NCBI GenBank assembly: GCA_033391075.1
Contig: JAWPMV010000001.1
Coordinates: 7,750,001-7,814,000, forward strand
DNA from: Bacteroidia bacterium
Lineage (GTDB): Bacteria > Bacteroidota > Bacteroidia > J057
Reading direction: 5' to 3'
DNA: 64,000 bases
The position numbers and the translations under genes are program-made. Of the stretch, positions 1-64,000 are shown piece after piece. The notes beneath the pieces were generated by a model, which saw only the letters and a list, made by a program, of their open reading frames with translations, did not search any database and was not told the origin of the DNA. Each line of letters starts with the position of its first letter. The stretch's first letter is position 1.

Positions 1-741
1 TATCTGGGACGTTCCTATAAATATGACATTCCTGTAGCAGAAATGATGTCGAGCCGGATTGAAGGGACACTTATATTGGCACTAGCGGCCATTATATTTG
101 CTGCCTTCTTTGGAATCAGTTTAGGAGTTCTGGCCTCTCTTCGAAGAGATTCCTGGCTGGATCGAAGCATACTTAGTTTCTCGGTTTTGGGAATTTCTGC
201 TCCTTCCTTTTTTATCGGGGTCTTGATTGCCTGGATATTTGCTGTTTTACTGAGGGATTGGACCGGGCTGAATGTAAGTGGATATATGTTTTCGGATAAT
301 GTCTTTTCGGAAGGAAGAAGTCTGGAATTGAAAAACCTCTTTTTGCCCGCTTTGGCTTTGGGGATCAGACCTCTGGCTGTTTTTATCCAATTGACGCGAA
401 GTAGCATGATCGAAGTGCTCAATAGCAATTATATTCGCACCGCCCGCGCCAAGGGTTTGAGCCCTTTTCCGGTTTTGGTAAAACATGCGCTGCGAAATGC
501 CCTAAATCCGGTTATGACCTCTATCACGGGTTGGTTGGCTTCTCTACTGGCTGGCGCCTTTTTCATCGAATACATTTTCAATTGGCAAGGCATCGGTAAA
601 CTCATCATTGACTCCCTGGCCAATCGGGATTTACCTTTGATTATGGCGGGAGTTCTGATGATCGGGGTAGTATTTGTGATCGTGAGTATTATCACGGATT
701 TACTATACCGACAACTGGATCCACGGGTAAAACTGACTTGA
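1..741 (+). CDS. ABC transporter permease, DppB/OppB-like (5' end outside window)
   Basis: The reading frame is open from the first base; the in-frame residues before the first internal ATG (LGRSYKYDIPVAE) match the segment that precedes the membrane core in dipeptide/oligopeptide permeases, so the gene starts upstream of the window. About five hydrophobic segments are visible. The EAA loop that docks to the ABC ATPase is present (YIRTARAKGLSP followed by HALRNALNPV). The family (DppB/OppB/GsiC) forms half of the inner-membrane channel that imports peptides or nickel. The stop codon is followed after four bases by the next gene, so the two are probably co-transcribed. Substrate cannot be told from this fragment. 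Confidence 0.9.
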   Translation, partial: YLGRSYKYDIPVAEMMSSRIEGTLILALAAIIFAAFFGISLGVLASLRRDSWLDRSILSFSVLGISAPSFFIGVLIAWIFAVLLRDWTGLNVSGYMFSDNVFSEGRSLELKNLFLPALALGIRPLAVFIQLTRSSMIEVLNSNYIRTARAKGLSPFPVLVKHALRNALNPVMTSITGWLASLLAGAFFIEYIFNWQGIGKLIIDSLANRDLPLIMAGVLMIGVVFVIVSIITDLLYRQLDPRVKLT

Positions 742-745
742 GCAA

Positions 746-2650
746 ATGGATAAAGAGCCCTTGAGCATAGGAAAGAAATTCCTGAAGCTGGCAGAGAAAT
801 ATCCTCTTGGCTTGCTCATGGGCTTGCAAATTATCCTGCTGCTGATAGCCTTCAACAAAAGCCTCCTTCATCCCCATGAGTACATGCTTTGCAATTACAA
901 TGATGGGATGCGGCAATATTTCTTTTACCAGTCTGTAGTCGAACAAGATCCTGAACTCGGATGGAGTAAAGTCTATAGCATGGGATATCCCTATGGAGAA
1001 TATGTATTCTTCACAGATGCGACTCCTTTGCTAGCCTGGAGTTTCAAGTTTATTTCTAGTTACCTCTGGGACCTTTCTGGGAAAAGTATTTACCTCTTCA
1101 ATCTTTTCATTCTATTCGGACATTTATTGAGCTCCTTCTTCTTATTTCGAATACTTCACCGCTTGAAGATTCAACATATCTATTGCCTCTTTTTTGCCCT
1201 CTTCCTTCCCTGGCTGGGCATAGAGTTTTTCAAAATCACCCAGGGGCATCTCAACTTATCTATTTCCTGGCCGTTATTGGGTGCGATTTATTTGCTGGGG
1301 AAAGCCTATGATCTCATTCAAATTGAGAAGATAAACAAGCGAGAACTGGGGAAATGGATGCTGAGCATGTCGGTTTTTCTATTGATCATCGGATTGATCC
1401 ATTTGTATTGGCTGGCTATGGCAGCTTTTGCTGTAGGGGTGTTTTTTATGGGCCTACTATTGTTTAGGCGAAAGGAAAGACAAAAGCTTATCGCATCGGG
1501 TCTTTCACTCGGTCTTGGTGTCATATTGCCCACGATCTTTTTATTGATGATGATCCGCCTTTCGGATGGCTATTTTGATGCTCGGCTTCCGCATGGAGAA
1601 GGTTATGGTTGGGAACATTGGGTATTGCAATTTGAGGGGCTCTTTTCTTCCCATGCTCACAACAGCATTCCTTTCGTCTTTGAGGATTCCAAACTTTATT
1701 ACTTTGGATCTTTTGCCTATTTGGGAAATTTTGCCCTCTATGCTTTCCTATTTCTTTTGATAGAGTTGGGCGTCCGAAAAAATATCCGAAAAGAATGGAT
1801 AAGTACATTTCGGGAAGAAGGAAATCGTCCTTTCCTATTTCTGCTAATTATCTCAGCCTTTTTCTCCCTCATGATTTCTTTGGGCGAAAATATATACCTC
1901 CAGCGACTCGACTGGACCTTCACCAATTACCTCAATCCATTTTATTATCTGCACCTGATTAGTGATCGTATCACCCAATTTCGCGATGTGAGCAGATTCA
2001 GTTTTATCGTATTCTGGGTATTCAATATCCTGATAATCTACTCCTTTTCTCTCAGGCTAAAATTGGAGGATAAAAGATGGATGAAAGTCGCTTTGCCCCT
2101 CATTTTCCTATCCCTTGTCCTGGTGGATACTTTCGATAGCATAGCTTTAGCCCGAAAAGAAATGAATCGCCCCAATTTGCTTGCACAAGGAGCGGATGCA
2201 CAAATTCAGGCATTGGCTGATCAGATAAATGCAGCAGATTTTCAAGCCATCATTCCCATACCCTACAATCATGAAGGAGCAGGTGATAATCACTATGTTA
2301 TAGACGGTTTTGATGATTTTCTGACGAACGCCATGCAATTGCAAAGCTGGACGGGAATCCCGCTCATGTCAGCCAAATTTTCCCGGGGTAATTTCCAACA
2401 TGCGCAAAGCCTGTTGAGTCTGTTTAATGAAGAGAGAGTTGCGGATGATCTTTTGCAGCATTTGGAAGAAATACCAGTTTTAGTTCTCTACAATACAGAT
2501 TTCTACAACGGCAAAAGAGAACTCCGCGGCAACCCACTCGAACCCGCCTGGAGCATCCTCCAGAATTCGCACAAAATCATAGAAAAATACGAGATGAAAG
2601 AAATCGCCCGCAAAGGCCCTTTCATATTGTATAAAGGGTATATTCCCTAA
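746..2650 (+). CDS. Large polytopic membrane protein, possible GT-C-type glycosyltransferase
   Basis: A 634-residue protein with about eleven to thirteen hydrophobic segments and a soluble C-terminal tail of about 150 residues. The first extramembrane loop, after the first TM, contains acidic residues (NYNDGMRQYFFYQSVVEQD), as in GT-C glycosyltransferases, where acidic residues in the first periplasmic loop bind the lipid-linked donor. The overall look is like the YfhO/DUF6311 group of uncharacterised membrane proteins. It starts four bases after the ABC permease stop, but no functional link is evident. The GT-C assignment is an inference from topology; the family was not confirmed. Confidence 0.75.
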   Translation: MDKEPLSIGKKFLKLAEKYPLGLLMGLQIILLLIAFNKSLLHPHEYMLCNYNDGMRQYFFYQSVVEQDPELGWSKVYSMGYPYGEYVFFTDATPLLAWSFKFISSYLWDLSGKSIYLFNLFILFGHLLSSFFLFRILHRLKIQHIYCLFFALFLPWLGIEFFKITQGHLNLSISWPLLGAIYLLGKAYDLIQIEKINKRELGKWMLSMSVFLLIIGLIHLYWLAMAAFAVGVFFMGLLLFRRKERQKLIASGLSLGLGVILPTIFLLMMIRLSDGYFDARLPHGEGYGWEHWVLQFEGLFSSHAHNSIPFVFEDSKLYYFGSFAYLGNFALYAFLFLLIELGVRKNIRKEWISTFREEGNRPFLFLLIISAFFSLMISLGENIYLQRLDWTFTNYLNPFYYLHLISDRITQFRDVSRFSFIVFWVFNILIIYSFSLRLKLEDKRWMKVALPLIFLSLVLVDTFDSIALARKEMNRPNLLAQGADAQIQALADQINAADFQAIIPIPYNHEGAGDNHYVIDGFDDFLTNAMQLQSWTGIPLMSAKFSRGNFQHAQSLLSLFNEERVADDLLQHLEEIPVLVLYNTDFYNGKRELRGNPLEPAWSILQNSHKIIEKYEMKEIARKGPFILYKGYIP

Positions 2651-2651
2651 G

Positions 2652-2669
2652 CGACGATTGCTATCGTCG
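2652..2669. other. Inverted repeat between convergent genes
   Basis: CGACGAT and ATCGTCG form a perfect 7-bp stem with a TGCT loop directly after the stop codon at 2650. There is no clear T tract on either side, so it is at best a weak terminator. Confidence 0.4.
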
Positions 2670-2723
2670 GTAAAAAGGAATCAGAAAATTTCTTAAATTT
2701 TTATGGCGAGCAAAATATGCCGC

Positions 2724-3152
2724 CTACTTTTCTCGCAATTGCCATTCCTGGCTAAATCCTTCTACTGTATCATTGAGCGAAAGCCACATCTCATCATCTT
2801 TCAGCATCTCGATGGTATAAGCCCTTGCTATCCCATCAAAGATCAATTGAAACTTGGTCTTTTTTGAGATGAATTCCCAGCTTCCTTCCCGAAATCCGCC
2901 ATCAGCTCCTACAATCTTTGCGGTATAGTTTTCCTCTATACTCAAGGTGGAATCTTCGTAAATGCCGGAAAGGTTGACCCCATTTTCCTCATAAAATGAC
3001 CAGCGCCAATCATTGATCGCCCGATCTTCTGCAGGGATAAAACTCACAAAAGGACCTTCTTCATATTTATCAATCCCATTACAGGAAGTGAAGCTCAACA
3101 AAACGAAAGGAATCAAAGCCAGGAGAAAGAGAAGCTGTTTGTTTGGGGACAT
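2724..3152 (-). CDS. Small lipoprotein of unknown function (lipocalin-like guess)
   Basis: 142 residues. The N-terminus has a basic start, a hydrophobic core and a lipobox (SFTSC, Cys about 24), so it should be a lipid-anchored envelope protein. The mature part alternates short beta-like stretches around a GSWEF motif, a pattern common in small Bacteroidota lipoproteins annotated as lipocalin-like; this is a resemblance only. It is convergent with the gene ending at 2650, and the intergenic octamer repeat begins just upstream of its start codon. Confidence 0.7.
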   Translation of the reverse strand: MSPNKQLLFLLALIPFVLLSFTSCNGIDKYEEGPFVSFIPAEDRAINDWRWSFYEENGVNLSGIYEDSTLSIEENYTAKIVGADGGFREGSWEFISKKTKFQLIFDGIARAYTIEMLKDDEMWLSLNDTVEGFSQEWQLREK

Positions 3153-3158
3153 TAAAGG

Positions 3159-3358
3159 GAGTGTTAGAGTGTTTTTGTGTTAGGGTGTTAGTGTTCTGAT
3201 CGTCAAGTACGTAGAATTTGAAATAAAATAAAAACCACTTTAACAGAACCCCGTCCAAAACCCTAATACCCTAATACCCTAATACCCTAATACCCTAATA
3301 CCCTAATACCCTAATACCCTAATACCCTAATACCCTAATACCCTAATACTACAACACT
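3159..3358. repeat. Octamer-phased inverted repeat element, copy 1 (with expanded arm)
   Basis: The left arm (3159-3195) consists of 8-bp words ending in or containing GTGTT: GAGTGTTA, GAGTGTTT, TTGTGTTA, GGGTGTTA. The right arm carries the complementary style (CTACAACACTCC at 3349-3360) preceded by a perfect tandem array. It is one of seven elements of this type in the window. Confidence 0.7.
3261..3348. repeat. Perfect tandem array, 11 copies of CCCTAATA
   Basis: Eleven identical, contiguous copies of the octamer CCCTAATA (TATTAGGG on the other strand), 88 bp in total. It lies inside the right arm of the octamer-phased repeat element, 24 bp before the -7-like promoter element of the M20 gene. 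There are no spacers, so it is not a CRISPR array. A homogeneous short array like this is expected to vary in copy number by slipped-strand replication. Confidence 0.97.
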
Positions 3359-3371
3359 CCCGCACTTTTAC

Positions 3372-3379
3372 TACCTTTG
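3372..3379 (+). promoter_or_regulatory. Promoter -7 element TACCTTTG before the M20 gene
   Basis: TACCTTTG matches the Bacteroidota TAnnTTTG element and is followed by the GCGGCC sequence often seen after it. It ends only five bases before the ATG, which implies a leaderless or nearly leaderless mRNA. I see no convincing TTG -33 element at the right distance. Confidence 0.55.
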
Positions 3380-3384
3380 CGGCC

Positions 3385-4572
3385 ATGAGTTTACAAGCCC
3401 AAATTCAGGACCTCTCTGCGGAGATATATGAAGAAGTTGTTGCCAATCGTCGGCACATACATGCAAATCCGGAATTGTCTTTCCATGAGGAAAAGACAGC
3501 TGCTTTTGTACAGGAAAAGCTGGAGGATATCGGAATCCCTGTGACGCCCAATATTGCCGATAATGGATTGGTGGGCATCATTGAAGGAACGAAAGAAGGA
3601 GAGGACAAAGTGCTGGCATTGCGTGCGGATATGGATGCCCTTCCTATCATTGAGGAAAATGAAGTTGCCTATAAATCTCAGAACCCGGGTGTGATGCATG
3701 CTTGTGGACATGATGTGCATACCTCTTCCTTGCTGGGAACTGCGAAAATTCTGAATCAATTCAGGGATAAATTTTCCGGGACCATTAAACTCATTTTTCA
3801 ACCGGCAGAAGAGCTTTTGCCGGGAGGAGCTTCTCTGATGATCAAAGATGGAGTGCTCGAGAATCCCAAAGTATCTTCCATTTTGGGACAGCATGTTCAG
3901 CCTTATATGGATTGTGGAAAGATAGGAGTACGTCCCGGGATGTATATGGCTTCGGCAGATGAAATTCATATGGTGGTCAAAGGAAAAGGAGGTCATGCTG
4001 CTATGCCGGCCAATTTTATCGATCCCATCATGATGACGGCCCAAATGCTGGTTACGCTTCAGCAAGTTGTGAGTCGTTCCGATCCCAGAATTCCCAGTGT
4101 ACTATCTTTTGGAGACATCCATGGAGATGGAGCTACCAATGTCATTCCTTCTGAGGTCAGGGTAAAGGGTACCTTCCGAACCATGAATGAAGCCTGGCGA
4201 GATAAGGCCCTCAATAAAATCGAAAAGATTATCACCAATACGGCAGAATCTCTGGGAGGTAGCGTAGAATTGGAAATCAAAAAAGGGTATCCCGTTTTGT
4301 ACAATGATGAAATCCTGACCCGCAATGCCCGTGCGCATATTTGTGACTATATAGGCGAAGAGCATGTAGTCGATATGGATATCTGGATGGCTGCTGAAGA
4401 CTTCGCCTGGTACACCCAGGAGATACCGGGATGCTTCTATCGTCTGGGTACCCGAAATGAAAGCAGAGGCATTGTTCACGGAGTACATACCCCACGCTTT
4501 GATATAGACGAAGATGCACTCAAACTTTCTACTGGTTTGATGGCCTGGTTGGCGATCAAGGAATTGGAATAG
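3385..4572 (+). CDS. M20 family metallo-amidohydrolase (N-acyl amino acid / hippurate hydrolase type)
   Basis: 395 residues, normal family length. The two-zinc M20D site is visible: ADMDALP (81-87), HACGHDVH (105-112) and FQPAEE (138-143, with the catalytic Glu), followed by the dimerisation domain (GKGGHAAMP about 205-213) and a C-terminal zinc ligand region ending in VHGVHTP. Such enzymes remove the acyl group from N-acyl amino acids or related amides in the cytoplasm; no signal peptide is seen. The next gene on the same strand starts 34 bp downstream, so both may be one transcript. The physiological substrate is not deducible. Confidence 0.93.
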   Translation: MSLQAQIQDLSAEIYEEVVANRRHIHANPELSFHEEKTAAFVQEKLEDIGIPVTPNIADNGLVGIIEGTKEGEDKVLALRADMDALPIIEENEVAYKSQNPGVMHACGHDVHTSSLLGTAKILNQFRDKFSGTIKLIFQPAEELLPGGASLMIKDGVLENPKVSSILGQHVQPYMDCGKIGVRPGMYMASADEIHMVVKGKGGHAAMPANFIDPIMMTAQMLVTLQQVVSRSDPRIPSVLSFGDIHGDGATNVIPSEVRVKGTFRTMNEAWRDKALNKIEKIITNTAESLGGSVELEIKKGYPVLYNDEILTRNARAHICDYIGEEHVVDMDIWMAAEDFAWYTQEIPGCFYRLGTRNESRGIVHGVHTPRFDIDEDALKLSTGLMAWLAIKELE

Positions 4573-4606
4573 CAGCGCTTCTTTACTAGATTCATATCTC
4601 TGCCAG

Positions 4607-7501
4607 ATGGCAGAGAATAAATGGATCTACATGGGCAAAGCCGTCATAAAAACTACTACGGAAAACTACCTTTCCGCATTTAAAAAACAGCTCAAAGGAG
4701 AAGTACTGGGAGATGCCTACAGTCTGGGGCTTTATGCAACGGATGCCAGCGTCTATCAAATGACTCCCAAAGTGGTCATCACTCCCAAAGATGAGGAAGA
4801 TGTCCTTGCTGCCCTTAAAATAGCTCAGGAATATTCACTCAATGTCTTGCCAAGAGGCGGAGGAACCAGTCTTGCTGGCCAAACGGTTGGAGATGCCCTG
4901 GTGCTGGATTTCTCTCGGCACATGAATCAGGTCATAGAACTGAATGTGGCAGAAAAATGGGTGCGGGTCCAACCGGGTATGGTTCGAGATGAACTCAATG
5001 CTTTTCTGAAACCTCATGGTTTACATTTCGCTCCTGATCCTGCCACTTCCAGCCGTGCCAATGTTGGAGGGATGATCGGAAACAATTCCTCGGGAACCAA
5101 GAGCATTTTGTATGGCAAGACCGTCGATCATGTCCTGGGATTAAAAATTGCTTTGGCAGATGGTCAGGTATTGGAGCTTGACGAAAAGTCTCAGCAGGAG
5201 CTTGAGCAACTTCAGGAAATGAATACTCGGGAAGGGCGACTGTATAAGCACTTTTCCAAACTCATTCATAAAAACCATACAGAAATAGATACGCGCTTTC
5301 CCAAAGTCATGAGAAGGGTTGGTGGCTATAATCTGGATGAATTTCCCCTAAATCAAAACTGGAATCTGGCTAAACTGCTATGTGGAAGTGAAGGTACTTT
5401 GGGGGTGAGTCTGGAATGTAAACTGAATTTGGAACCCCTGCCTGCTTATAAATCGGTTTGCGTAGTTCATTTTGCTGAGGTACTGGAAGCAATTATGGCT
5501 GTAGAGCCTATGCTGGATTTTCGACCTGCTGCAGTGGAGATTCTGGATAGGACCGTTTTAAATTTGAGTAGGGAGAATTTAACTACTAATAGGGCTTGTC
5601 ACTTTCTGGAAGGAGACGCAGCAGCCATCCTGATTGTAGAATTTTATTCCGATACTTTTGAGAATGTCATGGAGAGGCCTCGACATATGATCAAAATGTT
5701 GAAGGAGAAAGGATTGGGATATGCTTATCCTTTATTCCCCGAAGGAAAAGAATATGAGGATGTTTGGCTAATCCGAAAAAAAGGACTGGGCTTGATGTTG
5801 GGATTGAAAGGGGAAGCCAAGCCTTTGCCTTTCATTGAAGATTCCGGTATCCCCATAGAGGTCTTACCTGAATACATAGAGCGGGTATTAAAACTCTGTG
5901 AAGAAAATGAAACTCCAGTTGCCATGTATGCGCATGCAAGTGTAGGGGTGATACATGTTCGTCCCATTTTGGACTTGCGCAAAGAGATTGAAATTGAAAG
6001 ATTCAAAGCGATTTCAGAAGGTACTTTCCAGATGGTGCAGGAATATGGTGGTTCATGGAGTGGGGAACATGGAGATGGCCTGGTGAGAAGCTTTTATAAT
6101 GAACGCTACTTTGGAACAGAACTCTATCAGGTATTTAAAGAAATCAAAGCACTCTTTGATCCTAAAAACCGAATGAATCCGGGCAAGATTGTCGATTCTC
6201 CTTCAATAGACCAGAATCTCCGATATGGAGCTATCTATCAAGACCTTGAACCTGATACCATTTATCAATACAGAAAAGATGAGAACTTTGGGGCTTCGGT
6301 CCATATGTGTACAGGAGTAGGGGAGTGTCGAAAAATGCTGGGAGGAACCATGTGTCCCAGTTTTAAGGCGACCCGTGATGAAGAGCAGAGCACTCGTGGT
6401 AGAGCAAATGCCTTGCGTCTGGCTATGTCAGGGCAGTTGGAGGATGGTCTGGAAAGTAAGCGTTTGCAGGAAGTTATGGATCTCTGTCTTTCCTGTAAAG
6501 CTTGTAAATCTGAATGTCCCAGCAATGTGGATATGGCCAAGCTAAAAAGTGAGGTTCGGCAAATCTATATGGATAAAGCGGGTTTGAGTTTGCGTGACCG
6601 ATTGATTCGCGACTCAGCCAAAGCTTCCCGAAGATTTTCGGGTTTTTGGGCTCCCTTGGTCAATTTCATTCAAAAGACTTATTTGTTTCGCTGGCTATTA
6701 GAAAGTCTGGGAGGATTTGATAAAAGAAGAGTATTACCTGATTACGCCAGGCAAAGTTTTGCTTCCTGGTTTAGGTCGAGTGAGAGAAAAGGCAAGGGTG
6801 ATTTGGGGAAAGTGGTACTTTTCGCAGATACCTACCTCAATTATCATGAACCGAATATAGGCAAAGCCGCCACGCACCTACTGGAAGACTGCGGATATGA
6901 AGTGTTGCTGGCAGAGCCAGGTTGTTGTCAGCGACCTCGTATTTCCAATGGTTTTTTGCGGGAAGCCAAAGAAGCAGGAGGGGAAATGGCTGTAAAGCTG
7001 AAAGAATTCCTGGATCAGGGATTGCCTGTGTTAGTTTGTGAACCGAGTTGTGCCTCTGCTATGGTAGATGATTTGCCTGACTTATTGGAGGATGAAAGCC
7101 TTGCTTCACAATTATCCTCTCAGGTCAAAATGATTGATGTCTTTTTGGCAGAGGAAAAGACTGCCGGGAGACTAGAAGTCAACATTCGCCCGAAAGATAA
7201 AAGTCTTCTGCATGGGCATTGTCACCAGAAAGCAATGTTTGGAACAGCCTCTATGAAAAGTTTCTCCCCAGAGCTGGAAGAAATTCCCTCGGGTTGCTGT
7301 GGAATGGCAGGCTCTTTCGGCTATGAAAAAGAGCACTATGAAATATCGGAGAAAATCGGCTCAGAAATTCTTTTCCCTGCTGTAAAAGAAAAACCGAACA
7401 GCAAAATCATTGCATGTGGAGTGAGCTGTCGACATCAATTGGAGCATTTTACACAAACTCATGCCTTGCACTGGGTAGAAGCGGTGGAGGTGGTGAAATA
7501 A
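4607..7501 (+). CDS. FAD-linked / Fe-S oxidoreductase, D-lactate or D-2-hydroxyacid dehydrogenase (YdiJ-like fusion)
   Basis: 964 residues, a GlcD-like flavoprotein fused to a GlcF-like Fe-S subunit. The FAD domain shows PRGGGTSLAGQ (about 83-93), NVGGMIGNNSSG, LCGSEGTLG and SGEHGDGLVRS. A first Cys cluster (C568, C574, C583) and a classic 4Fe-4S set (C627, C630, C633, C637-Pro) follow. The C-terminus has two CCG-type modules (CCQRPR, CEPSC, HCHQKAM, GCCGMAGSFG). Proteins of this layout oxidise D-lactate or D-2-hydroxyglutarate and pass electrons towards quinone; which substrate applies here is open. An internal ATG at 4631 is an alternative start. It is probably co-transcribed with the M20 gene. 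Confidence 0.93.
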   Translation: MAENKWIYMGKAVIKTTTENYLSAFKKQLKGEVLGDAYSLGLYATDASVYQMTPKVVITPKDEEDVLAALKIAQEYSLNVLPRGGGTSLAGQTVGDALVLDFSRHMNQVIELNVAEKWVRVQPGMVRDELNAFLKPHGLHFAPDPATSSRANVGGMIGNNSSGTKSILYGKTVDHVLGLKIALADGQVLELDEKSQQELEQLQEMNTREGRLYKHFSKLIHKNHTEIDTRFPKVMRRVGGYNLDEFPLNQNWNLAKLLCGSEGTLGVSLECKLNLEPLPAYKSVCVVHFAEVLEAIMAVEPMLDFRPAAVEILDRTVLNLSRENLTTNRACHFLEGDAAAILIVEFYSDTFENVMERPRHMIKMLKEKGLGYAYPLFPEGKEYEDVWLIRKKGLGLMLGLKGEAKPLPFIEDSGIPIEVLPEYIERVLKLCEENETPVAMYAHASVGVIHVRPILDLRKEIEIERFKAISEGTFQMVQEYGGSWSGEHGDGLVRSFYNERYFGTELYQVFKEIKALFDPKNRMNPGKIVDSPSIDQNLRYGAIYQDLEPDTIYQYRKDENFGASVHMCTGVGECRKMLGGTMCPSFKATRDEEQSTRGRANALRLAMSGQLEDGLESKRLQEVMDLCLSCKACKSECPSNVDMAKLKSEVRQIYMDKAGLSLRDRLIRDSAKASRRFSGFWAPLVNFIQKTYLFRWLLESLGGFDKRRVLPDYARQSFASWFRSSERKGKGDLGKVVLFADTYLNYHEPNIGKAATHLLEDCGYEVLLAEPGCCQRPRISNGFLREAKEAGGEMAVKLKEFLDQGLPVLVCEPSCASAMVDDLPDLLEDESLASQLSSQVKMIDVFLAEEKTAGRLEVNIRPKDKSLLHGHCHQKAMFGTASMKSFSPELEEIPSGCCGMAGSFGYEKEHYEISEKIGSEILFPAVKEKPNSKIIACGVSCRHQLEHFTQTHALHWVEAVEVVK

Positions 7502-7508
7502 GATAGAT

Positions 7509-7598
7509 GTGTTCAGGTGTTCTTGTGTTCTCGTGTTCTGGAGCTTTGGGAAGCCTGGGAGAAATGCAACGCCAACACGCCAATACTCCAACACGTTA
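7509..7598. repeat. Octamer-phased inverted repeat element, copy 2
   Basis: The left arm is a clean 8-bp register: GTGTTCAG, GTGTTCTT, GTGTTCTC, GTGTTCTG (7509-7540). The right arm (about 7568-7598) reads AACGCCAA, CACGCCAA, TACTCCAA, CACGTTAA, the complementary style in the same period. It sits directly after the stop of the dehydrogenase gene and directly before a TGTCATTGCGA repeat. Confidence 0.75.
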
Positions 7599-7620
7599 AT
7601 AGGAAGACTTCAAACAGCCC

Positions 7621-7717
7621 TGTCATTGCGAGCCTGTACTACAGGCGAAGCAATCCCCTTGACTCAAAAATAGGTTATTGTGGTCAAGGAGATTGCTTCA
7701 CTTCGTTCGCAATGACA
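7621..7717. repeat. TGTCATTGCGA palindromic dispersed repeat, copy 1
   Basis: An 11-bp perfect terminal inverted repeat (TGTCATTGCGA at 7621-7631, TCGCAATGACA at 7707-7717) encloses a second inverted pair (GAAGCAATCCCCTTGA and TCAAGGAGATTGCTTC), so the whole 97 bp folds into one hairpin. The same element occurs at 31833-31935 in the opposite orientation. Repeats with this consensus are scattered through many bacterial genomes. It lies between two convergent genes. Confidence 0.85.
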
Positions 7718-7735
7718 GCGTATTTGCTGTTTACT

Positions 7736-9100
7736 TTATTTCGTCCCAGTCTCCGCTCTTCGGATTGCTCCGTAAATCATCTTCGTACAAGTATCAAAAT
7801 GCGGATCCACATTAGGATTGGGATTGCTTTGGGTCATGAGGAGAACCGTAAGGTCTTCGCTGGGATCAGACCAGTAGCGCGTCTTGAAGTATCCTCCCCA
7901 GCCAAAAGCTCCATCCTTCTCAGGATAGGTGGCATGCTCTGGAGTAGGAGAAATGGAAACGCCCAATCCATAGGGAAAATCATGAGACGTATTATTGGCG
8001 CACATGCGTTGTACGGTCGTATCATTGAGGATGCGGACTCCATTGAGTTCTCCACCATTGGTCAGCATGAGGGCGAAACGAGCGTAGTTCTCGGTAGTTC
8101 CGCAAAGTCCACCACCACCGCTGAAATAGGTCTTGGCTCCATTGACAGCAAAATTCATGAGGAGTTCGCCTGCAGAGTCTATCTGGGCCTCCGTAAAATC
8201 TGGATAAAGAGCCTTCACACCTTGTCTGGCAATTTGATCCGATTTAACGGCATTTCCCAAACCTCCTTCTTCTGAATAGGAGATAACCGGCAACATGCGA
8301 TCCCGGTAAGAATCTTCGAGGTAAAAACCAGTATCATCCATTCCCAGCGGATCGAAAATTCTTTCTTGCATGAACTGATCCAGTGGCATTCCGGAAAGAA
8401 CTTCCACCAAATAGCCCGTCATATCAATTCCTAAACCATAGGTCCATTTTTCTCCGGGTTGATGGAGTAAGGGAAGACCCGCGAGGGTTTTCATTTTATC
8501 GGCCAATACAAAAGGCTCCAGGCTCCAGGCATCATTTACACCTGCCTGGGCATACATGATGCCTGCTTCTGGCTGTACAAATCCATAGCCTAATCCAGAA
8601 CTGTGAGTGAGTAAATTGCGGACGGTTAGCTCACGATTAGCAGGAACGGTAGTTCGGCTATAATCTTCAGGATTGAGGCTATCCAAAACCTGGGTGTTGG
8701 CAAATTCGGGGATGTATTTGGAAACCGGATCATCCAGTTTGAATTTTCCTTCCTGATAAAGAATCATAGCCGCAACAGCAGTAACAGGCTTGGTCATAGA
8801 GGCCATGCGGAAGATTTGGCCTTCGCGTAAAGGCTGCTTTTTTTCCAAATCCTCAAAACCGATCCGACTGTTGTGAACAATCTTTCCCCCACGAATAACC
8901 ATAGCTTCAATACCTGGTAATTTCCCTTCATCTACCAAAGCTTGGGATACACTATCCATTTTGGCAAACATAGCTGCATCCATAGAGGCTTCGTCCGGAT
9001 TGCTGGCCGGAATCTCATAGCGAGCTACGGTTTCAGGAGTAGTTTTACAGGAAATAAGGAAAAAAAGAGGGGCGAGTACGAGTAGTAGCGTTCGTTTCAT
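7736..9100 (-). CDS. Serine beta-lactamase-fold hydrolase (class C / EstB type), lipoprotein
   Basis: 454 residues with a signal sequence ending in a lipobox (FLISC, Cys18). The SxxK catalytic motif is SMTK (Ser101, Lys104) in the expected place, followed by the family pattern KWTYGLGIDMTGYLVEVLSG; the usual YxN Tyr appears as Y-G-L. Members of Pfam Beta-lactamase (CubicO/EstB group) are esterases or peptidases; true beta-lactam resistance is unlikely. It probably acts in the periplasm or on the cell surface. The gene is convergent with the D-lactate-type dehydrogenase; pcm lies 51 bp upstream on the same strand. Confidence 0.9.
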   Translation of the reverse strand: MKRTLLLVLAPLFFLISCKTTPETVARYEIPASNPDEASMDAAMFAKMDSVSQALVDEGKLPGIEAMVIRGGKIVHNSRIGFEDLEKKQPLREGQIFRMASMTKPVTAVAAMILYQEGKFKLDDPVSKYIPEFANTQVLDSLNPEDYSRTTVPANRELTVRNLLTHSSGLGYGFVQPEAGIMYAQAGVNDAWSLEPFVLADKMKTLAGLPLLHQPGEKWTYGLGIDMTGYLVEVLSGMPLDQFMQERIFDPLGMDDTGFYLEDSYRDRMLPVISYSEEGGLGNAVKSDQIARQGVKALYPDFTEAQIDSAGELLMNFAVNGAKTYFSGGGGLCGTTENYARFALMLTNGGELNGVRILNDTTVQRMCANNTSHDFPYGLGVSISPTPEHATYPEKDGAFGWGGYFKTRYWSDPSEDLTVLLMTQSNPNPNVDPHFDTCTKMIYGAIRRAETGTK

Positions 9101-9151
9101 TTAGATGTAGATTTACACCTAAGTTAAGAAGGATATAGATAAAAATATAGA

Positions 9152-9802
9152 TCACTCTTCAAATCCATACTTCCCCCTCAGGGGCACAAAATGGAAATGA
9201 TCCAGTTTATGGATTTCAAATTCTCTTCGGCTGATCTTTTTCACCAAAGTCATTTGCTGCTGACTGAGGTTGCCGACGGGAAGGATCATCATGCCTCCGA
9301 TTTCCAATTGTTGCTTTAGGCTTTCGGGTATGCCGGGACTGGCGGCCGTAACAATGATGCGTTCGTAAGGTTGAAAGGTCGGCCAACCCATAGAGCCATC
9401 TCCTTTGTGGAGTTTAACTTTCAGACCCAGATTGTCTAGTCTTTCTTTCGCTTCCCTATGTAAACGGGCATCTATTTCTACGCTAAAGACCCGCATTCCC
9501 ATAGCTGCAAGAATCGCTGCCTGATAACCAGAACCTGTACCGACTTCCAGGATCTTCATTTTGGGTTTGAGATCAAGGCTATAGGTTTGGTAGGCAACAG
9601 TAAATGGTTGGCTAATGGTTTGTCCACTTTGAATGGGCAGGGCCTTATCCTCATAGGCTTCGTGCTGGAAGGCATTTTCTACAAATAAATGCCGGGGAAC
9701 TTTGGCAATAGCATCCAGAATCCGGGGATCATTGATTCCCTTCTCTTCCAATTCTTCAACAAGTCTGGCTCTTTGCCCTTTATGTTTATAAGTATCCAGC
9801 AA
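9152..9802 (-). CDS. pcm: Protein-L-isoaspartate O-methyltransferase
   Basis: 216 residues, normal family length. It carries the Pcm signature VPRHLFVENAFQHEAYEDK, the substrate-binding GQTISQPFTVAYQT and the SAM-binding motif ILEVGTGSGYQAAILA. The enzyme methylates L-isoaspartyl residues in aged proteins with SAM, starting their repair. The start is TTG: an in-frame stop lies 18 bp upstream, no ATG fits, and the N-terminal sequence (DTYKHKGQRARLVEEL) is already the conserved family start. It is divergent from gcvP, and the 157-bp gap must hold both promoters. Confidence 0.93.
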   Translation of the reverse strand: MLDTYKHKGQRARLVEELEEKGINDPRILDAIAKVPRHLFVENAFQHEAYEDKALPIQSGQTISQPFTVAYQTYSLDLKPKMKILEVGTGSGYQAAILAAMGMRVFSVEIDARLHREAKERLDNLGLKVKLHKGDGSMGWPTFQPYERIIVTAASPGIPESLKQQLEIGGMMILPVGNLSQQQMTLVKKISRREFEIHKLDHFHFVPLRGKYGFEE

Positions 9803-9889
9803 TTTTTTAGGAAAATTTTAATAGTCGCTGCCAATTTTTGAGGAGTACAAATCTAGCAATTCTTGGCTTCATAATTCGTCCAAATGAGT

Positions 9890-9897
9890 TAACTTTG
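9890..9897 (+). promoter_or_regulatory. Promoter -7 element TAACTTTG upstream of gcvP
   Basis: TAACTTTG fits TAnnTTTG exactly. A TTG at 9863-9865 could be the -33 element, though the 24-bp spacer is slightly long. Transcription would start near 9904, giving a leader of about 55 nt that includes a 16-codon ORF (9913-9963) whose stop overlaps the gcvP start as ATGA. Confidence 0.55.
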
Positions 9898-9959
9898 TGA
9901 AACTTTTTTCAGATGCAAAAAGTTAAGTTCTCAATCTCATCACTCGAACTTAAAAACAG

Positions 9960-12839
9960 ATGATCAAGCACCCCGATTTTTTTGTAGATCGCCATTTAGG
10001 ACCCACAGCTCAGGAACAGGAAAAAATGCTCAAAAGCCTGGGATTAGATTCTTTGGATGAGCTGGTAAATCAGACCATCCCCGGAAAGATCAGGCTGGAG
10101 AAAGAGCTTTCTCACAAAGAGGCTCTGAGTGAGTATGACTACCTGCAGATGCTGAAAGGGAAGGCTGCAAAAAATAAAATATTTCGCTCATATATTGGGC
10201 AAGGTTATTACGATTGTATCACGCCCTCTGTGATCCTTCGAAACATCTTTGAAAATCCCGGTTGGTATACCCAGTATACTCCATATCAGGCCGAGATTGC
10301 TCAAGGTCGATTGGAAGCTCTGTTAAACTTCCAGACCATGGTTTCTGACTTTACAGGACTGCCTGTTGCCAATGCATCCTTATTGGATGAGGGAACGGCT
10401 GCAGCTGAGGCTATGGCCATGACTTATGGGCAGAAAAAGAAAAAAGACAGAAAGTCTCAGGCCAATGTATTTCTGGTCGATGCCAATGCTTTCCCACAAA
10501 GCATAGAGGTAATTCAAACCCGTGCGGATGCTGCAGGTTTTGAAGTGCGCGTATCTGACCCTAAAGATTTTGTGATAAATGAAGAAGTATTCGCTGCTTT
10601 CATCCAATATCCCAATGCGGAAGGAGAAGCCAGGGAGTACAAAGAGCTAGCGGAAAAACTGCATGCGCAGAAGAGTTATCTGGTAGTAGCTTCTGATTTG
10701 ATGGCTTTGGCCATGTTGGAAGCTCCGGGAAGTTTTGGTGCTGATGTTGTTGTAGGTTCTGCTCAAAGATTTGGCGTGCCTATGGGATTCGGAGGCCCTC
10801 ATGCAGCTTTCTTTGCCACAAAAGAAGATTTCCTCCGCATGATCCCCGGTCGTATCATCGGAGTTTCCATTGATACAAATGAGAATCCTGCTTTGCGGAT
10901 GACCTTACAGACCCGCGAGCAGCATATAAAAAGAGACCGCGCTACTTCTAATATCTGTACCGCTCAGGCCTTATTGGCCATTATGGCTTCTATGTATGCC
11001 GTCTACCATGGGCCTGTCAGAATCAGAAAAATTGCAGAGCGTATCCATACCAATGCCGGTAATCTCTATAATGGATTGAAAGCATTGGGCATTACGGCTA
11101 AGCATAGTGCTTTCTTCGATACCTTAAGGATTGAGTTGAGTGATGCCCAAATGGGTTCTCTTAAAGAGAAAGCGCAGGCCAATCAGATGAATTTCTTTTA
11201 TGGAGAAGGGGAAGTTGGAATTGCGTTGGATGAAACGACAAGTGAAAAAGAGGTAAGAGAAATTTTGGGTCTTTTTGAGCACGTAAGTGGAACTTCTTTA
11301 AACGGATTCCAACAATCTACTGCGGCTGGAAGCTTCATTCCAGCTTCCTTGGCAAGAGGAGTAGATTACCTCAGCCATCCCATCTTTAATTCCTATCACT
11401 CTGAGACCGCGATGATGCGTTATCTCAAATTGTTGGAGAATAAGGACTTGTCTTTAACTCATGCGATGATCCCCTTAGGTTCATGTACCATGAAGTTGAA
11501 TGCAGCTACCGAATTGATGCCGGTAAGTTGGCCAGAGTTTGCTAAAATCCATCCCTTTGCTCCTAAAGATCAGAGTGAAGGTTATGCAGAGATCATTGAT
11601 GACCTGGGGAAAGACCTTTGCGAAATCACCGGTTTTGCCGGAATGTCTTTCCAGCCCAATTCAGGTGCGCAGGGAGAATATGCCGGACTGATGGTAATCA
11701 GAGCTTATCATCATGACAGAGGCGATCATCATAGAAATGTAGCCTTGATCCCTTCATCTGCTCACGGTACCAATCCGGCCAGTGCAGTTATGGCAGGGAT
11801 GAAAGTGGTGGTTACTGCTTGTGATGAAATGGGCAATATCGATATGGATGATCTTCGGGCGAAAGCAGAAGCACATAGCGAAAACCTTTCCTGCCTGATG
11901 GTTACCTATCCTTCTACGCATGGCGTATTTGAGGAATCCATCATGGATATATGTGAGCTGATCCACCAACATGGAGGGCAAGTGTATATGGATGGAGCCA
12001 ATATGAATGCACAGGTTGGGCTGACAAGTCCCGGAAGGATCGGAGCGGATGTTTGCCACCTGAATTTGCATAAAACATTTTCTATTCCACATGGAGGTGG
12101 AGGCCCGGGTATGGGACCTATTGGGGTTGCCGAGCATTTGGTGCCTTTCCTTCCGGGGCATGGATTGGCTGAGTATGGAGGAGATAAATCTATTTCTGCG
12201 CTTTCAGCGGCTCCATTTGGAAGTGCAAGTATTCTCTTGATTTCCTATGCTTATGTGAAACTGCTGGGCAGTGAGGGGTCAAGAAAAGCTACTGAGTATG
12301 CCATTCTTAATGCCAACTACATGAAGAATCGCCTGGAAGAGCACTATCCGGTCCTTTTTCAAGGAAGCAATGGCAGAGTAGCACATGAGTTTATACTCGA
12401 TCTGAGAGAGTTTAAACACAAGCTGGGGCTGGAAGTAGATGATATCACCAAGCGATTGATTGACTATGGTTTCCATGCGCCTACAGTTTCCTGGCCCGTT
12501 CCCGGAACGATCATGATTGAGCCTACAGAAAGTGAGCCTCTATCTGAACTGGATAGGTTCTGTGATGCGATGATTGCTATCAGAGAAGAGATCAAAGAGA
12601 TCGATATGGGCATAGCGGATGCAGAGGACAATGTGCTAAAACATTCTCCACATACCCTGGCTGAAATTACAACAGATGACTGGCAACATGCTTATTCTCG
12701 TGAAAAAGCAGCCTTCCCGGTCGCGAGCTTACGATTAATGAAATTCTGGCCAGCAGTGGCAAGGGTGAACAATACCTTCGGAGACAGAAATGTAGTCTGT
12801 ACTTGTCCGCCCCTTGAGGCCTATATGGAAGAAGTATAA
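9960..12839 (+). CDS. gcvP: Glycine dehydrogenase (aminomethyl-transferring), P-protein
   Basis: 959 residues, the full-length single-chain form in which both halves (GcvPA and GcvPB in other lineages) are fused. The PLP lysine is K705 in NLHKTFSIPHGGGGPGMGPIGV; the upstream SSAHGTNPASAVMAGM and the N-terminal SFYxDCG-equivalent region (SYIGQGYYDCITPSVI) also match. With GcvT, GcvH and lipoamide dehydrogenase it decarboxylates glycine and feeds one-carbon units to THF. The other gcv genes are not in the window. The gene is followed by a strong bidirectional terminator. Its promoter element is listed separately. Confidence 0.98.
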   Translation: MIKHPDFFVDRHLGPTAQEQEKMLKSLGLDSLDELVNQTIPGKIRLEKELSHKEALSEYDYLQMLKGKAAKNKIFRSYIGQGYYDCITPSVILRNIFENPGWYTQYTPYQAEIAQGRLEALLNFQTMVSDFTGLPVANASLLDEGTAAAEAMAMTYGQKKKKDRKSQANVFLVDANAFPQSIEVIQTRADAAGFEVRVSDPKDFVINEEVFAAFIQYPNAEGEAREYKELAEKLHAQKSYLVVASDLMALAMLEAPGSFGADVVVGSAQRFGVPMGFGGPHAAFFATKEDFLRMIPGRIIGVSIDTNENPALRMTLQTREQHIKRDRATSNICTAQALLAIMASMYAVYHGPVRIRKIAERIHTNAGNLYNGLKALGITAKHSAFFDTLRIELSDAQMGSLKEKAQANQMNFFYGEGEVGIALDETTSEKEVREILGLFEHVSGTSLNGFQQSTAAGSFIPASLARGVDYLSHPIFNSYHSETAMMRYLKLLENKDLSLTHAMIPLGSCTMKLNAATELMPVSWPEFAKIHPFAPKDQSEGYAEIIDDLGKDLCEITGFAGMSFQPNSGAQGEYAGLMVIRAYHHDRGDHHRNVALIPSSAHGTNPASAVMAGMKVVVTACDEMGNIDMDDLRAKAEAHSENLSCLMVTYPSTHGVFEESIMDICELIHQHGGQVYMDGANMNAQVGLTSPGRIGADVCHLNLHKTFSIPHGGGGPGMGPIGVAEHLVPFLPGHGLAEYGGDKSISALSAAPFGSASILLISYAYVKLLGSEGSRKATEYAILNANYMKNRLEEHYPVLFQGSNGRVAHEFILDLREFKHKLGLEVDDITKRLIDYGFHAPTVSWPVPGTIMIEPTESEPLSELDRFCDAMIAIREEIKEIDMGIADAEDNVLKHSPHTLAEITTDDWQHAYSREKAAFPVASLRLMKFWPAVARVNNTFGDRNVVCTCPPLEAYMEEV

Positions 12840-12842
12840 CAT

Positions 12843-12871
12843 AAAAAAGCCCCTCATCGAGGGGCTTTTTT
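12843..12871. terminator. Bidirectional intrinsic terminator between gcvP and tesB
   Basis: A perfect GCCCCTC / GAGGGGC stem with an ATC loop is flanked by six A's on the left and six T's on the right, so it works on both strands. It serves gcvP (+) and the convergent thioesterase gene (-). Confidence 0.95.
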
Positions 12872-12876
12872 ATGCG

Positions 12877-13800
12877 TTATTTTTTATTCTTATCCTTCAC
12901 TACCCGTATCAATCCTTCCTGGGTAACCGAAGCAACGAGGATTCCCTCCTGATTGAAAATACTTCCCCTCGTAAAGCCCCTTGCGTTAGAGGCACTGGGA
13001 CTGTCTATCGCATATAGCAACCACTCATCCGAACGGAAGTTGCGGTGAAACCACATGGCGTGGTCAATGCTGGCAATGATGATCTTTTCCTTGTAGAAGG
13101 AAAGGTTATGGGGTAGCATGGCCGAGGTCAATAAATTGAAATCGGAAGCATAGGCTACCAGGTAACGATGCAAGGCATGATTGTCTGCGGCCACCTTGCC
13201 ATTTGCCCGAAACCATACATGCTTAAAGGGAGGTCTTTTTCCGGGATTAAAGGGATTGATGTCTTCAACAGGTCTGATCTCAATGGGCCAGTCCTTTCTT
13301 TTGAACACGGAGGAAATCTCAAGGCCTTCTTTTTCCCATTTGGTTATGGATTCCTGATAGCTGGCCAATGATTCCGGATGGGGAACATTGAGCATATTGA
13401 TCTGATGTTCGGCACCTTCCTCTTCGATCTGAAAAGAAGCCGCCATATTGAAGATCGGCCTTCCATGCTGAACGGCGACAACCCTTCTGGTCGTAAAACT
13501 CCTACCGTCTCGGATGGTATCTACTTCGTACACAATAGGAGCTTTGATGTCTCCGGGAAGAATGAAATAGGCATGCATAGAATGCGCCAATCTGTCTTTC
13601 GGAACGGTGCGAGTAGCTGCATTGAGTGCCTGAGCCAATACCTGTCCACCAAAGACTGATCGGCTGCCAATGTCTATGGTATTTCCCCGGAAAATATTCT
13701 CTTCAATCTTTTCCAGTTCCAGGGTATTTATCAGAAAATCTAAGGGATTCATAATTGGGTTTGCTGAAGATGAACTAGCCATTTTGATTTTCTTTTGCAT
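12877..13800 (-). CDS. tesB: Acyl-CoA thioesterase II
   Basis: 307 residues. The TesB double hotdog is recognised by LEKIEENIFRG near the start, FGGQVLAQAL in the first half, and the second-half core DHAMWFHRNFRSDEWLLY followed by SPSASNARGFTRGSIFNQEG. It hydrolyses medium- and long-chain acyl-CoAs to free fatty acids and CoA in the cytoplasm. Start choice is uncertain: codons 1, 7 and 17 (13800, 13782, 13752) are all ATG and the last matches the E. coli protein best; with the first two the gene overlaps the end of sufE, which suggests translational coupling in a sufE-tesB transcript. Confidence 0.93.
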   Translation of the reverse strand: MQKKIKMASSSSANPIMNPLDFLINTLELEKIEENIFRGNTIDIGSRSVFGGQVLAQALNAATRTVPKDRLAHSMHAYFILPGDIKAPIVYEVDTIRDGRSFTTRRVVAVQHGRPIFNMAASFQIEEEGAEHQINMLNVPHPESLASYQESITKWEKEGLEISSVFKRKDWPIEIRPVEDINPFNPGKRPPFKHVWFRANGKVAADNHALHRYLVAYASDFNLLTSAMLPHNLSFYKEKIIIASIDHAMWFHRNFRSDEWLLYAIDSPSASNARGFTRGSIFNQEGILVASVTQEGLIRVVKDKNKK

Positions 13801-14206
13801 GCATGGCTATGGCATAGTACTTCATTTGCTTAAGCATGGCATTGAGGCCATTGGAGCGATTGGGCGAAAGGTGCTCACGAACTCCGATCCTATCCAGAAA
13901 AGATAAATCTGCGTCCATAATCTCTTTTGCGCTGTGGTTGCTCAGCACCTTCACCAGCATAGCAATAAGGCCTTTGGTAATGATTGCATCACTATCCGCC
14001 AGAAACTTCACCTTGCTACCCTCTTGTTCGGCATGCAGCCAAACTTTCGACTGACAACCTCTTACAATATGCTCCTCATCCTTATACTCATCCGGCATGG
14101 GCTCCAATTCACGACCCAGCTCGATCAGGTGGGTGTATTTATCCATCCAATCCTCCAGGAAATCAAATTCCTCAACTAACTCTTCTGATAATTCTGCTAT
14201 GCTCAT
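13775..14206 (-). CDS. sufE: SufE-type cysteine desulfurase sulfur acceptor
   Basis: About 143 residues from the ATG at 14206; a TTG 15 bases upstream is possible but less likely. The SufE core is clear: YTHLIELGRELEPMPDEYK, then the catalytic Cys in VRGCQSKVWL, then the C-terminal helix with FLDRIGVREHLSPNRSNGL. It accepts persulfide sulfur from SufS and passes it to the SufBCD scaffold for Fe-S cluster assembly. The rest of the suf genes are not nearby. Its 3' end overlaps the longest form of tesB. Confidence 0.95.
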   Translation of the reverse strand: MSIAELSEELVEEFDFLEDWMDKYTHLIELGRELEPMPDEYKDEEHIVRGCQSKVWLHAEQEGSKVKFLADSDAIITKGLIAMLVKVLSNHSAKEIMDADLSFLDRIGVREHLSPNRSNGLNAMLKQMKYYAIAMHAKENQNG

Positions 14207-14230
14207 CTGAATTTTTTGCAAATATAGTAA

Positions 14231-14355
14231 AAGTGTTAACGTGTGAGGGGGTTAGAGTGTTTGGGTATAGCGTGCGGTAGTGTTGTAGTTGCTAGAATTT
14301 AATTAGCTTTAAAATAATTCAACCCTAACACTACCGCACTATAACACCTTAACAC
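14231..14355. repeat. Octamer-phased inverted repeat element, copy 3
   Basis: The left arm (14231-14290) reads in 8-bp words such as AAGTGTTA, ACGTGTGA, GAGTGTTT and AGTGTTGT; the right arm (14321-14355) reads CTAACACT, ACCGCACT, ATAACACC, TTAACACG. GCGGTAGTGTT on the left pairs with AACACTACCGC on the right. It fills most of the gap between the divergent sufE and methyltransferase genes, so it lies in the promoter region of both. Confidence 0.75.
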
Positions 14356-14363
14356 GTCCTCCC

Positions 14364-15131
14364 ATGCGCATTCACTTGTTCGAATTTGAAGATCAGCCCT
14401 GGTTTCCGAAGATCATTCGGGACTATATGACAGACTTTCTTCAGTTTGCCGCCAAGGTTTTTGATATCTATAAAGGGATCACGGATATTATTGTGAGAGG
14501 TGTCAAAGCTTCTGGCGAAAATCAGATCATTGATATGGGAGCCGGTGGGGGAGGAGGTTGGATTAAATTGGCTGTACAGGTCCAGCGAGAAATTCCGGAT
14601 ATCAAGATTACCCTGACAGATTTTTATCCCAATGTAGAGGCTTTCGAAAAGATGAAGGCGAATAATAAAGCCATCGATTTTCTTTCGACTCCGGTGGACG
14701 CACGTGCTGTTGATCCGAAATTGAGGGGATTGCGTACACAGTTTATTTCCCTGCACCATTTTCGCCCGGCAGATGCTCAAAAAATCTTGCAAAATGCCGT
14801 TGATGCAAAATCTCCTATAGCCATTTTCGAAGCTCAGGAAAGGAGTATTCCCAATTTCATTTCCATGATCATTGCTCCCATCAATGTCCTGGTGATGACT
14901 CCCTTTATCAGACCTTTTAAACTAGGGCGTATCATTTTTACCTACCTCATTCCTATCGTACCCCTCATTACCTTATGGGACGGTTTGGTGTCTGTGCTTC
15001 GGACCTATTCCCCTAAAGAATTGAACGGACTCATCTCTCAATTGGAAAATGGAGATAGTTTTGACTGGGAGATCGACAGGGTGAAGTCTGGTCCCGCCAA
15101 GATTCTGTATTTACTGGGAACGCCTAAATAG
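14364..15131 (+). CDS. SAM-dependent methyltransferase-like protein with hydrophobic segments
   Basis: 255 residues. A class I methyltransferase motif I is seen (IIDMGAGGGGGWIKLA, about 54-69), then an acidic end of beta 2 (TLTDFYP). The fold is followed by two long hydrophobic stretches (about 170-190 and 195-220) that could anchor it to the membrane. Substrate unknown. The start codon lies immediately after an octamer-phased repeat, and the 3' end is convergent with the pseudouridine synthase gene with a 7-bp gap. Confidence 0.75.
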   Translation: MRIHLFEFEDQPWFPKIIRDYMTDFLQFAAKVFDIYKGITDIIVRGVKASGENQIIDMGAGGGGGWIKLAVQVQREIPDIKITLTDFYPNVEAFEKMKANNKAIDFLSTPVDARAVDPKLRGLRTQFISLHHFRPADAQKILQNAVDAKSPIAIFEAQERSIPNFISMIIAPINVLVMTPFIRPFKLGRIIFTYLIPIVPLITLWDGLVSVLRTYSPKELNGLISQLENGDSFDWEIDRVKSGPAKILYLLGTPK

Positions 15132-15138
15132 AAATGCA

Positions 15139-15846
15139 TTAAAAGGGCTTTTTCCATTCCATATAATCAATGGCAGCCTGTATATGTGGGGCAAGTTGGG
15201 GACTAAATAGCTGAACTTGTTCATCGTTTTCTGGATGAGCAAATTCCAGTTTATAGGCCTGAAGCATAAGACCTGGAAGCTGAAATTCGTCTCTCCACAA
15301 ACGGTTGTGATCTCGAACGCCATGTTTTTTGTCTCCGAGAATAGGGTGATGCTCGTAGGAAAGGTGTCTGCGAATCTGATGTCTCCTCCCGGTTAGCGGA
15401 TGAACTTTTAATAAAGAATAGCGAACACTTTCAAATTCTCCTATAGGTATGGGCAATTCCTTTTGGGCGAGGGTCCAGAAATGGGTTTCGGCAGCTTGAA
15501 ATTTGCGGGTGGGTTTTTTCCTGAGTTCCCGATCTATTTTTCCTTCTGCTTCAGCTAAACCTCGAACGATGCAGACATATTCTTTGTTCACCCTTTTTTC
15601 TGCAAAAGCGCGCATCATCACATTGGCGGCTTCTTTTGTGAGGGCGAATATCATCACGCCTGCTGTAGCTCTGTCTAATCGATGCACAGGATAGAGGTGT
15701 TTTTTTAGCTGGCGACTCAGGAGATTGAGGAGATTCTCAAATTCCCTTTGGGTGTACTCGTTTCGATGAACGATCATGCCTGCCGGTTTGTCAACTGCTA
15801 CGATGTGTTCATCCAAATGCAGGATGTTTAGTTCGGGGACCTCCAT
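15139..15846 (-). CDS. truC: RluA-family pseudouridine synthase, TruC-like
   Basis: 235 residues without an S4 domain. The catalytic motif is HRLDRATAGVMIFA with Asp58, and HPLTGRRHQIRRHLSYEHHPILGD is the family's second signature. The short form with the RRHLSYE...HPI.GD pattern is typical of TruC, which makes pseudouridine 65 in tRNA; related RluA-type rRNA enzymes cannot be excluded. Confidence 0.88.
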   Translation of the reverse strand: MEVPELNILHLDEHIVAVDKPAGMIVHRNEYTQREFENLLNLLSRQLKKHLYPVHRLDRATAGVMIFALTKEAANVMMRAFAEKRVNKEYVCIVRGLAEAEGKIDRELRKKPTRKFQAAETHFWTLAQKELPIPIGEFESVRYSLLKVHPLTGRRHQIRRHLSYEHHPILGDKKHGVRDHNRLWRDEFQLPGLMLQAYKLEFAHPENDEQVQLFSPQLAPHIQAAIDYMEWKKPF

Positions 15847-15889
15847 TGCGGCAAGTTAGTCAAATATCTAGTCTGAGAAACATTCGCCG

Positions 15890-15929
15890 ATAAAATGAAA
15901 AGGCATCCTTCAAAATCATGAAGGATGCC
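15890..15929 (-). terminator. Intrinsic terminator of the secreted-protein gene
   Basis: Perfect 11-bp stem GGCATCCTTCA / TGAAGGATGCC with a six-base loop (15902-15929). Read on the minus strand it is followed by TTTTCATTTTA. It lies 43 bp past the stop of the gene at 15973-16611. Confidence 0.85.
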
Positions 15930-15930
15930 T

Positions 15931-15960
15931 ATTGCACATATGCCTATTGCACATATGCTT
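15931..15960. repeat. 15-bp direct duplication
   Basis: ATTGCACATATGCCT (15931-15945) and ATTGCACATATGCTT (15946-15960) are adjacent near-identical copies between the terminator and the stop codon at 15973. It looks like a recent local duplication. Confidence 0.85.
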
Positions 15961-15972
15961 ATTTTAGCTCAA

Positions 15973-16611
15973 TTACTTGATGTATAGTTTTTTATCAGGG
16001 CAAGCTTTGTAGAAAATATAAGCATTATTTCCAGTTTTGGTTATCGGCCACATACTTTCGTCCCAATCTCCTCTTGGTACTCTCCCTCCACATAAACCAT
16101 AATGGTTAGGGTTTCCACTTCCTCCTAATCTCGCTTCGAATGTTCCAAGAATGTAGCTGGTAGGAGTGATATAGGCTCCACCGTTTTTAATCCTTACTTT
16201 GACCTCTGCATTATCCCCAGTTAAGGATATCAATTCCATTTCAGATTCTCCGCAGACTATTTTAGATTCAGATTTGAAGGATAACGTTTGATCACATCGT
16301 TTAGGACTAAAAGAAGGATTGTCTCCGGTGATTCTAAAATACCAAATCTCTTCATCTCTTCCGTCGGGCAATGCGCTTCCATCATGCGCTCCACCTACAT
16401 GTGCTTCCCCGGTAACTGTGATATCGATCATGTCAAAAATATTGGATCTCGGCAAAATTGCAGCACCTCCAAAAGGTCCTCTTACAAACATGGCAATATT
16501 TTCTCCATCCTTACTCTTTATTTCATACTCGAAATTTCCACAGCTGATTGTCTGAGCAAAAGAACTTAGGGCAAAAAATAGGATTGCTGATAAGATCAAA
16601 AGACGTTTCAT
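15973..16611 (-). CDS. Secreted Cys-containing protein of unknown function
   Basis: 212 residues with a signal peptide ending SSFAQ. The mature protein has two similar halves, each opening with a Cys-containing strand (ISCGNFEYEI at about 22; IVCGESEMEL at about 119), each carrying an I.S.DGEN/LTGDNAEV-like segment and a GGA-rich segment (GPFGGAAILP; KNGGAYITP), each ending near a W.ITG or WPITKTG motif. So it appears to be an internal duplication. Six Cys residues remain after cleavage, probably disulfide-bonded in the periplasm or outside. I do not recognise the family. Upstream is a LytTR-type direct repeat, and downstream a clear terminator, so it is monocistronic. Confidence 0.75.
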   Translation of the reverse strand: MKRLLILSAILFFALSSFAQTISCGNFEYEIKSKDGENIAMFVRGPFGGAAILPRSNIFDMIDITVTGEAHVGGAHDGSALPDGRDEEIWYFRITGDNPSFSPKRCDQTLSFKSESKIVCGESEMELISLTGDNAEVKVRIKNGGAYITPTSYILGTFEARLGGSGNPNHYGLCGGRVPRGDWDESMWPITKTGNNAYIFYKACPDKKLYIK

Positions 16612-16724
16612 AATTACTCTTTGTTGAATTGATATTGCCTACTCTCTTAGGGATTTTCGGCTTTCTCCTTGGCGCCTTATTAGTATAACTGCCAAGGTTT
16701 TAAATTCATGCTTTCGAATAGTTT

Positions 16725-16761
16725 TTTGTTCTGAATGGTATCGAATTTGTTCTGAATGGTA
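16725..16761 (-). promoter_or_regulatory. LytTR-like operator: two direct copies of TACCATTCAGAACAAA, 21 bp apart
   Basis: On the minus strand TACCATTCAGAACAAA occurs twice without mismatch (16746-16761 and 16725-16740). The core ACCATTCA-N13-ACCATTCA has the direct-repeat geometry of LytTR response regulators, for example the E. coli BtsR site ACC(G/A)CT(C/T)A-N13-ACC(G/A)CT(C/T)A. It sits about 115-150 bp before the start codon at 16611, a usual activator position. No LytTR gene is in the window. Confidence 0.6.
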
Positions 16762-16859
16762 ATTTTTTTGCCAAAAAAATGTAAAAACAGGAAAATATTG
16801 CACTGCGTCCTTGTCTAATTAATAGGAAATCAGGCTGTTATATTTTTCTTAAAAACAAA

Positions 16860-16883
16860 GAGGCCGCTCCATTGAGCGACCTC
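16860..16883 (-). terminator. Terminator of the TPR operon
   Basis: GAGGCCGCTC / GAGCGACCTC stem with one mismatch and a CATT loop, followed on the minus strand by TTTGTTTTT. It lies 45 bp beyond the stop of the TPR gene. Confidence 0.8.
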
Positions 16884-16928
16884 CTTTTACCTATATTCCT
16901 TAAGAACCCGAACCTATACCCATTTCGG

Positions 16929-19766
16929 CTACCTCCCGAAGCGAGAGATTAGTTCTTTTACAGATTTGTCTTTTTTGAAACTTTTGAGTGCGGGATGCTT
17001 TTTCAATACGGCAGTTTTATATTTGCCTTCTTTGATGGCTTCTTTCAGCAAGCTCAATCCTGCATCCTGATCTCCTTCTTTAATTTTTATTAAGCCCATA
17101 CCCATTTTGATTTGGTGAGGAACTTCTGGACTTCCACCCTGAGCCATGACAAAGTGATTTTTGGCTTCCTGAATATTACCAGCATTTAGGTAGCTATAGG
17201 CCAGTTCCCAAAGATTCTCAGAAGTTTCGAAACTGTTATTGAGTTTAAAGGCATATTTGAAGCTTTGAATGGCAGAAATGTTTTCTCCCAGTCGAAACTG
17301 AGTTCTGGCTTTTTGGATGTAAGCTTCTGCATAGCCTTCCTTCTGCTTGAGAGCCTGGGTGTATTCAGGTATGGCTTTTTTGAACTTGCCATTTTTGAAA
17401 TGCACATCTCCTCTAGATAAATAAGCTGCCGGGAAATTTGGTTGGTATTTGATAGCACTTGAATAATCGGAAAAAGCTCTGCTGAGGTCTTTCATTCCTT
17501 CATAAGCTCTTCCTCGATAATAATAGGCTTCAGCAAAATTTTTCTCTTCTTTTAGTGCAGCCGAAAGATTCTTGACAGCTTGTGGGTGATTACCTATTTG
17601 TGTCCGAAGTTTGCCCGCTTTGAACTGAACTTCAGCTTGCACAGCATCTCTTTGTAAGAGTTTGTCATAACATGTCAGGGCTCTGTCCAGTTTGCCTAAA
17701 GCCTGATAGGTATCTCCCGCGTAAATGTAACTGGGTAAATATGCAGGCTCCACAGCCATAGAATTTTCAAAATCCTTGACTGCGAGACTGAGTTGTCCCA
17801 GTTTTTGACGAGAAAGCCCTCTTTGCTTGAATGCCATATAATAATTGCCATCCAGTTTGAGTACCTGGCCGTAGTCTTCGATGGCTTCCAGAAACTTTTC
17901 TTCTTTAAAAGCCGCTTCTCCTTTGTTATACCAGGCTTCTTTAAACTTGGGTTCAACTTCGGTCGCATGGGTAAAAGATTCTCTTGCGAAACTGAAATTC
18001 TTTTGTGCGTAGGCATCCTGACCAGTTTTGAAGTAGTCATTGGCGATTTTTTTCAAATGCTCTCGACCTGTTTTGTTAAGGCCGTTATTTCGGGCTTTGA
18101 TAAAATCTTCGGAAGCCGCCGTGAATTCCTGTAAGCCTAAATAAGAAAGCCCACGATAGTACCAACCCTCTGGATCTTCGGGACTCAAACGGACGACCTG
18201 AGCGAAATCATTTACAGCATTTCCGTGGATTTCCAGTCGATTGCGAATGATTCCTCTTTCTTTGTAAAGTTCTACCCTTTGTGGGCTAAACTCTATGGCT
18301 TCAGTATAGTCTTCAATTCCCTTTTCATCCTGACGGGTAAGTACAAAGAGTTTGGCTCTTCTTCTCAGGAGATCAGGATCATTTCTAAAGGTAGAAATAG
18401 CCAATCCAAAATCCGTAATGGCTTTATTATAATTTTGTTCCTTTTCAGCAATTGAGCCTCTCAATAGATAAGCTTCGCGCAGGTCTGGATAGAGTTTGAT
18501 CGCTTTGGTGAAATCATTGACGGCTTGTTTGACCTTTTCGATCTCCAGATAGCATTTTCCTCTGGCCAAATAGAGGTCCGGATTCTCACCCTTCTTCTTT
18601 AGCTCTTTATTATAAACTTTGATCCCTGCCTGATAATCTTTTCCATAACGGGCTTTCAGATCATGAAGATAAATCTGGTTTTGATCCATTTCCTTGATCT
18701 TCATCTCAATCTCCTCAATACCCGGACGCAATTTCAAGGCCTGACGATAATGCTTGAGTGCAATTTCATAGTTGTGAATGGTAGCATTTAGCCTGCCTAA
18801 TTTTTCTGCAGCCAGAAATTGAGCAGATTCCATACGCGCTTTATCATCCACAATCTGCTTTACGCTATTGATTTTCTTCAGGAGACTTACCTGATAGGGA
18901 TCTACTGCCTGCGCTTCTTCATAGGCAGCCAGGGCTTTTTGGAATTCTTCTTCCTCCAAGGCGCGATCCCCTCTATCAACCAGAGATTTATAGGTAGCTT
19001 GTTTCTCTTTTTCAAATCGCTCTTTTCTTGCTTGAATATCCTCTTCAAACTTTCGGAGATATTCTGCTTCTATTTCTTTGGCGCGGGCTTCTATTTCCGC
19101 AGCACGAGAATCACTACTAAGGCTTTCGTTTCCTCCCATAGCCAATGAGATGGATTCGGCCATTTGATAATTGATTTCCTCAAATTTCTCATCTTCTCCC
19201 AGGAAGACGATGCTCACGATGCGGGTTTTCCACTGACTCCCTTCTTTATCTGCACGGAGTTCTGCGATTCGTTTTCCAGATCGATATCGATTGGCAACTT
19301 CCTTATGGGTACTCCCGAATTTGCTTTGGAAATACACCCGTACATAGGTATAGGATTTTTTTTCTACTGCCGAACTTTTGATAGAATCAAACTGGATTGT
19401 GGGACTGGCTGTTTTCTTGTAGAAAATGTCCAGATCCTGCAGATAGCGAAGTGCGCTTAGATCCACCGCATCCTCAGCTTTATAATGGCGAGGATTTACA
19501 TCATCCTCAACGATGGCATTTTGATCATAAAAAAGCTGATTGGGATTTTCAGAGGAAAAACTATTGGCAATCAGCATTTCCGTCTGGCTCAAGGTGATAT
19601 TTTCATTGCTAATCACATTGAGCAGAGATTCCAGCTCCTTGATCATGAGTTTAGCATTATAGGAAATCTCGATCTTGTCGGCTGGACTTAGGTTGGATTG
19701 TGCGTGTAAGTTTTGAGCTAAGAAGCCTGTCAGCAGGCAGAGTACGATTGATAAATAAGTTTTCAT
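16929..19766 (-). CDS. Exported protein with about 18 TPR repeats
   Basis: 945 residues from the ATG at 19766, chosen because it opens a clean signal peptide (MKTYLSIVLCLL...NLHAQ); the frame extends 32 codons further upstream but that would bury the signal. Order: signal 1-23; a globular N-terminal domain of about 170 residues; a charged coiled coil at about 215-265 (EIEARAKEIEAEYLRKFEED); then TPR units of about 34 residues nearly to the end (repeated patterns like AY..RG......Y..A..D.......P). It is the last gene of a three-gene operon. Probably a periplasmic or surface scaffold; function unknown. Confidence 0.85.
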   Translation of the reverse strand: MKTYLSIVLCLLTGFLAQNLHAQSNLSPADKIEISYNAKLMIKELESLLNVISNENITLSQTEMLIANSFSSENPNQLFYDQNAIVEDDVNPRHYKAEDAVDLSALRYLQDLDIFYKKTASPTIQFDSIKSSAVEKKSYTYVRVYFQSKFGSTHKEVANRYRSGKRIAELRADKEGSQWKTRIVSIVFLGEDEKFEEINYQMAESISLAMGGNESLSSDSRAAEIEARAKEIEAEYLRKFEEDIQARKERFEKEKQATYKSLVDRGDRALEEEEFQKALAAYEEAQAVDPYQVSLLKKINSVKQIVDDKARMESAQFLAAEKLGRLNATIHNYEIALKHYRQALKLRPGIEEIEMKIKEMDQNQIYLHDLKARYGKDYQAGIKVYNKELKKKGENPDLYLARGKCYLEIEKVKQAVNDFTKAIKLYPDLREAYLLRGSIAEKEQNYNKAITDFGLAISTFRNDPDLLRRRAKLFVLTRQDEKGIEDYTEAIEFSPQRVELYKERGIIRNRLEIHGNAVNDFAQVVRLSPEDPEGWYYRGLSYLGLQEFTAASEDFIKARNNGLNKTGREHLKKIANDYFKTGQDAYAQKNFSFARESFTHATEVEPKFKEAWYNKGEAAFKEEKFLEAIEDYGQVLKLDGNYYMAFKQRGLSRQKLGQLSLAVKDFENSMAVEPAYLPSYIYAGDTYQALGKLDRALTCYDKLLQRDAVQAEVQFKAGKLRTQIGNHPQAVKNLSAALKEEKNFAEAYYYRGRAYEGMKDLSRAFSDYSSAIKYQPNFPAAYLSRGDVHFKNGKFKKAIPEYTQALKQKEGYAEAYIQKARTQFRLGENISAIQSFKYAFKLNNSFETSENLWELAYSYLNAGNIQEAKNHFVMAQGGSPEVPHQIKMGMGLIKIKEGDQDAGLSLLKEAIKEGKYKTAVLKKHPALKSFKKDKSVKELISRFGR

Positions 19767-19783
19767 AATGAGTGGGCTACTTA

Positions 19784-20614
19784 TCAGTCGAGAAACAGTT
19801 CTTGCAGGCGATACCTGGATTTCTCGGCTTCGGTCATAGGGGATAGTGAATGTATCAGCCATCCGGAATTACGTCCGGGGCGTCGGAATTGGGAAACGGT
19901 AAATATCCAGTTGCGAATTTGCAGGAAGTGGTAACTGATCTTCCTGATCTCTCTCAATTTCAGGCGGCCCTCGCTCAACTCATGATAAAAGAGTGTGAGC
20001 AAATTGCCCTGAAAATTTTTATGCATATATCCACGGGCAAACTCTGGTTGTTCGAAGAGTCTGTGCAGATTCATAAAGTCGGTAGCATGGCTTACAGGAT
20101 TGAGCATGTTTTTGGAATTCTCCAGCTCAGGTAAGCATAAAAAATCAGCCTTTACTCCTTTGATTACCCATTCAGATGCCAGGTCCGGGCTGGATTCGAC
20201 TGCCAGGAAAAGACTCATGGGTTGTTTTTTTCCTTTGTATAAAACTTCACAATCCAGCTGTGCATACCAGTCCTGGTCATAATAATCGAGGTACATGGGC
20301 TGCTCAGGATCATTGACATCTCTGAGAAAGGCTTTGACCAAATTCAAATCCCAGGTACTATCCCGGTGATTGAATAGAGTAGTCAGGAGTTCATATCGCT
20401 CCATTTTATCCTCCGGATAATATTTGCGCATGTACTCAAGAAGAACCGTATTTTTTTGCCCATTGAAGCGCTCTATAAATTCATCTACCTGTTTTACCTG
20501 AAAAGCAAAGTTTTGGGACTGATCAAAACTGATCTGTCCCCTCAAAGTAGAGGCAGTAAGCAACAGGTAGGTTAAGAGAGCAATTCGGGAAAAGATCGTT
20601 AGGAGGTGGACCAT
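19784..20614 (-). CDS. Exported protein of unknown function, middle gene of the TPR operon
   Basis: 276 residues with a signal peptide ending near STLRGQ. The mature part opens with a helix (VKQVDEFIERFNGQ), then a beta-rich section (DWYAQLDCEVLYKGKKQPMSLFLAVES...WVIKGVKADF). The order helix - YEL...F - WYAQ.. strand - WVIKGV resembles an NTF2-like domain, and a similar succession is seen in both flanking genes. It lies 17 bp before the TPR gene and 30 bp after the gene at 20645-21742. Confidence 0.75.
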   Translation of the reverse strand: MVHLLTIFSRIALLTYLLLTASTLRGQISFDQSQNFAFQVKQVDEFIERFNGQKNTVLLEYMRKYYPEDKMERYELLTTLFNHRDSTWDLNLVKAFLRDVNDPEQPMYLDYYDQDWYAQLDCEVLYKGKKQPMSLFLAVESSPDLASEWVIKGVKADFLCLPELENSKNMLNPVSHATDFMNLHRLFEQPEFARGYMHKNFQGNLLTLFYHELSEGRLKLREIRKISYHFLQIRNWIFTVSQFRRPGRNSGWLIHSLSPMTEAEKSRYRLQELFLD

Positions 20615-20644
20615 GAACTTGGGAGGCAGAATACTTTTTTGATA

Positions 20645-21742
20645 TTAAATGGTTTGTTCAACTTTGATATTCGAAAGCAGGACATCCCAATGATCGGCTT
20701 TCTGACCTTTTTCGAATTTGCTATATCCTTTAAACATGACCTCGACTCTTTTCTCAGTCATATCTTCATATGCTACTTCGCCATCTTTGAAGCCTCTGAA
20801 CACCTGTACAAAACTTACATAGCCATAATAATTGCCATCTGTACCTTTGCGGATATCTCCCACATAGTTTACTTCGGCCCAGGTGATTTCGACCTTATCG
20901 TATTTGAGTAGCTTCAGATGCTGCAGGTAATTGCGAATTTGATAGCGTTGAGTTTCCACTCGATTTACGCTGGAAACTTCTACTATACTTTCTTCCCCCA
21001 CAAACAATTGTACAGCCTGGTCGATGGCTTTATTGGCTTCCAGGGCAGGAGTACCTTTATCTGAGATCAAGCGGATATAATTGGTCAGCTCTTCGGTTCG
21101 CAAAGTAGCCTTTCGCTTAAATTCCGCTTCATCTATGGGTAGGGTATTCTTTTTCTTTTCAAAACTTATTGCTGGAGAAGCTTTGGGTTTGCCTTCACTT
21201 TCGCTGGCTTTCAAGCGCTGATGCTCATTGGATGCAACCAACTCGCCTCCATTTTGCTTATGGTACTGGAGCAGTTTTTCGGCTACTTCACTGGAAGCAC
21301 CGAAAAATTGATGACTCTTATCTCGATAAAGGATCATCGATACTTTTTCAATGGGAATACTCTTTTGCTCTTTGTCTTCGAGTAAATGACTGTACTGTAC
21401 TCGATCCCGATATACCATGCAGGTTTTGAGGGGAATCATATTTCCATCTTTGTCAATGAGCTTGTGGTAATAATCATTGTCAAAAGATGCTCTGAGAAAA
21501 CCATCTCGGAGGCTATGCTCGAAAATATAATAATCTCCATTTTCTGAGAAGATCATTGCCACTTTTTCTTTGCGGATATGCAGAACTTCTCCATCTTGCT
21601 CATAGTTTATCCAGTTGATCCCAACTATATGAACTTTAGCTTCCAGCCGTTCTCCGGATTTTGTATAAATGATATCTGCGGCTCTGGTAGAGAGGACATT
21701 CCATAGAATGCAGAGAGCAAGCATGGGTAGCAGCTTTTTCAT
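20645..21742 (-). CDS. Exported protein of unknown function, first gene of the TPR operon
   Basis: 365 residues with a signal peptide (ending STRAAD). The N-terminal half has a domain I associate with Bacteroidota envelope proteins: DIIYTKSGERLEAKV followed by IRKEKVAMIFSENGDYY, with a second diverged copy ending IPIEKVSMILYRDK. A low-complexity charged linker (about 165-205) leads to a C-terminal domain of about 150 residues with VEVSSVNR, YLQHLKLLKYDKVEITW and GYVSFVQVFRGF, NTF2-like by appearance. It is the promoter-proximal gene of the operon reading to 16929. Function unknown. Confidence 0.75.
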   Translation of the reverse strand: MKKLLPMLALCILWNVLSTRAADIIYTKSGERLEAKVHIVGINWINYEQDGEVLHIRKEKVAMIFSENGDYYIFEHSLRDGFLRASFDNDYYHKLIDKDGNMIPLKTCMVYRDRVQYSHLLEDKEQKSIPIEKVSMILYRDKSHQFFGASSEVAEKLLQYHKQNGGELVASNEHQRLKASESEGKPKASPAISFEKKKNTLPIDEAEFKRKATLRTEELTNYIRLISDKGTPALEANKAIDQAVQLFVGEESIVEVSSVNRVETQRYQIRNYLQHLKLLKYDKVEITWAEVNYVGDIRKGTDGNYYGYVSFVQVFRGFKDGEVAYEDMTEKRVEVMFKGYSKFEKGQKADHWDVLLSNIKVEQTI

Positions 21743-21759
21743 AACAGGTGTGGATTTTA

Positions 21760-21776
21760 CCCTTGTAAAACAAGGG
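21760..21776. promoter_or_regulatory. Palindrome CCCTTGT-AAA-ACAAGGG in the divergent promoter region
   Basis: A 7-bp perfect inverted repeat, 18 bp upstream of the start codon at 21742 and followed by five T's on the plus strand. No plus-strand gene precedes it, so an operator or a 5' UTR hairpin is more likely than a terminator. Confidence 0.4.
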
Positions 21777-21869
21777 TTTTTGGATAAAATGGTTTAGAAT
21801 GAGAGAATAATTGGCCTATTGGCCTTTTTTGTTGTGCAAAAATCATTCCGTCTTTACCTTTTATATTTT

Positions 21870-21877
21870 TACCTTTG
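21870..21877 (+). promoter_or_regulatory. Promoter -7 element TACCTTTG before the aldo/keto reductase gene
   Basis: An exact TAnnTTTG match 19 bp before the ATG at 21897. A -33 TTG at the right distance is not obvious. Confidence 0.5.
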
Positions 21878-21896
21878 ACGCAAAAATTTGTCATTT

Positions 21897-22937
21897 ATGA
21901 AGTACACCCAATTAGGAAAAACCGATGAAAAAGTGAGCCTGATTTGTCTGGGAACAATGACTTTTGGTGAACAGAACACAGAAGCAGAGGGCCATGAACA
22001 ACTGGATTATGCTGTTTCTCAAGGCATCAATTTCATTGATACAGCAGAGATGTATCCCATCGCTACCCGTAAGGAAACTCAGGGAGATACAGAGAGAATC
22101 ATTGGGACCTGGTTGAAGAAAAGAAATAAGCGGGACGATTTGATCCTGGCTACCAAAATTACAGGCCCTGCTCCTCATATTACCTGGTTGAGGGATCCGA
22201 TGAAATTTGACGCTTCGCAAATTCGAGAAGCCTTAGAAGGGAGTTTGAAGCGCTTGCAAACAGATTATGTAGATTTATACCAGCTCCACTGGCCAGAAAG
22301 AAGAACAAATTTCTTCGGACAGAGGGGATATAAGCATAATCCCAAAAGTGTCTGGGAGGAAAACTTTGAAGAGATACTTGAGACAGTTCAGGATTTGATG
22401 AAAGAAGGAAAAATTCGGCATCTCGGTTTGTCCAATGAAACGCCCTGGGGATTTCAAAAGTTTCTGCAGCTTTCTGAAAGAAAAAATTTACCCAGAGTAG
22501 TAAGCGTCCAGAATCCCTATAGTCTGCTCAATAGACTTTATGAAGTAGGGATGGCTGAAATATCGATACGGGAAGATGCGGGTTTGCTGGCTTATTCACC
22601 TCTGGCTTTTGGCTTGTTGAGTGGGAAATACCATAGAGGAGAGGACAATGAGAAATCTCGTATCAATCTCTTTAAGGTTTTTGCGCGATACAATAGTACC
22701 AATTGCCATAAGGCTACAGAAGAATACATGAAAATCGCTGAGCAGGAAGGAATTTCTCCCACCCAATTGGCACTTGCTTTTGTCAATAGTAGGGACTTTA
22801 TGACGAGCAACATCATCGGGGCAACTTCTATGGAGCAATTGAAAGAGAATATCTCAAGTGTAGATATTGAACTTTCAACAGATGCACTAAAAGCCATCGA
22901 AGCTGTACAGGCAAATATTCCTGATCCAGCCCCCTAG
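21897..22937 (+). CDS. Aldo/keto reductase, Tas-like
   Basis: 346 residues. Start set at the ATG giving MKYTQLGKTDEKVSLICLG, the usual family start; a TTG three codons upstream is in frame but adds nothing. The catalytic tetrad region is recognisable: FIDTAEMYP (Asp, Tyr), ILATKITGP (Lys) and DLYQLHWPERR (His). The C-terminal IIGATSMEQLKENI is the NADP-binding part. The closest known type is E. coli Tas/YajO-like NADPH-dependent reductases; substrate unknown. Monocistronic by spacing. Confidence 0.92.
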   Translation: MKYTQLGKTDEKVSLICLGTMTFGEQNTEAEGHEQLDYAVSQGINFIDTAEMYPIATRKETQGDTERIIGTWLKKRNKRDDLILATKITGPAPHITWLRDPMKFDASQIREALEGSLKRLQTDYVDLYQLHWPERRTNFFGQRGYKHNPKSVWEENFEEILETVQDLMKEGKIRHLGLSNETPWGFQKFLQLSERKNLPRVVSVQNPYSLLNRLYEVGMAEISIREDAGLLAYSPLAFGLLSGKYHRGEDNEKSRINLFKVFARYNSTNCHKATEEYMKIAEQEGISPTQLALAFVNSRDFMTSNIIGATSMEQLKENISSVDIELSTDALKAIEAVQANIPDPAP

Positions 22938-23064
22938 TATTTCAACCCTTTTTCGGAGAAATAGTCTTTGGAGTATGCATCGCATATTTTTTAGCGGAAA
23001 TTGTGAATATTATGCATTTTTAGCATTATCTGCCTAAAAGCGATATGAACCTCTAGCACGCATT

Positions 23065-23826
23065 ATGATTCAAAACTATTTCTCCGGCTTTTTTTCCTTT
23101 TGGGGAGCTTTTAGTTTTCTCAGTAAACATAAGCTTTGGTCTTATGTCATGATTCCCGGCCTGATCAGCCTGGTCGTAGCTGGCTTGATTTTCAGTGGAG
23201 CCTATGCCAGTTCGGATGATTTGGGACATTGGTTGATCGGATTTTATCCCTTTGAGTGGGGGAAAGAAACCTTTGAATGGGTGGCTGGAAGTCTTTCATT
23301 CGTCCTGATGATCATCCTTTCCCTTTTGATCTTCAAATATCTGGTGATGGTTATCGTATCGCCTTTCATGGGAACCCTTTCTGAAAAGGTGGAAAGTAAA
23401 ATTACCGGCAAAGCTGCTCCGAATGTATCGATGAAGGCCATGATCGCAGATATGGTGAGAGGAATACGCATCGCCTTGAGGAATCTCTTTCGGGAAATCA
23501 TCTTTGTTTTATTGCTGACCATTGCCGGTTCGATTTTCGGGACCATTATCCCAATAGTTGGTGGGATCTTACCCACCGTTATGATCTTTTTGATTCAGGC
23601 TTATTTTGTAGGCTTTGGAAATCTGGATTATCTCCTGGAAAGAAAGCGATATGGAATCAAAGACAGTGTTCGTTTTGCCAGGAGACATAAATGGATGGCA
23701 ATGGGGAATGGTACGGCCTTTACCTTGCTACTTTTTGTGCCTATATTAGGTTGGTTCCTGGCTCCAGCTATGGGTACTACGGGAGCGACAATCGAAGGGC
23801 TGAAGAAATTGGAGCGGGAGCAATAA
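23065..23826 (+). CDS. EI24/CysZ-like integral membrane protein
   Basis: 253 residues with four or five long hydrophobic segments. It has the family pattern: an N-terminal FFSFWGAFSFLSKHKLWSYVMIPG, a central VSPFMGTLSEKVE, and a C-terminal RFARRHKWMAMGNG...VPILGWFLAPAMGTTGAT. In proteobacteria CysZ is a sulfate permease; other members are uncharacterised. The sulfatase gene starts 13 bp downstream, so sulfate uptake is an attractive inference here. Confidence 0.85.
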   Translation: MIQNYFSGFFSFWGAFSFLSKHKLWSYVMIPGLISLVVAGLIFSGAYASSDDLGHWLIGFYPFEWGKETFEWVAGSLSFVLMIILSLLIFKYLVMVIVSPFMGTLSEKVESKITGKAAPNVSMKAMIADMVRGIRIALRNLFREIIFVLLLTIAGSIFGTIIPIVGGILPTVMIFLIQAYFVGFGNLDYLLERKRYGIKDSVRFARRHKWMAMGNGTAFTLLLFVPILGWFLAPAMGTTGATIEGLKKLEREQ

Positions 23827-23839
23827 GCTTTCCTTTGAC

Positions 23840-25351
23840 ATGAAACTACTACAAATCTCCTGCTTCATAGGGCTATTGTCCTTATGTCTATTCCCCGCTT
23901 GTACAGAAAAAGTTGCTGAAGAAGCAGCTGCCTTACCCAATATTATCCTGATCAATGTAGATGACATTGGCTATGGAGACTTTGGAGCATATGGCCAGAA
24001 ACTGATCAAAACCCCTCGCATCGATCAGATGGCGAAAGAAGGTGCCCTGTTTACCAATTTTTATGCAGGTTCAACGGTCTGTGGCCCATCGCGTGCAGCC
24101 TTATTGAGTGGCTTTCATATGGGCCATCATTTCAGTTGCACCAATGGGCAGGGAAATCTGGCCGGGAGTTTTCGTACCTGGCCACATTTGTTGAAAGAGC
24201 GGGGATACCGGACGGCTATGTTTGGCAAGCAGCATAATGCACAGTTGGAAGATTCGACTGTATTGGGTGATAGTCCACTTGATAGAGGATTTGAAGAATT
24301 TGTGGGTCATCTCAATGCCGTTGATGCGCATCAGTATTTCTTTGATGGAAAGACAGATGGCTGGAAGCGACGAAAGTATTTATGGAAATCAAATTCAGCG
24401 GGCAAAATTGAACCTTATCATATAGGTCCGGATCGTTACACCCAAAATGAGTTTATGGCTCAGGCACAGAGATATATTCGGGAGCATCAACAAGAGCCTT
24501 TTTTCCTCTACCTTCCCTTCACTATCGCACATGCTGAGTTGGCGATTCCCAAGCCGGGGGATCCTGATCATGATGCTAGCAAAGACAAAGGTATTTGGGA
24601 ACAATACCTGGATGCAGAAGGGAATAGTATCTTTCCGGAATTTGACTATCAGGGAGACAATATCTACGCCCGTCCGATTCCCTTTAAGAGTCGCGCCACT
24701 TTTGCAGCTATGATTAGTCACCTGGATAGGGATGTAGGCGAAATTCTGGATTTACTCAGTGAATTAAATTTGGATGAAAATACCCTGGTCCTCTTGACCA
24801 GTGATAATGGACCGGCAGATGAAGGAGGAGTAGATGAGCAACAAATTGATGGCAAGTTGGAGAGTCCTTTCAACAGCAATGGAGGACTGACGGGATTCAA
24901 AAGGAGTTTGTATGAGGGAGGAATACGGGTACCCATGATTGCCTGGTGGCCCGGAAAAATTGAAGCAGGTAAAAAGATCGAAAGCCCCTTCGCCAATTAT
25001 GATATCGGGCCGACTTTGGTAGATATGAGTGAGAGCGCAAATATCCCTGATAGTGATGGAATGAGTTTCTTCCCGGCATTGATGGGAAAGGAACAGCAAG
25101 AACATGATTTTCTCTATTGGGAGTGGAATGGGAAACAAGCCCTTCGTATGGGGAATTGGAAGTTTTACAGAGGCTTGAATGAAAGCGAAAGCGATCCTTT
25201 GGAACTCTATGACCTCTCTCTCGATCCTTCAGAACAAAATGATCTGTCAGGAGAGCAAACACATGCGGACTTACTCCTAAAAGCCAAAGAGATATTGAAT
25301 CGGGAAAGTGCAGGTACTGCCTGCAAATTTATTCCTCTGGCTTTGAAATAG
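23840..25351 (+). CDS. Sulfatase (arylsulfatase family, FGly type), lipoprotein
   Basis: 503 residues with a lipobox (LFPAC, Cys21). Metal ligands are in NVDDIGYGDFG (Asp41, Asp42); the residue converted to formylglycine is Cys81 in CGPSRAALLSG, which fits C-x-P-S-R; the second metal site is LTSDNGPADEGG. It cleaves sulfate esters, likely from sulfated polysaccharides, outside the cytoplasm. An FGE or anaerobic maturase is needed but none is in the window. Follows the CysZ-like gene by 13 bp; its last 23 bp overlap the end of the convergent gene at 25329. Confidence 0.93.
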   Translation: MKLLQISCFIGLLSLCLFPACTEKVAEEAAALPNIILINVDDIGYGDFGAYGQKLIKTPRIDQMAKEGALFTNFYAGSTVCGPSRAALLSGFHMGHHFSCTNGQGNLAGSFRTWPHLLKERGYRTAMFGKQHNAQLEDSTVLGDSPLDRGFEEFVGHLNAVDAHQYFFDGKTDGWKRRKYLWKSNSAGKIEPYHIGPDRYTQNEFMAQAQRYIREHQQEPFFLYLPFTIAHAELAIPKPGDPDHDASKDKGIWEQYLDAEGNSIFPEFDYQGDNIYARPIPFKSRATFAAMISHLDRDVGEILDLLSELNLDENTLVLLTSDNGPADEGGVDEQQIDGKLESPFNSNGGLTGFKRSLYEGGIRVPMIAWWPGKIEAGKKIESPFANYDIGPTLVDMSESANIPDSDGMSFFPALMGKEQQEHDFLYWEWNGKQALRMGNWKFYRGLNESESDPLELYDLSLDPSEQNDLSGEQTHADLLLKAKEILNRESAGTACKFIPLALK

Positions 25352-26735
25352 GTTTACGATAGACTTCAACTTTGGTAAAGCCTTTTTCGAAGGTCCTGAT
25401 AAGCTCTCCTTCTTTGGGTAAGGCATTGGCAAAAGAAGGAGGGCTGAGAAGCGCCCTATATTCCATGCTATCGTTTGGAACTACCCATACTTTATTATGA
25501 TTCGTATCAGATGCAAATCCAAAACGAGCATCCTGAAAGCCATTGAATAAAGGGAAATTGCCTAAAAAGGCGGTATTCGCAGGAACCTCTTGCTCTAAAA
25601 ATTCCGTAGCCTCTTTTTGCACAGACAGGTAATCCCGATAATTGATATCCACATCAAAACGAAAGCCCAACTGCGACTGAAAGCTAAAGGCAAAGAAGCA
25701 TGCAATGGCCAGATTACTCCAATTGAGTATGGGGGCTAATTTTGCCTGATCCCATAGGATTGCCAGCGAGATCATGAAGATCGGAAAGAGGCTCAGGACA
25801 TAGCGATCCATATAGACATTGAGGGCCGAAAAGCAAAGAAAGCCTAATGCAAAAATGGAAATCAATCCTAAAAAGGATGCTTTAAGCTGTTTTTTATATA
25901 CAAGAAATAGAGTAGTTGCAATTAGTCCAGCTCCTATAATACTTCTTCCCTGATCGATAAAAAGCCAGCGAAAATAGTCCCAGAACTTTGTGAATATTTC
26001 TTCCATATCCAGATTGACCAATTCCATATGGTACGGAAAAAAATACCAGCCATAGGTCTGTTTTTGTATGAAAAGAAAAATGAAGTAAATGGATACTGGT
26101 GCGAAAGCGATACCTATGGCTTTGAGATTGAGTGCTTCTTTTTTGAGGAGAAAATTCAGAAACATCCAGGAAGAGCAAGCGAGTGGAAGTACCAAAGCGG
26201 ACTCTTTCGTCAGTAAAGCCAGAGCCCCCAAAAGAAAATACCATCCATACTTTCGCTCATAAAAAAAGTAAAGTGCCCAGAGTATCTCCAGCGCTAACAA
26301 TACTTCTGGCAAAGCCAGACTTGCCTGCGCGATCATAATCCCCTGCAACATAAAGAGCAGCGTAACTCCTAGGGCCAGTAAAGGATTGCTGTATTTCTTT
26401 GAAATGTAAAATACAGATGCGAATAAGCCCAGGCTGATCACCAAAGCGAATAAGTGAATCTTAAAGAGGGAATAACCCGTCAATTTCACCCAACTAGCAA
26501 ATAGTGCATAAAACCAAAGCGGATGTCCTCGGGAAAGTTCAGGATCAAGACCTGAAGGCAACAAACTAATCCCATTATCAAGCATTGACAATATGCCCGG
26601 TCCATACACCCCAATTTCATCCCAGTACATAGGAAGCGAAAGGTCTGCCCATTTTGCCCACACAAAAATCAGGCAGGCGATGCCGAAAAGCAGCCAGCTG
26701 AGTTTTGGAGAAAGAGATTTGGGGAGGGAGGGCAT
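25329..26735 (-). CDS. GT-C/ArnT-like membrane glycosyltransferase
   Basis: 468 residues with about eleven hydrophobic segments. The first loop contains YWDEIGVYGPGI, with the Asp-Glu pair that family-39-type glycosyltransferases (ArnT, PMT) use to bind the donor. HPLWFYALFASWVKLTG after it matches the family's second periplasmic motif. It should transfer a sugar from a polyprenyl-phosphate carrier on the outer face of the inner membrane; acceptor unknown. The 3' end overlaps the sulfatase gene on the other strand. Confidence 0.8.
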   Translation of the reverse strand: MPSLPKSLSPKLSWLLFGIACLIFVWAKWADLSLPMYWDEIGVYGPGILSMLDNGISLLPSGLDPELSRGHPLWFYALFASWVKLTGYSLFKIHLFALVISLGLFASVFYISKKYSNPLLALGVTLLFMLQGIMIAQASLALPEVLLALEILWALYFFYERKYGWYFLLGALALLTKESALVLPLACSSWMFLNFLLKKEALNLKAIGIAFAPVSIYFIFLFIQKQTYGWYFFPYHMELVNLDMEEIFTKFWDYFRWLFIDQGRSIIGAGLIATTLFLVYKKQLKASFLGLISIFALGFLCFSALNVYMDRYVLSLFPIFMISLAILWDQAKLAPILNWSNLAIACFFAFSFQSQLGFRFDVDINYRDYLSVQKEATEFLEQEVPANTAFLGNFPLFNGFQDARFGFASDTNHNKVWVVPNDSMEYRALLSPPSFANALPKEGELIRTFEKGFTKVEVYRKPISKPEE

Positions 26736-26744
26736 AGAGGATAA

Positions 26745-26826
26745 ACGTATTGCTGTGTTGCTGTATTGAGCTTAGTATGTTTTATTCAATCTTAAAAACG
26801 CCAATTCTTCAACACACCAACACGTT
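26745..26826. repeat. Octamer-phased inverted repeat element, copy 4
   Basis: Left arm ACGTATTG, CTGTGTTG, CTGTATTG (26746-26769); right arm AACGCCAA, TTCTTCAA, CACACCAA, CACGTTTC (about 26797-26828). The right arm runs into the stop codon of the FAD monooxygenase gene. Confidence 0.7.
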
Positions 26827-27984
26827 TCAGAATTTAATATCAAACAACTTCGTCATTTGGCGATCTGTGGTACTCTGAGGTGTCATGCGCATGAGGCGAT
26901 TTCGAAATCTGGACATCAGGCCATTGCTCCACTGGCCCATAGCGCCGATGCGGTAGGAAGTATTTACGATCCATTTGTTTCGCTCCATACGACGAACTTC
27001 AAACTCTTCGAAAGCAGAAATATAGCTTTCTGCGGTTTTGAGGCAGGACCGAAGTACAGCGGCATCTTCTATGGCCATGCAGGCCCCTTGTCCCATATTG
27101 GGTGTAGTGGCATGTGCAGCATCCCCTAATAGGAGAATTCTTTCGAAGGCATAGGTTTCCAGAGGTTTGAAGTCATGGATATCGTTCCAAAGGAGGTCTT
27201 CTTCTTTGGTTTGGGCCAAGACATGCTGCACCTTGTCATGGAAGCCGGAAAAATTCTGTTTCAGGTCCTCCAGTTTCCATTTTGCCATTTCAGCATCATT
27301 CTCCGGAGCATTCTTGGTAGCGAACCAATAAATCCGATTGTTGCTCAGTGGGACAATGCCAAATCGGCCATTCTTTCCCCAGGTCTCACTTGCCAAATCT
27401 TCCTGCTCCTCAAGATTGCTGGCATCAATAATAGCACGCCAGCAAGTATATCCGCTGTATCGAAGGTTCACTCCAGGAAGATGTTGTTGGCGGATCACAG
27501 AATGAATCCCATCTGAGGCAACCATAGCAATCCCCTCAGCCCGACTTCCATCTTCGAATTCAACCCAGCTGCTTTCTTCGCTCTGTCCAACACGTTTACA
27601 GGCTTTCCCGGTATGCAGGCTGCCTTCTTTGAGCAAACTGATCAATTTGTTATGCAAATCAGCCCGATGGACTGCATAAGAACCAAAGCCATATCTTTTT
27701 TTCAATCTTTCGGCATCTATGCCTGCATTTAGGACTTTTCCATCTTCTGCCAATAGACTAAATCTAGTAAGCTCATAGCCGATTTCCTGGATTTCTTCTA
27801 CAATACCGATGGCTTTGAGGGCCTTCATGGCATTGGTGGCCAATATCAGACCAGCACCAAGTCCCCTTAGTTCGGGAACTTTTTCATATACCTGTACTGG
27901 AAATCCCTGTTTCTGCAAGGCTATAGCTGTACACAAACCGCCTATACCTGCACCGATGATCAGAATGGGAGGGTGGGAACTCAT
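26827..27984 (-). CDS. FAD-dependent monooxygenase (UbiH / p-hydroxybenzoate hydroxylase family)
   Basis: 385 residues. The N-terminal Rossmann motif is ILIIGAGIGGLCTAIALQKQG; the NAD(P)H/FAD DG motif is MVASDGIHSVIRQQ; the second FAD motif is LLLGDAAHATTPNMGQGACMAIEDA. Such enzymes hydroxylate aromatic compounds or, in the TetX-like branch, modify antibiotics. The substrate cannot be told. Isolated gene, convergent with nothing close on the left. Confidence 0.92.
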   Translation of the reverse strand: MSSHPPILIIGAGIGGLCTAIALQKQGFPVQVYEKVPELRGLGAGLILATNAMKALKAIGIVEEIQEIGYELTRFSLLAEDGKVLNAGIDAERLKKRYGFGSYAVHRADLHNKLISLLKEGSLHTGKACKRVGQSEESSWVEFEDGSRAEGIAMVASDGIHSVIRQQHLPGVNLRYSGYTCWRAIIDASNLEEQEDLASETWGKNGRFGIVPLSNNRIYWFATKNAPENDAEMAKWKLEDLKQNFSGFHDKVQHVLAQTKEEDLLWNDIHDFKPLETYAFERILLLGDAAHATTPNMGQGACMAIEDAAVLRSCLKTAESYISAFEEFEVRRMERNKWIVNTSYRIGAMGQWSNGLMSRFRNRLMRMTPQSTTDRQMTKLFDIKF

Positions 27985-28221
27985 AGGTTAGTAGTTTCCT
28001 TTGTGTAAATATAGGCTTTTCTACCTCTCGAATGCCAGCAAAATTGAATTCTCCCTCTTCTCCTTGCTCCAAAATCTACTACGGACATCCCGAAAGTCTG
28101 CACGGAAGATAATAATGCGACGCGCTAGTGTATCCTCAGACGGAATACTGGAGTATTCTAAAGCATACGAATTCAAGGTTAAATTTTTTAAAAAGAATGT
28201 GAATCGAAAACTTATACGATT

Positions 28222-28827
28222 ATGAAAGCTTTAGTTACCACCCAAGACACTTCCTTCTCTCAGCAGGCCATTATCAAAGTTGCTAGCCTTTTTACTTTGC
28301 TTTCGATAGTATTTGCCCTCAATAGCTTTGCTCAGCAAGCGACTATCTTGAAAGTGAATGTCAGCCCCATGTTTACCGGGGAGTATGGAGCCACTTTGGA
28401 ACACAAACTCAGCAAAAGGGCCTCTATCTATGGAGAAGCGTCTTATCTGAATAAGGATAATTCGACAGTGATAGGACAAGGTTTCGGGACTAAAGCTGGA
28501 TTGCGCTATTACTTCAACATTAAGCGCAGTTATAAGAAAGGTCGCAATAAAAGTAAGATGAAAGCCTTTGCCGGACATTTCATCAGTGCCGAAGGACGAT
28601 ACGGTCAATTGGTACCTGCTTCCGAGTCATTTGACTTACAGTTGAGCCGTCAGTATAGCAAGTTTGCCATCCATTATGGTGCTCAGAAATTCTGGAAGAA
28701 CTTCTTTATCAATGCAGAAGTAGGACCTTCCTGGGGAACTTCAGACTTCGCTGACACCGGTTCCAAAGGATACTATACCGATGGATTCAATCTCGACGGA
28801 CGTTTTTCCATCGGACTAGCCTTCTAA
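28222..28827 (+). CDS. Small outer-membrane beta-barrel-like protein
   Basis: 201 residues. A signal sequence with an unusually long n-region (about 20 residues before the hydrophobic core) ends near SFAQQ. The mature part is made of alternating amphipathic strands with aromatic ends (YGATLEHKLSK, IYGEASYL, TKAGLRYYFNI, ISAEGRYGQL) and ends LDGRFSIGLAF, with the terminal Phe expected of proteins inserted by the BAM complex. Looks like an 8-strand barrel of the DUF3575/OmpA-like size class; function unknown. Followed by a good terminator. Confidence 0.75.
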   Translation: MKALVTTQDTSFSQQAIIKVASLFTLLSIVFALNSFAQQATILKVNVSPMFTGEYGATLEHKLSKRASIYGEASYLNKDNSTVIGQGFGTKAGLRYYFNIKRSYKKGRNKSKMKAFAGHFISAEGRYGQLVPASESFDLQLSRQYSKFAIHYGAQKFWKNFFINAEVGPSWGTSDFADTGSKGYYTDGFNLDGRFSIGLAF

Positions 28828-28863
28828 ATATGCCAAACAAGCACGGATATTAGTATAGATTAA

Positions 28864-28892
28864 AAGTCATCTTGAGGAAGATGGCTTTTTTT
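28864..28892 (+). terminator. Intrinsic terminator after the barrel protein gene
   Basis: AAGTCATCTT / AAGATGGCTT stem (one G-T pair), GAGG loop, followed by a run of T's. It is 36 bp past the stop codon. Confidence 0.85.
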
Positions 28893-28897
28893 GTTAG

Positions 28898-28960
28898 CAG
28901 GTGTTGGAGCGTTGATGTATTGGAGTTTAAATCATGGAGCATCTCCAACACACCAATACC
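28898..28960. repeat. Octamer-phased inverted repeat element, copy 5
   Basis: GTGTTGGAGCGTTGATGTA on the left faces GCATCTCCAACACACCAATA on the right; GTGTTGGAG and CTCCAACAC are perfect complements. It fills the gap between the terminator and the stop codon of the convergent lipoprotein gene at 28963. Confidence 0.7.
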
Positions 28961-28962
28961 TT

Positions 28963-29634
28963 TTATTCTAAAATCAAATCATAGCCAAACTCCAAATCCG
29001 TCCAGGGAATATTATAGGCAATACGGACAAATCCTTCTCCCTGATTATAGAAGAAATAAACTCCGGATCGATTGTTTTGTATGGGAGCAAAATTTGCCTG
29101 TACATTGATCTGAGAATACTCTTTTCCCATTTGCTTGTGGTCGGCGCGAACACCCGTACAGGGGCCATCAACACAATTTTGGTAAAAATATTCCTGGTGA
29201 TTGACAGGGATTTGAGGGGTTGCTATGGCTCCCAGAGGATACTCAGCGGTTTCCTCTTTGACTGCCAGGAGGCGATGAGTGGCAAAGTTTAAAGGGGAAA
29301 GCTCTAAAATCAGGGAATTGTCGCGATAGGTGAATTGATAATTTTCTACTACCTGGGTAATGGTATAGCGAGCTTCCATTTGGTAGACATTGCCAGCCTT
29401 ACCCGTGATTGTTAACCAAAGACTATCCTGGGTATAGATAACGGTATCTATTCCATCGCTGCTATCGTAAATGGCTTCAAAAAATCTATAAACACTTTCC
29501 TGTCCTACTTTGGGATCGGCAAAAGATATGCGTTCATCTATCGGTTCTGTAGGAGGCTGGGGTCTTATTTCTTCGGGTTCACAGGCCGCAAACAGGAAAA
29601 GTAGGATCAGTAGGGAGAAGTGTGTTTTACGCAT
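28963..29634 (-). CDS. Lipoprotein, paralogue A
   Basis: 223 residues with a lipobox (LFAAC). It is clearly paralogous to the next gene upstream: shared VGQE..Y near the start, T.D..WLT..... GNV...A.Y in the middle, NCV..PC with two Cys, then H.Q....Y...N..A....... and a C-terminal W...E.G.D..L. The two Cys of NCVDGPC could form a disulfide. Function unknown. It likely forms an operon with 29789-30454, although a terminator hairpin lies between them. Confidence 0.75.
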   Translation of the reverse strand: MRKTHFSLLILLFLFAACEPEEIRPQPPTEPIDERISFADPKVGQESVYRFFEAIYDSSDGIDTVIYTQDSLWLTITGKAGNVYQMEARYTITQVVENYQFTYRDNSLILELSPLNFATHRLLAVKEETAEYPLGAIATPQIPVNHQEYFYQNCVDGPCTGVRADHKQMGKEYSQINVQANFAPIQNNRSGVYFFYNQGEGFVRIAYNIPWTDLEFGYDLILE

Positions 29635-29737
29635 GTTTTCTATGGTTTTAGGGGGGCAGTCATAAAAGTAAAACGCCTGTTGAGAGGTATCGTTGCTTTT
29701 TTAGAGAAATAATCAATTGATTATCAGATAAAAATAC

Positions 29738-29766
29738 AAAGGGCGAGACACAAAGTCCCGCCCTTT
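29738..29766 (-). terminator. Terminator between the paired lipoprotein genes
   Basis: AAAGGGCG / CGCCCTTT perfect 8-bp stem extended by GAC / GTC; on the minus strand it is followed by GTATTTTTAT. It ends the upstream lipoprotein transcript. Confidence 0.85.
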
Positions 29767-29788
29767 TTGCAGTTTTATTTCTTCTCAT

Positions 29789-30454
29789 TTAGTCTTGCAG
29801 GAGAAAGTCCCAACCAGATTCGCTCTTGGTCCAGGCACTTACTGCAGCAACTCTGATCAGTCCATGTTCCTGGCTGTATAGCAAATGATGGCCGGGGCCA
29901 TCAACGGCCATATCGGTATAATCTGCATACAGATTCAGGCGAGCATAGTTTTGGTTGAGTTGTTCATGGTTTACAGTAGAGGCTGCGCAGGGATCGCCTA
30001 CGCAATTTTGGGTCAGGGTCTCATAACTTAGATCCAATTCCGGGCTGCTCAGTTCCTTGAGCGAAAGGCTCATTGGCAAAGAAGCCAGGTCAAAAAATCT
30101 GTAAGGCCCGCTATTAGCTTGTCCTGACTCAACGATCAAAGAATCATTGACTAGGGTGAAAAGGTATCTATCCAATTCTGCATCCTGACTGTATTTGGCT
30201 TGTACCTCAAATACATTCCCGGATTGATTGCTAACAGTGAGCCAGGTGGTATCTCCTGTGTAAGTAAGTTGTCCAGGGCCGTTATTTGGGTCATTGGGCC
30301 TTTCGTAGGCCAGGTAAATGTTTTCCTGTCCGACTACCGGATCATCAATTTCGATGTAGCTGAACTGATCATCCTCATTGGGATCGAGCGGTTCGTCTTC
30401 ACAGGCATAGAAAAATGGGAGGATCAATAGAATGACAAAAAGCTTTCTGTTCAT
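29789..30454 (-). CDS. Lipoprotein, paralogue B
   Basis: 221 residues from the ATG at 30454, which gives MNRKLFVILLILPFFYAC with a lipobox; the frame extends further upstream but would place 23 residues before the signal. Its paralogue is the neighbouring gene at 28963-29634, with the same WLT...GNVFEVQAKY and NCVGDPC blocks. A tandem duplication followed by strong divergence is the simplest explanation. Confidence 0.8.
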   Translation of the reverse strand: MNRKLFVILLILPFFYACEDEPLDPNEDDQFSYIEIDDPVVGQENIYLAYERPNDPNNGPGQLTYTGDTTWLTVSNQSGNVFEVQAKYSQDAELDRYLFTLVNDSLIVESGQANSGPYRFFDLASLPMSLSLKELSSPELDLSYETLTQNCVGDPCAASTVNHEQLNQNYARLNLYADYTDMAVDGPGHHLLYSQEHGLIRVAAVSAWTKSESGWDFLLQD

Positions 30455-30515
30455 AAAATTGTGTTTGTATTTGATGTATGTTAATGAGCGATTACCTACT
30501 ACTTTCACAAAAATT

Positions 30516-31145
30516 TTATTCAACTACCCCCTCAAAACTGCCTTCAATAAATTTATAGACTTCCTGGTATTGGCCATCCGGATCGTACCAACCAAAGGCC
30601 AGACCTTCGAATGTTAACTGAATGTGATTCCTTTCGACCCCATCAACCATCGCCGTCTTAATATCGGTAATTTGAAAAGCCGGATTGGCTCCCTGATGAA
30701 AACTGACATTATTCCCTATCGTTACTCGTGCCTCATCAAAATCTCCAAAGAAGAAATTGGCTTCATCTTCCATTGATTTATATTCCCAGTTCCTATCCCA
30801 GGCTGCATTATTAGGATCGTCCAGAATCAAGAGGTCTCGATTTCCTTCCAGTTTATTAAACCCAAAGCCCAATTCTACTTTTTCTCCATTTTCCAATTCC
30901 ACATCAAAATATATTGCCAGGGTCAACATGACTCCTCCCTGCCGATTTTCATACCATCCTGCGTTTTTTCGGTTTACTTCCCAGGATTTGATACGGGATA
31001 CGTAATCATTGCTGGAATTGATGACTTCAATTTGACCGCTAAAGACCGGATCAGGATCAATAAGAGGACTTAGGACTCGATTTTGGGCACAACTGACAAA
31101 AAAGGGAATCGATAATACGAGTAGAAGTTGTAGACAGCTTTTCAT
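30516..31145 (-). CDS. Lipoprotein of unknown function
   Basis: 209 residues from the ATG at 31145 (MKSCLQLLLVLSIPFFVSC, lipobox Cys19); an ATG 33 bases upstream is less likely. The mature protein is rich in beta-type sequence (GQIEVINSS, GVMLTLAIYFDVELENGEKVELGFG) and ends EGSFEGVVE. It is not obviously related to the two lipoproteins downstream of it, but 61 bp separate it from paralogue B so they may share a transcript. Confidence 0.75.
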   Translation of the reverse strand: MKSCLQLLLVLSIPFFVSCAQNRVLSPLIDPDPVFSGQIEVINSSNDYVSRIKSWEVNRKNAGWYENRQGGVMLTLAIYFDVELENGEKVELGFGFNKLEGNRDLLILDDPNNAAWDRNWEYKSMEDEANFFFGDFDEARVTIGNNVSFHQGANPAFQITDIKTAMVDGVERNHIQLTFEGLAFGWYDPDGQYQEVYKFIEGSFEGVVE

Positions 31146-31230
31146 AAATCTCAATTTTTGATTAACTAGCTCAGGCACCTATATAGGAAAGGTACCTATC
31201 CGTTAAACGCAATTAGTTCCCATTCGCTGC

Positions 31231-31743
31231 ATGTATATACGAAAAGCCTTAATTCAGGAACATTCAAAAGAGCAGATTCTTAGAATTGTGGATTATATCG
31301 GTTCGGATGAGGATCGGGTAAAAGAGCTCATGGAAATATTTTTCAGTGAGGATACCCGACTCGTACAGCGTTCAGCCTGGGTACTTACGCACTTGTCAAC
31401 AAGGCGGCCCTATTTACTGAGGCCCTATTTGCCACAAATGGTGAAAAATCTGGATACGCCCAAGCATGATGCAGTTTTGAGAAATACGCTCAGGTATTTT
31501 GATATGATAAACCTGCCTGAGGACTTGATGGGAGAAGTTGCGGACAAATGCTTTCATTATCTGAATTCACCGGAATATCCCATTGCGATTCGGGTTTTTT
31601 CTATGGGAACCCTGTACAATATTTCCCTCAAATTCCCTGAATTACAGCGTGAGTTGATTTTGGTAATCAAGGAACATCTCCCTTTTGGCTCTGCCGGTTT
31701 TAAAAGCCGTGCGAAACGAATTTTGAGGAAAATTGATAAGTAG
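31231..31743 (+). CDS. Small HEAT-like helical repeat protein
   Basis: 170 residues without signal peptide. The sequence is a succession of amphipathic helices (VKELMEIFFSED, VQRSAWVLTHLS, LPQMVKNLD, AVLRNTLRYFDMI, AIRVFSMGTLYNIS) with the periodicity of HEAT or DNA-alkylation-repeat proteins. No catalytic residues are evident. Probably a cytoplasmic protein-protein adaptor; function unknown. Confidence 0.7.
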   Translation: MYIRKALIQEHSKEQILRIVDYIGSDEDRVKELMEIFFSEDTRLVQRSAWVLTHLSTRRPYLLRPYLPQMVKNLDTPKHDAVLRNTLRYFDMINLPEDLMGEVADKCFHYLNSPEYPIAIRVFSMGTLYNISLKFPELQRELILVIKEHLPFGSAGFKSRAKRILRKIDK

Positions 31744-31775
31744 AACTCCTACTGCCCCTTCTGTTCGAGCAGACT

Positions 31776-31820
31776 TCCCATTTTTCGATGAAAAATGGGA
31801 GGAGCGCAATACCGGTTTTT
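31776..31820 (+). terminator. Stem-loop after the HEAT-like gene
   Basis: TCCCATTTTTC / GAAAAATGGGA is a perfect 11-bp stem with a GAT loop. The T tract (GGTTTTTTT) comes only 13 bp later, so it may be an imperfect terminator. Confidence 0.5.
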
Positions 31821-31832
31821 TTACAGCATGCT

Positions 31833-31935
31833 TGTCATTGCGAGCCATAGATTAGGGCGCGGTAATCTCCTTGACTTAAAAAAATATTCACATTCAAGGA
31901 GATTGCTTCGCCTGTAATACAGGCTCGCATTGACA
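31833..31935. repeat. TGTCATTGCGA palindromic dispersed repeat, copy 2
   Basis: Ends TGTCATTGCGAGCC and GGCTCGCATTGACA (one mismatch in the inverted repeat). Its right half (GATTGCTTCGCCTGTAATAC) is the reverse complement of the left half of copy 1, so the two copies are inverted relative to each other. As with copy 1, an octamer-phased element is immediately adjacent. Confidence 0.85.
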
Positions 31936-31940
31936 ATGAG

Positions 31941-32020
31941 TATTGGGGTGTTGGTATTGAGTCTTTGGATTTGTCTTTAACCCAAACAAGAACACGGGAG
32001 CACAAGAACACCAGAACACT
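31941..32020. repeat. Octamer-phased inverted repeat element, copy 6
   Basis: Right part in strict 8-bp register: CAAGAACA, CGGGAGCA, CAAGAACA, CCAGAACA (about 31986-32017); left part TATTGGGGTGTTGGTATTGAG. Confidence 0.7.
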
Positions 32021-32061
32021 TCTTCTCTCACTTCCTTCTTCTTCAATCTGCCTTTCATTTC

Positions 32062-33054
32062 TTATTCCGCATCCAGCATCCAGTCCATTTCTCCCAGCAT
32101 ATAGAGGCCTTTGGGTTCGTCCTCTTCATTCTCGATAGTCTCAACTTCTACAACTGTCAGACTGCCCTCTTCTACCACATCCGCTTCATAGGCATAAATG
32201 TATTGAAGAGCTTCTTCCTCAGAATCTGCAATAGCGATATAGTTATTTTGAAAACGGCTGACGAGAATTTTTTCTCTGCTTTCCGGATGAATAGCTTCTA
32301 CTGCTTTTAGGCTTTTGCCTTCAACGATCATGGAATACCCAAAGGAATCATCTGAAAATTCAGGTTCCATTTCTCTCTGTAGCCAGCAGATATTCGAATT
32401 GGTTCGATCGTATTCTTTGGCCTGCATGAGGTAGTGTTTTATCGCTTCTTCATCTTCATCCGTAAACCAAAATGCCTTGGCAATATGGGTGCAGATTTCG
32501 CTCATAATCATGGCCTGGCTTTTATCCGAAGGGACCGGCAGTTCGGCCAATTCTTCTTCGACAATCTCCAGCATCATATCGAATTGTCCGATATCTGAAA
32601 GGAGGCTCATTTTAACCTCAAAAGCTTCGATAGCTTTATCTGAGTCTTTGAGTCCCTGAAGAGTATTGAGGGCATTGTCGAAATCCTGCACATTTGCATA
32701 AGCAGCGGCTTTGTTGATCTCGATCAGGGATTTGTCAGCTCCTTCTTTTCGGGCAGCGATGTTGTAGGCCAAAACGGCATCTTTCACTTTTCCACTTTCG
32801 GAGTAAATATTTCCCTTGGTCATTCCCAGCGTCCAGGAATCCGGATGAGCCATCATGCCTTTTTCAATCCATTTCAAGGCAGAATCTATGTTCTCTTCCA
32901 TTTGATCAGCCATAGCCATGACCTGAAAACCATATTCTTTCCCGGCATCTATCAGGTTTTGACCTATTTTCCTGGCTTCATCAAACTCCCCTTCATGGAT
33001 CAGTTCTTCTGCTTCAAAGGCGAGTGCTGCGAGTTGGTCTTCCGTTTGACTCAT
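32062..33054 (-). CDS. Cytoplasmic TPR-like protein, acidic
   Basis: 330 residues from the ATG at 33054 (MSQTEDQLAALAFEAEEL); the frame extends 11 codons upstream. Helical pairs with TPR periodicity fill residues 10-220 (ALKWIEKGMMAHPDSWTLGMTKGNIYSESGK...AVLAYNIAA). The last 110 residues are beta-type and very acidic (VVEVETIENEEDEP). No signal or TM. Function unknown. A -7 promoter element lies just upstream. Confidence 0.75.
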   Translation of the reverse strand: MSQTEDQLAALAFEAEELIHEGEFDEARKIGQNLIDAGKEYGFQVMAMADQMEENIDSALKWIEKGMMAHPDSWTLGMTKGNIYSESGKVKDAVLAYNIAARKEGADKSLIEINKAAAYANVQDFDNALNTLQGLKDSDKAIEAFEVKMSLLSDIGQFDMMLEIVEEELAELPVPSDKSQAMIMSEICTHIAKAFWFTDEDEEAIKHYLMQAKEYDRTNSNICWLQREMEPEFSDDSFGYSMIVEGKSLKAVEAIHPESREKILVSRFQNNYIAIADSEEEALQYIYAYEADVVEEGSLTVVEVETIENEEDEPKGLYMLGEMDWMLDAE

Positions 33055-33084
33055 CAAAAAAGGATTTTGGGTAATTATTCTCCC

Positions 33085-33092
33085 CAAAAATA
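33085..33092 (-). promoter_or_regulatory. Promoter -7 element TATTTTTG before the TPR-like gene
   Basis: Read on the minus strand, TATTTTTG fits TAnnTTTG and ends 30 bp before the ATG at 33054. No clear -33 TTG. Confidence 0.4.
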
Positions 33093-33107
33093 GACAATAT
33101 GCCTGAA

Positions 33108-34433
33108 CTATTTAGCTCTGAGGGAAAGTTGGACTGGTAATCCGTCCTGGGGTTCCTGGATGGGGACAGATTTCATCGGAATCTGATAATCTGTGGGTAC
33201 AGTCCAATCTGCTTTCATGAGAAATTGACTCATGATCAGTTTGATTTGCATTTCGGCGAATGCAAAACCGATGCAATGATGAATGCCGGCTCCAAAAGGG
33301 GAGTAGGCATAAGGGCATTTCATGTGTTCCTTCCTTTCGCTGCTAAACCTTTCCGGATCGAAAGTATGAGCTTCCTCCCATATTTCAGCATTCAGGTGAT
33401 GGTGGCCGAAAGGAGTACTTAAAAAAGTTCCAGCTGGAAAATCATAGCCGCCAAACTGAACGGCATCTGTACATTTGCGGGAAACCGTTACCAGAGGAGG
33501 ATATAAGCGTAAGGTTTCTTTGATGGCAAGTCCAAGCTGCTCCATTTCTCTTAATTCCCGGACCTTAAAATCTTCTTTTCGCCCATAAAAAGCTTCGACT
33601 TCTTCTCGACATTTTTGCCGCCATTCGGGATGTTTAGCCAGGAAATAGGACAAGCTCGTCATGGTGCTGGCCGTGGTGTCATGTGCAGCCATCAAAATGA
33701 AAATCAAATGATCAACCACCTGTTCCTCATCCAGCATTTCTCCCTCCTCATTTTTCGCCACACATAATCTGCTAAAAAGATCCTCTCCCGGATTTTGCTT
33801 TTTTTCTTTTACCAGGGATTGGAAGAAATGTAGTAGTTCTTTTCTGGCCCTTATTCCTTTGCCATAAGTTGTAAAAGGGAGTTTTATAGGAAAGGAAGTA
33901 CTGGCTTTAACGATTCGACTTACTGCTCTATTGATCTTTGGGAGCTGAGTACCTGTATCCAGACCGAAAAATACTTTCAGGGCAATTTCCAGGGTCCAGC
34001 TTTTGAAGGTAGGGAAGAGTAAGACTTCGCCTGATGAAAGCTTGCTCATGAAATCATCCACTATGGGACGCATCAGAGCTAAATAGCCTTCCATCGGTGC
34101 TTTTTTGAAAGCTTCGGCAACAATGCTTCGATGGTATTTATGTTGGGCCCCATCCATCAACATAAGTCCATTGGGAAAAAGGTCTTTCAGAACGAGTTCC
34201 CAGGGTTCACGACTATTGAAGGCTTTAGGATTATCTACCAGTAAGAATTTTGTTGCTTCCTTCGACATCAGGGTGATGATGGGTCTGCCGAGAAAGCTTG
34301 AACGAAAAATATCCCCATACTTCTTTTGCTTGCGTAATTGTAGGTTTCGAGGATCTTTGAAAAATCTCAGGGTATCGGGAATTCCCCAAAAAGCTTCGCT
34401 ACCGGGAATATCTTTTAGGCTGGATTTGGGCAT
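33108..34433 (-). CDS. Cytochrome P450
   Basis: 441 residues, full length. I-helix oxygen-binding motif AHDTT (250-254), K-helix ExxR as ETLR (306-309), and the heme loop FGAGIHHCIG with Cys387. There is no membrane anchor, as usual for bacterial P450s. Substrate unknown; the I-helix and heme loop style resembles CYP51/CYP110-like sterol, terpene or fatty-acid hydroxylases. Ferredoxin or reductase partners are not adjacent. The downstream TPR-like gene starts 53 bp after it. Confidence 0.95.
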   Translation of the reverse strand: MPKSSLKDIPGSEAFWGIPDTLRFFKDPRNLQLRKQKKYGDIFRSSFLGRPIITLMSKEATKFLLVDNPKAFNSREPWELVLKDLFPNGLMLMDGAQHKYHRSIVAEAFKKAPMEGYLALMRPIVDDFMSKLSSGEVLLFPTFKSWTLEIALKVFFGLDTGTQLPKINRAVSRIVKASTSFPIKLPFTTYGKGIRARKELLHFFQSLVKEKKQNPGEDLFSRLCVAKNEEGEMLDEEQVVDHLIFILMAAHDTTASTMTSLSYFLAKHPEWRQKCREEVEAFYGRKEDFKVRELREMEQLGLAIKETLRLYPPLVTVSRKCTDAVQFGGYDFPAGTFLSTPFGHHHLNAEIWEEAHTFDPERFSSERKEHMKCPYAYSPFGAGIHHCIGFAFAEMQIKLIMSQFLMKADWTVPTDYQIPMKSVPIQEPQDGLPVQLSLRAK

Positions 34434-34497
34434 ACGGAAAATTAGGTTCAGGATGGCAGTTTTGAAATATAATGGGATAATATTTTTGCCATAAAGA

Positions 34498-34533
34498 AAA
34501 GGGCCCCGACAGGATTAGCTGCCAGGGCCCTTT
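34498..34533 (-). terminator. Terminator of the HtrA gene
   Basis: AAAGGGCCC / GGGCCCTTT perfect 9-bp stem with an inner CAG / CTG pair; read on the minus strand it is followed by a T-rich tail (TTTTCTTTAT). Confidence 0.85.
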
Positions 34534-34549
34534 CGGGAAAATCTGTTTC

Positions 34550-36073
34550 CTAGTTTGTATTTTCAGCCAAACCCATATCAAATTCATAGGTTTGAAGTCT
34601 GTTGTATCGAGGATAGAATCCGGTAATACTCACTTTTTCTTTGCTAGTTTCCAGTGCTTTGGTAAAGTCTTCGGCGCTGTCAATCAGTTCTCCATTGAAT
34701 TTGAGAACGATGAACTTTTCGCGGATAGAGGTTTGACTCCTTAATAAACCTGCATAAAGCTTTTCTACGAGTATCCCTCTTTCAATATTCAGGCGTGACA
34801 TTTCTTTCTCACTGAGGTCTCGTATACTCAATCCGAGTTTATTTAGGGTTTCATTCCTTTCCGGAGCGAGAATGACTGTTTCCCCATATGCATTGGTCAG
34901 GGTAACCCGGAAACTGCGATTCTTTTTATTTCGATAAACTTTTACGTCAATCTGGTCGCCGGGACGATTTCTTCCTATCAGCTCCAGCAATTTGGCTTCG
35001 TTGCGGGTTTTAACTCCATCGATACTTACGATCACATCTCCTGCCTGTAAGCCGCCCTGATAGGCGCCGCCCTGCTCTGTAAGCTCTCCCACATAAACAC
35101 CCTCTGTCAGGTCAATCCCCAACTTTTTGGATAATTCTCCATTTAGCGCTTGCATATTTGCTACACCCAGAAAGGCGCGCTGAACAGAGCCATATTGCTT
35201 GAGGTCTGTAACGACCTTCTTCACGATATTGGCAGGAACTGCAAAGGCATATCCTGCATAGGTTCCGGTAGGAGAGGCGATGGCTGTATTGATGCCAATC
35301 AGATTTCCTTCTAAATTGACCAGGGCCCCACCGCTATTACCGGGATTTACGGCTGCATCGGTTTGAATGAATGATTCGATGGCCATGCGATCTTTGATGA
35401 TCTCCAAATCACGACCAATGGCACTTACGATACCCGCAGTGGCAGTGGAAGCCAGAGAAAAGGGATTCCCTACAGCGAGAACCCAATCGCCAACCTGGCT
35501 TTCATCTGAATTTGCAAGACTCAGACTGGGAAGACTCTTTGCTTCTATTTTGATAAGGCCAAGATCGGTAGATGGATCGGTTCCAATAACGGTAGCTTTA
35601 TAGCTGCGATTATCGGATAAACTGACTTCCAGTTCATCGGCATCCTGTATCACGTGATTATTGGTAACGATGTATCCATCTGGACTGATAATAACACCAG
35701 AGCCGGAGGATAATTGCTGATTGCCTTTATAGCGCTGAGGCTTTATCCCAAAGAGTTCATAATAGAAATTGTCATATCCATTCTCATTGCGTTGATAGCT
35801 TTGGAAGGATTTGATGTGTACCACCGCAGGCATAGCCTTTTGGGCGGCAAAGTTAAAGTTTTGGGGGGCTTGCCCGAGGCTTCTGTTTGCCGGGACATAT
35901 TGAGGCATTTCTTCTTGAGAAACCCCACGAGCAAAAAGCTCATCATCGCTTGGCGTTTCCTTTCCAATTTCCTCAGATGCCTGACTTAAATTGGATTGAT
36001 AGTTATGGTAGGTTGCAATGCAAGCGAGGCTTACAACTAGCGCAGTTATGGCACTTAGGGCAACTTGTTTCAT
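34550..36073 (-). CDS. HtrA/Deg-family serine protease with two PDZ domains
   Basis: 507 residues. N-terminal membrane anchor or signal (about 5-22), then a trypsin-like domain with catalytic His140 (VTNNHV), Asp170 (TDLGLIKI) and Ser247 (GNSGGALVN). PDZ1 follows (FLGVANMQALNGELSKKLGI to about 390) and a shorter, diverged PDZ2 (SIRDLSEKEMSRLNIERG). It acts in the periplasm as a protease and chaperone for misfolded envelope proteins. Divergent from yceI. Like many Bacteroidota members it keeps the N-terminal segment QNFNFAAQKAMPAVVHI before the protease domain. Confidence 0.95.
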   Translation of the reverse strand: MKQVALSAITALVVSLACIATYHNYQSNLSQASEEIGKETPSDDELFARGVSQEEMPQYVPANRSLGQAPQNFNFAAQKAMPAVVHIKSFQSYQRNENGYDNFYYELFGIKPQRYKGNQQLSSGSGVIISPDGYIVTNNHVIQDADELEVSLSDNRSYKATVIGTDPSTDLGLIKIEAKSLPSLSLANSDESQVGDWVLAVGNPFSLASTATAGIVSAIGRDLEIIKDRMAIESFIQTDAAVNPGNSGGALVNLEGNLIGINTAIASPTGTYAGYAFAVPANIVKKVVTDLKQYGSVQRAFLGVANMQALNGELSKKLGIDLTEGVYVGELTEQGGAYQGGLQAGDVIVSIDGVKTRNEAKLLELIGRNRPGDQIDVKVYRNKKNRSFRVTLTNAYGETVILAPERNETLNKLGLSIRDLSEKEMSRLNIERGILVEKLYAGLLRSQTSIREKFIVLKFNGELIDSAEDFTKALETSKEKVSITGFYPRYNRLQTYEFDMGLAENTN

Positions 36074-36129
36074 TTTAGTAATGCTTGACGTTTGTTATCC
36101 TAATTTACGGCAGTTTTTTAAGGGGCGTT

Positions 36130-36137
36130 TATATTTG
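36130..36137 (+). promoter_or_regulatory. Possible -7 element TATATTTG in the htrA-yceI gap
   Basis: A TAnnTTTG match 106 bp upstream of the YceI-family gene. A TATAATG at 36174-36180 nearer the gene is an alternative. Neither has a clear upstream partner. Confidence 0.3.
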
Positions 36138-36243
36138 AAGTCGAAATAAGAAAACATTAACATTTTTTTCAGGTATAATGCTTATGAAACCATCCTTCTC
36201 CTAATTACTCTTATAGAAAAGTATTAAAATTAACGTTCAACCC

Positions 36244-36789
36244 ATGCGACTATCTTTCAAATTATGCTCAATCAGCCTCCTGGCTATCATGCTATTTGGC
36301 TTCCAGACAGCTGTAAACCCTATCAATTATAAGATTAATTCCTCCGCCGCTAAGGTAAGCTTTATCATAAAGAATGCCGGACTTAACGTAGACGGTGAAT
36401 TTTCTGGTCTTTCTGGTACGATCAACTTTGATAAAGAGAATCCTTCGGCGGGTAAAATAGAGGCAAATATCCCTGTAAAAAGTATAGACACAGGCATAAA
36501 TAAACGGGATAATCACCTGAGGAGTGAGGATTATTTTGAAGTCGAAAAGTACCCGAATATCAAATTTGTTTCGAGCAGTATTTCAGCGACTAAAGATGGA
36601 TACAATGTAAGTGGAAACTTCAGCATAAAAGCCACAACGAAATCTGTAACGATACCTTTTACTTTTGAGAACAATGTCTTCGTGGGGAAGTTTAATATTG
36701 ATCGCAGAGATTATGGAGTAGGGGGGAATAGCTGGATCATGGGAGATAAAGTGAAAATCTCATTCGAAATACCTGTAGAGGCCTTATAG
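36244..36789 (+). CDS. YceI-family periplasmic lipid-binding protein
   Basis: 181 residues with a signal peptide (cleavage near FGFQTAV). The YceI lipocalin-like fold is recognised by INYKINSSAAKVSFIIKNAGLNVDGEFSGLSGTI, DNHLRSEDYFEVEKYPNIKF and the terminal DRRDYGVGG. Members bind polyprenoids in a hydrophobic pocket in the periplasm. It is followed by a terminator. Confidence 0.92.
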   Translation: MRLSFKLCSISLLAIMLFGFQTAVNPINYKINSSAAKVSFIIKNAGLNVDGEFSGLSGTINFDKENPSAGKIEANIPVKSIDTGINKRDNHLRSEDYFEVEKYPNIKFVSSSISATKDGYNVSGNFSIKATTKSVTIPFTFENNVFVGKFNIDRRDYGVGGNSWIMGDKVKISFEIPVEAL

Positions 36790-36812
36790 AGAATAATCAA
36801 TCCTATATATAT

Positions 36813-36851
36813 AGCCTGGTCGGGTACTCCCCGGTCAGGCTTCTTTTTTTT
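36813..36851 (+). terminator. Intrinsic terminator after the YceI gene
   Basis: AGCCTG / CAGGCT outer stem with an inner CGGG / CCCG-type stem, followed by TTCTTTTTTTT. Confidence 0.9.
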
Positions 36852-36854
36852 GCC

Positions 36855-36862
36855 TAAGTTTG
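36855..36862 (+). promoter_or_regulatory. Possible -7 element TAAGTTTG before the MFS gene
   Basis: An exact TAnnTTTG, 19 bp before the TTG start at 36882 and immediately after the terminator T tract. No -33 element fits, since that position is inside the terminator. Confidence 0.35.
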
Positions 36863-36881
36863 TTGCTCTAAGACCTGATAC

Positions 36882-38153
36882 TTGAAAAACCTTAAAGCAC
36901 TAATATTTCTTTTCAGTGCGAATACCATCAGCGGATTCGCTCAAGGCATCACCATGTTGGCGATCCCCTGGCATATTCTGGGATTAGCTGAAGGAAAATT
37001 TAAAAATGCCATGATGGTTACGACGGTAACTGTCATTGTCCTGTTCTGGGGCTTATATGCAGGCACACTGATAGATAAATACAATCGTAAACACATTTTC
37101 CTTTCAACTACAGGGATTGGAGGCCTTATCTTGCTGAGTATCTCTGCATTTGGTTTTCTAAATGGAGGGGTAAATTTCCCTTTGATTGCCATGGTCTATC
37201 TCATGACCGTGATGCTCTACAGTGTCCATTATCCCAATCTGTATGCATTTGTACAGGAGTTATTTGAGCCTGAGTATTATTCCCGGGTAAATTCTGCGAT
37301 CGAGATACAAGGGCAAACCACCAATTTTATCGGCATGATGCTAGGCGCCCTGCTTCTGGATGGTACACAAGAAGTAAACTGGTGGCCGGAATCCTGGAAA
37401 TTTGATGCCTGGAGTTTGCACGAGATATTTCTTTTGGACGGAATAACCTATGTACTAGGCTTTATATGTATTGCCCTCATACCTTATACCCGTAGTGCCA
37501 ATTGGAAACCGGATAAAGGAAAGATGATCCAGCGACTGAAATTTGGCTTCAATTATCTCCAGCAGAACCCGTCCATATTCATATTTGGGATTGCTTCTCA
37601 TGTGCTTTTTTTCTCCCTCATAGTAGTTGTACAGGCTTTGGGGCCGATTTATGTAAAAGAATACCTGAATGAATCAGCTTCTGTCCTTTCCTTTTTCAAA
37701 GGCTTCTATGCCCTGGGGGCCTTGAGCGCGGGTTTGCTGGGACTGTCGACTTTCATCCGAAAAAGCAATCTCGTCCGGCAAATCATTTTTCTCCTCAGTT
37801 TCGCGGGAATCCTCTATTTCCTTTTATCTGTGACCCAATCCATCTGGATTACCCTCCTGGGAGGCTTCTTACTGGGGATCTGCAATGCAGGAACCCGCAT
37901 TCATCGTATCACTTATCTGGTTCGTATCGTCCCCAATGAGGTCATTGGTCGCGCCAATTCCTTTTTCGCCGTAGTAAATATCCTCATGCGAGCTGCCTTT
38001 ATTGCTTTGCTGGCCGTACCATTTTTCGCGGATGAAGGCAATGGCCCCAACATCATTTATGCTTCGCTTTTATTGAGTTTGATCATGTTTTTGGCTGCCG
38101 GAGTCCTCTGGGCCAAATTTGATGCTTTTGATAAGGAGGCGAGTAGTGGGTAG
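36882..38153 (+). CDS. MFS transporter
   Basis: 423 residues with twelve hydrophobic segments. The MFS loop 2-3 signature is present as GLYAGTLIDKYNRKHIFL. The layout resembles MFS_3 / enterobactin-exporter-like carriers. The start is TTG at 36882 (MKNLKALIFLFSANTISGFAQG); no ATG exists upstream in frame near the promoter, and the N-terminal helix begins at once. Substrate unknown. An octamer-phased element follows the gene. Confidence 0.88.
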   Translation: MKNLKALIFLFSANTISGFAQGITMLAIPWHILGLAEGKFKNAMMVTTVTVIVLFWGLYAGTLIDKYNRKHIFLSTTGIGGLILLSISAFGFLNGGVNFPLIAMVYLMTVMLYSVHYPNLYAFVQELFEPEYYSRVNSAIEIQGQTTNFIGMMLGALLLDGTQEVNWWPESWKFDAWSLHEIFLLDGITYVLGFICIALIPYTRSANWKPDKGKMIQRLKFGFNYLQQNPSIFIFGIASHVLFFSLIVVVQALGPIYVKEYLNESASVLSFFKGFYALGALSAGLLGLSTFIRKSNLVRQIIFLLSFAGILYFLLSVTQSIWITLLGGFLLGICNAGTRIHRITYLVRIVPNEVIGRANSFFAVVNILMRAAFIALLAVPFFADEGNGPNIIYASLLLSLIMFLAAGVLWAKFDAFDKEASSG

Positions 38154-38160
38154 GGGAAAA

Positions 38161-38222
38161 GTGTTCTCGTGTTCTAGTTGTTTTTTCTGAAGAGATTAGG
38201 AATTCCCCTCAACTCCAACACA
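38161..38222. repeat. Octamer-phased inverted repeat element, copy 7
   Basis: Left GTGTTCTC, GTGTTCTA (38161-38176), the same words as copy 2; right CTCAACTC, CAACACAT. It separates two convergent MFS genes. Confidence 0.65.
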
Positions 38223-38224
38223 TC

Positions 38225-39457
38225 CTACTCTTTCCTCCTGGCTAAGACTATTCCCAATAGACTCAACAAAAGCATTACGGCAATTGAAATCGCAAAGGTC
38301 CATTGTTGACTCTCGATGTCTGCCAGGCCAAAACCCAAAATGATAGGGGCGGCGGCGGTAGAAAATACTCCGAAAGTGGAGGCTAAACTTCGGATACTTC
38401 CGAGATAACGCGTGCCATAAATTTCTGCCCAGGTAGCTGTGCCGCTAAGGGAATTGAGGCTGGCACTGACTCCCATCAAAATGAAGAAAATCACCCAGGA
38501 GCCCGGATTAGGGAAAAGAAGCATAAGGGCTACGCCGGGAATGAGGGGAACTACCTGCAATCCAAATACCCATATACCTGAAAAGGTATCAATTAGCCAA
38601 CCAGAAATAAAGTTCATCAGCAGGCGGGCGATGCCGAATGCGGAGATACTCAGGGCTACGAGTTCGAGGGACCATCCGTAAGAACTTCCCACAATGCTGC
38701 TGTTGATCATAACGCCTGTGGAGAAGAAGGGCATGAAGAGGCTAATGAGGACGAGAAAATAGAATCTGGGTTCTTTAAGTGCTTCTGCCCGGGTCTTACT
38801 TTTTGAAGATTGGAGTCGAGAGGCTGCGTCTATATTTTCCTCAGTCTCTTCCTCATCTTCCGGCGCAAATTGAAAGGGACTATCCAGTTTGACCAGGCTG
38901 ATCACGAGGGGAAGGAATATCAATAGTACAGTAGCACTGATCACCCACCAACTATTCCTCCAACCTATCGCTGCAATCAATAGGACTAGCAGGGGGGGAA
39001 GTACACTTTCTCCAATAGAAACTCCAAAATTGACCAAAGACAGGGCTTTCCCTCTGGTTTCATGAAAATATCTACCTATAGCGGTATTGGCTGTGAGACA
39101 CATCAGACCTTGCCCACACAAGCGCAAACCAAAGATCAGAAAGAAGAGGAGATAGATGCTGTTGAAAGTAGCAACCCCCATACACACCAAAGCAAAACAG
39201 ATGGCCAGGCCGATGCTGAAGTAGCGAAGCTTGATTTCGTCTACCCATTTCCCTACAAAAGGAAGAACTGCAGCACTCAGCAAAGTCCCCCCACTATACA
39301 ACCAATCAAAGTCGATATGGCTAATCGAAAGCTCTTGCGTGAAATAGAGGACAAAGAGAGAAATGAAGAAAGTCTGGCCGGGACTGGAAAAGAAAAAATG
39401 CAATGCCCCATAGGCAATGTAGTTGGGGTAGCGGCGAAGCAATTGGAGGTAGTTCAT
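38225..39457 (-). CDS. MFS transporter, second
   Basis: 410 residues with twelve hydrophobic segments and a charged central loop (APEDEEETEENIDAASRLQSSKSKTRAEAL). It carries the family pattern PFVGKWVDEIKLRYFSIG. Not closely related to the MFS protein on its left. It starts 44 bp after the M19 dipeptidase gene and may be co-transcribed with it, which would fit uptake or export of a small peptide or amino acid; that is inference. Confidence 0.88.
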   Translation of the reverse strand: MNYLQLLRRYPNYIAYGALHFFFSSPGQTFFISLFVLYFTQELSISHIDFDWLYSGGTLLSAAVLPFVGKWVDEIKLRYFSIGLAICFALVCMGVATFNSIYLLFFLIFGLRLCGQGLMCLTANTAIGRYFHETRGKALSLVNFGVSIGESVLPPLLVLLIAAIGWRNSWWVISATVLLIFLPLVISLVKLDSPFQFAPEDEEETEENIDAASRLQSSKSKTRAEALKEPRFYFLVLISLFMPFFSTGVMINSSIVGSSYGWSLELVALSISAFGIARLLMNFISGWLIDTFSGIWVFGLQVVPLIPGVALMLLFPNPGSWVIFFILMGVSASLNSLSGTATWAEIYGTRYLGSIRSLASTFGVFSTAAAPIILGFGLADIESQQWTFAISIAVMLLLSLLGIVLARRKE

Positions 39458-39501
39458 CAGGGCTATTTTTGCAGCCCCAAAGGACGGTAATTTTCCCTGT
39501 T

Positions 39502-40497
39502 TTATCCTAATCTGCGGATGAAGTCTTCGGCATTTTTATGTGAAATCTTTTCAAGTTGATCCTGACTAAAGCCCTTCTCCTTCATTTCCTCAAGGATAGC
39601 AGGAAATTTGGAAGCATTCTTATGTTGGGGATAGAAAAATGGCCTGCGTTCCTGATCCGGAATCATCCTTTCATCAAAATAATCAGCTCCAAAAGCGAGA
39701 TGTTCCCCGGCCCCGATTTCTTCAATTCCATATTGGATATGTTCATAGAGCATTTCAGCTCCTTTTCTCCCGACAAAATCCCGAACAAAATTGATTCCGA
39801 TCAGGCCTTTCCTGTGGACGATTTCTTTGGCAAACTCATCCGGCAGGTTTCGGGGATGATCGCAAATCGGGCGAAAATTTGAATGACTGGCAATGACGGG
39901 AATATCATATCGCTGCTGTTCGATCTCTGTCAGGATCCCCTCTGCCAAAGCATCACTTGTATGAGAAAGATCTACAGCTATATTCTTCCCATCCATGCAG
40001 GCCAAAAGGCTTTTGCCGTCAGAAGTAATCGGTAGGTTGTCGCTGAAATTTCCTCCTCCAAAACGATTGGCGAGATGGTGGGTAAAGCTGATATAAAGCA
40101 GTCGGCCCGTTCCTTTGATAAATTCATCTAGCCTTTCCTCCAATAGGCTGATCGGCTCCTCTTCTTCAAGCAAGCCAGATGCATTTTCGATAGAAGCGAA
40201 AATTGCGGGTTTATTTTCTTCTTGAGCTTTTCTAATTTCTACTTCAGATCGGCCTGCAGAAAATTCAGGTCCTTCTATCAGTTGGCTGAAGTGTTTTAGC
40301 TGAGCGTTGGCGAAAGCATAACTTCCGCTCTGCGTCAGAGAAAATATGGCACAGACCTGTAGCTGTACATTCCCTTTCTTCAAAAATGGATAACTCGCAC
40401 CGATCACATCTTCTGAATGAATGGAGGCATCATCTGCCATATGCAGATAGCTTAACAGATCGCAGTGGAGATCAAAGACAGGAAGATTCTGGCTCAT
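39502..40497 (-). CDS. M19 family (renal-type) dipeptidase
   Basis: 331 residues without a signal peptide. The zinc site starts with H-x-D (DLHCDLLSYL, His11, Asp13), followed by AVDLSHTSD, then VIASHSNFRPICDHPRNLPDE with the second set of His ligands, and ends with NAEDFIRRLG. M19 enzymes hydrolyse dipeptides, often with D-residues, with a binuclear zinc centre. Probably in one operon with the MFS gene downstream. Confidence 0.93.
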   Translation of the reverse strand: MSQNLPVFDLHCDLLSYLHMADDASIHSEDVIGASYPFLKKGNVQLQVCAIFSLTQSGSYAFANAQLKHFSQLIEGPEFSAGRSEVEIRKAQEENKPAIFASIENASGLLEEEEPISLLEERLDEFIKGTGRLLYISFTHHLANRFGGGNFSDNLPITSDGKSLLACMDGKNIAVDLSHTSDALAEGILTEIEQQRYDIPVIASHSNFRPICDHPRNLPDEFAKEIVHRKGLIGINFVRDFVGRKGAEMLYEHIQYGIEEIGAGEHLAFGADYFDERMIPDQERRPFFYPQHKNASKFPAILEEMKEKGFSQDQLEKISHKNAEDFIRRLG

Positions 40498-40564
40498 TGT
40501 TGACTTGATTGATTTCCCAAAATAGGGAAATTATAGAAGCATAATGAGTCCAGGGCAGAAATGC

Positions 40565-43489
40565 TTATTTCGTCTGCATCATTTCCACTCCTGACCAGGC
40601 TTCTGGTGCTCCATCAAGCTTATATTCTTTGGATCTTTTGAGGTAAAATTCGGCAGCTTTATCCAGATGATTTTGAGCGATAACATCTTCAAATAGCTTT
40701 TGAGATTGTGCAAAATTTTGGAGGTAATAATTCTCCAGAGCTAATTTGAATTTTTCTCGATTTTCCCATTTGGGTTTATCGAGCGGATTGCCGTCCAGAT
40801 CGAAAATTTCATACACCCCAATCGCCTGCTCTTTACCCTTTACCTGCACTTTGCCAAGGAATCTATGAGCGATCGTATCAGGTGCTTTGAGGGTACGGAA
40901 GGTATCTTCACTCAAAAGGAGCTTCGAACCATAAAATTTGGTCAAGCCTTCCATGCGAGAAGCGAGATTTACAGTATCTGAAATGGTCGCGGGTTCCGTC
41001 CGTTTTGAATCTCCAATGATACCCATAACCAGTGGGCCTGTATGAATCCCCATCCCGACTTCGATAGGGGTACGATCCATTTGGAGGCGTTCTGAATTGT
41101 ATTCACGGATCATGCGCTGCATTTCCAAAGCTGCTTGTACGGCATCTTCGGTTTGGTTTTGGAAAATTGCCATGATGCCATCTCCCATATACTGATTGAC
41201 GAAGCCTTTGTATTTCTGGATAATGGGCCCCATTCTTCCAGCATAAGAATTGACGAAACGGAAATTTTCTTCCGGAGTCATTTTTTCAGAAAGGCTGGTA
41301 TATCTTCGAATATCAGAGAAAAACACATTTACATCTTTGGAAACATGATCGCCCAGATGGACTTCGGTGATATTCTCTTTCCCCAAAGCCCGGAGGAATT
41401 GATAGGGGACAAATCTACCGGTGGCAGAGTTGATGCTGTATAGATTTAAATGGGTTTTAACCCGGGCCAGTAATTCGTCTTTGGAGAAAGGTTTGGCCAG
41501 ATAGTCATTGGCTCCGGTAGATAGGCCTTCCACCAAATCCTGCACCTGGTTTTTAGCTGTTACCATGATCACCGGCAATTCGCTGGCTGAAAACTTCTGA
41601 CGAATATGCTTACAGACATCATAGCCTGTCATCCGGGGCATCATCACATCCAGCAAAACCAGGTCAAATTTGCCTTCATTTTCGAGGATTTCCAGGGCTT
41701 CTTCTCCATTCATGGCAGAATGGGTTTCAATGGCTTGATCCAGAAAATGATTTTGGAATACCTGTTGGTTTACGGGTTCATCATCAACGATCAGGATTTT
41801 AAAGTGCCCTTTCCCATTGATGTTCTGAGTCAAAACCCCACTTTCCCTCACTTTTCCCGGGGCTCTTTTTCCGGAAGCTTTAGGAAGGGGATCGACTTCC
41901 AGTAAATGAGAAACAAGTGGAGCTTCAATGATAGGCTCTTGTACTGTTTCCCAACTTAGGGGAATACTAAAACTAAATACCGAACCTTCTCCGGAAACCG
42001 ATTGTACAGAAAGCTCCCCTCCATGAAGTTCTACCAGTTTTTTACTGATACTCAATCCCAGACCTGAACCATTATAGGTCCTCGAAATGCTGGCATCCGC
42101 CTGAGAAAACTCAAGGAAGATGGAGGCTTGCTTTTCCTCATCAATCCCTATACCTGAATCAGCTACAGAAATGAGTAGTTTGCCTTCTTTTTCCTCAGCA
42201 GATACTTCTATAAATCCTTTAGGGGTAAATTTGATCGCATTGCCTACGAGATTGTGTAGAATTTGCTGAAGTCGATTTTCATCTCCGTGAATCGCAGGAA
42301 TATCTTTGGGAATATTATGGCTGAGTTTGAGTCGCTTCTTTTTGGCTAAAGGTTGATTGAGTTTGACAATCATTTCGACCAATGCATAGGGATCGATAGC
42401 TTTTGAGTTTAGCCGGACTTCCTGATTTCTGATTCGGGAGAAATCGAGGATATCATCCACCAGACTGGATAATCTTCTGGCAGAGGAAATGATCATGGAA
42501 AGGTTTTCTTCTTGAAAATCATTGGTCGCTCGGTCCTCTAAGGATTCTGCCAATCCAATAATTCCATTGAGTGGGGTTCTGAGTTCGTGGGAGGTATTTG
42601 CGAGGAACTGGTCTTTCAATTGATCCACCTGCTCCATTTTTTCTCGACGTTCTGTTTCAATCTGTGCCCTCCTTCTTTGTTGCCTGACTCTTACCCACAA
42701 AAAGATGCCCAGAATGCCCAAAAGGGAAACAATGACTCCCGCAATGGCGAGATTTCTTTGATTGGTGGCTTTTTCCTCTTCCGCAATCTTTTTGTTGAGT
42801 AGCATCATGTTTTCCATGGCCTGCTTTTCCAACTCTGCACTTTCCCGCTCAAGTTTTATGATCTCCATTTCCTGCTGAATCCGCTTATTCTCTTCCTCCA
42901 TCAAATTGGCCCGAAGTTCTGATTCTATATTTTTGCTCTCTGTAAGCACAGCTACGGTATTACTTTTTTCAACTTCCAGTTTTTCCTGCAATTGGTTCAG
43001 TTCTTTGGTAAGATGTAAGCTGGAAAGACTGTCTCGAATCAGTTTATAAGCATTTTGATAGGCAGTTGCGTTTTCTAGGTCCTGCTTAAGCATATAAATG
43101 GTCTGCATGAGCTTATTGCCCATCAACATTTCTTCGGTATTCTTTGTGCTTTTTGCGAGTTCAAGTCCTTTCTCGGTTGCCGAAATGGCTCTATTGTATC
43201 GTCCCCGATCTCTATCGAGGATACCGAGATAATAATTGCTCTTGATCTGACCTTCTACATATTTGAGGGAGTTGGAAAGTTTGAGGGCGTCTTTTGCCAG
43301 TTTTTGGGCTTCAGTTCGATCTGCAACACGGAGTTTGTTGATAATATCTAGCATCAGGTCCACTTTGCGTTCTCCGTCAGCATCCTCAAGTGCCATATAG
43401 TAGACGTCCAGTTTCTCCTTTTGGGCTTGAAGCTGATTCGTAGAGACAAGAAACAATACCAATAGAAAAGGAATTAGAAAAAATCTCAT
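40565..43489 (-). CDS. TPR-sensor histidine kinase-receiver-class III cyclase fusion
   Basis: 974 residues. Signal or first TM 1-22; TPR-like and coiled-coil sensor region 25-240; TM about 247-267; HisKA with phospho-acceptor His301 (NTSHELRTPLNG); HATPase with N-box NLVGNAIKF, DSGIGID and GSGLGLSISKK; receiver domain 562-690 with Asp614 (VLLDVMMP) and Lys667; class III nucleotide cyclase 715-900 with metal Asp726 (FFSDIRRYTS) and Asp770 (YMGDG), transition-state Asn841 and Arg845 (SDTVNLASRME). The usual base-selecting Lys is Gln766 and the usual Asp/Thr is Ala834, so the nucleotide made, or whether it is active, is open. The sensor is predicted to face the periplasm and the rest the cytoplasm. 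Confidence 0.92.
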   Translation of the reverse strand: MRFFLIPFLLVLFLVSTNQLQAQKEKLDVYYMALEDADGERKVDLMLDIINKLRVADRTEAQKLAKDALKLSNSLKYVEGQIKSNYYLGILDRDRGRYNRAISATEKGLELAKSTKNTEEMLMGNKLMQTIYMLKQDLENATAYQNAYKLIRDSLSSLHLTKELNQLQEKLEVEKSNTVAVLTESKNIESELRANLMEEENKRIQQEMEIIKLERESAELEKQAMENMMLLNKKIAEEEKATNQRNLAIAGVIVSLLGILGIFLWVRVRQQRRRAQIETERREKMEQVDQLKDQFLANTSHELRTPLNGIIGLAESLEDRATNDFQEENLSMIISSARRLSSLVDDILDFSRIRNQEVRLNSKAIDPYALVEMIVKLNQPLAKKKRLKLSHNIPKDIPAIHGDENRLQQILHNLVGNAIKFTPKGFIEVSAEEKEGKLLISVADSGIGIDEEKQASIFLEFSQADASISRTYNGSGLGLSISKKLVELHGGELSVQSVSGEGSVFSFSIPLSWETVQEPIIEAPLVSHLLEVDPLPKASGKRAPGKVRESGVLTQNINGKGHFKILIVDDEPVNQQVFQNHFLDQAIETHSAMNGEEALEILENEGKFDLVLLDVMMPRMTGYDVCKHIRQKFSASELPVIMVTAKNQVQDLVEGLSTGANDYLAKPFSKDELLARVKTHLNLYSINSATGRFVPYQFLRALGKENITEVHLGDHVSKDVNVFFSDIRRYTSLSEKMTPEENFRFVNSYAGRMGPIIQKYKGFVNQYMGDGIMAIFQNQTEDAVQAALEMQRMIREYNSERLQMDRTPIEVGMGIHTGPLVMGIIGDSKRTEPATISDTVNLASRMEGLTKFYGSKLLLSEDTFRTLKAPDTIAHRFLGKVQVKGKEQAIGVYEIFDLDGNPLDKPKWENREKFKLALENYYLQNFAQSQKLFEDVIAQNHLDKAAEFYLKRSKEYKLDGAPEAWSGVEMMQTK

Positions 43490-43582
43490 TGGCAGGGGTG
43501 GTAATCTTAGGGCTTTTGCAAAATGTTAAATTATCAAAAATTCCTTCATTTTTCGGAATTTTCACCCTAATGGCCTGATTTC

Positions 43583-43614
43583 TTGAGAATTAGCCCCTTT
43601 TTCTTGTATGTTTG
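43583..43614 (+). promoter_or_regulatory. Promoter TTG-N21-TATGTTTG before the DUF1080 gene
   Basis: TTG at 43583-43585 and TATGTTTG at 43607-43614 match the Bacteroidota -33/-7 consensus with a 21-bp spacer. Transcription would begin near 43620, about 38 nt before the ATG at 43658. It is the best full promoter match in the window. Confidence 0.65.
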
Positions 43615-43657
43615 GCCTTCCAATGTTTTAGAAACCCTTAAATGCTTCAGTTGCCTT

Positions 43658-44509
43658 ATGCGCTACCTACTACTTTTACTCAGTCTATTCTTTATAAGCT
43701 GTTCTCAGTCAAATCCTCATGATCCAGATCAAGAAGAATGGATCGATCTTTTCAATGGCAAAGACCTTTCCGGCTGGGACATTAAGATCAGGGGGCATGA
43801 GCTCAATGATAATTTTCATCAAACTTTTGGGGTAGATAGCGGAAGGCTCATTGTCAATTATGATGAATATGAGGCTTTTGATGAAACCTTTGGACATATC
43901 TTTTACGAGACTCCTTTTTCCTATTACAGAGTTCGTGCGGAGTATAGATTCGTAGGAGAACAGGCTCCGGGAGGTCCGGGCTGGGCCACAAGAAATAATG
44001 GTCTGATGTTACATAGTCAATCTGCGGCTAGTATGGGCATTGAGCAGGATTTTCCGATATCGATAGAGGTCCAATTACTGGGTGGATTGGGCAAAGGGCC
44101 TAGGACGACTGCGAATTTATGTACACCTGGGACGCATGTTTTTATGAACGACAGCCTGTTTACCCCTCATTGTACTTCTTCTACTTCCCAAACCTATGAG
44201 GGAGATCAATGGGTAACAGTTGAAATAGAGGTTTTGGGAGACTCCATGTTTACTCACTATGTAGAAGGCGAAAAGGTATTGACCTATACCCATCCGCAAA
44301 TCGGTGGCGGGGTAGTGGGAGGTTTTGATGAAAATATGAAAGAAGATGGCAAGCTTCTAAAGGAGGGATATATCGCATTACAGGGAGAAAGTCATCCGAC
44401 GGAATTCAGAAAGATCGAATTGCTGGACCTGGAAGGTTGTTTGGATCCCAAAGCCAAAAATTACAAAAGCTATTTTGTAAAGGGGAATAAGGCGAAATGT
44501 GTATATTGA
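43658..44509 (+). CDS. DUF1080 (3-keto-disaccharide hydrolase-type) lipoprotein
   Basis: 283 residues from the ATG at 43658, giving MRYLLLLLSLFFISC with a lipobox; the frame is open further upstream. The DUF1080 concanavalin-like fold is recognised by WIDLFNGKDLSGWDIKIRG, YYRVRAEYRF and GYIALQGESHPTEFRKIEL. The last 25 residues (GCLDPKAKNYKS...KCVY) are a small Cys-paired tail often seen at the end of Bacteroidota surface proteins. DUF1080 proteins act on modified sugars or glycans. The SGNH hydrolase gene starts 26 bp downstream. Confidence 0.9.
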   Translation: MRYLLLLLSLFFISCSQSNPHDPDQEEWIDLFNGKDLSGWDIKIRGHELNDNFHQTFGVDSGRLIVNYDEYEAFDETFGHIFYETPFSYYRVRAEYRFVGEQAPGGPGWATRNNGLMLHSQSAASMGIEQDFPISIEVQLLGGLGKGPRTTANLCTPGTHVFMNDSLFTPHCTSSTSQTYEGDQWVTVEIEVLGDSMFTHYVEGEKVLTYTHPQIGGGVVGGFDENMKEDGKLLKEGYIALQGESHPTEFRKIELLDLEGCLDPKAKNYKSYFVKGNKAKCVY

Positions 44510-44535
44510 TTTTCTAATCCTTAATACTACTACAA

Positions 44536-45285
44536 ATGCCACTTTCCCGTAGAAATGCGATCCAGAATATATTTGCCGGTCTTGCAGGATCAGGCCTTGG
44601 TTTATTTAGCCTTGAAAGAGAAGAAGTAAGCGAAATCCCTAAAGGATTGCGAGTCTTGTTTCAGGGAGATTCGATTACCGATGCAGGTCGAAATCGAGGA
44701 GATTATTATGCCAATCGGGGAGGAGGCATGGGACAGGGCTATGTGAGGCACATCGTTACACATATGCTGGGCAATCATCCGGGAGATGAACTTCAGATTT
44801 ACAATCGGGGTATCAGTGGACATAAAGTCTTTCAGCTGAGCAATAGATGGGAAGAAGATTGCATGATGCTCAAGCCGGATGTCTTGAGTATTCTGATTGG
44901 AGTTAATGATTTCTGGCATACCTTATCCGGTCGCTATGACGGGACGGCCAAAGTCTATGAAGACGATTTTATGGCTTTGATGGAGCGGACGAAAAAAGGC
45001 ATGCCCGATGTGAAATTAATCATTGGGGAGCCATTCGTTTTACATGAAGGAACAGCCATAGAAACTGAGAAATGGAAAGGTCATTTTGAAGCTTATCAGG
45101 CCGCATCTAAAAGAGTCGCCGATCAATTTGATGCGGTATTTATTCCCTATCAAAAAGTCTTTGATGAAGCCTTAAAAGAAGCTCCTACTTCTTACTGGTG
45201 CCCGGATGGGGTACATCCTTCTATGGCTGGAAACTTTTTGATGTCTCAGGCCTGGTTGAAAGCTTTTGGGAAGGTGATGGGTTAA
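44536..45285 (+). CDS. SGNH/GDSL hydrolase with twin-arginine-like signal
   Basis: 249 residues. N-terminal SRRNAIQNIFAG followed by a weakly hydrophobic stretch resembles a Tat signal. Block I is FQGDSITDAG (catalytic Ser), the Gly block is in IYNRGISGHKV, block III is GVNDFWHT, and block V is DGVHPS (Asp and His). Likely an extracytoplasmic esterase that removes acetyl or other acyl groups from carbohydrate. It forms a two-gene unit with the DUF1080 gene. Its end is 8 bp from the end of the convergent patatin gene. Confidence 0.9.
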   Translation: MPLSRRNAIQNIFAGLAGSGLGLFSLEREEVSEIPKGLRVLFQGDSITDAGRNRGDYYANRGGGMGQGYVRHIVTHMLGNHPGDELQIYNRGISGHKVFQLSNRWEEDCMMLKPDVLSILIGVNDFWHTLSGRYDGTAKVYEDDFMALMERTKKGMPDVKLIIGEPFVLHEGTAIETEKWKGHFEAYQAASKRVADQFDAVFIPYQKVFDEALKEAPTSYWCPDGVHPSMAGNFLMSQAWLKAFGKVMG

Positions 45286-45293
45286 TAGAAAGT

Positions 45294-47507
45294 TTACTTG
45301 ATTTTCTCCATCAATCGTTGAAAAGTCTCAAAATTGTGTTTTGCCATTTTGTCCCCGACTGTGTCTTTGGGGTTGGTTACGGCATTAAGTTGACGATCAA
45401 TTTCTGTATTCGCACGTTCAGATAAGTACCAGCCTAAGGGTAGGATGATCTGTTTCCCTTCATCTTCCTTGTAGACCCGTTTATTGTTTTCATCGATAAT
45501 GACTTTCCTATCCAATTGGAAGGGATAAAATGCTATATCCAGCCCAAGCTTAGAAAGGCTACGGAGAGAATTTTGGGTGTTGTTGATCGTATTAACGGTA
45601 CTATTCCCCCAATTGCTGATAATTGTATTCAATGGAGCGGAAATGTCAACAACAAAATCTGAAGATTCTACTTCCCGGAGATCTTTGTCGAGGCTGTTTT
45701 TCAACAAAACAATGTTGAAGCTCATTCTGTTGAGATCAGCAGAATCAGTTTCGATAAGAATCATTTGGAGAATCTGAAAAATAGTTTCCAGCCCTGTATT
45801 ATCATGATATCCTCCATCAACAATTTGTAGGCTGTTTTCTCCTAATTCTACTTTGCCTGCTGAAGTAACAAGTGGAAAGCGTGCACTTAGGGATGCTGCG
45901 GTTTTCAGAGGGATCCCCATGGCTTCTTGCCTGGTGTTTCTTATTTCTCCCAAGAGGTCTATCGAATTTCCGAAGTATTCTTTCGGGATTTCCAGATCCG
46001 ATATGAGTGCCTTTTGCCCAGTTTCTAAAACGGTACAATTGAGAAAAATATGGCTCAGATTTGGGGCTGGTTTATTACCTAATGTATACCAACGCTCTGT
46101 CAGGCTTTTAGCAAGAACATCTGTTCCCATTGAATTTTCTACAGCTGCTTGAAAAGCATCCTCCAACCATCTGGACCGATCCCAGGAATCAATGGGATAA
46201 GGGATAATAGATTGAATCATATCCGGAATCAGCAGCCCAAAAGTAACCGGAGCCAGAAAATCATTCTTTATGGCTTGTTTGAGTTTTTCCGTTTCAGCTG
46301 GCCCATTTTCGCTTAGGGTAGCTTGTTGGAAAACAGCTCCGACACTTCCCCCGGAGACACCGCTGATCGCATAGAGATGTTGGTCGAAACCTACCTGTTC
46401 TTTATAAAACTTATCCAGCAATAAAGCCGTCCATTTCATAGATCGAATTCCCCCTCCTTCCGCTGCGACAAATACTACTGGAAATCGGTTTTCAGAGGTA
46501 TATGAATCATCGAGTTTTGCAGATATCCAATTATTAAAATCTGAGCTTAAACTAGACCGATTTATTTCAGCCTCTTTTTTAATTCGGAGTTTATGATTGT
46601 TGTTGAAAAATGAGAAAAGTGGAATCAAAAACAGGATCAAAAAAGACATAGAGAATTTTGTGAATTCAGCCTGAATTTTATGCCATGCGATATTAAATAA
46701 GAGGGTAGCCCCCGTAAGGTAAAAGCAAATGATAGCTCCAGAGTTAAACCATTGGGGAACATTTATGGGCTTGGGGTCAAATGAGCTAATAACTAATCCC
46801 ACTACAATGATGCCTATTATCAGGTAAAAAATACCATCCAGAAATAATTTATCTGGGGCACACTTATCATCATATGCCATCGGGCCTTTTTTGATAAAGT
46901 GAGTGAAGTTATTCCTTCTCATATATGCCTCTCTATAAACAAAGAGACCTAATCCCAAAAATATCCCGATATACAAAAAGTACCAACCATAAGGGTTTTT
47001 CACTATTTCCATCCCATTAAATGCGGTGCAGATGATCACATAAACACCAATGCTTAGGAGGTAGGGTAGGAATTTAATTAGCCCTTTATGAGCCCTGGAG
47101 GAATCATTTCTCCCATTGATCACACTTTTTAATCCCCCAAGGTCATAGAATGCTAAAGCAAAGATACTTGTGTACCATATACTTAAACTCAAAAGCATTA
47201 CCCCTAACCAAAACCAAAATAGGCTCATCCCTCCATCTTGAGCTATTCCGTTAATGACATCTTTAGCTTGTTTTGATACCGTAAAAGTGCCAATAGCCAC
47301 AAAAAATATTATAAGATTTACCGCTAGAGCTTTGATATAAATCCAAATATTAGAAAGGATAATTCTAAAGGAGTTATCAACATAATTTGACGGAATAAAA
47401 AAGCCAGTAAAAGTAAATACTGAATTTAGTACTGCAAGAACCGGATGGAGTTTCTCTTCTTTGGTTTGTTGAGTCCTATTAGTATTGGGTTGATCTGCTA
47501 GAGACAT
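45294..47507 (-). CDS. Patatin-like phospholipase with N-terminal multi-TM domain
   Basis: 737 residues. About seven hydrophobic segments lie in residues 48-302. The patatin domain follows from about 343: oxyanion hole GGGIR (351-355), nucleophile elbow GVSGG with Ser385, and Asp564 in DGG. The catalytic dyad is therefore complete. Most bacterial patatins are soluble or have a C-terminal barrel; a long N-terminal membrane domain is less common. Probable function: hydrolysis of membrane lipid acyl chains at the inner membrane. No CD-NTase or other defence partner is adjacent. Confidence 0.88.
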   Translation of the reverse strand: MSLADQPNTNRTQQTKEEKLHPVLAVLNSVFTFTGFFIPSNYVDNSFRIILSNIWIYIKALAVNLIIFFVAIGTFTVSKQAKDVINGIAQDGGMSLFWFWLGVMLLSLSIWYTSIFALAFYDLGGLKSVINGRNDSSRAHKGLIKFLPYLLSIGVYVIICTAFNGMEIVKNPYGWYFLYIGIFLGLGLFVYREAYMRRNNFTHFIKKGPMAYDDKCAPDKLFLDGIFYLIIGIIVVGLVISSFDPKPINVPQWFNSGAIICFYLTGATLLFNIAWHKIQAEFTKFSMSFLILFLIPLFSFFNNNHKLRIKKEAEINRSSLSSDFNNWISAKLDDSYTSENRFPVVFVAAEGGGIRSMKWTALLLDKFYKEQVGFDQHLYAISGVSGGSVGAVFQQATLSENGPAETEKLKQAIKNDFLAPVTFGLLIPDMIQSIIPYPIDSWDRSRWLEDAFQAAVENSMGTDVLAKSLTERWYTLGNKPAPNLSHIFLNCTVLETGQKALISDLEIPKEYFGNSIDLLGEIRNTRQEAMGIPLKTAASLSARFPLVTSAGKVELGENSLQIVDGGYHDNTGLETIFQILQMILIETDSADLNRMSFNIVLLKNSLDKDLREVESSDFVVDISAPLNTIISNWGNSTVNTINNTQNSLRSLSKLGLDIAFYPFQLDRKVIIDENNKRVYKEDEGKQIILPLGWYLSERANTEIDRQLNAVTNPKDTVGDKMAKHNFETFQRLMEKIK

Positions 47508-47753
47508 GGGGAATAGGTGTTTCCATAGGAAAATAGAAATAGCTTTCCTATATAATTTTGAATAAGTAGTTTAGGATTATAGACTCACTGTCAGAAGAGA
47601 ACTTTAATATAATCCATCTATTCGAAATATGCAATCCTCTGTTTTATCGATTGAAAGTAGAGAAAAAGCCTTATAGTACATTCGACAAATAGCGCTTTCT
47701 CTATTGCTTTCTCCCGGGATTCTATGCAAATTAAAGGAAAGGATTTTGCCCAA

Positions 47754-50495
47754 ATGAAACTTACTACAACTACTACGATTAGCCTGCTGGCTATCCTGAT
47801 TTTTTATGCTTCCTGTACCTCCTCAAGTCCTTCGGAGGCTCCTGCTGTTCCAGCAGAATATATTCTCAAAGTTGCCGACCTACCCGAATATGAATCGGAT
47901 ATAGATCATGCTTCTTTGCTTAATATGGATGCAGAATGGGAGGAAGATTGGGGCCTTCGAAATGAGGGAGTAAAAATATATCGAACCACCTGTTATGCCT
48001 GCCATGGCAACAATGAACAGCCCGGTTCCCTGCCCAACTCCAATAAATTCTGGAAGGATGCATTTAAAAATGGCAATGATCCCTATTCTATGTATCAGAC
48101 CATTTCGAGAGGCTTTGGTCAGATGCCACCCCAAATGCAATTGGTTCCTGAACAGAAATATGCAGTCATTGCTTTCATCCGAAATGAATTCATAAAAAAG
48201 CATAATCCCAGCCAATATTTTGAAGTCACAGAAGCCTATATCGATTCCCTTCCCAAAGGAAGCAGTGAAGGACCCGAACCCACAGATTATACGCCCTGGA
48301 CCGAGCTGGATTATGGCAATTGGCTCATGCGTTGCTATGAGATGTCAGATGATGAGGATCCGCCAAAATATGTTTCCGGCGGGCGATCTCCTTTGCCGAA
48401 TGAAGATTACAGCAAGGTCAATTTTGCTTACAAAGGGATCGGTATGCGACTCGATCCGGGAGAAGGAGGCGTAGCCAAAGGAAATACCTTTGCCATGTTT
48501 GACCATGATCTCTTGCGTTTCGTAGGTGCCTGGACAGGTGAAGGCTTTATCGATTGGGAGGATATCCTGCTGGATGACCAGCACAATATCTATCCCCGAA
48601 CTGTAGGCAAACGCCAATTTGCCAATCCCATCACTCCCGGTTGGGCCAATCCTGAAACGGGCTCTTTCGAGGACCCCCGCTTCCATGGATCTGATGACCG
48701 ACAATACGGTCCCTTGCCCCGAGCATGGGCACATTACAAAGGCCTGTACAGATATGAAGATCGGGTGGTGATTAAATATACAGTTGGAGAAGCGGAAGTT
48801 TTAGAAACTTACGATTTAGCAGAAGCCGGAGAAAAACCAATCATTGCCCGAACGATCAACATAAGTGGCGCCAAGCAAAGCCATAAACTCAGAATAGCAC
48901 CTGCAAATGTTTCCGTAAGTAGCGATGGAAGTGGACATATGATCATTAAATCCGATGGATTTCATGTATTGGAAACTTCCGGAGCAGCTTCTGATAAGTT
49001 TGTCATTTATATGTCTATGCAGGAGCAGGCGAAAGTACAGGCTTTTGCAGAAAGTTCGGAAATGGCTACAGATCTCTCTCGCTTTACCAAAGGAAGTCCG
49101 GCTCAATACACCCAAACACTTGAAAGCATCATTATTCCCGGAAATGAGGATGAACCTTATGCGGTAGACGTTTTTACCCTGCCTGAAAATCCCTGGAAAA
49201 GTCGTTTGCGATTGACGGGGATAGACTTTTATGAAGGTGGAGAGGAAGCCGTTGTTTCGACCATAGATGGGGAAGTCTGGAAATTGACAGGCATTACTCA
49301 AAAAGAAGGCAAAATTACCTGGACAAGAATCGCAACGGGTATGTTCCAGCCATTGGGGATAAAGATCAAAGAGGGCGATATTTATGTCAGTTGTAGAGAT
49401 CAGATTGCTATTCTGAGAGATTTGAATGGAGACGGAGAAACGGATTTCTATGAAAGCTTCAATTCGGATCACCAGGTGACAGAGCATTTTCATGAATTTG
49501 CCATGGGACTGCAAATGGATAAAGAAGGCAATTTCTATTATGCCAAAAGTGGCAGGCATGCCCGAACTTCTCTGGTTCCGCAACACGGTACCTTAATAAA
49601 GGTAAGTGCTGATGGAAACACTTCGGAGATACTCGCCAATGGTTTTCGTGCTGCCAATGGAGTTTGCATGAATCCGGATGGCTCTTTTTATGTAACCGAC
49701 CAACAAGGCTACTGGAATCCCATGAACCGCATCAATCGCGTTACTAAGGGCGGTTTTTACGGCAATATGTGGGGCTATGGAGCTCCTAAGGATTCCTCGG
49801 ATGCAGCCATGATCCAACCTATGTGCTGGATCGATATGAAATACGATCGTTCACCCTCCGAATTGCTCTGGGCAGAAAGTGATCAGTGGGGCCCTTTAAA
49901 CGGCAAATTATTAAACCTCTCTTATGGCTATGGAAAGATTTTCGTAGTGATGACTCAAATGGTCGGAAATCAGGAGCAAGGAGGTATGGTAGAATTGCCC
50001 GTTCCTCAGTTTCCGACTGGCATCATGAGAGGCCGCTTCAATCCTAAAGATGGTCAATTGTATAGCTGTGGAATGGCTGCCTGGGCTACAAGTCGGATGA
50101 TACAGGTGGGCGGTCTATATCGGGTGAGGTATACAGGCAAAGAGCTTCATTTACCCATAAAAATGAAGGCCCTCGATGCTGGTATGGAACTGGAATTTAG
50201 TGCAAAGCTGGATAATGAGAGTGCCGGCGATCCTAGCAATTATGAGATCAATACCTGGGACATCAAACGTACCAGAGCCTATGGATCAAAGCGATACAAT
50301 GAAAAAAACCTGAAAATTAGTGAGGTCAAAATTTCCCCTGATGGGAAAAAAGTGATGATTTATCTCCCGGAAATCAAGCCTAGCTGGATCATGGAAATCA
50401 AGTATAAGCTCAAAGCTGCTGATGGAACAGACTTCGAGGGAGCGATTCAGAATTCGGTGTATGATCTCGAACAAACTGAACTTGCAAATCGCTAG
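47754..50495 (+). CDS. Cytochrome c lipoprotein with propeller-like domain (DUF6797-like)
   Basis: 913 residues from the ATG at 47754, which gives MKLTTTTTISLLAILIFYASC with a lipobox (Cys21); a start ten codons earlier is less likely. A mono-heme cytochrome c domain lies at about 70-150 (CYACH, Cys80, Cys83, His84; a possible Met ligand in GQMPPQM). After it comes a beta-rich region (DUF6797-like by recollection) and a PQQ/NHL-type propeller (LRLTGIDFYEGGEEAVVSTIDGEVW, ILRDLNGDGETDFYESF, NGFRAANGVCMNPDGSFYVTD). Probably an outer-surface or periplasmic oxidoreductase or binding protein. First gene of a four-gene plus-strand cluster. Confidence 0.85.
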   Translation: MKLTTTTTISLLAILIFYASCTSSSPSEAPAVPAEYILKVADLPEYESDIDHASLLNMDAEWEEDWGLRNEGVKIYRTTCYACHGNNEQPGSLPNSNKFWKDAFKNGNDPYSMYQTISRGFGQMPPQMQLVPEQKYAVIAFIRNEFIKKHNPSQYFEVTEAYIDSLPKGSSEGPEPTDYTPWTELDYGNWLMRCYEMSDDEDPPKYVSGGRSPLPNEDYSKVNFAYKGIGMRLDPGEGGVAKGNTFAMFDHDLLRFVGAWTGEGFIDWEDILLDDQHNIYPRTVGKRQFANPITPGWANPETGSFEDPRFHGSDDRQYGPLPRAWAHYKGLYRYEDRVVIKYTVGEAEVLETYDLAEAGEKPIIARTINISGAKQSHKLRIAPANVSVSSDGSGHMIIKSDGFHVLETSGAASDKFVIYMSMQEQAKVQAFAESSEMATDLSRFTKGSPAQYTQTLESIIIPGNEDEPYAVDVFTLPENPWKSRLRLTGIDFYEGGEEAVVSTIDGEVWKLTGITQKEGKITWTRIATGMFQPLGIKIKEGDIYVSCRDQIAILRDLNGDGETDFYESFNSDHQVTEHFHEFAMGLQMDKEGNFYYAKSGRHARTSLVPQHGTLIKVSADGNTSEILANGFRAANGVCMNPDGSFYVTDQQGYWNPMNRINRVTKGGFYGNMWGYGAPKDSSDAAMIQPMCWIDMKYDRSPSELLWAESDQWGPLNGKLLNLSYGYGKIFVVMTQMVGNQEQGGMVELPVPQFPTGIMRGRFNPKDGQLYSCGMAAWATSRMIQVGGLYRVRYTGKELHLPIKMKALDAGMELEFSAKLDNESAGDPSNYEINTWDIKRTRAYGSKRYNEKNLKISEVKISPDGKKVMIYLPEIKPSWIMEIKYKLKAADGTDFEGAIQNSVYDLEQTELANR

Positions 50496-50536
50496 AGATT
50501 TAGGCAATTACTACAGACAAAAACTTTCCTGAAAAT

Positions 50537-51634
50537 ATGTCAAAAAATACACTCAACAGAAGAAGCTTTCTCAACAAAACTACAGCTGCCGCCACAGCCG
50601 CTTTTGTCTTACCCTCTTTTATGATCGGTAAATCAAAACCCGAACTGGGCGCAGAAATTCTCGGTCATGGAGATTTTACTTACCGGGTACACAAGAATTG
50701 GGGGGATTTGGCTCCTGCAAAAACGCCTGTGAAAAATTGCCATGAAATGGTGATGGACGCTAAAGGTCGCCTGATCATGGTGGGAGATGAAGTAAAAAAC
50801 AACATCCTGATTTACGATAAATCAGGCAAACTGCTGGATTCCTGGGGAATCAGATATAGAGGTGGACATGGCTTAAGTCTTTGGGATGCAAATGGGGAAG
50901 AATTCCTCTACATCTGTGATACCAATGGAACCGTCATCAAAACAACCCTGGATGGCCGGGAACTTATGATGCTAGGGCATCCTTCTGAGTATGGAGCCTA
51001 CGAAAAAGAGGATAAATATTCGCCTACAGAAACAGCCGTCGGCCCTAATGGAGATCTGTATATCGCTGACGGATATGGTTCCTGTTATGTGCTTCAGTTC
51101 AATAAATATGGAGAATTTATTCGCAAAATCGGAGGCGGTAGAGGGCCTGGAGAAGATCAGTTCCAAACAGCACATGGAGTTTGTATAGATGATCGAGATA
51201 AAGAGAATCCGACCCTCTTGGTTACTTCTCGTGCTGATAACTGCTTCAAACGCTTTACACTGGACGGGAAATACCTGGAGACAATTTGTTTGCCAGGGGC
51301 TTTTGTATGTCGTCCGGTGATTGATGATTATAATCTTTATGCAGGGGTTTGCTGGTCTTCTTCCAAGCCCTGGGATCCCAAAGACCCACAATCCCATCCC
51401 TACAATAGTAGTCCCAATTCTGGTTTCGTAACCATTCTTGATTCAGAGAACAAAGTGATCTCCAATCCCGGAGGTACTGAGCCGACTTATGTGAAAGGGG
51501 AACTGCAGCGCATGGTTCAAGAACAGAAAATCTTCAATCATTGTCACGATGTCTGCATAGATGAGGATAAAAACATCTATGTATGCCAATGGAATGCAAA
51601 TCAGACCTATCCCATAAAATTGGAGCGGGTCTAA
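50537..51634 (+). CDS. Tat-exported NHL-type beta-propeller protein
   Basis: 365 residues. A twin-arginine signal (NRRSFLNKTT, Arg8-Arg9) is followed by AAATAAFVLPSF. Six repeated blade motifs follow (HEMVMDAKGRLIMVGD, GHGLSLWDANGEEFLYICD, TAVGPNGDLYIADGYG, AHGVCIDDRDKENPTLLVTS, CHDVCIDEDKNIYVCQW). It is probably a periplasmic lyase or binding propeller. It lies 41 bp after the cytochrome c lipoprotein gene and before a terminator-like hairpin. Confidence 0.88.
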   Translation: MSKNTLNRRSFLNKTTAAATAAFVLPSFMIGKSKPELGAEILGHGDFTYRVHKNWGDLAPAKTPVKNCHEMVMDAKGRLIMVGDEVKNNILIYDKSGKLLDSWGIRYRGGHGLSLWDANGEEFLYICDTNGTVIKTTLDGRELMMLGHPSEYGAYEKEDKYSPTETAVGPNGDLYIADGYGSCYVLQFNKYGEFIRKIGGGRGPGEDQFQTAHGVCIDDRDKENPTLLVTSRADNCFKRFTLDGKYLETICLPGAFVCRPVIDDYNLYAGVCWSSSKPWDPKDPQSHPYNSSPNSGFVTILDSENKVISNPGGTEPTYVKGELQRMVQEQKIFNHCHDVCIDEDKNIYVCQWNANQTYPIKLERV

Positions 51635-51665
51635 ACGGACGAGAATTTTTTTAAAATCCAGAAAG

Positions 51666-51706
51666 AAGGACAAGGGTGAGATGTGAAATTTGCTCTTGTC
51701 CTTTTG
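51666..51706 (+). terminator. Terminator-like hairpin inside the cytochrome/DUF1501 cluster
   Basis: AAGGACAAG / CTTGTCCTT is a perfect 9-bp stem with a 20-base loop and a short T run (TTTT). It separates the first two genes from the last two and may reduce read-through. Confidence 0.6.
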
Positions 51707-51731
51707 GCTTAAAAGCGGGAACTTAAACTAG

Positions 51732-54700
51732 ATGAAGTCGATGCGCTACTACCTAATTGTGCTGCTGATGTATGCATCAGCTTGCAGGCCTTCTATGCCC
51801 GGAGAAGTAGCGATAGCTTATGAACAGCTCCCAGAGAAGATCGACTACAATTTTCATGTTCGTCCTATCCTCTCCGAACATTGTTTTTCTTGTCATGGAC
51901 CGGATGATAAAAAACGGGAAGCGGGTTTAAGGCTGGATATTGCAGAAGAAGCTATCCGTAAAATGGAGGGTTCTGACACTTATGCGGTTCGTCCGGGAGC
52001 TGCTGAAGAAAGTCAGCTCTTTCATCGGATTTTGACCGAAGAAGAAAGCGAACTCATGCCTCCTCCGGAGGCGAAAATTCCCCTCACAGAAAAACAAAAA
52101 GCCATCCTGATAAAGTGGATTGAAGAAGGAGCCGAATACAAAAAACACTGGGCCTTTGTGAAGCCTGAGAAGAAGGATCATGCTTTCGGAGAAAAACATC
52201 CCATTGACTATTTCGTTCTCAATAAATGGAAGGAAAAAGGGCTTACTCCCAATTCTAAAGCTTCTAAAGAAAGCCTCCTCAGAAGAATTTCCTTTGACCT
52301 CAGAGGCCTTCCTCCTTCACTCGAAGAGCTAGACCAATTTCTAGCAGATACTTCTGCTGCTACCTACACTAATTGGGTTCAGAAATACCTGGATAGCCCG
52401 GATTATGGAGAAAGAATGGCTGCCTACTGGATGGACCTGGCTCGCTATGCGGATAGCGACGGTTATTTGGATGACAAACATCGGGATTTTTCTCCCTGGC
52501 GAGATTGGGTGATTGAGGCCTTTCAGCAAAACATGCCCTATGACAGTTTTGTAAGCCTGCAATTGGCGGGTGATTTGATGCCAGATGCAAAAGTGGAGCA
52601 AATCCTTCCGACAGCTTTCAACCGACTCCATAAAAAGAACTCTGAAGCGGGTATAGAATTGGAAGAATTTCGGGTGGAATATGTGGCTGATAAAACCAAT
52701 ACTTTTGGTAAAGCTTTCCTGGGTCTTACTCTGGAGTGTGCTCGCTGCCATGCCCATAAATACGATCCCATCAGCCAGGAAGATTACTACAGCATTTTCT
52801 CCTTTTTTAACCAAACCGACGAGATCGGTCATGCCGTTTATGGACCTGATATTACGCCCGGTCCGGCTTTGCTTCTGGCAGATGAAGACGCGCAAAAACA
52901 GATGGAGTTTTTGAAAGAAAAAATCAGGCAAGGAGAAAAAAGTCTGGCAAAGGTACTTTCTAGTACCGAAGTAAAGCTGAAAGTAAAAGCAGCTGAGATG
53001 GAAAAAGCCTTAGGATCCAAAGAGCAGGCCTATTATCCATTTGATAAGGTAAAAGAATTTGGCAAGCAAAAACTTTCCCCCGAAAGAAAATCCAGGCAAA
53101 AACCGGCGCGCTTACAGGAAGCCCAACTGAAAGCCGGAATAAAGGGATTGGCAATCTTCAATACAGATTATAGCTCTGCATTTTTAGGTGAAAAAGTTGG
53201 GTGGTTTGAAAGAACGGATCCTTTTAGCATCGATTTTTGGGTATATCCGGATCGGGTATATGAGGAAGCTTCCGTCTTCCTGCATTGCGAAGATTGGCGA
53301 CTCGGCTATAAGGGCTATTCTTTGCATCTGGAAGACAACCGCCTCAAATTCCTTATGGCTCATGCCTTCCCTTCCAATTCTCTACAGCTCAAATCTAAGA
53401 TTGCCCTGCCTCCTGAACAATGGAGCCATATCAGCTTGAGCTATGATGGAAGTAGCAAGGCCAAAGGAGTCCAATTTTATTTGGATGGGAAACCGATAGA
53501 GATGCAGATTGAAGTAGATAATTTGTATAAAGGCATTTTATATGAATACAATATCCATACTTATGGCTTTGGAGGATTTCAGTTGGGGAAAAGGGATGGA
53601 GTTTTGCCCATGGATGGAGGAGGAATTGATGAAGTAAGGATATTTAAGGAAGCATTGACTCCTTTGGAAATCGCCTACCTGCACAATCCGGATATCCTTA
53701 ATGAAGCAAGCGAAACGGAGCTGAGAAATTGGCGATTTACACAAAAAACCGATATCAGAAAAAGGCAAGATGAACTCAAAAGCAAGAGGGAGGAATTGAA
53801 TGAGATAGAAAACTCAATTCCTGAGATCATGGTCATGAAAGATTTGCCGAAGTACCGGAAAAGTTTCGTCCTAAATCGGGGCGTTTATGATGATCCTGCA
53901 GCTGAAGTCTTTCCGCAAACCCCTGCATCCATTCTTCCTTATCCAGAGGAGTTTCCCCAGAATAGACTGGGCCTTACCCAATGGCTCTTTCATCCCGATA
54001 ATCCTTTGACTGCCCGGGTAATCGTAAATCGGGTCTGGGAAATGCATTTTGGCAAAGGCCTGGTAAAGACCCAGGAAGATTTTGGGAATCAGGGGGCCTT
54101 ACCTTCCCATCCTGAACTCCTGGATTATCTGGCGATTTGGTTTCAGGAATCAGGCTGGAACCTGAAAGCCTTGCATGCCTACATTCTTTCGTCTGACACC
54201 TATCAACTTTCTTCCAAAATACTGCCTGAAAACCTGGAGAACGATCCGGAAAATACCTATCTCAGCAGAGGAGCTCGTATGCGTTTGAGTGCAGAAATGA
54301 TCCGGGACAATGCTTTGGCAGTTAGCGGGCTTTTGGTGAAAAAACAAGGAGGTCCCAGTGTATATCCTTATCAACCGGAAGGCCTTTGGGATGAAATCAG
54401 CAATAAGCATTGGCGCTATCCTTATTTACAGAAGCCTGGAGAAGGACTGTATCGCAGAAGTCTTTATACCATTTGGAAACGTACTGCTCCTCCTCCTTCT
54501 ATGTTGATTTTTGATGCCAATGACCGCAGCAATTGTACGGTTCAGCGAAAGCAGACAAGCACTCCTTTACAAGCACTAGCTCTGCTCAACGATCCCCAGT
54601 ATTTGGAAGCTGCAAGGCTTATCGCAGAAAGTTTGATGCAGGAAAATGAAGACTTAGAGGAAAGAATCGAGAAAGCCTTTCGGATGCTGACCGCTAGAAT

Positions 54701-54905
54701 TCCCGGGAAGAAAGAATTGAAACTTTTGAAAGAGCTTTATCAGGAAGAATGGAAATATTTCGAGCAAACTCCTGAAGCAGCTGAGGCCTATTTATCGGTA
54801 GGGGAATCTAAATCCGGGATTAGCATGGATAAAATTAGTTGTGCTGCACTCGCGGTTGTTATTCACGGAATCATGAACACAGAAGAAGCTTATACTCGCT
54901 CCTAA
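51732..54905 (+). CDS. PSD1-type protein: cytochrome c + DUF1549 + LamG + DUF1553 lipoprotein
   Basis: 1057 residues. Lipobox ASAC (Cys18). A planctomycete-type cytochrome c domain with CFSCH (Cys51, Cys54, His55) and LMPPPEAKIPLTEKQ; DUF1549 (about 155-370, FDLRGLPPSLEE, YWMDLARYADSDGY, LTLECARCHAHKYDPI, the last carrying a second CxxCH, CARCH); a LamG/concanavalin-like insert (about 470-650); DUF1553 (about 735-1040, NRVWEMHFGKGLVKTQEDFG, TSTPLQALALLNDPQ). The domain set is typical of Planctomycetes and Verrucomicrobia and less common in Bacteroidota. Its usual partner DUF1501 follows after 10 bp. Confidence 0.92.
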   Translation: MKSMRYYLIVLLMYASACRPSMPGEVAIAYEQLPEKIDYNFHVRPILSEHCFSCHGPDDKKREAGLRLDIAEEAIRKMEGSDTYAVRPGAAEESQLFHRILTEEESELMPPPEAKIPLTEKQKAILIKWIEEGAEYKKHWAFVKPEKKDHAFGEKHPIDYFVLNKWKEKGLTPNSKASKESLLRRISFDLRGLPPSLEELDQFLADTSAATYTNWVQKYLDSPDYGERMAAYWMDLARYADSDGYLDDKHRDFSPWRDWVIEAFQQNMPYDSFVSLQLAGDLMPDAKVEQILPTAFNRLHKKNSEAGIELEEFRVEYVADKTNTFGKAFLGLTLECARCHAHKYDPISQEDYYSIFSFFNQTDEIGHAVYGPDITPGPALLLADEDAQKQMEFLKEKIRQGEKSLAKVLSSTEVKLKVKAAEMEKALGSKEQAYYPFDKVKEFGKQKLSPERKSRQKPARLQEAQLKAGIKGLAIFNTDYSSAFLGEKVGWFERTDPFSIDFWVYPDRVYEEASVFLHCEDWRLGYKGYSLHLEDNRLKFLMAHAFPSNSLQLKSKIALPPEQWSHISLSYDGSSKAKGVQFYLDGKPIEMQIEVDNLYKGILYEYNIHTYGFGGFQLGKRDGVLPMDGGGIDEVRIFKEALTPLEIAYLHNPDILNEASETELRNWRFTQKTDIRKRQDELKSKREELNEIENSIPEIMVMKDLPKYRKSFVLNRGVYDDPAAEVFPQTPASILPYPEEFPQNRLGLTQWLFHPDNPLTARVIVNRVWEMHFGKGLVKTQEDFGNQGALPSHPELLDYLAIWFQESGWNLKALHAYILSSDTYQLSSKILPENLENDPENTYLSRGARMRLSAEMIRDNALAVSGLLVKKQGGPSVYPYQPEGLWDEISNKHWRYPYLQKPGEGLYRRSLYTIWKRTAPPPSMLIFDANDRSNCTVQRKQTSTPLQALALLNDPQYLEAARLIAESLMQENEDLEERIEKAFRMLTARIPGKKELKLLKELYQEEWKYFEQTPEAAEAYLSVGESKSGISMDKISCAALAVVIHGIMNTEEAYTRS

Positions 54906-54915
54906 AGCCAGCAAG

Positions 54916-56367
54916 ATGAATTATAAAGACAAAATCAGGGAATTGAATTTCCGACAAAGCCGCAGAGATTTTTTCAAGAAGTCGAGTCTGGGGTTTGGTG
55001 CTTTGGCTTTAGGACAATTACTCAATCCTACTTCGGCTTTTGCTTCGATGGGAGATAGGGGAGGAGTACTGGGAAAACCGCATTTTGCTGCCAAGGCCAA
55101 AAGGGTGATCTACCTTTTTCAGAGTGGGGGACCTTCTCAGATTGAATTATTCGACTATAAACCTCTGCTCAAAAAATGGCAGGGAGAAGAAATTCCGGAT
55201 TCGGTCCGAGGTACGCAAAGAAACTCGGGCATGGTTACAGATCAATCTACTTTTCCCCTGGTATCTTCTATTTATGATTTTAAACAATATGGGCGATCGG
55301 GTGCCTGGATGAGTGAGCTTTTGCCTTATACCTCTCAATTGGCCGATGAGCTTTGCATCATTCGTTCCATGTATACCGAGGCCATCAATCACGAGCCGGC
55401 TGTCATCTTCATGCAGACAGGTTCCCAAATCAATGGACGTCCATCTATTGGAAGTTGGCTTAGCTACGGATTGGGTTCCAGCAATGAAAATTTACCCGCC
55501 TTTGTTGTGTTGATTTCCAAAGGAGGAGGAGCCCAGCCTTTGAGTTCTCATGCCTGGGGAAGTGGTTTTCTTCCCTCTTATCATCAAGGCGTTCAATTCC
55601 GTTCCTCCAAAGATCCTGTCCTTTACCTCAATAATCCTCCGGGCATGAGTCGGGATAATCGAAAGGAAGTATTGTCCTATATCGAAAAACTCAACCAGCA
55701 ACAATATGAAAAATGGGGCGATCCTGAAATAGAATCCAAAATCCAGCAATATGAAATGGCTTTTCGGATGCAGTTATCTGTACCCGAAGTGGTGGATATT
55801 TCGAAAGAGCCTCAACACATCCTGGATATGTATGGGCCTGATGTGAAAAAGCCCGGCAGCTATGCTGCCAATTGTCTGCTGGCACGCAAGCTGGCCGAAC
55901 AGGATGTGAAATTTATCCAACTCTACCACATGGGTTGGGATCAGCATGGAAACCTTCCCAGCGGTATCAAAAGTCAGGCTCAGGGAACCGATCAGGCTAC
56001 AGCAGCCTTACTCAAAGACCTCAAACAAAGAGGCTTATTGGATGATACCCTGGTCATTTGGGGGGGAGAGTTTGGGCGAACCAGTTTTTCACAGGGACGT
56101 CTTACCAAAAGCAACTATGGCAGAGACCATCATCCCGGCTGCTTCAGCATGTGGATGGCAGGCGCAGGAGTGAAAAAAGGGATAAGTTATGGGGAAACCG
56201 ATGACTTCAGTTACAATGTCGTGAAAGACGGAGTCCATGTCCATGATTTTCAAGCGACCCTGCTACATTTGCTGGGGATTGATCATGAGAGACTGGTATA
56301 TAAATACCAGGGCAGGAAGTTCCGTCTGACCGATGTACATGGACATGTTGTCAAGGCCCTTATTTGA
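54916..56367 (+). CDS. Tat-exported DUF1501 protein (alkaline-phosphatase/sulfatase fold)
   Basis: 483 residues. Twin-arginine signal QSRRDFFKKSSLGFGALALG (Arg16-Arg17). DUF1501 marks: RVIYLFQSGGPSQIELFDYKP, HEPAVIFMQTG, LYHMGWDQHGNLP, LVIWGGEFGRT and GRDHHPGCFSMWMAG, which supply His and Asp metal ligands of the alkaline-phosphatase superfamily. The gene follows the PSD1-type gene by 10 bp, the standard pairing in PVC bacteria. The joint role, usually assumed to be processing of complex sulfated or modified sugars, is not established. Confidence 0.93.
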   Translation: MNYKDKIRELNFRQSRRDFFKKSSLGFGALALGQLLNPTSAFASMGDRGGVLGKPHFAAKAKRVIYLFQSGGPSQIELFDYKPLLKKWQGEEIPDSVRGTQRNSGMVTDQSTFPLVSSIYDFKQYGRSGAWMSELLPYTSQLADELCIIRSMYTEAINHEPAVIFMQTGSQINGRPSIGSWLSYGLGSSNENLPAFVVLISKGGGAQPLSSHAWGSGFLPSYHQGVQFRSSKDPVLYLNNPPGMSRDNRKEVLSYIEKLNQQQYEKWGDPEIESKIQQYEMAFRMQLSVPEVVDISKEPQHILDMYGPDVKKPGSYAANCLLARKLAEQDVKFIQLYHMGWDQHGNLPSGIKSQAQGTDQATAALLKDLKQRGLLDDTLVIWGGEFGRTSFSQGRLTKSNYGRDHHPGCFSMWMAGAGVKKGISYGETDDFSYNVVKDGVHVHDFQATLLHLLGIDHERLVYKYQGRKFRLTDVHGHVVKALI

Positions 56368-56372
56368 TGCAA

Positions 56373-56465
56373 TTAGAGCATTACAAAAAGAAGACTTGCC
56401 AAAACGAGCAAGTTCAGGAGGGACCAAAGCATAGAGATAGGTTTAAATTTAAGTTTGGCATTCAT
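56373..56465 (-). CDS. Tiny ORF, predicted single-pass membrane peptide (30 aa)
   Basis: ATG at 56465, stop at 56373-56375. The product starts MNAKLKFKPISML and continues into a hydrophobic stretch rich in Leu (about 17 residues) to the end. A basic head plus a hydrophobic tail is what a single-pass membrane peptide or type I toxin looks like. It could be chance: there is no ribosome-binding site, and the phylum rarely uses one. Confidence 0.35.
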   Translation of the reverse strand: MNAKLKFKPISMLWSLLNLLVLASLLFVML

Positions 56466-56557
56466 AATTCTAATGTTTAGGGTTCAAAAAATTTGGGGAA
56501 TCTATCTGGAAATCTCGGTTTGAATGAAAAGCTGATTATCTGGGGAATGGATCTCTT

Positions 56558-56662
56558 TTAGGAAAAAATATTTATCCCCAGAGCTTCCAAGAGGAAAGAG
56601 CAGAACAAGGGCACAACAAATACGCCCAGGTAAAAGGCCACACTTCCCCAATCAACTTTCAT
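56558..56662 (-). CDS. Tiny ORF, predicted single-pass membrane peptide (34 aa)
   Basis: ATG at 56662, stop at 56558-56560. The product is MKVDWGSVAFYLG followed by a hydrophobic core (VFVVPLFCSFLLEAL) and a short tail. It lies head-to-tail 92 bp upstream of the second tiny ORF on the same strand. Two consecutive hydrophobic small ORFs on one strand make chance less likely but do not exclude it. Confidence 0.4.
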   Translation of the reverse strand: MKVDWGSVAFYLGVFVVPLFCSFLLEALGINIFS

Positions 56663-56731
56663 TTTTACAGAAAATTTCCAGTTTTTCTTCGATACAATGC
56701 TTGTGGTATTCAAAGCTCTTTCTATATATAA

Positions 56732-56806
56732 TTAACATTAAGGAAATGCTAAATTAACATTATATTTAAAATAAATCAACATTTGCTTAACATTAAGTTA
56801 ATATTG
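56732..56806. repeat. TTAACATTA direct repeats in 11-bp phase
   Basis: TTAACATTA or close variants start at 56732, 56754, 56776 (TCAACATTT), 56787 and 56798 (TTAATATTG). The intervals are 22, 22, 11 and 11 bp, so all copies face the same side of the helix. The area is very AT-rich. It lies upstream of both the CHAT gene (+) and the tiny ORFs (-). Confidence 0.6.
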
Positions 56807-57073
56807 GATGCTTTTTCTGGCTTAAAGAGTCTATTTCATGGATTTGGTACTGAAAAAGAGAGACACATGCAGTAAATGTCAGGAGAGGAAGTGCCTTGCT
56901 AGGCCTAACATTCAAATGTTTTGGGATTTGGGCTATTTCATGTATTTTGAAGAATTCTATAGCAAAGCGATTGGGTTCTAAGTTGACAATCGTATTTCCC
57001 GCCTTTATTCCCTAACAATTAAGCCTGTAATTGGACTGGAATCTATTTGCTAAAAATTTCTTAATGATAACCT

Positions 57074-60000
57074 ATGAAATCCCTTCCGGTGATATTTTTG
57101 GCTTTTGCCAACGATCGGGTAGATGCTGCGAGATATTTGCGAAATCTGCCACTCGAACAAAGGCAAATTTATGAAGTATTGGAGGCTGCAGAAGAGGCGA
57201 AGCTTTGTGAAATAGTTTCTATTTCCAATGCCACGATCAAACAGATCATAGATACTTTCCAGAAAGAGCGCTACAAAGATCGGATAGCCATTTTTCACTT
57301 TGGTGGGCATGCAGATGGTTATCAATTATTATTGGAAACAGAGACTGGAGAACATGAAGTCGCTCACGGCAAAGGCCTGGTTTCTTTCCTTTCTCGCCAA
57401 AGATCACTGCAATTGGTATTCTTAAATGGATGTACTACCGAGCAGCAATCGCAGGAATTGGTTGATGCTGGAGTTCCTTTGGTTATTGGTACAAACTCCT
57501 CGATCTCAGATAATGTCGCTACCCGTTTGGCCGTTCGATTTTACGGAAGTCTGGCCAATGGTGCCAATCTCCTGCATGCCTGGCGGGATGCCGAGGATGA
57601 AATTCACATCAGAACTGCTGGGACAAGTTCTTCCTCACGGAGCCTTGATTTTGGCTTGTGGAACGATGAAGTAGTTCGCGATGCTTTCCCCTGGCGGCTG
57701 ATTCTGAGAGAGGGAGCAGAAATTGTGGAAGAGTGGAATCTGCCGGATGCCGCTAACAATCCCTTGTTTGGCCTTCCCAATCCCCCTAAAAAAGACTTGC
57801 CGGAAGAACCTTTTCGTTTTCTCAAATGGTACGAGGCGGATCATGCAGAAATCTTTTTTGGAAGGTCTTACGTGATCCGGAATCTATACGAGCGAATCAC
57901 AGATGAACATACGGCTCCTTTACTTTTACTATACGGTAAATCTGGAGTTGGTAAATCTTCTCTGTTGGATGCGGGCTTGTTACCCCGCTTAAGACAGATG
58001 TCGGAAGTAAAATATGTCCGGATTTCAAACGAATATACCTTGCTGAAAAGCCTAAGGCAGCAATTGGAGGAAAAGGAAGAAGATAAGGGAAAGAGCTTAA
58101 AGAAACTGTGGCAGGAAAAAGAGGAAGTGGCAGGAAAAGCCCAGGTTATCATCCTGGATCAGTTGGAGGGTATCTATACCGAAGGAAATGAAAATCGAGA
58201 GGCAGAATTAGAGGAACTCCTCGTTCAGCTGAAAGAAGTTTTTCAGGAAGTTTCGGACCGACCCAATGGTAAACTGATTCTTTCTTACCGAAAAGAGTAC
58301 CATGCTGAGATTGAAAAAACCTGTAAGGGCCTGCAAATTCCACGTGAACAAGTCTATCTACCAGCTTTGGCGAGAAAGGACATTATGGAAGTGGTAGGTG
58401 GATTAAGTTCTACGGAACGTTTGAGACGAAAATACCGATTGGAAGTAGACGAACTGCTTCCTACTATAATAGCAGACGATCTTTTGGTGGATAGCCATTC
58501 CTCCATAGCTCCAGTTTTGCAAATTCTATTGACGAAGATGTGGGAGTTAACTGAGACAGAGGAAAAACGCCACTTCAGCGTAGAAAACTACAATCGACTA
58601 TTGAAGGAAGGCATTTTGCTGGATGATTTCTTCGAACAGCAAACGCAGAAAATACGACAGCTTCATCCAGATGCCGAAAGTTCGGGTTTGATCATTGATC
58701 TGCTCAACCATCACACAACTGATTTTTCCACAGCTAGAAGCAGAGGTTTGGAGGAACTGAGGAAGCGCTACCTGCATCGGGAAGATGTATTGGAGACAAT
58801 CCTGCAAGAGTTGAAGCAGCTATACCTGCTAACAGATATTGGTGGAAAAACCACCCTGGCCCATGATACCCTGGCGCCTTTGGTTCAAAAAGAATTTAAA
58901 GAGTCTGATCGTCCCGGCCAGCGTGCAATACGGATTCTGGAAAGCAAACGGCCGAGCTTCGAGCAAAATAAGGAAGTCTACCTGGATGCGGATGACCTGG
59001 AATTGGTGGAGCAGGGGAAAGCAGGTATGCGCTTCTGGATAAAAAAAGAGGAAGAATTGATAGAGAGGAGTCGACTGAGGAAGGCGAAGTTGGAGAAGGA
59101 AAGAGCACGCAATAAACGCTTTAAGCAAATTGCAGTTGCCGGCCTTGCATTATTCTCCGTGGTGATTAGTTACCTGGGCTATCAGGCCTATCAGGAGGCC
59201 AGAGCCAATGAGAAGGTCGTCATGGCACTTGAAGTAGAAAGAACCGATGCAACCCAGGCATTGAGGTTAGCGGCTGAAGGCCAGGCCATCAAACCGGATA
59301 ACAAGGCGATAAGGCAAACCTTAAGCAGAATTTATGCTTCTAATGAGTTTTACCAGGATACTTACCAACAAAGGAGTCCGATACGAGCTTTGGCTTTATC
59401 TCCAGACGGCAAGCTTGTACTTAGCGGAGATGAAAATGGGCGAATTTGGCGTTGGGATGAAGGGGGAAACTTACTGGATTCAGCTAAGGTGTATGAGGAG
59501 GCCCTCCATGAGATAGTATTTACTCCAGATGGCGAATTTTATGCTACAGCGGCCAATGATTCAAGACTGTTGATATGGACTAAAGGAGGGGAAATATTTG
59601 AGCGATTAAAAGGTGATGGAACCCCTTTTACGAGTCTGGTATTCTCAACGGACGGGAAACAATTGTTGGGAGGTACGAGAGATGGGAAAATATGGATATG
59701 GTCATGGAAAACTGGAAAATTGGATACCAGTTTTGTTGCGCATGGGGGTAGTTTTCGAGGAGTAAAGTCATTGGATTATTCATCTGATGGACAACGTTTT
59801 CTCAGTGCGAGTGCTGATACCTCTGCAAAAGTATGGACTAGGAAAGGGGAGTTGATTCGAAAGCTGGATGCACGCTCAGATTGGGTTTTGAGCGCTTATT
59901 TCTCAGATAATGATCAATATATTTTGACAGCAAGTAGGGACAAGTCTGCAATATTATGGGACACTACAGGGAAAAAAATAGTTCAGCTTAAAGGGCATAC

Positions 60001-61216
60001 CAATAGAGTTACTAAAGCCTATTTTGGGCCTGGTGAGAATTTATTTACATCCGGTGCCGACGGAATAATCATTCAGTGGGATAAAGACGGAAACCAATTA
60101 AAAAAGTATGTAGGTCATGGAAATGCCATTAATGCTTTAGCATTTGATGAAAAAGCGAGGGTTTTCTTTTCTGCGAGTGAAAATGGAACTATTAGAAAGT
60201 GGGAAATTGATTCGAAAATAGCTAGACAATTGCTACATCCTCAGATTTCAACTACAACCTTGTTTACTGTTGGCCTTGGAGCGAATAATCTTTCTTTTGA
60301 TGGAAGCTTGTTAGCGACCGGAGGGGAAAAGAAATATTTGAGTAATTATGTAAGATTTACTGATCAAAGCACCCATGCTCTCCCCATTCGTATTTGGGAT
60401 TTACGTAATAAGAATACATACGATCTCGAAGGGCATGAGGCAGATATTAGTTCGCTTGCCTTTTCTCCTGATGCTAAGTCGCTTCTTTCAGGCTCTATGG
60501 ATGGATCACTCATATTTTGGACCCTTCCAACATCTAAGAGTCCAAAGTCCGAATCTAAAATTATCGGAACCCATAATGGAGGTTGCACACTTGTGAATTG
60601 GTCACAAGATGCATCATTTTTCATAAGTTCCGGACTAGATAGCCTGTTAAATATTTGGAACTCCAATGGTGAACTTTTGCAAAGCTTTAGGGGGGAAGAT
60701 TGGATCAGAACAGCTGCAATTTTCCCTGACGGAAAAACCATCTTAACTGGAGCAACTGATGGAAGCTTAAAACTCTGGGAAGTCGGAGGGGCTGAGGAGC
60801 CTAGTGCGATTTGGAAAGAACATCAAACAGCTGTTCGGAGCATTTGCTTTTCTCCTGACGGAAAATATCTAGCAAGTGGTGATCTCTCAAACACTCTCAT
60901 TCTATGGAATGATGAGGGGGAGATAATATGGAAGAAAGATCTTTCTGGAACAAGCCTCAGCGGTAGCGGTGCCATAAAGGACATAGAATTCTCCCTAGAT
61001 TCCAGGCAGATCATTTATGCTAGTGCTGATGGAGGGGCTAATATTCTGGACCTTAATGGGAACCTCTTGCAAAGCATGCAGGAGACAGCCGTTAAATTTA
61101 CTGGGGTAGGATTCGCCCCCGACGGAAATACCGTTTTTTGCGCCGGGGACGATGGCATGGTTCGATTTTATTATACCCTGGAGGGATATCTTGAACATCA
61201 GGGTATGAATAATTAA
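57074..61216 (+). CDS. CHAT protease - STAND ATPase - TM - WD40 protein
   Basis: 1380 residues. CHAT caspase-like domain 1-215 with His79 (HFGGHADG) and Cys120 (FLNGCTT), the expected His/Cys dyad. STAND (nSTAND1-type) ATPase about 255-620: FFGRSYVIRNL, Walker A GKSGVGKSS (288-296), Walker B VIILDQLE (358-365), then a helical region. A basic stretch (SRLRKAKLEKERARNKRFK, 666-684) leads into one TM segment (685-703). Residues about 765-1375 hold about 14 WD40 repeats, one of them (about 1050-1105) irregular, i.e. two seven-bladed propellers. By the positive-inside rule the CHAT and ATPase are cytoplasmic and the WD40 part is outside. The family includes NLR-like immunity and cell-death proteins. 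Stop is 4 bp from the convergent gene. Confidence 0.93.
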   Translation: MKSLPVIFLAFANDRVDAARYLRNLPLEQRQIYEVLEAAEEAKLCEIVSISNATIKQIIDTFQKERYKDRIAIFHFGGHADGYQLLLETETGEHEVAHGKGLVSFLSRQRSLQLVFLNGCTTEQQSQELVDAGVPLVIGTNSSISDNVATRLAVRFYGSLANGANLLHAWRDAEDEIHIRTAGTSSSSRSLDFGLWNDEVVRDAFPWRLILREGAEIVEEWNLPDAANNPLFGLPNPPKKDLPEEPFRFLKWYEADHAEIFFGRSYVIRNLYERITDEHTAPLLLLYGKSGVGKSSLLDAGLLPRLRQMSEVKYVRISNEYTLLKSLRQQLEEKEEDKGKSLKKLWQEKEEVAGKAQVIILDQLEGIYTEGNENREAELEELLVQLKEVFQEVSDRPNGKLILSYRKEYHAEIEKTCKGLQIPREQVYLPALARKDIMEVVGGLSSTERLRRKYRLEVDELLPTIIADDLLVDSHSSIAPVLQILLTKMWELTETEEKRHFSVENYNRLLKEGILLDDFFEQQTQKIRQLHPDAESSGLIIDLLNHHTTDFSTARSRGLEELRKRYLHREDVLETILQELKQLYLLTDIGGKTTLAHDTLAPLVQKEFKESDRPGQRAIRILESKRPSFEQNKEVYLDADDLELVEQGKAGMRFWIKKEEELIERSRLRKAKLEKERARNKRFKQIAVAGLALFSVVISYLGYQAYQEARANEKVVMALEVERTDATQALRLAAEGQAIKPDNKAIRQTLSRIYASNEFYQDTYQQRSPIRALALSPDGKLVLSGDENGRIWRWDEGGNLLDSAKVYEEALHEIVFTPDGEFYATAANDSRLLIWTKGGEIFERLKGDGTPFTSLVFSTDGKQLLGGTRDGKIWIWSWKTGKLDTSFVAHGGSFRGVKSLDYSSDGQRFLSASADTSAKVWTRKGELIRKLDARSDWVLSAYFSDNDQYILTASRDKSAILWDTTGKKIVQLKGHTNRVTKAYFGPGENLFTSGADGIIIQWDKDGNQLKKYVGHGNAINALAFDEKARVFFSASENGTIRKWEIDSKIARQLLHPQISTTTLFTVGLGANNLSFDGSLLATGGEKKYLSNYVRFTDQSTHALPIRIWDLRNKNTYDLEGHEADISSLAFSPDAKSLLSGSMDGSLIFWTLPTSKSPKSESKIIGTHNGGCTLVNWSQDASFFISSGLDSLLNIWNSNGELLQSFRGEDWIRTAAIFPDGKTILTGATDGSLKLWEVGGAEEPSAIWKEHQTAVRSICFSPDGKYLASGDLSNTLILWNDEGEIIWKKDLSGTSLSGSGAIKDIEFSLDSRQIIYASADGGANILDLNGNLLQSMQETAVKFTGVGFAPDGNTVFCAGDDGMVRFYYTLEGYLEHQGMNN

Positions 61217-61220
61217 ATCC

Positions 61221-62105
61221 CTAATTATTCCGAACCGCCTTTCTACCTTCTATTTTTGCCCTCCCAGGACCGACTCTTCTCCTTAACTTACTGTTTAGGT
61301 AAGTGTTGACCCATTCTCTATTTTCCGGCGAGTCTCCTAATCCGTGAGCGTGATTAAATAAATCCATGAGATTATTTATGGTTTTATATCTGTTTGGTCC
61401 ACTTTGTAAGGCGTTAGTATTAATCTTTAGGAAGTGATTGATTTCACGTTTGATCTTCTCTTCATCAAGAAAAATAGGCCTAAATGTCCCTAACTTAGTA
61501 TAGGTTTCATATCGATAATAAACGTTTAAGGGGCCAGCTTCCCGGGGATTGATTGGGTTCCCATCAACTATATATATTTTAGCCTCTTTAAAGGAGATCT
61601 GGTTGTTCTGGGTATACATATATTTCGTGACTCTCTTACCCTTGTAAGAATAATCAATTCTAAAAGGGGCCAGCTTTCTTGGGATAGGAAGGTGCCTGAT
61701 GGGAATAGAAAATTCTTCACCCAGGATAACTCTCTTGGGTTCTGAAAAGAAAGATTTCAAAAATGCTATTTCTCCTTTGGCATTTTGAGGTGGAGTAAGG
61801 TTGAATTGATACCCATCGTCCTTAAGAGGAATCAGTTTATTTTTCTTCTTTCCTTCAGCTAGCGTAGGTATCAGAACGTAATTTACTCTGGTATCAGCAT
61901 TTAACATAAGAGCCATGGCAGTAGTATCGCCTTTATCAATTAAGCAGAGCTCGGTAATTGAATTTATATTGATGATATCTCCATGATGCAACTGCCGGTC
62001 AGTGGTACATAACTTTACAATCCCGAAAGTTTCAATTATGGTGTACTTAGCTGCAGAAAGATAGCCGCAAAGGCTTATCAAAAGAATGCTTAAAAAGGTT
62101 CTCAT
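61221..62105 (-). CDS. Exported protein of unknown function, convergent with the CHAT gene
   Basis: 294 residues from the ATG at 62105 (MRTFLSILLISLCGYLSAAK, a signal peptide); a TTG three codons earlier is in frame. The start of the mature part (YTIIETFGIVKL...LHHGDIININSITELCLIDKGD) has the look of a small beta-barrel domain that I associate with exported proteins found beside CHAT genes in other Bacteroidota; this is recollection, not a search result. The C-terminal half is helical and basic. It ends 4 bp from the CHAT-STAND-WD40 gene and so is linked to it physically but not by a common transcript. Confidence 0.7.
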   Translation of the reverse strand: MRTFLSILLISLCGYLSAAKYTIIETFGIVKLCTTDRQLHHGDIININSITELCLIDKGDTTAMALMLNADTRVNYVLIPTLAEGKKKNKLIPLKDDGYQFNLTPPQNAKGEIAFLKSFFSEPKRVILGEEFSIPIRHLPIPRKLAPFRIDYSYKGKRVTKYMYTQNNQISFKEAKIYIVDGNPINPREAGPLNVYYRYETYTKLGTFRPIFLDEEKIKREINHFLKINTNALQSGPNRYKTINNLMDLFNHAHGLGDSPENREWVNTYLNSKLRRRVGPGRAKIEGRKAVRNN

Positions 62106-62114
62106 CAGATTCAA

Positions 62115-62460
62115 AGGTTAAAGGATTAAAAATGAGTCCATACTAAAACCTCAGGGTCTTACGCATGATCTGGCACTCCAATATTCCCATAGGAACACAG
62201 AGTTATTGCACTTTATCATTATGGAGACGAATGGGAGAGGACATTTACATCAAGCCTAGTGACCTGAACACCAAAGGAAAAGTATCTATAATATACACTT
62301 TAGTTTTGTGAAAATGCCTGAATGTTAAAATTTTTACAGGTGTGAGCTACTGTAAAAAGCTCTCTGAACTTATTCGGAGCTCCAAGGAAAAGCAGTATTA
62401 AACCCAAAACTTGACAATTCCCCGCTTTAAAGCGATCTTAAATCAACATATACGATCGCA
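62115..62460. other. 346-bp divergent promoter region
   Basis: Between the exported-protein gene (-) and the GH127 gene (+). It contains a TAnnTTTG element (62301-62308), the palindromes GGAGCTCC (62376-62383) and GCTTTAAAGC (62424-62433), and a TTGACA at 62411 whose meaning is doubtful in this phylum. No coding sequence seen. Confidence 0.6.
62301..62308 (+). promoter_or_regulatory. Possible -7 element TAGTTTTG upstream of the GH127 gene
   Basis: Fits TAnnTTTG, 152 bp before the ATG at 62461, implying a long 5' leader if used. No matching -33 TTG. Confidence 0.35.
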
Positions 62461-64000
62461 ATGAACTACTATAAGCAACTACTCAGCACGAGTCTCTATA
62501 TGCTGTTGGCAATAGCTTTGTTTGCAGCTTGCCAGGAAGTGGCAAATAAGGAGACAAGACAAAAGGCTTCACTCGAACTCGACTATCCCATTCAACCCAT
62601 TGCCTTTACCGATGTAAAAATTAATGATAGCTTCTGGGCACCGCGTATCGAAACCAACCGCAAGGTTACCATTCCCTACAATTTCAAAAAGAGCGAAGAA
62701 ACTGGACGCATCCGAAACTTTGCCATTGCTGGAGGGCTCGAAGAAGGCGAATTCGAAGGCATCTTTTTCAATGATTCCGATGTCTTCAAAATCATCGAAG
62801 GAGCGGCCTATTCCCTCATGGTTCATAAGGATCCCGAACTGGACCAATACCTGGATGACCTCATTCATAAAATAGCTGCAGCCCAGGAAGAGGACGGTTA
62901 CCTCTACACCAATCGGACCATCGATCCGAGCCAAGCGGCAGATAGTGCCGGTACTGAAAGGTGGACAAGTTTGGGCATTCATCACGAGCTCTACAATGTC
63001 GGGCATATGTATGAAGCAGCAGTCGCTCACTATCAGGCGACTGGAAAGCGTTCCTTTCTGGATGTCGCCTTGAAAAATGCAAATCTGGTGGATCAGGTAT
63101 TCGGGCCGGGCAAAAATCCCGGCTTTCCCGGACATCAGGAAATTGAGATCGGTTTGGTGAAGCTCTTTCGGGTAACGGGTGAGAAACGCTACCTCGATCT
63201 GGCGAAATTCTTTGTAGATCAAAGAGGATCAGAAGCACCTTATGAGTCAGAGGAAAAAGCCAATGATATGAAGTATCAACAGGCACATAAACTGCTGGCT
63301 GATCAGGAAGAAGCCGTTGGACATTCCGTACGAGCGGGCTATTTCTATTCGGGAGCTACGGATGTAGCAGCTTTGACCGGGGAGACCGCTTATGATAAAG
63401 GACTGGACAAGATTTGGAAAGACATCGTACATCAAAAGATTTATCTAACCGGAGGCATCGGAGCAGAACCTCGACACGAGGGCTTTGGGCCAGACTATGA
63501 ACTCCCAAATGCGACTGCCTATACAGAGACCTGCGCAGCCATTGCCTTGATGTTCTGGAATCATCGCATGTTCCTCCGAGGGGGAGATGTGAAATACATG
63601 GACGTTTTCGAAAGGACCCTTTACAATGGTTTTCTGGCAGGAGTTTCTTTTGAAGGCAATACTTTCTTTTATCCCAATCCCCTGGAAGCAGATGGCGTGA
63701 AGAAATTTAATCAGGGAGTCTGTGGTCGATCGCCCTGGTTTGACTGCTCCTGCTGTCCAGTTAATATTGTGCGGGTCTTGCCCTCTTTGCCTGGCTATAT
63801 CTATGCGGTAAAGGATGAGGATGTCTTTGTAAACCTGTATATCGGGAATGAGGCGAAATTTGCGGTCGGGGGAAAGGAACTGCAGATTAGGCAGACAACA
63901 AATTATCCCTGGGAAGGAAAGGTAAAGATTGAAATAGAGAATGACATAGATGCTCATTTCAATTTGCGTATTCCCGGCTGGGCAAGAAATGAAGTTATGC
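62461..64000 (+). CDS. GH127 beta-L-arabinofuranosidase-like lipoprotein (DUF1680), 3' end outside window
   Basis: The frame is open from the ATG at 62461 to the last base (513 codons), so no stop is seen. Start: MNYYKQLLSTSLYMLLAIALFAAC, with a lipobox Cys at 24. The GH127 fold is recognised by INDSFWAPRIETNRKVTIPYNF, GHMYEAAVAHYQATGK, YLTGGIGAEPRHEGFGPDYELPN. The unusual Cys-based catalytic site is intact: Glu356 and Cys358 in YTETCAA, then Cys429, Cys431 and Cys432 in FDCSCCPVN; in the family, Glu, Cys and the last two Cys bind zinc and one Cys is the nucleophile. It should release L-arabinofuranose or related sugars outside the cytoplasm. Confidence 0.93.
   Translation, partial: MNYYKQLLSTSLYMLLAIALFAACQEVANKETRQKASLELDYPIQPIAFTDVKINDSFWAPRIETNRKVTIPYNFKKSEETGRIRNFAIAGGLEEGEFEGIFFNDSDVFKIIEGAAYSLMVHKDPELDQYLDDLIHKIAAAQEEDGYLYTNRTIDPSQAADSAGTERWTSLGIHHELYNVGHMYEAAVAHYQATGKRSFLDVALKNANLVDQVFGPGKNPGFPGHQEIEIGLVKLFRVTGEKRYLDLAKFFVDQRGSEAPYESEEKANDMKYQQAHKLLADQEEAVGHSVRAGYFYSGATDVAALTGETAYDKGLDKIWKDIVHQKIYLTGGIGAEPRHEGFGPDYELPNATAYTETCAAIALMFWNHRMFLRGGDVKYMDVFERTLYNGFLAGVSFEGNTFFYPNPLEADGVKKFNQGVCGRSPWFDCSCCPVNIVRVLPSLPGYIYAVKDEDVFVNLYIGNEAKFAVGGKELQIRQTTNYPWEGKVKIEIENDIDAHFNLRIPGWARNEVM

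What the first reader, a model, noticed from the sequence alone, without database searches (positions are those of the whole stretch)
57074..61216. Membrane-spanning CHAT-STAND-WD40 protein with protease inside and propellers outside
A caspase-like CHAT domain (His79/Cys120) and a complete STAND ATPase (Walker A 288-296, Walker B 358-365) are joined through one TM segment (685-703) to about 14 WD40 repeats. The strongly basic segment before the TM and its absence after it predict protease and ATPase in the cytoplasm and WD40 repeats in the periplasm. If true, this is an NLR-like device that senses something outside the inner membrane and cleaves something inside: a transmembrane bacterial death or immune receptor rather than a soluble one. 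All catalytic motifs appear intact.
Basis: partly seen in the sequence, partly recalled or inferred. Interest (0 to 1): 0.8.

Follow-up and report, generated by a model that had tools for sequence, protein, structure and literature searches.

The report
Membrane-spanning caspase-like bacterial receptor
This gene appears to encode a receptor through a bacterium's inner membrane, with a likely sensor outside and a caspase-like protein cutter inside, one of a widespread and little-studied family that may trigger cell defence or cell death.

Summary
ORF 57074-61216 (+) is intact: CHAT protease domain (H79/C120), nSTAND1 ATPase (Walker A and B), one hydrophobic segment (aa 683-703) behind a very basic stretch, then about 14 WD40 blades (AF2 pLDDT 90).

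This TM alone is weak by hydropathy; relatives carry the case. 68 of 75 CHAT-nSTAND1 frames have a TM at this junction, with more K+R before than after in 64 of 68. Behind the TM, at least 5 of 40 regions in an nSTAND1 survey carry OmpA or LysM. In four relatives, two of them this protein's nearest on the tree, the protein stops after the TM and the next gene is an LRR or WD40 protein with a signal-peptide-like start. In one pair the non-repeat part is 54% identical to the part fused behind the TM elsewhere. Sensor outside, protease and ATPase inside is well supported by comparison, without experiment.

That it is an immune or death receptor is inferred: other nSTAND1-TM genes sit beside SIR2, TIR, DUF4062 or CHAT effectors. 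This gene's neighbours are not defence genes. Caspase-STAND-WD40 proteins are a known kind; this outward-facing layout, with scattered TM loss, is a little-described variant.

The parts
57074..61216 (+). CDS, 1380 aa, CHAT - nSTAND1 - TM - WD40
57074..57793 (+). CHAT protease domain (aa 1-240)
   Evidence: Pfam PF12770 E=1.4e-10 over aa 12-176; phmmer to 8tl0 (CHAT domain-containing protein) E=5.5e-11, aa 8-180
57308..57310 (+). His79 codon, predicted catalytic His
   Evidence: invariant in 42 sequences; aligned with a His of 8tl0
57431..57433 (+). Cys120 codon, predicted catalytic Cys
   Evidence: invariant in 42 sequences; aligned with a Cys of 8tl0
57809..58948 (+). nSTAND1 ATPase region with its C-terminal part (aa 246-625)
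   Evidence: Pfam PF20703 8.6e-33, aa 246-601
57935..57961 (+). Walker A, aa 288-296
   Evidence: G288, G293, K294, S295 and S296 invariant in 42
58145..58171 (+). Walker B, aa 358-366
   Evidence: D362 and E365 invariant in 42
59042..59236 (+). one continuous predicted helix, aa 657-721, carrying the basic stretch, the TM and the start of the outer linker
   Evidence: AF2 model, mean pLDDT 89.6, pTM 0.78
59120..59182 (+). transmembrane segment, aa 683-703; K+R 10 in the 20 aa before, 2 in the 20 aa after the 19-mer 683-701
59183..59341 (+). helical outer linker, aa 704-756 (three helices)
   Evidence: AF2 model
59351..61180 (+). WD40 propellers, about 14 blades, aa 760-1369
   Evidence: Pfam WD40; AF2 pLDDT 90.3, pTM 0.86; Foldseek best hits 2ymu (E 5e-49), then Apaf-1 3shf (E 2e-38), TM-score by query length about 0.4

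Best explanation
A single-pass inner-membrane receptor of NLR-like logic. Supported by sequence comparison: CHAT and nSTAND1 precede a conserved TM with the positive-inside charge pattern, and the part behind the TM is an exchangeable module (WD40, LRR, FGE; OmpA or LysM in related systems) that lies outside the inner membrane. Inferred: the propellers, alone or with an envelope partner, meet a ligand or a damaged cell wall in the periplasm; the signal passes along one continuous helix through the membrane (aa 657-721); nSTAND1 exchanges nucleotide and the receptors assemble in the plane of the membrane; the CHAT domains are brought together and cut a cytoplasmic substrate, so that an attack is met by cell death, growth arrest or release of an effector.
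For: Domains and motifs. TM at the junction in 68 of 75 frames; K+R before > after in 64 of 68, 2 ties, 2 reversed. Survey by the ATPase alone, 53 nSTAND1 hits: 41 with a TM (35 in the same ORF, 6 in the next), 9 without, 3 cut off; bias inside in 41 of 41, though some of these are near-copies. OmpA behind the TM in L023, L039 and L142, LysM in L040 and L143: at least 5 of 40 post-TM regions. Stub forms: L051, L116, L053 and L057 end 77-128 aa after the TM and are followed at 239, 3, -10 and 18 bp by a gene with a signal-peptide-like start and LRR, LRR, WD40 and WD40-type domains. L116's LRR protein matches the part fused behind the TM in L128: 44% over 390 columns, and 54% over 101 aa in the stretch before the repeats. 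Two stubs of the other survey, L137 and L140, are followed by SP-like genes too. SP-like next gene: 6 of 7 stubs against 17 of 89 fused forms, p=0.0006; only those with a next gene, 6 of 6 against 17 of 48, p=0.004; with L125 counted as a miss, 6 of 8, p=0.002. Effectors before nSTAND1-TM: CHAT, SIR2 with EAD11, TIR, DUF4062, caspase C14. Nearest solved CHAT by sequence and fold: 8tl0, 'activated SAVED-CHAT filament'.
Against: No experiment. This protein's TM is among the weaker ones (5 of 68 lower). TM-less relatives keep propellers, so propellers need not be periplasmic. Cys content does not separate the compartments (0.50% in 37 TM+ WD40 regions, 0.80% in 4 TM-; post-TM lower than the N-part in 24 of 37). 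Two stubs do not fit: L034 has no downstream gene, and L125 is followed by a lipoprotein-like gene that I read, from recall, as a glycoside hydrolase. The stub rule was seen in four loci before it was counted. No ligand, no substrate, no defence genes beside it; PADLOC gives only partial matches.
Confidence: 0.62

Rival explanations
1. Envelope-integrity guard rather than anti-invader receptor: the outer part reads the state of peptidoglycan or of the producer's own envelope proteins and the CHAT domain then cuts a regulator (for example an anti-sigma factor), giving repair or arrest and not death.
For: OmpA and LysM in the sensor position in five related systems; SP-like partners downstream of 17 of 89 fused forms; the gene lies beside PSCyt/DUF1501 and GH127 genes. 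CalpL, a type III CRISPR protease, cuts the anti-sigma factor CalpT (PMC11417357, passages seen).
Against: Other effectors found with the same ATPase-TM module (SIR2, TIR, DUF4062) are of kinds that destroy NAD+ (DUF4062: PMC13174449; SIR2 and TIR: recalled), which fits death better than repair.
Confidence: 0.25
2. A cytoplasmic NLR-like protein tethered to the inner face: aa 683-703 is a membrane anchor or buried helix and the propellers stay inside.
For: Weak hydropathy (1.75; shuffles reach it somewhere in 888 of 2000); TM-less relatives with propellers; WD40 is mostly known as a cytoplasmic fold (recalled).
Against: OmpA and LysM behind the TM of related systems; separately encoded sensors with signal-peptide-like starts; consistent charge bias.
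Confidence: 0.08
3. Recognition of self or kin in a multicellular or social bacterium: the variable outer domains match surface molecules of neighbours and the protease punishes mismatch.
For: Many CHAT-like matches in one 9.5 Mb genome; the sensor label changes 22 times on a tree of 79 rows, with a crude WD40/other label; fungal NWD proteins as analogue (recalled).
Against: No variation within a species was examined; no tandem DNA repeat was found in the propeller part of this gene.
Confidence: 0.05

Closest known systems
Metacaspase-NACHT-WD40 and metacaspase-CHASE2 proteins (PMC3501461, passages seen)
   Same: Protease, STAND ATPase and WD40 in one bacterial chain; the CHASE2 example was already read as receptor outside and protease inside
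   Different: Peptidase C14 and not CHAT, NACHT and not nSTAND1; the NACHT-WD40 form was not described as transmembrane in the passages seen
DGR-diversified STAND antigen sensors (PMC10907252, passages seen)
   Same: nSTAND1 or NACHT with a C-terminal sensor (CLec/FGE), proposed antigen sensing, cytoplasmic or periplasmic localisation predicted for different targets
   Different: Lectin-type sensor made variable by a diversity-generating retroelement; a split signal-peptide sensor was not described in the passages seen
EACC1/EACC2 caspase systems and iSTAND ternary systems (PMC7159879 and PMC8195603, passages seen)
   Same: Caspase-superfamily constant part with a variable C-terminus, sometimes behind a TM; PEGA, OmpA and others behind a TM in iSTAND systems
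   Different: Other component sets; there the variable domain is mostly read as effector, here as sensor
SAVED-CHAT, PDB 8tl0
   Same: Only significant solved match to the CHAT domain by sequence and best by fold; entry title 'activated SAVED-CHAT filament'; activation by assembly is recalled
   Different: Soluble, triggered by a cyclic nucleotide (recalled), no STAND, TM or WD40
Apaf-1
   Same: STAND ATPase followed by two propellers; Foldseek hit of the propeller model (3shf)
   Different: Cytosolic, recruits caspase-9 through CARD instead of carrying a protease, no TM (recalled)

Membership tests
CHAT (PF12770) proteases | Pfam domain over its cut-off, His/Cys dyad | tested here: met
   41.6 bits against cut-off 24; H79 and C120 invariant in 42 and aligned with His and Cys of 8tl0
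CHAT (PF12770) proteases | Proteolytic activity | not testable with these tools
   needs a biochemical assay
nSTAND1 (PF20703) | Domain over cut-off with Walker A and B | tested here: met
   114.9 bits against 27.1; motifs
WD40 repeat proteins | WD40 blades over the Pfam cut-off, propeller fold | tested here: met
   253.9 bits against 27; AF2 pLDDT 90.3, 55 strands
Single-pass receptor with outside sensor | TM at the junction across the family with positive-inside bias | tested here: met
   68 of 75 frames; 64 of 68
Single-pass receptor with outside sensor | Relatives carry envelope domains or secreted sensors in that position | tested here: met
   OmpA in 3 and LysM in 2 of 40 post-TM regions at least; 6 of 8 stubs with an SP-like sensor or TPR-type next gene
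Single-pass receptor with outside sensor | The WD40 part of this very protein lies in the periplasm | not testable with these tools
   needs reporter fusions or labelling
Known anti-phage systems in PADLOC-DB | Match to a model of a known or candidate defence protein | tested here: inconclusive
   four models at E<=0.1: HEAT-ARM_XIII 1e-32 over a part of the WD40 side (31-240 of 1972 profile positions), mad8 4.6e-6 over the ATPase, NsnB 0.0057, DolB 0.02; whether Avs, bNACHT or CARD-NLR models are in that library was not checked
Known anti-phage systems in PADLOC-DB | Protects against phage | not testable with these tools
   needs a plaque assay

The most novel reading that the evidence does not exclude
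A broad bacterial class of outside-in NLRs: one chassis (exchangeable killer domain + nSTAND1 + signalling helix through the membrane + exchangeable outer sensor, fused or supplied as a secreted partner), in which repeated loss of the TM moves the same receptor between guarding the periplasm and guarding the cytoplasm.
Probability: 0.5. Interest if true: 0.78.

Novelty: new variant of a known kind. Interest (0 to 1): 0.62.

Why it matters
NLR-like receptors are thought of as cytosolic. If this class works as its anatomy says, bacteria have receptors that read the space outside the inner membrane and fire a caspase-like protease or a NAD+-destroying effector inside, combining the placement of a Toll-like receptor with the ATPase switch of an NLR. 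Stub plus secreted-sensor pairs, and TM-plus and TM-minus relatives, make compartment, ligand and signalling across the membrane directly testable.

Tried and rejected
A full-length single-protein scan of genome contigs found no relative; a profile of CHAT+nSTAND1 gave 79 loci, a capped list: the pattern rows hit their limit at 581, 205 encoded a relative, the best 80 were kept. The tail-to-tail neighbour 61221-62114 (-) as a partner: no other match in the own genome; 4 of 60 genomes match, one of them the own genome and three weakly (E 2e-8 to 2e-4); I took it as unrelated. Cys content as a compartment test: inconclusive. Tandem repeats in the propeller DNA: none found. A threshold of 1.35 called some false TMs inside or at the end of the outer part (for example L068, L107, L126); they were not counted as stubs. 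The WD40/other label on the tree is a crude regex; it missed WD40 members that Pfam found. Scattering of TM loss on the tree is not distinguishable from random labels (7 changes; shuffled mean 7.8, 98 of 500 as low), and the tree is a quick one with many weak forks.

Rows dropped: of 78 frames, 75 had at least 100 aa after nSTAND1. Of 31 TM+ regions not labelled WD40, 27 were scanned (A2, with L125 added); L084 (second frame), L086, L089 and L110, cut by contig ends, were left out. Of 68 TM+ frames 41 plus this protein went into A4. The nSTAND1 survey used 53 hits (overlapping genome sets); left out were this gene itself, G005:C826 (L044, which has a TM) and a second hit in one ORF. L125 is not among the 7 stubs; with it there are 8. 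All 40 post-TM regions went through Pfam over, but one search shows only the 25 commonest of 72 families for 22 of them, so counts of rarer domains are lower bounds and absence of cytoplasmic-type domains is not claimed. One search tested 10 of the 33 upstream ORFs, picked because their starts did not look like CHAT; it shows the kinds of effector, not their share.
Full report
What is there. The ORF 57074-61216 (+) reads without a stop for 1380 aa. The AF2 model of the part behind the TM (38 sequences) has pLDDT 90.3 and 55 strands, which fits two seven-bladed propellers. The AF2 model of aa 1-763 (42 sequences) has pLDDT 89.6 and shows one unbroken helix from 657 to 721, through the TM. H79, C120, K294 and D362 are invariant in these 42 sequences.

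Is the TM real? By hydropathy alone it is modest: Kyte-Doolittle 1.75, and shuffles of this protein reach that somewhere in 888 of 2000, and within aa 650-730 in 57 of 2000. In the family it is solid. A profile search of named genomes gave 79 loci (the best of 205 relatives, a capped list), whose titles name Saprospiraceae, Cytophagales, Planctomycetaceae, Calditrichia, KSB1, Anaerolineae, Gemmatimonadetes, Acidobacteriota and others. Of 75 frames with at least 100 aa after nSTAND1, 68 have a TM there (cut-off 1.35; four are under 1.6), at a median of 48 aa after the aligned end (33 to 86, one at 142), median hydropathy 2.24. K+R in the 20 aa before exceeds that in the 20 aa after in 64 of 68, with 2 ties and 2 reversed; in this protein 10 against 2.

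Which side is the sensor on? Three lines agree. (a) Charge: besides the figures above, a survey by the ATPase alone (PF20703; 13 genomes of the family and 119 of the class, overlapping sets) gave 53 hits that I examined: 41 have a TM in the same ORF (35) or in the next (6), 9 have none, 3 are cut off, and the bias is inside in 41 of 41; some are near-copies. (b) Domains behind that TM: L023, L039 and L142 carry OmpA, L040 and L143 carry LysM, domains known to bind peptidoglycan (recalled); L023, L039 and L040 are in this very genome. (c) Split sensors: in L051, L116, L053 and L057 the CHAT-nSTAND1-TM protein ends 77-128 aa after the TM and the next gene, at 239, 3, -10 and 18 bp, starts with a signal-peptide-like sequence and carries LRR, LRR, WD40 and WD40-type repeats (L051's and L053's next genes run off the contig). 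L116's LRR protein matches the part fused behind the TM in L128 over 390 columns at 44%; since repeats can align by chance order, I checked the 101 aa before the repeats alone: 54% identical, E 1e-34. L051 and L116 are the sister group of this protein on the tree (SH-aLRT 85, not a starred branch). Two stubs of the other survey, L137 and L140, show the same arrangement. SP-like next gene: 6 of 7 stubs, 17 of 89 fused forms, p=0.0006; among those that have a next gene 6 of 6 against 17 of 48, p=0.004. Against: L034 has no downstream gene and L125 is followed by a lipoprotein-like gene of another kind. Signal peptides were judged by hydropathy and by eye, not by a dedicated program.

What is inside? 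Next to or before nSTAND1-TM there is CHAT (Pfam-tested in L026; others by their start), SIR2 in six of ten upstream genes tested and EAD11 in five of those six (one under its cut-off), TIR and DUF4062 in others, caspase C14 in L030. The ten were chosen for not looking like CHAT. DUF4062 was reported to be a TIR-like NADase in an anti-phage system (PMC13174449, a preprint; abstract and passages seen). The best solved match of the CHAT domain, by sequence and by fold, is 8tl0, titled activated SAVED-CHAT filament. The propeller model matches 2ymu and Apaf-1 among many WD40 structures, with TM-scores by query length near 0.4, so this says fold and not kinship.

TM loss. In a quick tree of 79 rows, 8 lack the TM and need 7 changes (starred branches force 6); 5 of the 8 keep WD40. 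Some of the other TM-less rows may be broken genes (L100 looks frameshifted). So propellers of this kind seem able to work on either side, which is both the most interesting point and the main caution.

How it most likely works. Outer propellers detect a ligand or a change in the envelope; the continuous helix carries the signal; nSTAND1 assembles the receptors in the plane of the membrane; clustered CHAT domains cut a cytoplasmic target. Supported by comparison: topology and modularity. Inferred: ligand, assembly, substrate and outcome.

Context. The gene lies between PSCyt/DUF1553 and DUF1501 genes and a GH127 gene, GC 0.44 against 0.43 for the window. The neighbours scanned are not defence genes. 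The neighbour 61221-62114 (-) is unrelated as far as tested.

Literature. Nine searches of an open-access library. Only two papers there hold the word nSTAND1. Caspase-STAND-WD40 chains, caspases with outside receptors and STAND proteins with periplasmic sensors have each been predicted (PMC3501461, PMC10907252, PMC7159879, PMC8195603; passages seen). In those passages I did not find the CHAT-nSTAND1-TM-WD40 family, its split signal-peptide form or the TM loss described; most subscription papers were not searchable, and supplements were not seen.

Noticed in passing
L024:6339-8450 (-) and 8914-13731 (-): A CHAT-like ORF of 703 aa without TM lies just downstream of a CHAT-nSTAND1-TM-WD40 paralogue; it could be a second protease or a substrate.
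   Followed up: no
L022:6564-10001 (+) and L049:5760-9290 (+): Close relatives (49-50% identical in the CHAT-nSTAND1 part) with an FGE-type domain behind the TM in place of WD40; no search for a diversity-generating retroelement nearby was made.
   Followed up: partly
L163:1050-2345 (+); L155:9946-11541 (-): Effectors that join SIR2 with TIR, and TIR with DUF4062, upstream of nSTAND1-TM genes.
   Followed up: partly
L040:4201-8440 (+): Guanylate cyclase-SIR2 protein, nSTAND1 protein and a TM-LysM protein in a row.
   Followed up: partly
L035:5906-6781 (-) and 7006-7857 (-): Two small CHAT-like ORFs with a hydrophobic segment near the C-terminus and no ATPase.
   Followed up: no
L115, L120, L122: A second strongly hydrophobic segment at the extreme C-terminus of the post-TM region.
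   Followed up: no
window 61221-62114 (-): Secreted-looking protein without a Pfam family over its cut-off, tail to tail with the receptor gene, no paralogue found in the genome.
   Followed up: yes
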